In this document: positions 1-20,879 of the stretch, one piece after another | Position numbering within the stretch: position 1 is the first letter of the stretch | Layout of the letters: each line of letters starts with the position of its first letter | Notes under the pieces: model-generated | The model's input: the letters and a program-made list of their open reading frames with translations, nothing else | The model's database searches: none | Told to the model about the DNA's origin: nothing | Program-made: the position numbers and the translations under genes | From: a virus | IMG/VR virus record: IMGVR_UViG_3300042868_004914 | Coordinates: 1 to 20,879 of that record | Reading direction: 5' to 3' (one strand) | Length of the DNA: 20,879 nt

Positions 1-17
1 AAACATATAAAACAGTT

Positions 18-51
18 ACTATGATTGTATATCGCAATATGCAATCGTAGT
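18..51. other. Small perfect-loop hairpin left of the cassette array
   Basis: ACTATGATTG at 18-27 pairs with CAATCGTAGT at 42-51 (10 bp, one T-G wobble). Inside it ATAT at 29-32 pairs with ATAT at 37-40 around the loop CGCA. It lies immediately before the first attC-like site and could be the last arm of a preceding site or a stand-alone hairpin. No gene is visible in bases 1-187 once the start of the first ORF is placed at 188. Confidence 0.4.
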
Positions 52-56
52 ATTTC

Positions 57-179
57 TGGTAACGTCCTGCCGCTTTGCTTAGTGCGGGATTTAGAACTAC
101 AAAATTTAATAATTAAAACAAAATATGATGGAAAACGATAAGATACAAAAACCCGCATTGAGCAAAACGGCTGTTAGCG
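57..179 (+). repeat. attC-like recombination site 0 (long-loop form)
   Basis: A box TGGTAAC at 57-63 and a box GTTAGCG at 173-179 flank a long imperfect stem. GCCGCTTTGCTTAGTGCGGG at 69-88 pairs with CCCGCATTGAGCAAAACGGC at 152-171; of 20 positions, 17 are Watson-Crick, two are G-T wobbles and one is a C-A mismatch. The loop is about 63 nt. This is the R''-L''-loop-L'-R' layout of integron attC sites, with a size like the long VCR-type sites. That integron cassettes carry such sites is established; assigning this one is my inference from structure. No integron integrase is in the window. Confidence 0.55.
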
Positions 180-187
180 GTTCGGTT

Positions 188-451
188 ATGATTACAGAAG
201 AATCAATTTTAGAAATAGGATTTGTAAAACATTCTGAATATACATACAAACTATTTAGCAATATTGTAGAGGGATATTTAACCGAAATAGAAGTGTTTTT
301 TGAGCCTAATGAAAAAGTAAGTATTCAAATTAGACAAACAACTTTCAATTTATCGGATTTAGATAGAAACTCAATTTTTGTTAGAGATATGACATACTTA
401 CACGAGCTTAATTATTTGGTAGTGGTTTTAACGGGCGTTCCGTTTAACTGA
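188..451 (+). CDS. Cassette-borne hypothetical protein (87 aa)
   Basis: I do not recognise the family. The frame is open from an ATG at 125, but codons 1-21 of that longer form lie in the loop and right arm of the preceding attC-like hairpin (the arm reads PALSKTAVSGS), so ATG 188 is the more natural start. The longer form cannot be excluded, because Bacteroidetes proteins that begin by reading through such arms seem familiar to me. The protein starts MITEESILEIGFVKH, is mixed alpha/beta with a hydrophobic C-terminus, and shows no signal peptide or catalytic motif. The stop codon directly abuts the box ACCGCTAACG of the next site, so the ORF fills its cassette as integron cassette genes usually do. 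It has no overlap with neighbours and no clear promoter of its own. Confidence 0.6.
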   Translation: MITEESILEIGFVKHSEYTYKLFSNIVEGYLTEIEVFFEPNEKVSIQIRQTTFNLSDLDRNSIFVRDMTYLHELNYLVVVLTGVPFN

Positions 452-529
452 CCGCTAACGTTAAAACTATACTGCGGTTGCCTATGCGGTTTAGTAGATT
501 CGGCAACTGCTGTATAGTGATTGTTATAT
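443..529 (+). repeat. attC-like recombination site 1
   Basis: It begins with the 18-bp box TTTAACTGACCGCTAACG at 443-460, which recurs with three changes at 853-870. A stem follows: ACTATACTGCGGTTGCC at 466-482 pairs with GGCAACTGCTGTATAGT at 502-518 (17 positions, one mismatch, one G-T wobble, 19-nt loop). It ends at GTTATAT at 523-529. The left box CGCTAAC (453-459) is complementary to GTTAGCG at 173-179, the start of the same cassette, rather than to the right box of this site. That is what a circularising integron cassette predicts. The site separates two unrelated small ORFs. Confidence 0.6.
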
Positions 530-564
530 TCTCGGCTTTTTACTAATAAATTAAAAATAAAATT

Positions 565-822
565 ATGAAAAATAAAAAAGTACACAAATTAAAAACTATT
601 GAGGATATGTGCCGAATAGTTACGGAAGAAAATTATGTTAGATTAATTATGGATATGGCTGATTGCATAGGGTTTCATATTAATTTAAAAAGAAAACTGA
701 CTAAAAAAAAATATTCTGAATTAAAATTTGAGCATATTATATGGAAGGATGATGGTGTCGAAGGAATGACTTCTTTAAAATTAAACGGAAAAGAAATTAC
801 AATTAAAAAACAGCAAGAATAG
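565..822 (+). CDS. Cassette-borne hypothetical protein (85 aa)
   Basis: Unknown family. It is a lysine-rich, probably soluble small protein with MDMADCIGFHIN in the middle and a basic C-terminus (NGKEITIKKQQE); no signal peptide, membrane segment or metal motif is visible. The ATG follows TAAAAATAAAATT, a typical AT-rich Bacteroidetes leader. It sits alone between the attC-like site ending at 529 and the truncated site beginning near 848, so it is the single gene of the second cassette. Its stop TAG is part of TAGATTTG at 820-827, which matches the TAnnTTTG -7 box but has no TTG at the right distance upstream, so any promoter for the next genes there is only a weak possibility. Confidence 0.55.
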   Translation: MKNKKVHKLKTIEDMCRIVTEENYVRLIMDMADCIGFHINLKRKLTKKKYSELKFEHIIWKDDGVEGMTSLKLNGKEITIKKQQE

Positions 823-847
823 ATTTGGTTACAAAGTTGCTCGAAGC

Positions 848-870
848 TGGAATATAACTAATCGCTAACG
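848..870 (+). repeat. Truncated attC-like site 2 (5' half only)
   Basis: GAATATAAC at 850-858 is complementary to the start of the same cassette, GTTATATTC at 523-531, and 853-870 repeats the 18-bp box of site 1 (15 of 18 identical, ending CGCTAACG). No second arm or closing GTTA box follows. The next bases lead straight into the start codons of the phage-like operon, including the palindrome AATGTA-T-TACATT at 877-889. The site therefore appears cut, and the cut coincides with the change from cassette DNA to phage-like genes. Confidence 0.45.
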
Positions 871-889
871 CTTATAAATGTATTACATT

Positions 890-1069
890 ATGGCAAAAAT
901 ACTAACAAAAACAAAGGTTATAAGAATAAGTCAAACACAACACGAAACGTTAAAAAAAATGAAGTCTTACAATGTTGATGTAGGGCATTTTATTCGTGAA
1001 GCAATCAAAGAAAAAATTAAAAAAGAGTACAAAGAATTAATGCCTAAACAAATTAAAACGCCATTTTAA
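890..1069 (+). CDS. Ribbon-helix-helix-like small protein (59 aa)
   Basis: After the start comes a short strand (TKVIRISQTQ), then two helices (HETLKKMKSYNVDVG and FIREAIKEKIKKEYKEL), the layout of Arc/CopG-type ribbon-helix-helix proteins, which bind DNA as dimers through the N-terminal strand. The sequence resembles small proteins common in Bacteroidetes phages and mobile elements. I chose ATG 890 (MAKILTK) over ATG 878 because the extra residues MYYI lie in a palindrome and add nothing to the fold; 878 remains possible. It is the first gene of a close-packed rightward operon, with its stop two bases before the next ATG. A regulatory role, possibly autoregulation, is inferred from fold and position only. 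Confidence 0.65.
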   Translation: MAKILTKTKVIRISQTQHETLKKMKSYNVDVGHFIREAIKEKIKKEYKELMPKQIKTPF

Positions 1070-1071
1070 AA

Positions 1072-1278
1072 ATGAAACAATCAAAACAAAAATCTTTAGT
1101 TGAGAGCACCGTTCAAACAATCATCGGGCTTGCAACTTCAATAGTGCTTCAAGTGGTACTATATCCGATATTGGGAATACCAGTATCGTTTACACAAAAT
1201 TTAATAATAACAGCCGTATTCTTTATCGTTTCAATTGCGAGAGGGTATTTTGTGCGACGAATATTTGAGAAATTATGA
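1072..1278 (+). CDS. DUF7220-like small membrane protein
   Basis: 68 aa with two hydrophobic segments, about residues 12-32 (TIIGLATSIVLQVVLYPILG) and 41-58 (NLIITAVFFIVSIARGYF), followed by a basic end VRRIFEKL. The order polar N-terminus (QSKQKSLVES), two membrane spans, then SIARGYFVRRIF matches a family of small phage and plasmid inner-membrane proteins that I associate with DUF7220; this is recognition by pattern, without a search. The function is unknown. It overlaps the next gene through ATGA at 1275-1278. A holin role was considered, but the position in the early operon far from late genes argues against it. Confidence 0.65.
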   Translation: MKQSKQKSLVESTVQTIIGLATSIVLQVVLYPILGIPVSFTQNLIITAVFFIVSIARGYFVRRIFEKL

Positions 1279-1532
1279 AAACAGCAGTAGAGTGGTTAGT
1301 AGATAAGCATTTTGGAGGAATTGAGAATTGTACTCCAGATTTTAAGAACCACATTGAACAAGCAAAAGAAATGGAAAAAAAACAGCAAGGGTTTTTTGCG
1401 GAGTGGTTGGCAAGAAATCATTATGTATTATACAATGAATCAATTGAAGGTGTGCATTTTTGGAAAAATGAACACTCAAAAGGAAAAACAAGTGAACTAT
1501 TAAAAATTTACAAAAATGAAACTAAAAGATAA
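1275..1532 (+). CDS. Small early protein, first of a tandem family (85 aa)
   Basis: It begins MKTAVEWLVDKHFGG, a start often seen in small early proteins of Bacteroidetes phages. The core is EKKQQGFFAEWLARNHYV and the end is SELLKIYKNE. The same pattern (EKKQQ, an aromatic/W segment, then ELLxIYK) returns in the ORF at 1719-1967, and the C-terminal IYK motif also in 1516-1722, so these look like duplicated and diverged copies. No enzyme motif is visible, and acidic and basic residues are mixed. It starts within the stop of the previous gene and overlaps the next by 17 bases. A host-takeover or anti-defence role would be speculation. A 63-aa ORF inside it in another frame (1312-1503) is judged a shadow. 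Confidence 0.7.
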   Translation: MKTAVEWLVDKHFGGIENCTPDFKNHIEQAKEMEKKQQGFFAEWLARNHYVLYNESIEGVHFWKNEHSKGKTSELLKIYKNETKR

Positions 1533-1722
1533 ATTCGACAATCCAATAATGCGCCACGATTTAGGCAGAAATGAAATTGAAGAAACGAAAGAGCAATGTG
1601 CGGAAATAGCAGAGAAGTTTGCTATTGAAGTTTTGGAATTTTATCATAATAATTTATTTATGATTGCATTAAAAGACGGAGAGGCGAAAAGAATATTAGA
1701 AATTTACAAAAAAACATTATGA
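1516..1722 (+). CDS. Small early protein, second of the tandem family (68 aa)
   Basis: It starts MKLKDKFDNPIMRHDLG inside the end of the previous gene, a 17-base overlap. The rest is mostly helical: IEETKEQCAEIAEKFAIEVLEFY followed by GEAKRILEIYKKTL. The last nine residues, ILEIYKKTL, are nearly identical to the end of the next protein (LLEIYKKTL), and the DNA encoding them is part of a 31-bp direct repeat. Unknown function, no catalytic motif. The overlapping start and stop imply translational coupling with both neighbours. Confidence 0.65.
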   Translation: MKLKDKFDNPIMRHDLGRNEIEETKEQCAEIAEKFAIEVLEFYHNNLFMIALKDGEAKRILEIYKKTL

Positions 1723-1969
1723 CAGCAATACAAGAAATGATTGAAATAATCAAACAAAAAAGAAATGAAAGTGAAATTTCAAACACGCTTTTAAGATTTG
1801 TCTACGATGAAGCTATAAGGCTATTAGAAAAAGAAAAGAAACAGCAAGATGAATTAGCTATTGGATTTTCGGATTGGATGATTTGTAAAGCAGAAAAATA
1901 TGACTCGTATCTATGTCTTATTAAAGATTATAAAGAATTATTAGAAATATACAAAAAAACATTATGACA
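1694..1969 (+). repeat. Pair of 31-bp direct repeats at gene junctions
   Basis: Bases 1694-1724 and 1939-1969 are identical except at one position (an A for a T in the middle) and lie 245 bp apart. Each copy contains the end of one small gene (residues EIYKKTL), the ATGA junction and the start of the next gene (MT). A more degenerate copy is present at 1498-1518. The seam is a ready site for homologous exchange or duplication of whole small genes without disturbing overlap or reading frame. Confidence 0.75.
1719..1967 (+). CDS. Small early protein, third of the tandem family (82 aa)
   Basis: It begins MTAIQEMIEIIKQKRNESE, an amphipathic helix. A second helix rich in E and K (EAIRLLEKEKKQQDEL) leads into FSDWMICKAEKYDSY, and it ends ELLEIYKKTL. 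The middle and end correspond to the first family member (EKKQQ, then F..W, then ELLxIYK), and the last nine residues to the second. It is flanked on both sides by the direct repeat described here and joined to both neighbours by ATGA overlaps. Function unknown, no catalytic motif seen. Confidence 0.65.
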   Translation: MTAIQEMIEIIKQKRNESEISNTLLRFVYDEAIRLLEKEKKQQDELAIGFSDWMICKAEKYDSYLCLIKDYKELLEIYKKTL

Positions 1970-2155
1970 CCGAAACAAAAACTAAAATCAATTGAAAAGA
2001 AAATGGAACGGTTACAATTTAATAACGATAGAATTAATTTGCAACAAGCTTCGAGGTATTTTGCAGATATTAAAAGGTACAACGAATTAGAAAAAGAGCA
2101 CTTCTTTTTAAAATTTCAAATAGAACATTGTCAAACTTGCGGGAAAAAATTATGA
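1964..2155 (+). CDS. Hypothetical coiled-coil protein with C-terminal CxxC (63 aa)
   Basis: Almost the whole protein is charged helix (KLKSIEKKMERLQFN, then DIKRYNELEKEHFFLKFQIEHC), likely a short coiled coil, ending in CQTCGKKL. Together with the preceding residues this gives the cluster HCQTC near the C-terminus, which could bind a metal when the protein dimerises; that is inference. Its family is unknown to me. It overlaps both neighbours by four bases through ATGA and is part of the early operon of small genes. Confidence 0.6.
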   Translation: MTPKQKLKSIEKKMERLQFNNDRINLQQASRYFADIKRYNELEKEHFFLKFQIEHCQTCGKKL

Positions 2156-2298
2156 AGCCGACGATTTACGAAAAGAATAATTTGCCAGAAAATGTGCGAA
2201 TTTTATACAATGAAATAATCGAAAAATATCAAATCATTTGCCATTACGAAAATGGTATAATTAAAAAAGACGAACTAATTAAACAACTACAAAAATGA
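2152..2298 (+). CDS. Hypothetical small protein (48 aa)
   Basis: A short ORF that fills the gap between its neighbours exactly: ATG 2152 overlaps the previous stop, and its TGA at 2296-2298 overlaps the next ATG. The product begins MKPTIYEKNNLPENVR and ends IIKKDELIKQLQK, with a predicted helix in the middle (ILYNEIIEKYQII). It is supported by the continued ATGA coupling and by codon use like the neighbours rather than by family recognition. Function unknown. Confidence 0.55.
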   Translation: MKPTIYEKNNLPENVRILYNEIIEKYQIICHYENGIIKKDELIKQLQK

Positions 2299-2585
2299 AA
2301 TCACTATACGAAACAATCGACATTTTAAGAAAAGACCAGGGACATAAACTTTGGGGGAAACAATTTAATAAGTTTGACAAAGACGACTGGGCGGAAATTG
2401 CAAGGATTGAAAAATCCGATCCAATCCAATATTGTAAAAAAGGCAAAACAAAAGAAGTGATGAAAATAAGTACCGGCGAAAAGTTTAAGAATATTACACA
2501 ATGTGCAGTGGCCAACGGTATGCACCGTAATACTCTTTTTGCGATGTTGTCCCGGGGTTATGAATGTGATTATAGATTGGTATGA
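2295..2585 (+). CDS. NUMOD1/HTH-like DNA-binding protein (96 aa)
   Basis: The C-terminal 40 residues (EVMKISTGEKFKNITQ, then CAVANGMHRNTLFAMLSRG) follow the pattern of NUMOD1-like modules: a short 'attribute plus tag' strand segment and then a helix-turn-helix with A..NGM....L..ML. In known proteins this module helps homing endonucleases and phage proteins contact DNA. The N-terminal half (YETIDILRKDQGHKLWGKQF) is not recognised, and no HNH or GIY-YIG nuclease motif is present. It overlaps the methyltransferase by four bases, so the two are probably co-translated. A role in DNA recognition is inferred. Confidence 0.55.
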   Translation: MKSLYETIDILRKDQGHKLWGKQFNKFDKDDWAEIARIEKSDPIQYCKKGKTKEVMKISTGEKFKNITQCAVANGMHRNTLFAMLSRGYECDYRLV

Positions 2586-3229
2586 TGACTATAACTAACG
2601 AGGATAATATGGAGTTAATGGCAAGGTATGAAGATAATCATTTCGACCTTGCTATTGTAGACCCGCCTTATGGGATTGATAGTAAAATTAGTACTGTGAG
2701 CAGTTTAAATAAAGGTAATAAATTCGCACAATTATATAATGAAAAAAGATGGGATAAATTTAGACCTGAAAATGATTATTGGTGTGAGTTATTAAGGGTT
2801 TCAAAAAATCAAATTGTTTGCGGCGGAAATTATTTTGCTGAAAAATTGCCAGTAAGTAGAGGTTGGGTAGTTTGGGATAAACAAGGTGAAGGTATGACTA
2901 GCGTAAATAATGAGTTAATTTACACTTCATTTGATTATTCAATTAAAACGTTTTCAAGATGTCATGGACTAGATAAAGGATTTATGGCAAAAGGAATTGA
3001 TAAAGTTTTTCATCCAACACAAAAACCTCAAAAATTATATAAATTTTTATTACAAAATTACGCTAAACCAAACGACAAAATCCTTGACACACATTTAGGT
3101 TCTGGAAGTATTGCAATAGCTTGTCACGATTACGGTTTTGATTTAACAGCTTGTGAACTTGACCGTGAATACTTCGACAAAGCAATGCAGAGAATTAATA
3201 ACCACGTGGCACAACAAAAACTGTTTTAG
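2582..3229 (+). CDS. Site-specific DNA methyltransferase (beta class, N6-A/N4-C)
   Basis: 215 aa. Motif IV DPPYGI is at residues 27-32, HPTQKP at 144-149, and the AdoMet-binding motif I region DTHLGSGSIAIA at 169-180. Catalytic motif before AdoMet motif is the beta-class order of amino-methyltransferases, which use AdoMet to methylate adenine N6 or cytosine N4 in DNA. The ASP-Pro-Pro-Tyr form favours adenine. The region between, where the target recognition domain should be, is short (NYFAEKLPVSRGWVVWDK). No restriction nuclease is nearby, so it is an orphan enzyme, probably protecting phage DNA or altering host regulation. ATG 2582 is in the stop of the upstream gene; ATG 2585 is an alternative. 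It is the last gene of the early operon. Confidence 0.9.
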   Translation: MMTITNEDNMELMARYEDNHFDLAIVDPPYGIDSKISTVSSLNKGNKFAQLYNEKRWDKFRPENDYWCELLRVSKNQIVCGGNYFAEKLPVSRGWVVWDKQGEGMTSVNNELIYTSFDYSIKTFSRCHGLDKGFMAKGIDKVFHPTQKPQKLYKFLLQNYAKPNDKILDTHLGSGSIAIACHDYGFDLTACELDREYFDKAMQRINNHVAQQKLF

Positions 3230-3272
3230 TTAATAAAAAGTTAAATAATATACAAAGTGTATATATATTTTT

Positions 3273-3280
3273 TAAGTTTG
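3273..3280 (+). promoter_or_regulatory. Candidate promoter -7 box upstream of the 147-aa gene
   Basis: TAAGTTTG matches the Bacteroidetes -7 consensus TAnnTTTG in the only real intergenic gap after the methyltransferase, 21 bases before the start at 3302. No TTG is found at the expected distance upstream, so support is partial. The leader from here to the ATG has no terminator hairpin. Confidence 0.4.
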
Positions 3281-3301
3281 TACCAATTAAAAAACTAAAT
3301 T

Positions 3302-3745
3302 ATGAGCAAATTACAATTTTTTGAGATGAGAGCCGCAGAAATGACTGCTATGTATGACAGCACTTTTACTAAAAAAGATGCTGTTAAAACTGGAGAGCAA
3401 CTAATCCAATCCGTACTGGATGATGGTAGTTGCGATATTATGCAATTAGGGGCGAATTTAGCTCGTTTAGAGCAAGTTGTTTCAAGTGCGATGGCAAAGT
3501 TTAGAAGCCATATTATCGACGCTGAAAAGCAGGTTATTTTAGGAGTTGAATTTTCGCCAGTAAATGGTGGCAATACCGTAAATTATGCAGACGATGAGAT
3601 ATGGGCAACGATTAAAGCGGATTTAGACGCTCGTACCGAACAGCTGAAAATGGCACAGAAACAAGATACGTTTGATGCTTATGGAAACCAAGTGCCGAAA
3701 GTTTCAATTTCTCCGAAAAAAAGTAGTGTGAAAATTAAATTTTAA
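3302..3745 (+). CDS. Hypothetical phage early protein (147 aa)
   Basis: Unknown function. The N-terminal two thirds is helical and moderately acidic (LQFFEMRAAEMTAMYD, LIQSVLDDGSCDIMQ, LARLEQVVSSAMAKFRSHI). The end is a basic tail with PKVSISPKKSSVKIKF. A probably disordered linker with QKQDTFDAYGNQVPK separates the two. The basic tail would suit nucleic acid contact, but no named domain is visible. It follows a candidate -7 box and is the first gene of the recombination block, separated by only four bases from a 54-aa ORF. It is cytoplasmic by composition, with no signal or membrane segment. Confidence 0.65.
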   Translation: MSKLQFFEMRAAEMTAMYDSTFTKKDAVKTGEQLIQSVLDDGSCDIMQLGANLARLEQVVSSAMAKFRSHIIDAEKQVILGVEFSPVNGGNTVNYADDEIWATIKADLDARTEQLKMAQKQDTFDAYGNQVPKVSISPKKSSVKIKF

Positions 3746-3749
3746 AATT

Positions 3750-3914
3750 ATGAAAGTAGAAATAGTAGTGAAAAATTTTAATCAAAATTTGTATAAATTT
3801 GAATGCAAAATAAATAAAAAAATAAAACGTTTTAAAAAGGAATGTAAAGAAATTAAAGACGTCAATATACTTCACGATGGTGAAACTTTAATTGCAATTA
3901 TTAAATATATTTAG
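3750..3914 (+). CDS. Hypothetical very basic small protein (54 aa)
   Basis: ATG at 3750 in the AAATTATGAAA context, stop TAG at 3912-3914. The product begins MKVEIVVKNFNQNLYKFECK, has a lysine-rich helix (KINKKIKRFKKECKEIKD) and ends HDGETLIAIIKYI. The high charge suggests a small nucleic-acid-binding or partner-binding protein, but nothing identifies a family. It starts four bases after the preceding gene, so it is likely in the same transcript. Its 3' end carries the -33 and most of the spacer of the promoter for the following leader RNA. Confidence 0.5.
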   Translation: MKVEIVVKNFNQNLYKFECKINKKIKRFKKECKEIKDVNILHDGETLIAIIKYI

Positions 3915-3922
3915 TATATTTG
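3892..3922 (+). promoter_or_regulatory. Bacteroidetes-type promoter for the 3934 leader
   Basis: TTG at 3892-3894 and TATATTTG at 3915-3922 are separated by 20 bases, matching the TTG / TAnnTTTG pattern of Bacteroidetes housekeeping promoters. Transcription would start near 3928-3932, just before the structured leader. This is the best promoter match seen in the window. Confidence 0.6.
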
Positions 3923-3933
3923 CCAAACAATAC

Positions 3934-4010
3934 GGTCAGGTATTGAAACGAAAAATTATTTCAAGCCCTGATATGCCTTTGCTGACCCAAAGGATTTTAT
4001 CAGGGTTTTT
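3934..4010 (+). ncRNA. Structured leader RNA with competing terminator and loop pairing
   Basis: Three pairings can be read. (a) TCAGG 3936-3940 with CCTGA 3967-3971, and TTGAAA 3943-3948 with TTTCAA 3959-3964, form an upstream hairpin. (b) CCCTGATA 3966-3973 with TATCAGGG 3998-4005, enclosing CCTTTG 3976-3981 with CAAAGG 3988-3993, forms a terminator followed by TTTTT. (c) GGTCAG 3934-3939 is a perfect complement of the terminator's apical loop CTGACC 3982-3987. Pairings (a) and (b) share CCCTGA and exclude each other. This looks like an attenuator, a riboswitch-like leader or a pseudoknotted small RNA ending at the terminator. The ParB-like start at 4023 lies 12 bases downstream. I match it to no known RNA family. 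Confidence 0.6.
3966..4010 (+). terminator. Intrinsic terminator in front of the ParB-like gene
   Basis: An 8-bp perfect stem (CCCTGATA/TATCAGGG) with an inner 6-bp perfect stem (CCTTTG/CAAAGG) and a tail of five T at 4006-4010. It may simply end the upstream transcript, but it lies downstream of a promoter and just before the next start codon, so it can also act as a premature terminator for the ParB-like gene. Confidence 0.7.
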
Positions 4011-4022
4011 AAATTATTAATT

Positions 4023-4712
4023 ATGAAAACAACAAATTATGAACTTTTCTCTTTCAAAAAAGAAAATAGAGGAATTTCAAGACAAAAAGTAACGCAGCTA
4101 AAAGCTAATTTTGTAAAATTTGGTTATGATGAAAATTACCCAGTTTTAGTAGATGAAAACTTTTTAATAATTGATGGTCAACACCGTTTCTTAGCTTGTA
4201 GAGAATTAGGCGAAGAAATTAATTATGCATTTGCTAAAAATAATTCAAACGAATATATGAGAAGTTTGAATATAGTATCGTCCGCTTGGGAGTTGGCTGA
4301 TTATATTCGTTCGTATGCAACTGAGGGCGTTAGTTGTTATGTGGAACTTTTAGCATTTAAAGAAAAATACAACCTGACAATGTCAAATGCAATTGTTGTA
4401 TTTTTTGGGCCATCAAAAACAAAACAAATTAGAAAAGGAGAAGATATTTTAAAATTAAAAGACGCTGATAAAGTAGCTGAAACATTGAAAAATTTTGAAT
4501 TGCTAAAATTTAATTATTCTAAAAACTTTGCCGTGGCTATTCAATCTATCTTTGCCAAGAATATATCTGAAAAGAACTTAAATACTTTATTAGAAAAGCA
4601 ATTTTTAATAAATGAAATGGCTTCTGTAGTTCAATATTTGAAAGTCTTTGAGGGCATATTGAATAACCGAAGAGGAGTTCGAGAAAATGTTTACTTTACA
4701 AATATAAATTAA
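4023..4712 (+). CDS. ParB/Srx-fold nuclease-like protein (229 aa)
   Basis: The N-terminal 95 residues have the ParB/sulfiredoxin pattern: a start with conserved positioning residues (KENRGISRQKVTQLK), the strand PVLVDENFLIIDGQHRFLA at 40-58, and the key box DGQHR at 51-55 with the arginine typical of ParB box II. In this superfamily the fold binds or hydrolyses nucleotides or nicks DNA. The rest is helical with no visible HTH for a centromere site, so phage ParB-like nuclease or regulator is a better description than a partition protein, and no ParA is present. It is preceded by the structured leader and followed after five bases by the ERF gene. Confidence 0.75.
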   Translation: MKTTNYELFSFKKENRGISRQKVTQLKANFVKFGYDENYPVLVDENFLIIDGQHRFLACRELGEEINYAFAKNNSNEYMRSLNIVSSAWELADYIRSYATEGVSCYVELLAFKEKYNLTMSNAIVVFFGPSKTKQIRKGEDILKLKDADKVAETLKNFELLKFNYSKNFAVAIQSIFAKNISEKNLNTLLEKQFLINEMASVVQYLKVFEGILNNRRGVRENVYFTNIN

Positions 4713-4717
4713 TTATT

Positions 4718-5230
4718 ATGAAAGAAATAGCAACTGCCTTAGTCAAAGCGCAATTAGAAATGGTAGCACCAAAAAAAGGAAGTGTAAACCCATTTTTTAA
4801 AAACAAGTATGCTGATTTAAACGACGTACTATCTGCAGTAGTTCCAGCGCTAAATAACAACGGAATTGTACTTTTACAACCATTGGTTAATATTGATGGT
4901 AAAAATTATGTTAAAACAGTTTTAATGCACGAAAGCGGAGAAACGTTTGAAAGTCTGGCAGAAATATTTTGTAACAAACAAAACGATGCTCAGGCTTATG
5001 GAAGCGGGATAAGTTATGCAAGGCGTTATTCTTTAAGTTCTATTTGCGGAATTGGAAGCGCAGACGATGACGGACAAAAAGCAGTACAACCAAAACCAAA
5101 CGCCACTTTTGAAGTTTTAGAAAAAGCAGCAAAAGTAAATGCTACTATTGAACAAATAAAATCAAAATACAAAGTAACAACCGAGCAAGAGGCTCAATTT
5201 TTAATATTAAAATCAAACAACAATGAGTAA
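4718..5230 (+). CDS. erf: ERF-family single-strand annealing protein
   Basis: 170 aa. The family signature appears as NPFFKNKYADLNDVL (residues 24-38), the central strand region NNNGIVLLQPLV, and QAYGSGISYARRYSLSSICGI followed by an acidic DDDG. ERF proteins (from phage P22 Erf) form rings that bind single-stranded DNA and anneal complementary strands in phage recombination and genome circularisation, acting in the cytoplasm. It overlaps the SSB-like gene by eight bases and lies two genes before a nuclease, a common grouping of annealer, binding protein and nuclease. The C-terminal 45 residues are a variable helical tail. Confidence 0.9.
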   Translation: MKEIATALVKAQLEMVAPKKGSVNPFFKNKYADLNDVLSAVVPALNNNGIVLLQPLVNIDGKNYVKTVLMHESGETFESLAEIFCNKQNDAQAYGSGISYARRYSLSSICGIGSADDDGQKAVQPKPNATFEVLEKAAKVNATIEQIKSKYKVTTEQEAQFLILKSNNNE

Positions 5231-5597
5231 TCAAAAAAATTATGCAGGATCAATCGCTTTGACAAAATTACAAAGCGCAATTATTACCACTAAAAAAGGT
5301 GCAAAATGCATCTTAATTCCAATTGATGCCAATTATTTAACCGAAAAAGATGGTTCGGTTTACATTAATTGCAATGTAGTTGTTAAAGATGAAATCGACC
5401 AATACGGTCAAAATGGTTTTATAGCTCAAAAATTAGATACTGAGACTTATAAAACACTTGGTAAAGATAAAGCCAATGAAATTAAATTGCCGATTTTAGG
5501 CAATATCAAAAACTTTGCAGGATTGACAAGCGACAATGCAGGAACTACTCATATTGCCGAGCCTATTAATCCAGAAGAGGATGATCTTCCCTTCTAA
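5223..5597 (+). CDS. Putative single-stranded-DNA-binding protein with SSB-type acidic tip
   Basis: 124 aa ending EEDDLPF, almost the acidic C-terminal tip of bacterial SSB (DDDIPF), which docks recombination and replication proteins. The body (residues 10-95) is predicted mostly beta strand (GAKCILIPIDANYL, GSVYINCNVVVKDE), consistent with an OB-like fold, but I do not see a canonical SSB sequence signature. The start overlaps the ERF stop by eight bases, suggesting coupled expression at related levels. The functional call rests on the tail, the beta-rich body and the neighbours. It is followed by an intrinsic terminator at 5608-5643. Confidence 0.6.
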   Translation: MSNQKNYAGSIALTKLQSAIITTKKGAKCILIPIDANYLTEKDGSVYINCNVVVKDEIDQYGQNGFIAQKLDTETYKTLGKDKANEIKLPILGNIKNFAGLTSDNAGTTHIAEPINPEEDDLPF

Positions 5598-5607
5598 AAT
5601 GGTAATA

Positions 5608-5643
5608 AAAAAGGCGGGTAATTAATTTTATCCGCCATTTTTT
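5608..5643 (+). terminator. Intrinsic terminator between SSB-like and nuclease genes
   Basis: GGCGGGTA at 5613-5620 pairs with TATCCGCC at 5629-5636 (8 bp, one G-T wobble). An A-run lies on the left and six T at 5638-5643 on the right, so it could work in both directions. No TAnnTTTG box is found between it and the next start at 5657, so the nuclease gene should depend on read-through. Confidence 0.75.
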
Positions 5644-5656
5644 AAAACAAGAAATT

Positions 5657-6160
5657 ATGAACAAAACAAACAAACAAAGAATTGAATCAGACCATTTAAA
5701 ATGGTTTCAAAATAAATACCCGAATGTTCCAGAAATCGGAATACCAAAGATTGTTTTTTGTGATAGCAATTCCACGAAGTTAGAAAATTGTATTATTAAC
5801 TTCTTAACTTACAACGGACACCACGCCGTAAGGCAACACACGACCGGGACAATGATTGACAAAAGGGAAATCGTTACGGATGTTTTAGGCAGAAAAAGGC
5901 AAATAGGTTCTATTCAATGGGGAGCTTCACGGGATGAAGTTGGCAGGGCTGATATTATTGCTAAAATAATGGTTAATTTTAAAGGTCGATTAATTCCAGT
6001 ATCTGTTGAAATTGAGGTTAAATTTGGTAACGATTATCAATCTGAAAGACAAAAAGACTTCCAGCAAAAATTAGAAAATATGGGAGGTGTTTATACAATC
6101 GTGAAAGATTTTGATGGTTTTTTAATTTGGTACGACAATTTTATAAAAAGTTTTTTGTAA
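5657..6160 (+). CDS. PD-(D/E)XK nuclease, VRR-NUC or Holliday-junction-resolvase-like
   Basis: 167 aa. GRADII (G96-R97-A98-D99), then a strand and EIEVK at 118-122 give the D...ExK core of PD-(D/E)XK nucleases (D99, E120, K122). QSERQKDFQQKLENMGGVY follows at about 128-146, with the Q..W/F and helix-Gly pattern of VRR-NUC domains. Such enzymes use metal ions to cut branched or recombining DNA. The first 95 residues include LTYNGHHAVRQHTTGTMID, as in small phage resolvases that sense junctions. The context (ERF and SSB-like protein just upstream) supports a recombination role. Exact substrate specificity cannot be told. It starts 14 bases after a terminator. Confidence 0.7.
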   Translation: MNKTNKQRIESDHLKWFQNKYPNVPEIGIPKIVFCDSNSTKLENCIINFLTYNGHHAVRQHTTGTMIDKREIVTDVLGRKRQIGSIQWGASRDEVGRADIIAKIMVNFKGRLIPVSVEIEVKFGNDYQSERQKDFQQKLENMGGVYTIVKDFDGFLIWYDNFIKSFL

Positions 6161-6165
6161 GTTTG
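6158..6165 (+). promoter_or_regulatory. Candidate promoter -7 box before the HTH gene
   Basis: TAAGTTTG overlaps the stop codon of the nuclease gene and matches TAnnTTTG. No suitable TTG lies upstream. It is followed 30 bases later by a terminator hairpin and then the HTH gene start at 6253. Confidence 0.35.
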
Positions 6166-6194
6166 TAAACGGCTTTTAATTATTATATTCAAAA

Positions 6195-6223
6195 CCCCGT
6201 TACTAGAATAGCGGGGTATTTTT
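6195..6223 (+). terminator. Intrinsic terminator before the HTH gene
   Basis: CCCCGTTA at 6195-6202 pairs with TAGCGGGG at 6209-6216 (8 bp, one T-G wobble, loop CTAGAA), followed by TATTTTT. It ends the recombination genes and at the same time lies between a TAAGTTTG box and the HTH start. Confidence 0.75.
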
Positions 6224-6234
6224 AGCAACTTTAA

Positions 6235-6250
6235 TGTAAAAAAATTTACA
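6235..6250. promoter_or_regulatory. Perfect inverted repeat two bases before the HTH start codon
   Basis: TGTAAA-AAAA-TTTACA is a perfect 6-bp inverted repeat with a 4-base spacer. It ends at 6250, and the ATG of the HTH protein begins at 6253. Position and symmetry suit an operator for a small dimeric HTH protein such as the one encoded next, or an mRNA hairpin masking its start. Confidence 0.4.
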
Positions 6251-6252
6251 CT

Positions 6253-6414
6253 ATGACAAAATACGAAGCAACTCAAAAGGTATTGAAAAGGATTGCAAAA
6301 ACTTCAAAAGACGATACGGCAAAAGAAATAGGCATTACAAGACCAACTCTTGATGCAAGATTGAAATGGCACACTTGGAAAATTAGCGAACTAACTCACA
6401 TTAAACTATTATGA
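6253..6414 (+). CDS. Small helix-turn-helix protein (53 aa)
   Basis: MTKYEATQKVLKRIAKTSKD leads into an HTH-like segment, DTAKEIGITRPTLDARLKWH (about residues 21-40), where A-KEIGITRPTLDARL is the classic helix, turn, recognition-helix spacing. It is short for a repressor, so it would act as a dimer or as an accessory regulator. The inverted repeat directly upstream could be its own operator. Its TGA at 6412-6414 overlaps the next ATG at 6411, so it is translationally coupled to the replication genes. Family not recognised beyond the HTH. Confidence 0.65.
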   Translation: MTKYEATQKVLKRIAKTSKDDTAKEIGITRPTLDARLKWHTWKISELTHIKLL

Positions 6415-6917
6415 TACTCAAAGAAGCCGTAAGGCGATTGTCTTTTACAATATCAAAAGGCAATAAACCAAACCAAAATGATGTTGATGCTTTTAATGAA
6501 ATCATAAGAAATCTTAAATTATCGGAGCAGGAAACGGTACAAGAAAATTTATTATTTGCTAAGCTCTATACTTTCACTTTAACGGAATTGTTAGCGTACT
6601 ATACCGATATAGAAATGGCAAATAAAGAAATTAATAGAATACTATCCGAGCCGATGGCAATTGAAAAACTGCAGATGTCACTTCGTCGAATGGAACTACA
6701 AAATTATTTTAACAGAAAAAAAATACTTGATCCGTTTTTAAAAAATAAAACAGCAACCGAGTTGGAAGAAATCCACGAAAGATACAAGAACAAGTTACCC
6801 GGATTGAATGCTTTGGAGTTTGCGAAATGTGGCAACAACTGGGATACTGAATCCTTGAAATACAATATTGAAAACTCGATTAATTTGTCAATTAAAAACT
6901 TTAAGAGTTATGTATGA
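6411..6917 (+). CDS. Hypothetical replication-block protein (168 aa)
   Basis: An all-helical, soluble protein. It begins MILKEAVRRLSFTISKGNKP and continues with several amphipathic helices (DVDAFNEIIRNLKLS, LLFAKLYTFTLTELLAYYTD, ANKEINRILSEPMAIEKL) and a tail KNKTATELEEIHERYKNKLP. I have seen this start in Bacteroidetes phage proteins upstream of RecA-fold ATPases, but I know no function. A helicase loader or primase partner is possible from position alone. Its end overlaps the ATPase start by eight bases, and its own start is in the stop of the HTH gene. No metal or nucleotide motif is visible. Confidence 0.6.
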   Translation: MILKEAVRRLSFTISKGNKPNQNDVDAFNEIIRNLKLSEQETVQENLLFAKLYTFTLTELLAYYTDIEMANKEINRILSEPMAIEKLQMSLRRMELQNYFNRKKILDPFLKNKTATELEEIHERYKNKLPGLNALEFAKCGNNWDTESLKYNIENSINLSIKNFKSYV

Positions 6918-8028
6918 ACCAATAGTAATGTTACAAGAAACGGAAGTAGTTTTTGATTTTACACAAATTGAAAAGTTTAAAGTTAAAATTACAGATGAAA
7001 TACCTATGCCAGAAATAGTATTGTCTATTTGTGATGTAAACGGAGAAAACAAACGTATGGTAATGACACGGGAGAATATTAGTTGCGTTACTGCACAGGC
7101 AAAAGTTGGTAAAACTTTTTTAATAAAATTGATTTTGTCTGCCATTTTAAAAAGGGGTATTTTTCAAAATAGATTATTAAGTGAGCTACCAAAAGGTAAA
7201 GATAAAATCTTGTACATTGACACCGAACAATCAAAATACCACGTTAAACTTGGATTAATGCAAATCAAAAAGATGCTTGGGTATGATGGAGAAAAAGAAC
7301 TTGATAGAATGGATGTGTACCAATTTGATGCCGTTTCTACACCAACGAGGCTTGAATATGTGAAGCACTTAATTTATCTAAACAAACCCGATTTTGTTGT
7401 ATTGGATGGTATATCAGATTTGGCACTTGATACAAACAATCTTAAAGAAGCCGATGAACTTGTAACTAATTTGCGAATTTGGGCGACTGAAAACAACTGC
7501 CACATTTGTAACGTAATCCACCAAAACCCGAATGATATTCAGACTAAAATGAAAGGACATTTAGGCACGAAATTACAAGATAAAAGCGAAATAGTTATAG
7601 GGGTTTCAATTGATAAAGAAAATGATTGTAATCGTATTGTTCAATCTTTAGCTTCCAGAAATAGAAAGCCTGATGCTTTTCAGTTTTCAATCCTTGAGGA
7701 TGGTATGCCAGAAATTCAAAACGAGGATGTTTCTATTTTTAAAATGACTGGCAAAAAAGCACCAAAGATGGATAAACCAGACTATCAATTATTCCAAATA
7801 TTAACGGCTGCATTTAGTAAAGTTAGTGGCGAAGTGAAATCATACCGTTACGGTGAAATGGTGCAACAGATTTGCCTTGAATTTGAAAAACAATTTAAAG
7901 AAAATATAGGCGATAATATGGCAAAGAAACTATTAACGAAGTTCATTGATAATAAATGGATTTTGAAAAGCGGAGATGCAGGACAAAGCCGTTACTTTTT
8001 AGGAGAATTTGAAAACAACTTTTTGTAA
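6910..8028 (+). CDS. RecA-fold (AAA_25/RepA-like) replicative ATPase
   Basis: 372 aa from ATG 6910. Walker A is AQAKVGKT at residues 62-69, fitting the P-loop pattern with alanine in first place. Walker B is FVVLDG at 162-167. The motif VIHQNPND about 60 residues later is typical of RepA/RecA-fold hexameric helicases. The last 90 residues (LFQILTAAFSKVSG, then KKLLTKFIDNKWILK) resemble a winged-helix domain. In phages such proteins act as the replicative helicase or helicase-like ATPase. A longer form from 6868 is open but would overlap the upstream gene by 50 bases; 6910 gives the usual short overlap. It is directly followed by the iteron region, so an origin role is likely. Confidence 0.75.
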   Translation: MYEPIVMLQETEVVFDFTQIEKFKVKITDEIPMPEIVLSICDVNGENKRMVMTRENISCVTAQAKVGKTFLIKLILSAILKRGIFQNRLLSELPKGKDKILYIDTEQSKYHVKLGLMQIKKMLGYDGEKELDRMDVYQFDAVSTPTRLEYVKHLIYLNKPDFVVLDGISDLALDTNNLKEADELVTNLRIWATENNCHICNVIHQNPNDIQTKMKGHLGTKLQDKSEIVIGVSIDKENDCNRIVQSLASRNRKPDAFQFSILEDGMPEIQNEDVSIFKMTGKKAPKMDKPDYQLFQILTAAFSKVSGEVKSYRYGEMVQQICLEFEKQFKENIGDNMAKKLLTKFIDNKWILKSGDAGQSRYFLGEFENNFL

Positions 8029-8036
8029 GAAAAACT

Positions 8037-8149
8037 AACTGGTTTAAACTAGTTTAAAAGCCTGATTAAACTAGGTGGTTTAGTACCCCTTATAAAGGGG
8101 ACTAAACTACTAAACCACTAAACTAGTTTAATTGATTAAACCACTAAAT
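8037..8149. other. Candidate replication origin: iterons, palindromes and hairpin
   Basis: Non-coding DNA between the ATPase and the next ORF. It contains a perfect 16-bp palindrome TTTAAACTAGTTTAAA (8043-8058), a related 12-bp palindrome TAAACTAGTTTA (8119-8130), three tandem 8-bp repeats ACTAAACN (8101-8124) with a fourth variant ACTAAAT at 8143-8149, and TGATTAAAC twice (8063-8071 and 8133-8141). A central hairpin has CCCCTT 8086-8091 pairing with AAGGGG 8095-8100, and GTTTAGT 8078-8084 with ACTAAAC 8101-8107 around one bulged A. AT-rich iterons next to a replication ATPase are the usual make-up of phage origins. A transcription terminator is less likely because no T-tract follows. Confidence 0.55.
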
Positions 8150-8163
8150 GAAAAAAAAACATT

Positions 8164-8358
8164 ATGAAACTACAAGACAAAGTCAACAACTACAAAAAAA
8201 CACATAAAAACACATCTGAGCACGTTTTTAAGGACGGTACGCAATTAAAAGCTAAATTACATACTTGGATAGATAATTGTTATTTAGATGCCGTAAATGA
8301 GTTTAAAACGCTTGGAACAAAAAACACTGCAAATTGGCTTGACGATTTGTTAAAGTGA
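8164..8358 (+). CDS. Hypothetical small protein (64 aa)
   Basis: Starts at ATG 8164 after an A-rich leader (AAAAAAAAACATT). MKLQDKVNNYKKTHKNTSEHV is basic, followed by DGTQLKAKLHTWIDNCY and an acidic end WLDDLLK. Probably helical and soluble; no named domain seen. It lies right of the iteron region, so its transcript would either start within or cross the origin candidate. Its stop is 13 bases before the next -7 box. Function unknown. Confidence 0.5.
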   Translation: MKLQDKVNNYKKTHKNTSEHVFKDGTQLKAKLHTWIDNCYLDAVNEFKTLGTKNTANWLDDLLK

Positions 8359-8378
8359 AATAAAAATCATTAAATTTG
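8347..8378 (+). promoter_or_regulatory. Candidate promoter of the late operon
   Basis: TTG at 8347-8349 and TAAATTTG at 8371-8378 are separated by 21 bases, within the range of Bacteroidetes TTG / TAnnTTTG promoters. It drives toward the terminator hairpin at 8405-8445 and the sigma-like gene at 8455. Confidence 0.5.
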
Positions 8379-8404
8379 TAACTGTTTCATAATTAATTAA
8401 TTTT

Positions 8405-8445
8405 ACCTCCTCAATATACTGAGACCCTGTTGGGGAGGTTTTTTT
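8405..8445 (+). terminator. Intrinsic terminator in the leader of the sigma-like gene
   Basis: ACCTCCTCAA at 8405-8414 pairs with TTGGGGAGGT at 8430-8439 (10 bp, one T-G wobble, 15-nt loop), followed by a run of T to 8445. The sigma-like ATG is only ten bases further on. A terminator this strong between a -7 box and a start codon looks like an attenuator gating the late operon. Confidence 0.75.
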
Positions 8446-8454
8446 AAAAAATAA

Positions 8455-8898
8455 ATGCTTGAACAGTTAGCAAAGAAAGATACATACTGGCGGAAAATCG
8501 CCTTAAAAATCTGTAACAATAAAATGTTAGCAGACGACTTGGTTAACGATATGTATTTAGCTTTGAACAATTGCAATAAAGAAATAAATGATTTTTATGT
8601 AATTATCACTATTAAAAACTTATTTTTACAGGAATTAAAGAATAATAAGTCAACCGATTTAAACGACAATTTCACAAGCGATGCACCGTTTGAGTTGGAT
8701 GATCAAGAAAAGAAAATAGTTGATAATGTGTATTGGGTGGCAAAGGAGTATATAGAAATGAATGAAACGATGTCAGTGCGAGAGATTGGCAAGGTTTTAA
8801 ATACTAATTATAATTTTGTACACCACACAATTAAAAAGGAAAAATTAAAATGGCAAAAAGAAAATCAAAAGGACTTGGCGATACAATCGAAAAAGTAA
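8455..8898 (+). CDS. Sigma-70-like RNA polymerase sigma factor (phage late regulator)
   Basis: 147 aa. Residues 10-45 (YWRKIALKICNNKMLADDLV, then NDMYLAL) match sigma region 2 of ECF-type factors, including the DLVNDMYL helix that contacts core polymerase. Residues 105-135 (MSVREIGKVLNTNYNFVHHT) look like a degraded region 4 helix-turn-helix for the -35. Between them is an acidic linker. Short sigma-like proteins at this spot, just before terminase genes, occur in Bacteroidetes phages. The likely role is to direct host RNA polymerase to late promoters; that is inference from family and place. It overlaps the next gene by 49 bases. Region 4 is weaker than usual, so a different polymerase-binding role is possible. 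Confidence 0.7.
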   Translation: MLEQLAKKDTYWRKIALKICNNKMLADDLVNDMYLALNNCNKEINDFYVIITIKNLFLQELKNNKSTDLNDNFTSDAPFELDDQEKKIVDNVYWVAKEYIEMNETMSVREIGKVLNTNYNFVHHTIKKEKLKWQKENQKDLAIQSKK

Positions 8899-9218
8899 TA
8901 AAAGCTACAGGCTTGGATATATTTGTAGATGGCAAAGATTGCGGTTGTGATAAACGCAAAGAATATCTTAATAACCTATTCCCTTATCGAACTAAGGCCA
9001 GATGTTTCACGGAACATGAATACAACCAGTGGGAACAATTTACAAAGATTAAAACAGTAACTTTATCAAAAGAACAGGTTGATTTTGTTTGCGAACTTTA
9101 CGCTTCGGTATTCAATCGCCCCGTTTGGTTTCCGTGTGCAAGTTGTAGCCCGAAGCCTTTAATTAATATGATTGATAAACTTGATATAATTTATGGAACT
9201 TATGAAAAAACTATCTAG
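8850..9218 (+). CDS. Conserved phage protein with CGCD motif (122 aa)
   Basis: MAKRKSKGLGDTIEKVIKAT is followed by DCGCDKRKEYLNNLFPY, with the pair of cysteines near residues 32-34, and later by CASCSPKP (about residues 97-104). The two Cys pairs could form one zinc site. The CGCDKRKE..N..FP pattern is one I associate with proteins next to the terminase in Bacteroidetes phages, without known function. It begins inside the sigma-like gene, and its end overlaps the lipoprotein gene. The position suggests a packaging or late-regulation partner, but this is not shown by sequence. Confidence 0.65.
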   Translation: MAKRKSKGLGDTIEKVIKATGLDIFVDGKDCGCDKRKEYLNNLFPYRTKARCFTEHEYNQWEQFTKIKTVTLSKEQVDFVCELYASVFNRPVWFPCASCSPKPLINMIDKLDIIYGTYEKTI

Positions 9219-9414
9219 CATTTTAGCAATTGCAACCTTGATGAGTTGCACACCCGAGACAGTTACTGTTGATTGCGGATGTGGCAAGATTAAAACCAAA
9301 AGAATGTTAAGTGATAAGATTAAGAACTACGCTTATACTTACGAATGTAACGGACAGATCATTGGTGTAGGTAGTATGGTTGATTATAAAATTGGAGCAA
9401 CGATATGCAGGTAA
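9202..9414 (+). CDS. Small phage-encoded lipoprotein (70 aa)
   Basis: From ATG 9202 the product starts MKKLSSILAIATLMSC, a short basic n-region, a hydrophobic core and a lipobox (LMSC, Cys at 16), followed by TPETVTVDCGCGKIK. It should be exported, lipidated and kept in the outer membrane or inner leaflet as in other Bacteroidetes lipoproteins. ATG 9193 would add only MEL before this signal. Four more cysteines (DCGCG, ECNG, final CR) could form disulfides outside the cytoplasm. Small phage lipoproteins are known in superinfection exclusion and as outer spanins; neither role can be assigned here. It overlaps the upstream gene by 17 bases. Confidence 0.65.
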   Translation: MKKLSSILAIATLMSCTPETVTVDCGCGKIKTKRMLSDKIKNYAYTYECNGQIIGVGSMVDYKIGATICR

Positions 9415-9439
9415 AACTTGGATTTCAAAATTTTTCAAA

Positions 9440-9718
9440 ATGGAAGTAAAAAAACACGGTGGAGCAAGACCCAATTCAGGACGTTTAAAAAAAGATGAAG
9501 TATTATCTTTAATTGAAACAATGGATGCAATAACAGTTCCTGAAAATGTTTGGAGAGCTTTGTATCAAAAAGTATTAGAAAATGATGTAAACGCTATCAA
9601 ACTATGGTTAAGTTATCGCTTTGGTATGCCAAAACAAACTATTGACAATAACGTTTCAGTTTCAAGCTTTGATATAACAAAATTATATGATACAGAAACA
9701 TCCGAAGCATTGGAATAG
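9440..9718 (+). CDS. Putative terminase small subunit
   Basis: 92 aa from ATG 9440 (MEVKKHGGARPNSGRLKKDE). The basic GGARPNSGR opening and the following helices (LIETMDAITVPENVWRALYQ, NDVNAIKLWLSYRFGMPKQT) match a group of small proteins that lie directly before the large terminase in Bacteroidetes phages and are taken as small subunits, which recognise DNA for packaging. The final 32 bases overlap the large subunit. The frame is open back to ATG 9380, but the extra residues MIIKLEQRYAGKTW read through the lipoprotein gene and are probably not translated. The call depends on neighbour and opening motif; no canonical terminase HTH is clear. Confidence 0.65.
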   Translation: MEVKKHGGARPNSGRLKKDEVLSLIETMDAITVPENVWRALYQKVLENDVNAIKLWLSYRFGMPKQTIDNNVSVSSFDITKLYDTETSEALE

Positions 9719-10886
9719 ATTAGGAAACAAAACACGCTACTTCGTTTTAACAGGTGGTAGAGGCTCTGGTAAGTCCTTTGAGGTTGGCAGATTTGCCAGC
9801 CTCTTATCGTTTGAAGCGGGGCATAAAATCCTTTTTACAAGGCAAACGATGACAAGTGCGCATTTGTCTATCATTCCAGAATTTCAAGAGAAAATAGATT
9901 TATTAGAATTGAATCACGCTTTTGAAGTTAAGAAGTCCGAAATCGTAAATACACAATCTGGAAGCGAAATAATTTTTAAAGGAATCAAAACCTCCAGCGG
10001 AGACCAAACAGCGAATTTAAAATCTTTGCAAGGTGTAACCACTTGGATATTGGATGAAGCCGAGGAACTTATAGACGAATCAATATTTGATAAAATTAAT
10101 TTTTCAATTAGACAAAAAGGCAAACAGAATAGAATCCTTTTAATTTTAAACCCATCCACAAAAGAGCATTGGATTTACAAAAAATTCTTTGAACAGGCAG
10201 GAGTTACCGAGGGGTTTAATGGTACAAAAGGAAATGTAACCTACATACATACAACTTATTTAGACAATTACGACAATTTAGACCAGTCTTTTATTGATGA
10301 AGTAGAGCAAGTTAAGAAAAACAATCCTAAAAAATACGAGCACGTTATACTTGGTGGTTGGCTCGACAAAGCCGAGGGAGTTGTATTTACAAATTGGCAA
10401 TACGGTACTTTCAATCCTGATAATTTACAGACAAGTTTTGGGCAAGACTATGGATTTAGTATTGACCCTACAACATTAGTAGAGGTTGCAATCGACAAAA
10501 AGAAAAAAATCATTTACTGCAAGGAACATCTTTACAAACCGAAATTAACAACGTCGGAAATAGCACAAATAAACAACACTATCACAAAAGGAAAGTTAAT
10601 CGTAGCGGATAGCGCAGAGCCTCGTTTGATTGATGAGTTGGCAAAGTTAGGCAATAGGATAATTGGAACCACGAAAGGCGCAGGAAGTATCAATGTAGGC
10701 GTGGAGTTGATGAAAGATTATCAATTGATAATTGACGGAGAAAATATAGGCAAAGAATTAAACAATTATGTGTACACGGATAAAGGCTCTAAGTTATACT
10801 GCGATATGTGGAATCACGCGCTCGATGCAATCCGTTATAATGTGACCTACAATTTAAGCGGTGGATATAATTTCGATATTCGATAA
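9687..10886 (+). CDS. terL: Terminase large subunit
   Basis: 399 aa with both domains. ATPase: Walker A GGRGSGKS at residues 23-30, Walker B WILDEAEE at 120-127 with catalytic Glu, and the coupling region LILNPSTKEHW. Nuclease (RNase H-like): D254 in DYGFSIDPTT, D308 in VADSAEPR and D380 in HALDAIRY, the usual three acidic metal ligands. The enzyme pumps DNA into proheads using ATP and cuts concatemers. The length and the GGRGSGKS form fit the PBSX/Terminase_3-type group. ATG 9687 is the only near start and overlaps the small subunit gene by 32 bases. No portal gene follows, which is unusual. Confidence 0.93.
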   Translation: MIQKHPKHWNRLGNKTRYFVLTGGRGSGKSFEVGRFASLLSFEAGHKILFTRQTMTSAHLSIIPEFQEKIDLLELNHAFEVKKSEIVNTQSGSEIIFKGIKTSSGDQTANLKSLQGVTTWILDEAEELIDESIFDKINFSIRQKGKQNRILLILNPSTKEHWIYKKFFEQAGVTEGFNGTKGNVTYIHTTYLDNYDNLDQSFIDEVEQVKKNNPKKYEHVILGGWLDKAEGVVFTNWQYGTFNPDNLQTSFGQDYGFSIDPTTLVEVAIDKKKKIIYCKEHLYKPKLTTSEIAQINNTITKGKLIVADSAEPRLIDELAKLGNRIIGTTKGAGSINVGVELMKDYQLIIDGENIGKELNNYVYTDKGSKLYCDMWNHALDAIRYNVTYNLSGGYNFDIR

Positions 10887-10917
10887 AACAAAATAACCTT
10901 TTTTTCATTATATAAAT

Positions 10918-11100
10918 ATGAAGACGAAATTCAATATTGAAGACATTGTGTTTTTAATTACAGACGTAGATCAAAAGCCAAGAATAGTAACGGGTCTTAT
11001 TATTCGAAAAAATAGCATAATATATTATTTGACTTGTGGCATAGATGAAACCACGCATTATGATTTTGAAATAGTAAAAGAAAAAAATTATTTATTATGA
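10918..11100 (+). CDS. Conserved small phage protein (60 aa)
   Basis: MKTKFNIEDIVFLITDVDQK is followed by PRIVTGLIIRKNSIIYYLTC and HYDFEIVKEK. It is predicted to be an all-beta small barrel (D.V.L.TD..Q..R.V.G..I......Y....G) as seen in small SH3-like proteins of Bacteroidetes phages. Function unknown. It follows the terminase after 31 AT-rich bases with no terminator or -7 box, and its TGA overlaps the next ATG, so it belongs to the same late operon. Confidence 0.65.
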   Translation: MKTKFNIEDIVFLITDVDQKPRIVTGLIIRKNSIIYYLTCGIDETTHYDFEIVKEKNYLL

Positions 11101-11741
11101 AGATTACTATTCCAGAATCAATAAACGATATAGCCTTGCACCAGTTCCAAAAGTATGATTTACTTTTGAAACGAACTGATTTGACGGACGAACAATTCAA
11201 CGCTAGAAAGATTGAAATCTTTACCGGGTTGGATCGTAAAAGAATCCCTTTGTTAAGTCAAAAAGATTATAGTGAAATATTAATTTTGATTGATAAAGCA
11301 TTAGAGCAAACCACGGAATTTCAACCTACATTTAAAATCAAAGATGTTGAGTTCGGTTTTATTCCAAACTTTGACAAAATTACAGCTGGAGAATATCGTG
11401 ATTTAACTTTGTACAGTCAAGATGTAGCAGAAATGCACAAACTTATGGCGGTACTTTTCAGACCGATTAAAAGCAAAGTGGCAAACAATTACAAGATTGT
11501 AGAATACAACGGAACGGAGAAAAGAGCGGAGGTAATGAAGTATATGCCTTTATCAATTGTAAACGGTGCGCTTGTTTTTTTTTCGAATTTAGCGAACGAA
11601 TTAATCGCATATACCCAGAAATATACAACGGAGGAACAAGCGAGGGAAAAAACGCCAGCGACTATTTCGAAAAATGGGGGTGGGATGCAACGATTTTTGA
11701 AATGTGCAAGGGCAAAATTTGGAAGTTGGATAAAGTTTTGA
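11097..11741 (+). CDS. Tail assembly chaperone-like protein, frame-0 product (214 aa)
   Basis: A mainly helical protein. MKITIPESINDIALHQFQKY leads to the central part FIPNFDKITAGEYRDLTLYS, then MHKLMAVLFRPI and PLSIVNGALVFFSNLANELI. The layout resembles the proteins encoded between terminator and tape measure in Bacteroidetes siphophages, which I take as tail assembly chaperones (equivalent to lambda gpG). These bind the tape measure during tail building. The gene contains a T TTT TTT heptamer in frame at 11576-11582 and is followed by an open -1 frame without an ATG, which strongly supports this class. The last 20 residues (MQRFLKCARAKFGSWIKF) look like run-on translation past the functional end. 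Low sequence recognition, strong gene-structure support. Confidence 0.55.
   Translation: MKITIPESINDIALHQFQKYDLLLKRTDLTDEQFNARKIEIFTGLDRKRIPLLSQKDYSEILILIDKALEQTTEFQPTFKIKDVEFGFIPNFDKITAGEYRDLTLYSQDVAEMHKLMAVLFRPIKSKVANNYKIVEYNGTEKRAEVMKYMPLSIVNGALVFFSNLANELIAYTQKYTTEEQAREKTPATISKNGGGMQRFLKCARAKFGSWIKF
11576..11582 (+). promoter_or_regulatory. -1 ribosomal frameshift slippery site
   Basis: In the reading frame of the chaperone-like gene the codons are GTT TTT TTT TCG, so the heptamer T TTT TTT has the X XXY YYZ form needed for simultaneous slippage of both tRNAs by -1. The -1 frame is open from about 11472 to the stop at 11843-11845 and has no ATG before 11700. Confidence 0.65.
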
Positions 11742-11845
11742 AAACAAACATCCACGAATTTCATTTATTCCTGGCACACAAAATTGATGCACAGAAATTG
11801 AAACATAAGATTATGAACAAGAATAGCAATACTATTGAATTATGA
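11582..11845 (+). CDS. Tail chaperone frameshift extension (gpGT-like), -1 frame
   Basis: After slippage at 11576-11582 the -1 frame reads FEFSERINRIYPEIYNGG, then DYFEKWGWDATIFEMC, KIWKLDKVLKTNIHEFHLFL and AHKIDAQKLKHKI before the stop. This is clearly coding-like, with the KWGW segment recalling proteins I know downstream of such chaperones. It has no start codon of its own over most of its length. The full fusion would be about 249 aa. In lambda and many siphophages the extension binds the tail tube protein while the common part binds the tape measure. The stop overlaps the next ATG (ATGA at 11842-11845), so ribosomes that shift would restart on the next gene, while those in frame 0 stop 100 bases earlier. 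Confidence 0.6.
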   Translation, partial: FEFSERINRIYPEIYNGGTSEGKNASDYFEKWGWDATIFEMCKGKIWKLDKVLKTNIHEFHLFLAHKIDAQKLKHKIMNKNSNTIEL

Positions 11846-12291
11846 ACCAACTAACAGAACTTTACAGATACATAAAGCAATTAGCCGAGGCGGATAGCCA
11901 AGTTAATAAAGTAACTAAGAAGCAAGATTTAGCAAAGGAAACAATATTCCCTTTGGTTAATGTAATCATAGAATCTGGAGGGTTTACAAATGGCAGTACT
12001 GTTAATTTCAATGTAGAGTTGAGTTGTTTCGATATTAGAAACATTAGCAAAGAAATACAAACGGATGACTTTTGGGGAAATGATAATGAAGTGGACAATC
12101 ACAATTTAGCGATTGCGGTTTTAAATAGACTTTGGAATAAAATGTACATTGATTTTGAAGAAAACAATATCACGGCAAGTGAAAACCCAGCGTTTGAATT
12201 GGGAAGTTTTGAAGCGCCAAAATTGTTGGACGGTGCAAGATTAACCTTTTCAGTAGAAGTGCCAAATACAACTATTAACTTATGTCAGTAG
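11842..12291 (+). CDS. Putative tail terminator/completion protein (149 aa)
   Basis: MNQLTELYRYIKQLAEADSQ is a helix. A strand-rich domain follows (ETIFPLVNVIIESGGFTNGS, STVNFNVELSCFDI), then a helix (NHNLAIAVLNRLWNKMY) and a strand (GARLTFSVEVPNTTINL). A helix plus a beta sheet of this length is typical of tail terminator or head-tail joining proteins. The match is by length, secondary structure and position, not by a named motif. Its start overlaps the -1 extension's stop and its end overlaps the next gene by ten bases. Confidence 0.45.
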   Translation: MNQLTELYRYIKQLAEADSQVNKVTKKQDLAKETIFPLVNVIIESGGFTNGSTVNFNVELSCFDIRNISKEIQTDDFWGNDNEVDNHNLAIAVLNRLWNKMYIDFEENNITASENPAFELGSFEAPKLLDGARLTFSVEVPNTTINLCQ

Positions 12292-12806
12292 TCAATGAAT
12301 TAGAAAAGTTCGGGAAGTACGTAGTACAACAATCGAAATCTAATCTTTCAAAGAAAAAGAAAAAAGATACTTCTAATTTATACAACGGTGTAAAGTTTGA
12401 AGTTACAAAAGAAAAAGATAGCACGACTTTAAGTTTCGATTTTGGCACGGCGAATGATTATTGGCAGTTTGTAGATAAAGGAGTAAAAGGAGTTTCAAGT
12501 AGTGCAAAAGCACCGAACAGTCCTTTCAAGTTTGGAACAGGATCGGGAAAGTCGGGTGGCCTAACAAAAGGAATTAACGGTTGGGTTGCACGTAAAAGAA
12601 TACAGTTTCAAGATAGAAAAACAAAACAGTTCCTATCATATAAGGCAACGGCTTTTTTAATTATACGTTCGATTTGGAACAAAGGATTAGAAACGACAAA
12701 CTTTTTTACAAAGCCATTTGAACAGGCTTTTAAACGAGTGCCAGACGATATATATGCAGCTTATGCCTTGGAAGTTGAGGAACAATTAAAAGTAAGATTA
12801 AAATGA
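12282..12806 (+). CDS. HK97 gp10-like structural protein (174 aa)
   Basis: The first helix (NELEKFGKYVVQQSKSNLSK) and a basic stretch KKKKKDTSN are followed by strands LYNGVKFEVTKEKDSTTLSF and the conserved segment YWQFVDKGVKG, similar to the 'Y..fve.Gt' box of HK97 gp10-like proteins, then SPFKFGTGSG and INGWVARKRIQFQD. The family sits at the head-tail joint of siphophages. The C-terminal helix (IYAAYALEVEEQLKVRL) closes the domain. Assignment is by pattern and place in the tail module; sequence distance is large. ATGA-type overlap with the following gene. Confidence 0.5.
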   Translation: MSVVNELEKFGKYVVQQSKSNLSKKKKKDTSNLYNGVKFEVTKEKDSTTLSFDFGTANDYWQFVDKGVKGVSSSAKAPNSPFKFGTGSGKSGGLTKGINGWVARKRIQFQDRKTKQFLSYKATAFLIIRSIWNKGLETTNFFTKPFEQAFKRVPDDIYAAYALEVEEQLKVRLK

Positions 12807-13984
12807 TAAAAACACTTTCACCATATTACGTCACTATTCCATTTGTCAGTCCTTTGACGGGGGTGACTTGTTCGAAATATACATTAAAGATTTACGTTTG
12901 GGATGGATTGAAATCTGCAGTTCCAGCCGTTGCAAGTTATTCGATGACAAAGACCAATCCGACAAGCTCCACAGGTAGCGATAAGATTAACATTGCGCGT
13001 TTAATAAACGACTTTATAGACTTTGCACCGAATGAGAGCAACCAGCGGTGGTGCAAAACCTCGGTTACTTATGATAGTTCCACGATTGAAGAGTTACAAA
13101 CTATTAACTTGGTAGTTCGTGGTTATGGTTATGGTATGGAGGGACAAAACCCGGACATACCCGTGAATAGAATCTTAATGCAAGGCTTGGAATTTAAGGT
13201 AAACCGCGATGGAGTTTTCAATTTGCCAATTAAAGTCTTAGAGCCAACTTCGACAATAAACGCAGTTAATGAAACCGTTGGTATTTTCTTTCAAGACACA
13301 ATCATAAACGTTTTAACAAATGATAATTTAGGATTTGCTCCAACTTCAATAATTGGAATCACAACTACAATGCCAGCGAGTGTTGGCACTTTGTCAATTG
13401 TTGGTAGTACGGTAAAGTTTACAAAAGGCACGGCATTTACAACACCGCAGACTTTCACTTATACCATACAAGATAGCCTTTTGAATCAAGATACTGCAAC
13501 TGTAACTTTGAATATTAGTGCGGTGCCAGCTTTACCAACAGCAGTAAATGAAACGTATAATTTGAATAATGCTGATGTTATTGATTTAATGGTATTGTCA
13601 AACGATGCCTTGGGGGTAACGCCTACAACTATAACAGCAATCAATACCACAGGAATCACAACGGGAAGTATCGCCATAATAGGCTCGGGAAGTAAACTAA
13701 CGTTTACGCCGAATGGAGTGGAGGCAAGCGGACAAACATTTACATACACCATTACAGATAGTGCTTCTAATACAAGCACGGGAACTGTAACTTTGAATGT
13801 TACCGAGGCTGGTACTTTGACTACTGAATATTTTACAGCCGATGAAAATTATGCCCCAGCGCAAATAACTTATATTAATGAATTTAATCAAGTTGTCGTT
13901 CAAGATATTTATGCGCCAGAATGTGTGCCAATTGCTTATAAAGAAATAATTTCCAGCTATGGAGTAATACCTTGCACCCCATGA
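12803..13984 (+). CDS. Tail structural protein with two tandem Ig/cadherin-like domains
   Basis: 393 aa. Residues 1-150 form a phage-specific beta-rich domain (LSPYYVTIPFVSPLTG to LMQGLEFKVNRDGVFNLPIK). Two repeats follow at about 154-243 and 247-338, each beginning AVNET, with a VL(T/S)ND.LG turn and ending F.YTI.DS....TVTLN, the signature of Ig-like 'tandem-95'/BIg_9 adhesive domains. The C-terminal 55 residues (YFTADENYAPAQITYINEFN) return to a phage-type fold. Such inserted Ig-like domains on phage surfaces bind weakly to carbohydrates on the host. The repeats are also visible in DNA (AACTGTAACTTTGAAT at 13498 and 13783). It could be a tail tube or tube-decorating protein; no signal peptide, so it is assembled in the cytoplasm. 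Confidence 0.65.
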   Translation: MIKTLSPYYVTIPFVSPLTGVTCSKYTLKIYVWDGLKSAVPAVASYSMTKTNPTSSTGSDKINIARLINDFIDFAPNESNQRWCKTSVTYDSSTIEELQTINLVVRGYGYGMEGQNPDIPVNRILMQGLEFKVNRDGVFNLPIKVLEPTSTINAVNETVGIFFQDTIINVLTNDNLGFAPTSIIGITTTMPASVGTLSIVGSTVKFTKGTAFTTPQTFTYTIQDSLLNQDTATVTLNISAVPALPTAVNETYNLNNADVIDLMVLSNDALGVTPTTITAINTTGITTGSIAIIGSGSKLTFTPNGVEASGQTFTYTITDSASNTSTGTVTLNVTEAGTLTTEYFTADENYAPAQITYINEFNQVVVQDIYAPECVPIAYKEIISSYGVIPCTP

Positions 13985-14556
13985 TAACAGTAAAATCCTA
14001 TCCAAATAACGAAATAGACTATTCAATCGAAGAGCCTACTTCCATCAAAAGTGGCGAAATGGTAAAGAACATCTTTGTAGATGTTAGCGAAGCCGTGAGC
14101 GATGAATATATAGAAATTAGTTTCAACAGTGAAACCATTACACTATTAATCCAAGACGAATGTAGATATACGCCCTTAGATATTGCGTTCCAAAATAAAG
14201 AGGGCGCGCTGCAATTCCTTACATTTTTCAAAGCCAAAACAGAAAGTCTATCAATTACAAGCGAAGAGTTTGAAAGCGACCGAGGGCAACCATTATTCGG
14301 AAACCATCAATTTGTAACTTACAACGTTCAAGGAAAATCAAAGTTTAAAATGAATAGCGGATTTGTAAGCGAAGCAATGAACGAAACATTTAAACAGTTG
14401 ATGCTATCGGAGAGGGTTTGGAGTTACAAGAATGGAACCTATACGCCGTTAAAATTAGGTAGTAAAAGTTTAGAGTATAAGTCAAGGCAAAAAGACCGTT
14501 TGATTAATTACGAAATTGAGTTTGAGTACGCATTTAACGAAATAAACAATGCTTAA
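13981..14556 (+). CDS. Conserved Bacteroidetes-phage tail protein (191 aa)
   Basis: ATG 13981 overlaps the upstream stop as ATGA and gives MITVKSYPNNEIDYSIEEPT; a TTG start at 13972 adds only three residues. The body is beta-rich (YIEISFNSETITLLIQDECR, FVTYNVQGKSKFKMNSGF) with the segment YTPLDIAFQNKEGALQFLTF and the end NYEIEFEYAFNEI. I recognise it as a type found beside the large tail protein in Bacteroidetes phages, but without a known function. Distal tail or baseplate component is the likeliest role. The stop overlaps the following gene by eight bases. Confidence 0.6.
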   Translation: MITVKSYPNNEIDYSIEEPTSIKSGEMVKNIFVDVSEAVSDEYIEISFNSETITLLIQDECRYTPLDIAFQNKEGALQFLTFFKAKTESLSITSEEFESDRGQPLFGNHQFVTYNVQGKSKFKMNSGFVSEAMNETFKQLMLSERVWSYKNGTYTPLKLGSKSLEYKSRQKDRLINYEIEFEYAFNEINNA

Positions 14557-16867
14557 GATATACATCGAAAATGATTTGTTGGATTTGTTCCAAGACGAAA
14601 GCATAGAGCTAAATAGTTCTATTGCTAACGTGAATGATATTACAAAAAATACAACCGATTATGCGAAGTCTTTCACGGTTCCAGCTTCAAACAATAATAA
14701 CAAGATTTTCAAGCATTATTACGATGCAAACATAGACAATGCTTTTGATGCCCGGGTAAAGGTGAACGGAAGGATTGAATTTGACGGTATGCCTTTTCGT
14801 TTTGGTAAATGGTCACTTGAAAAGGTTATTTTGAAACAAGGTAAACCTTATTCTTATTCCATTAATTTTGTAGGCAATCTGGTATCTTTAAAAGACAAAC
14901 TTAAAAATGATGAACTTTCTATTTTAGATTTTCCATTACTGGATCACGATTATAACAGCGACACGGTTAAAAGTTTACTTCAAAATAACGGTGATGTTAT
15001 TTATAATCTTTTCGTTAAAAAGCAATTATACTACAACCCAACAAGTTCGACCGTTATTCCAACTTCCATCAACATAGCACACGCAACGGGCGAGGGTGTA
15101 GATTGGACTTATTTGAATCCGTCTATTCGATTAATCAAAATAATTGAAGCGATAGAGACGAAATACGAAATTAATTTTAGTCGTGATTTTTTTGATAGGA
15201 TTGAATTTCAAAATTTATTCCTTTGGGTAAATAATACAAGTTTAATATCCGGCAAGGCAAACAATGAAATACGGATTGATTTTACAAACACTGGAAACAT
15301 AGACGAAAGAGGTGGCACGCTAGATTTGATTAACGACACATTTACTGCAGGTGGTAAAAGGATTTATGGAGTTGTGAGAATCACCCCAAGTGCAGGTTAT
15401 GAAGATGTGGTTTACAACATAGACAGAAGAAGAGATGGAGACATTGCAAATGTTCAGTCAAAACTAAAAGGAACTACAGAAACAAAATGGGCAATTGAAA
15501 GGAACAATCCAACAAAGCACAGTTGGTACGTTTCATCAAATGAAGAGTTTAAATTTTCAAGCCGTTTGACAATAGGATTTAATTACGAAAGTTATAATAT
15601 GTTTGCGGATTTCCCAGAGCAAACAATCGGAGCGAATTTCATCATTAAAAACAACCTACCAAAAATTAAGATAATTGATTTTTTAAAAGGTTTGTTTTCG
15701 ATGTTTAAACTTGTGGTAATTTCTGACGATAACGAAAATCTTTATATTGATACGATTGACAATTATTATGCGACTGGCAAAGTATGGAATGTTACAAGGT
15801 ATGTGAAAACCGATACCTTAGAAGTTTCACGTGGCAATCTTTTAAACGAAATTAAATTCACGCACAAAGAGCCTGTCACGATTTTAAATAATCAATTTAA
15901 AAAATCCAACGGGATTGGATACGGTGATGCTGAAATCTTAATGACCGACGATGGCACAAAATCTGGCAAACCTTTGGAGGGCGAAGCCTTGACGTTTGAA
16001 TTACCATTTGAGCAGTTTGTTTACGAAAGATTGAAAGATGAATCGAGCACAGAGCCATATCCGGATAATATGACTAATATAATGTATGGTGCGATAATCG
16101 ACGACAAGTTCGAGCCAGTGAATCCAAGCCCTCACATTTTTTATAATGTGAACAGCTTTCATTCAGGCTTCCCAATTGGTTACATAAATGATTTAGGCGT
16201 TAAAGAAATTTTGAACACGACTATCAACACGCCGTCGCATTCTATTGATTGGGCGACACCACAATACAATCTAACATTTGGTATTGAATATAACGAATGG
16301 GATAACACGCAAAGTGAAAATACACTTTACAGAAATTATTATAAAAATTATATCACGTCGATTTTCAATATTAAAAGACGATTGTTTAAATATAGTGCGA
16401 TACTTCCTTTACGGATTTTATTGCAATTGAAACTGAACGATATTTTAGAAATTAAGAATAATTATTACCGAATTGACAATTTCAATATTAACCTTTTGAC
16501 GAGGGCGGTAACGTTAAATTTAATCAACGCTTTTGATGCAGTTATTAATGGATTTACTTCAAATGTAAATGAATTAATAGCGGACTATTTAGAACAAACA
16601 CAATCCGTTTCTATTCCAAATATCGGTAATAGCACAGTGGCAGTCGATGACGATACTTGGCTTTTTGCAACTATTGAGGGTACGAATGTCTTTGTAACTT
16701 TTTTACAAAATAATACTGGGCTTCCACGTTTCAATAACGTGACGGTTACTAACTTAGAATCTTTACAAACAATTGAAATATTCATAACTCAAAACGGTGG
16801 AGTAGTGGAATTTGATAACGATGAAATAACTTTTGATAATCTTTTAATAACTTTCGATAATGGCTAA
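14549..16867 (+). CDS. Large tail/baseplate protein (772 aa)
   Basis: It begins MLKIYIENDLLDLFQDESIE and carries the hallmark KNTTDYAKSFTVPASNNNNK at about residues 34-53, which I associate with large tail proteins of Bacteroidetes phages. The first 130 residues look like a distal-tail-type domain (DGMPFRFGKWSLEKV, SINFVGNLVSLKDKL). The middle (residues about 140-640) contains repeated strand regions. The end, residues about 690-772, is separate (VFVTFLQNNTGLPRFNNVTV) and finishes FDNDEITFDNLLITFDNG with three FDN repeats. No protease or lysozyme motif is seen. Role: probably tail tip/baseplate hub-like, inferred from size, position before a fibre-like gene and tape measure. Confidence 0.6.
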   Translation: MLKIYIENDLLDLFQDESIELNSSIANVNDITKNTTDYAKSFTVPASNNNNKIFKHYYDANIDNAFDARVKVNGRIEFDGMPFRFGKWSLEKVILKQGKPYSYSINFVGNLVSLKDKLKNDELSILDFPLLDHDYNSDTVKSLLQNNGDVIYNLFVKKQLYYNPTSSTVIPTSINIAHATGEGVDWTYLNPSIRLIKIIEAIETKYEINFSRDFFDRIEFQNLFLWVNNTSLISGKANNEIRIDFTNTGNIDERGGTLDLINDTFTAGGKRIYGVVRITPSAGYEDVVYNIDRRRDGDIANVQSKLKGTTETKWAIERNNPTKHSWYVSSNEEFKFSSRLTIGFNYESYNMFADFPEQTIGANFIIKNNLPKIKIIDFLKGLFSMFKLVVISDDNENLYIDTIDNYYATGKVWNVTRYVKTDTLEVSRGNLLNEIKFTHKEPVTILNNQFKKSNGIGYGDAEILMTDDGTKSGKPLEGEALTFELPFEQFVYERLKDESSTEPYPDNMTNIMYGAIIDDKFEPVNPSPHIFYNVNSFHSGFPIGYINDLGVKEILNTTINTPSHSIDWATPQYNLTFGIEYNEWDNTQSENTLYRNYYKNYITSIFNIKRRLFKYSAILPLRILLQLKLNDILEIKNNYYRIDNFNINLLTRAVTLNLINAFDAVINGFTSNVNELIADYLEQTQSVSIPNIGNSTVAVDDDTWLFATIEGTNVFVTFLQNNTGLPRFNNVTVTNLESLQTIEIFITQNGGVVEFDNDEITFDNLLITFDNG

Positions 16868-17435
16868 ACAAACAATTTTTTTAGGAACAACCTCAAACGA
16901 CGGAACAGGAACAACGCTCCGAGCAGGTGGTGATATGATAAACGACAATTTCGATGAAGTTTATAATTTCACGGGATGGGAACAAATCACAGACACGACC
17001 TATACGGTGGGTTCGCCTTTGGTAGTTTTATCTGGGGTGACGGGTAAAATCCAAACGGGTACGGTTACTAAAATCCAAACACAACTTCCAGCGAGTGTAT
17101 CTACTTTTTGGGATGCAACAACAGACAAAATTTTAGCCGTAAATAATGGCGATGCTTTTACTTTGTCCTTAAGGTTTAAAGCCAAGATGAACGTCGCAAA
17201 TGGTATTTGTGATATTGCAATTAATATCGGTGGAACGCTTAATAAAATTTCAGACGAAACAATTGTCTTTTCAAAAGGCTCTGGAGTTGAGCAAAGATTT
17301 GATATTGATTTGTCTTATTTTACAGGTAGCACTTTTTTAGCAAACGGCGGAACAATTGAAGTAATACCTGCAAACGGAGATGTTAGTATTTACAATATTG
17401 TTATGGTAGTAATTAGAACACACAAAGGAAAATGA
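16860..17435 (+). CDS. Tail fibre/appendage-like protein (191 aa)
   Basis: Residues 12-30, NDGTGTTLRAGGDMINDNF, are the well-known short attachment repeat of phage tail fibres and capsid decorations ('NDGTGD.LR....KIN.NF.ELY'). The rest (residues about 40-190) is beta-rich with hydrophobic strands (AFTLSLRFKAKMNVANGICD, FDIDLSYFTGSTFLANGG) as in jelly-roll receptor-binding tips. It is likely to attach to the tail through the N-terminal repeat and to contact the host through the C-terminal domain. The start overlaps the previous gene by eight bases, and the stop forms ATGA with a 36-aa ORF. Confidence 0.6.
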   Translation: MAKQTIFLGTTSNDGTGTTLRAGGDMINDNFDEVYNFTGWEQITDTTYTVGSPLVVLSGVTGKIQTGTVTKIQTQLPASVSTFWDATTDKILAVNNGDAFTLSLRFKAKMNVANGICDIAINIGGTLNKISDETIVFSKGSGVEQRFDIDLSYFTGSTFLANGGTIEVIPANGDVSIYNIVMVVIRTHKGK

Positions 17436-17542
17436 TAATCGCAGAAATTATAAAATTATTACAAAGTCACCACTTTATAGGGGCAGGGAAATTCACGGAT
17501 ATAGCAAAAGGAAGAGCAAAATGGCAATTACAAAAGAAGTAA
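17432..17542 (+). CDS. Tiny coupling ORF before the tape measure (36 aa)
   Basis: ATG 17432 overlaps the fibre gene's stop, and its TAA at 17540-17542 lies 22 bases inside the tape measure gene. The product begins MIIAEIIKLLQSHHFIGAGK and ends FTDIAKGRAKWQLQKK, a mixed hydrophobic and basic mini-protein. It fills the only gap in the tail operon in a clean ATGA chain, which argues for translation, either as a product or as a way to pass ribosomes to the tape measure. No family recognised. Confidence 0.4.
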   Translation: MIIAEIIKLLQSHHFIGAGKFTDIAKGRAKWQLQKK

Positions 17543-19464
17543 ATATAGTAGTTAAGGAGAGTGGAATGGACAAAGTTAATCAGTCTATTCAACAACTCGA
17601 AAATTCAATAGAGCAAACTGAATTAAAGACGAAATCTTTTAAAACTCAAATGCGCGAAGCAAATGAGCAGGTTAGATTAATGTCTCAAAGGTTTGGAGAA
17701 ACTTCAATCCAAGCCGTGCAAGCAGCTCGAAAAGTAGCTGAATTAAAAGACCAAATGGACTTGGCTAACGACCTTGTAAAACAATTCAACCCAGACCAAA
17801 AATTCAAGGCACTTGGAGCGGCAACGCAATTAGCAGGGACAGGATTGCAAGGAGTGACGGCAGGAGTTGCATTATTAGGCGACGAAAGCGAAGAGACACA
17901 AAAAGCATTATTACAAGTTCAGGCAGCGATGTCTTTTAGTGATGCGATTAGCAACCTTTCAAACCTTGGCGATCAATGGAAAGTTTTAAAAACTACCATA
18001 ATGGCAAATACCGTTGTTACTAAAATAGCAACGACGGTTCAAAAGCTTTGGAATTTAGCAATGGCAGCCAATCCTATTGGAGCCTTGGTAGCTGTTATAT
18101 CTTTGGCAATTGCAGGTATAGCAGGATTGGTTTCTTGGTTTGTAAAATCAAGTAATGCCAACGAAAAAGCAATGAACGCTACAAAGAAAAACAGCGATGC
18201 TTTGAAAAAACAAACCGAAGTCACAGAAAAAAACGAGATTGCATTAAAAAAAAATAACGACCAGCAATATGAATTAGCAAAAGCAAGTGGCAAAAGTTCT
18301 GAAGAGTTGCGAAAATTAAATATAAAACACGCACAGGAAACAATTGCTTTAAATGTTAAAAATGCAGAATTAGCGAGAGGTACTTTTTTGCGTGAACGTG
18401 ACACTTTGGCAATGTTAGAAGCCAGCGGAGCAAGTGATGAAGTTATTGAAAAACAAAAAGAACTTACACAAAAATCGTATGAAGAATTAAAAAAACAAAA
18501 CGAAAATATTAAAAAAAGTTCTGAAGAGTACAAAGCAATCCGTAGACAAAATGAAGTTGAAATAGTAAACGAAAAAACTGAATCTAATAAGAAAGCTATT
18601 GAGGATGGAAAGACGGCAAGACAAAAAGAAATTGACGATGCAAAACAAAAGGCTGAAGAAGAAGAAAAACAAAGAAACGATTTAGCAACAGCAAGAGGCG
18701 AAAATGCGAGAGAGCAATTAGAAAACTTACAAAAAATTGAAGCTGATATAAAAAAAGCAAATCAAGATATTTTAAAAACTGAAAACGAATTACAAGTAGA
18801 AGAGGAAAACGCAAGATATGAATCTTTAAAACAAAAAATGATTGATGCTAATATTTCTACTATTGAATTAGAAAAAGAGCATAAAAGAAATTTAGCAAAA
18901 TTAAATGATGAATATTTTGTAACTGAAAGTGATAAAGCAGTAGCTAGAACAGCCAAACAAAAAGAAATTGACGATAAAGCAACATCTGATAAATTAAAGA
19001 ATGCAGAACTTTTAGCGCAACAACAAAATGAATTTGCAAATAATGTTTTTTCAATTGGAGCAGGATTAGCAAAAAAAGGCAGTAAAGTTGCAAAAGGCGT
19101 GGCAATTGCACAAGCAACAATGAACACTTATCAAGGGGTTACAAAAGCACTTGCCGAAACAACAGACCCAACACCATCGCAGACTTTAAGATTTGCGAAT
19201 GCAGCCGCGGTTGGAATTATGGGAGCGATTAATATAGCCAAAATAGCTTCGTCAAGAGAAGACGGAGGAACGTCTGGAGGTATGGGTTCAGGCGGAGGCG
19301 CAGCACCACAATCCCCATCTTTCAATCTTGTGCAAGGTACAGGCAGAAATCAATTAGCTGAAAGTATAGGGCAACAAGCACCAGTCAAGGCTTTTGTAGT
19401 GGCAAGGGATATGAGTACAGGGCAAGAAATGGACAGGAATATTATTAAAAGCGCGAGTTTATAA
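17521..19464 (+). CDS. Tail tape measure protein (647 aa)
   Basis: The long helical protein starts MAITKEVNIVVKESGMDKVN. It has coiled-coil stretches (about residues 10-100, then 215-500 with many K/E heptads such as KQKAEEEEKQRNDLATARGE), a hydrophobic segment at about 182-208 (NPIGALVAVISLAIAGIAGL) and a second alanine-rich one at about 510-580 (SKVAKGVAIAQATMNTYQ). It ends in a Gly-rich linker (GGTSGGMGSGGG) and tail. Tape measure proteins set tail length and pass into the host envelope; membrane-prone segments between coiled coils are typical. At about 0.15 nm per residue, the usual relation, the tail would be near 100 nm long, so a siphophage-type particle is plausible. Confidence 0.8.
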   Translation: MAITKEVNIVVKESGMDKVNQSIQQLENSIEQTELKTKSFKTQMREANEQVRLMSQRFGETSIQAVQAARKVAELKDQMDLANDLVKQFNPDQKFKALGAATQLAGTGLQGVTAGVALLGDESEETQKALLQVQAAMSFSDAISNLSNLGDQWKVLKTTIMANTVVTKIATTVQKLWNLAMAANPIGALVAVISLAIAGIAGLVSWFVKSSNANEKAMNATKKNSDALKKQTEVTEKNEIALKKNNDQQYELAKASGKSSEELRKLNIKHAQETIALNVKNAELARGTFLRERDTLAMLEASGASDEVIEKQKELTQKSYEELKKQNENIKKSSEEYKAIRRQNEVEIVNEKTESNKKAIEDGKTARQKEIDDAKQKAEEEEKQRNDLATARGENAREQLENLQKIEADIKKANQDILKTENELQVEEENARYESLKQKMIDANISTIELEKEHKRNLAKLNDEYFVTESDKAVARTAKQKEIDDKATSDKLKNAELLAQQQNEFANNVFSIGAGLAKKGSKVAKGVAIAQATMNTYQGVTKALAETTDPTPSQTLRFANAAAVGIMGAINIAKIASSREDGGTSGGMGSGGGAAPQSPSFNLVQGTGRNQLAESIGQQAPVKAFVVARDMSTGQEMDRNIIKSASL

Positions 19465-19529
19465 AAAAACTTTGTGCAAAATCAAAACAAAAAGAACTTT
19501 TTTTTATTATTAATAAAAACACCATACAA

Positions 19530-19862
19530 ATGAAAGTAGAAGAAATAAAATTAGCGTTTGAAAGTAATCAAAAGTTTGAGTTTGCAGTATTACAAGATAT
19601 TGAAAAACTATTAGATGACGCTAATGCTAAAAGACGTTCATTACAATCACAAGGATTAAAAGTATCAGAAGCATTAAATAATTTACAAGCTGATTACGGA
19701 TTAGCTTTTTCAAAAGCTATTGATGCTAAAAATAAAGCGAAAGATTTAGGCGCTCCAGATTTAGAAAAACTTTTCGGGGCAAGAGCAGATGAAGCGAAAG
19801 ATTATCAAAACGTAGTTGGTAAAGCTTCAAATGTAATAAGTTCAACAATTAACGCAATTTAA
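19530..19862 (+). CDS. Hypothetical helical structural-module protein (110 aa)
   Basis: Entirely helical (KLAFESNQKFEFAVLQDIEK, AKRRSLQSQGLKVSEALNNL, AIDAKNKAKDLGAPDLEKLF), forming a likely coiled-coil bundle without signal or membrane segment. It lies after a 65-base gap that contains A- and T-runs but no convincing hairpin and no TAnnTTTG box. Its stop TAA overlaps the protease ATG by one base. A scaffold-like or head-assembly role is suggested by composition and by the protease next to it. Family unknown to me beyond its presence in similar phages. Confidence 0.6.
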   Translation: MKVEEIKLAFESNQKFEFAVLQDIEKLLDDANAKRRSLQSQGLKVSEALNNLQADYGLAFSKAIDAKNKAKDLGAPDLEKLFGARADEAKDYQNVVGKASNVISSTINAI

Positions 19863-20879
19863 TGAAAACCTACGAAGCGAAATACGACCCATTAAAAAAC
19901 AAAGGAGTGTATGGCATTTCTTTAGTTGAAAATCCAGCAATGGAGGGGTTATTTATTGCGCTATCAAAAGACGAGCCTTTGCAGTTAAAAGAAATAGACA
20001 AAGAACAAAGGATTTTAATGGGGTTGGTTTTAGAACCAAACAAACCAATTTATAGAAACCAAAACGGGGAGGAGTTTAATATCGTTTTTAACGAACAAAC
20101 AATCAAAGATTTGTCTTATGGTTTCTTTAAAAATAATAACCACGGGAATAGCACGATCGAGCACGATGTGAAACAGAATATCCAAGGTGTAACGTTCACA
20201 GAATCTTGGATAGTTGAAAATCCTAAAATCGACAAGTCAACTAACTTTGGATTTGAATATCCCAAGGGAAGTTGGCTGGCGGTTATGAAAGTTGATAGTG
20301 ACGAAATTTGGAATGATTATGTAAAGACTGGCAAAGTGCAAGGATTTTCAATCGATGCGATGCTATCGTTAGAAGAAGTAAATTTAAAAACAAATATAGA
20401 AATGAGTAATACAAACACGTTATTGGAAAAAATTTTGTTGGCTTTGACACCATCAAAAAAAATCCAATTAGGAAGTATGATGCTTGCCGATGGTTCGCTT
20501 AAAATCGAATGGGATGGCGAAGTATTAAGTGAGGGATTATCCGTATGGGTAATGGCTGAAGATGGCACGAAAGTTCCCGTACCAGTTGGAGAGCACCCGC
20601 TTGAAGACGGTACTATCTTAATCGTAGAGATTGAGGGTATCGCAAAAGAAATCAAACCAGCGGTTGAGGAGGTTGAAGAAGAAGAAACTCCAGCACCAGT
20701 TGTTGAAGCCGGAGCTGACGGTAAAGTTTCAAATGATGCTAAAATAGCTTCCGAAATCGAAAGCGCAATTAAAAGCATTTTGATTAAATACACAGCACAA
20801 GAGCAAAGAATCGCAGAATTAGAAAATCAAGTTACTGAACTTGGAAAACAACCAAGCGAAAAACCTTTGAAAAACACTT
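19862..20879 (+). CDS. XkdF-like prohead protease fused to scaffold-like tail (partial at right edge)
   Basis: Open from ATG 19862 to the window end (339 complete codons, no stop). Residues 1-170 are the protease: VYGISLVENPAMEGLFIALS (about 17-36), the region NNHGNSTIEHDV with H94 and H101 as candidate catalytic histidines, and GFSIDA with S163 as candidate nucleophile, as in XkdF-type phage serine proteases. From residue about 181 (internal ATG 20402, MSNTNTLLEKILL) the protein changes to a different domain: IQLGSMMLADGSLKIEWDGE, an acidic Pro/Glu linker (EEVEEEETPAPVVE), then a coiled coil (TAQEQRIAELENQVTELG). That fits a scaffold carried on or nested within the protease gene. The C-terminus lies outside the window. 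Confidence 0.75.
   Translation, partial: MKTYEAKYDPLKNKGVYGISLVENPAMEGLFIALSKDEPLQLKEIDKEQRILMGLVLEPNKPIYRNQNGEEFNIVFNEQTIKDLSYGFFKNNNHGNSTIEHDVKQNIQGVTFTESWIVENPKIDKSTNFGFEYPKGSWLAVMKVDSDEIWNDYVKTGKVQGFSIDAMLSLEEVNLKTNIEMSNTNTLLEKILLALTPSKKIQLGSMMLADGSLKIEWDGEVLSEGLSVWVMAEDGTKVPVPVGEHPLEDGTILIVEIEGIAKEIKPAVEEVEEEETPAPVVEAGADGKVSNDAKIASEIESAIKSILIKYTAQEQRIAELENQVTELGKQPSEKPLKNT

Follow-up and report, generated by a model that had tools for sequence, protein, structure and literature searches.

The leaders of IncI/IncB-type repZ genes, which act on translation and are controlled by antisense RNA, contain a stem-loop I whose loop pairs with a downstream structure. Among phage RNAs, the put RNAs of HK022 are antiterminators without a terminator of their own, and in the lambda pR'-Q leader Q acts through DNA. 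We know of no attenuator in which a 5' hairpin kisses the terminator loop itself, and no description of such an arrangement was found in the open-licence PMC literature. In pT181 an antisense RNA controls the leader terminator of the replication gene (PMC4878617). In the fluoride and ZTP riboswitches a terminator is coupled to a pseudoknotted aptamer (PMC11077080, PMC10085676), and the pistol ribozyme has 10 highly conserved nucleotides (PMC4604425).

The phage leaders reported here, in which the loop of a 5' hairpin (HP1) is complementary to the loop of a predicted terminator hairpin (HP2), share traits with each of these systems. As in repZ leaders, a leader loop pairs within the same molecule with a downstream structure ahead of a replication gene, but in the phage leaders that structure is a transcription terminator, which pairs through its loop. 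Like the put RNAs and the lambda pR'-Q leader they are promoter-proximal structured phage RNAs placed before an operon and followed by a terminator that has to be passed, but their sequences and structures are unrelated to either. With the pT181/pIP501-type attenuators they have in common the replication-gene leader, the kissing hairpin loops and the intrinsic terminator between promoter and gene (PMC4878617), and differ in holding both kissing loops in one RNA, one of these being the terminator loop itself. The fluoride and ZTP riboswitches also couple an upstream pairing to a downstream intrinsic terminator during transcription (PMC11077080, PMC10085676); unlike them, the phage leaders have no conserved ligand-binding nucleotides, their helices change freely, and the contact is with the terminator loop.

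The window, by which we mean the whole 20,879-nucleotide stretch analysed (virus record IMGVR_UViG_3300042868_004914, positions 1 to 20,879), carries one such leader. An earlier note had described positions 3934-4010 as a structured leader RNA with its own promoter, in which the terminator loop pairs with the 5' end. All of the pairings that it named are present where it placed them (Table 1). The promoter-like box reads TTG-N20-TATATTTG, and in Flavobacterium TTG is established as a -33 element (PMC8092290). Folding of the 77-nt stretch is better than that of its shuffles (z -2.86), and GGTCAG and CTGACC are perfect complements. The 5' boundary has to be revised, because GGTCAG is the loop of a 6-bp hairpin, which the note had missed; the element therefore starts approximately 6 nt earlier than 3934, five bases 3' of the promoter box. 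As two complementary six-base loops are present in one RNA, the contact is best described as an intramolecular loop-loop kiss between HP1 and HP2 and not as a simple 5'-strand pseudoknot. Folding energies are -4.6 kcal/mol for HP1 and -17.9 to -21.2 kcal/mol for HP2.

Table 1. Features of the kissing leader and of the operon that follows it in the window.
Feature	Positions	Strand	Details
Bacteroidota-type promoter	3892-3922	+	TTG 3892-3894, N20, TATATTTG 3915-3922; read from sequence
HP1	3928-3945	+	CAATAC(GGTCAG)GTATTG; 5' hairpin at predicted transcript start, 6-bp stem
Kissing sequence X	3934-3939	+	GGTCAG; entire HP1 loop, perfect complement of 3982-3987
Alternative pairing TCAGG/CCTGA	3936-3940/3967-3971	+	read from sequence
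Possible alternative pairing TTGAAA/TTTCAA	3943-3948/3959-3964	+	HP1 end with linker
A/U-rich linker	3946-3963	+	between HP1 and HP2
Terminator hairpin HP2	3966-4005	+	CCCTGATA-TG-CCTTTG(CTGACC)CAAAGG-ATTT-TATCAGGG-TTTTT (T5 run included)
HP2 outer stem	3966-3973/3998-4005	+	CCCTGATA/TATCAGGG
HP2 inner stem	3976-3981/3988-3993	+	CCTTTG/CAAAGG; read from sequence
Kissing sequence X'	3982-3987	+	CTGACC; six-base apical loop of HP2, complements 3934-3939
T5 run, predicted intrinsic terminator	4006-4010	+	directly 3' of HP2
First gene, ParB-like protein	4023-4712	+	PHROG phrog_12305, E 4e-24; no Pfam match
Second gene, ERF single-strand annealing protein	4718-5230	+	Pfam ERF PF04404, E 1e-25

The operon was correctly recognized as ParB-like/ERF, and its ATG lies 12 nt past the terminator end. 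An ORF of approximately 145 amino acids without a family match adjoins the leader and the ERF operon both here (3302-3745) and in the phage of locus L009 (approximately 2767-3204), and perhaps specifies an unrecognised recombination accessory protein. Further downstream, with the terminase gene following some 0.8 kb later, a 147-amino acid protein (8455-8898) gives a weak match to sigma-70 region 2 (E 0.007, below the curated cut-off) and is a possible phage late sigma-like factor.

A DNA similarity search gave a near-identical contig as its sole match. This contig (IMGVR_UViG_3300042549_003734; loci L002/L004/L007) is identical to the window over the leader region and hence provides no independent covariation evidence. 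The leaders upstream of distant homologues of the ParB-like gene could not be aligned with that of the window, and the family was therefore sought by structure. Phage loci with genes for ERF protein relatives were scanned for a promoter box, a hairpin and a T run, and many of them had the same layout in very different letters. A descriptor comprising the box, X within 24 nt, a hairpin loop holding the complement of X, and a T run returned 28 leaders at 863 promoter boxes on the phage loci, versus 0.67 per shuffled set. Later rounds, in which HP1 was required, brought the number to 33, to which elemo and FCL-2 and then two leaders with weak T runs were added. The resulting 37 distinct leaders belong to Flavobacteriia phages, share a common order and spacing, and use at least 23 different kissing sequences, 21 of which were counted in the first 33 leaders. 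They are carried by Flavobacterium phage 11b, the muminphages, elemo, FCL-2, Olleya phage Harreka_1, IMG/VR contigs, and one prophage-like locus in a Flavobacterium MAG (L084).

In a set of 11 phage sequences, complete or long and 454 kb in all, nine leaders score at least 34, versus one in five shuffled sets (0.2 per set). The descriptor demanded a TAnnTTTG box and, except in a few members, a T run (T4), so the conservation of box and T run is partly by construction; in the window X begins 11 nt after this box and the T5 run follows HP2. Flavobacterium phage 6H, Bacteroides phage B124-14 and Cellulophaga phi46:1 gave no leader, nor did phi13:2 over its first 50 kb.

The shared plan is a promoter box, a 5' hairpin, an A/U-rich linker, a kissed terminator hairpin and an ATG; from the box to the start of X there are 9-14 nt. 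HP1 has a marginal stem in some leaders (0 to -2 kcal/mol), and HP2, computed without the kiss, ranges from -10 to -22 kcal/mol. The linkers are 53% A and 33% U and mostly 16-22 nt long; three of 33 have 30-32 nt with an extra hairpin inside. A T run of four or more directly follows a GC-containing hairpin in 35 of the 37 leaders, a proportion that the T4 in the descriptor biases upward; weak T runs are found at L009 2533 and L058 6498. For the first 33 leaders the ATG lies 7-25 nt past the hairpin in 28 and 35-53 nt past it in four, while in one it was not found in the stretch read. One subtype (L028:6950-7053, L040:5271-5375 and L036:3973-4071) has an extra linker hairpin, e.g. TTAGTC/GACTAA, and upstream A's that pair with the U run of the terminator (CGACAAA...TTTTGTC), a pairing which would weaken a simple intrinsic terminator.

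The next gene downstream is nearly always one of DNA replication or recombination, although in several phages a short ORF without assignment precedes it. Replication initiation proteins are found in FCL-2 (gp54) and in two other loci (L012 and L044), and the DUF6291 replication protein in 11b, elemo and, by annotation, Harreka_1; elsewhere there are ResIII, DEAD and SF1 helicases or a primase-polymerase, next to the ParB-like and ERF pair of the window. A second leader in L009 likewise precedes an ERF operon. Cumulative GC skew gave no consistent link between leader and replication origin, and this idea was dropped. Phage snusmum6-1 (L066) has three leaders, at 9728, 13667 and 14705, ahead of a helicase, an endonuclease and a helicase/primase operon. 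Their kissing sequences are unrelated, with at most three consecutive bases of X in common, which favours pairing in cis within one molecule, or of like with like in trans. In Flavobacterium phage lillamy9-1 the spot that the kissing leader holds in the window, directly upstream of the ParB-like gene, is occupied by a DUF805b RNA (Rfam RF02914, E 7.8e-12; L006:2880-2914).

Covariation across homologous leaders had been proposed as the check on the GGTCAG/CTGACC contact, and pairing of this type is retained through compensatory changes and not lost. In the alignment of five homologous leaders of the lillamy type, every sequence retains each of the 27 pairs (100%, against 30-43% when slid). Three pairs of its eight-pair kissing helix have changed on both sides (A-U to G-C, G-C to A-U and C-G to A-U), as have three pairs of HP2. 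Near-identical leaders differ by compensatory double changes in the kissing helix (GTGAGACG/CGTCTCAC, GTGGAACG/CGTTCCAC and GTGAGAAG/CTTCTCAC). Ten leaders of the 11b-like subtype have 98.4% of cells paired, versus 30-47% when slid, with double-change pairs in HP1 (four), the kiss (one) and HP2 (six). G-U pairs are kept in HP1 and HP2 on the leader strand, which indicates an RNA read in the leader direction. In the first 33 leaders the match between a loop and its own partner is 6-9 bases long, versus a mean of 3.1 for non-cognate partners.

Covariance models R1, from ten IMG/VR leaders, and R2 were built from two subtypes with the kissing pairs left out to avoid circularity. Either model finds the subtype from which the other was built, as well as more divergent leaders such as those of elemo, Harreka_1, L014, L029 and the window; R1, built from other members only, finds the last with an E-value of 0.011-0.016, which is borderline on its own. 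Together they yield 28 distinct sense leaders (one further match, in antisense, was left out), and all 28 have a kiss of at least six bases. In elemo the true kiss is that of TGAGAGC with its loop, a longer match there being due to chance. In 398 Flavobacterium/Flavobacteriaceae genomes the matches of R1 resemble ordinary terminators and have no kiss by the descriptor, under strict filters that would miss divergent subtypes. The promoter-like box, the three helices, their covariation and the genomic position are all features of the sequence itself. What is conserved in the family, at this level, is the kiss, HP1, HP2 and the spacing; loops complementary by at least six bases are preserved by compensatory change, and evolution maintains the pairing while the letters change completely.

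The earlier note had also been right in matching the element to no known riboswitch or ribozyme. With Rfam 15, at the gathering threshold as well as at permissive E-values, there was no match in the window or at the leaders of 13 relatives; when four more small loci were scanned sensitively, the single match was unrelated and below threshold. The subtypes have no sequence in common apart from the A/U-rich linkers, which speaks against a metabolite aptamer or a ribozyme, and Rfam agrees. A self-cleaving ribozyme or riboswitch was rejected since the kissing sequences and stems vary freely between leaders. The pistol ribozyme is comparable in that a 5' hairpin loop pairs inside a downstream hairpin, but its catalytic core and pseudoknot were not recognized here: there is no Rfam match, and stems and kissing sequences are free to vary. 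As the leaders lack tested defining features of the known families considered, we regard them as a new RNA family and a new variant among attenuators.

Two coupled, mutually exclusive choices had been read into the window leader, with CCCTGA pairing either to the X arm or within the terminator. This part is not supported. The alternative pairing is good in the window (z -1.7), where TCAGG/CCTGA also appears in folded prefixes of the leader, but over 35 leaders such a pairing is at best weakly favoured (mean z -0.49). In geometry, the kiss can coexist with the terminator hairpin. The antiterminator may thus be a local refinement in the window and not the mechanism. Like the pT181 type, the family has a terminator in the leader of a replication gene; a classical two-state attenuator would also have an antiterminator that pairs with the terminator's 5' arm, and over these 35 leaders such a pairing is not conserved.

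In our opinion the leader is probably, though by no means certainly, a cis-acting attenuator of the phage replication/recombination operon. RNA polymerase would start at HP1, make the A/U-rich linker and then the terminator hairpin, whose loop would pair with that of HP1, and would come to the T run, which lies 10-25 nt short of the first gene. With a terminator placed between promoter and gene, the operon would be expressed only by read-through. The kiss would form during transcription once X' leaves the polymerase and would set the chance of termination, which could be shifted by a factor of the host or of the phage, or by the state of infection. That the RNA is made and terminates, that the kiss alters termination, that a factor acts on the leader and that there is regulation at all, we infer. 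The weak T runs of a few leaders, the marginal stems of some HP1 hairpins and the antiterminator that is not conserved tell against this reading. HP2 is stable without the kiss, and it is therefore unlikely that the kiss is needed merely to make the terminator. More likely it affects when the terminator closes, displays a structure that a protein can bind or serves as a partner for pairing in trans. Given that the hairpin does not need the kiss for its stability, we slightly favour the possibility that the kiss slows closure and so increases read-through, although its effect may have the opposite sign.

That an ordinary promoter and terminator merely happen to share six complementary bases is very improbable. 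Such complementarity somewhere in a leader of this kind does arise in approximately 22% of shuffled sequences, but the covariation has already refuted this reading at the family level, and both the excess over shuffled genomes and the kiss in every leader that was found without using it tell against it. The leader might instead be a stand-alone small RNA, compact, nuclease-resistant and approximately 80 nt long, that acts in trans, e.g. on a host protein or RNA, with the operon merely following. The unit is complete from promoter to terminator, hairpins lock both of its ends and the kiss compacts the molecule; nevertheless we consider this unlikely, for the 7-25 nt spacing before the ATG of the replication gene is too regular, and beyond the linkers the subtypes share no conserved segment that could bind a common target.

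It is rather more doubtful that the leader acts on translation or mRNA stability, the kissed structure guarding the 5' end or the access of ribosomes to the ATG and the T run being leaky and incidental. In most leaders HP2 does fall inside the ribosome footprint of the start codon, and some T runs are weak; yet a run of four or more T's is present in nearly all leaders, even if the descriptor inflates that count, and in four the ATG is 35-53 nt away. The attenuator that we prefer could have a further role, which we hold to be quite improbable: the terminated leader may also be a sensor of gene dosage, its X' pairing in trans with the X of new leaders of the same operon. Were this true, leader copies would accumulate and shift the termination of their own operon only, the private kissing sequences, which differ within one phage, would be address codes, and phages would possess a plasmid-like, protein-free copy-number control within a single RNA.

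A recurrent RNA element that is free in sequence but strict in structure heads replication operons in phages of the Bacteroidota, a phylum in which phage gene regulation is little known. It shows that the loop of an intrinsic terminator can be under selection. The leaders constitute a natural series of orthogonal kissing-loop leaders and, since 11b, the muminphages, elemo, Harreka_1 and FCL-2 are isolated phages, the element can be tested now.
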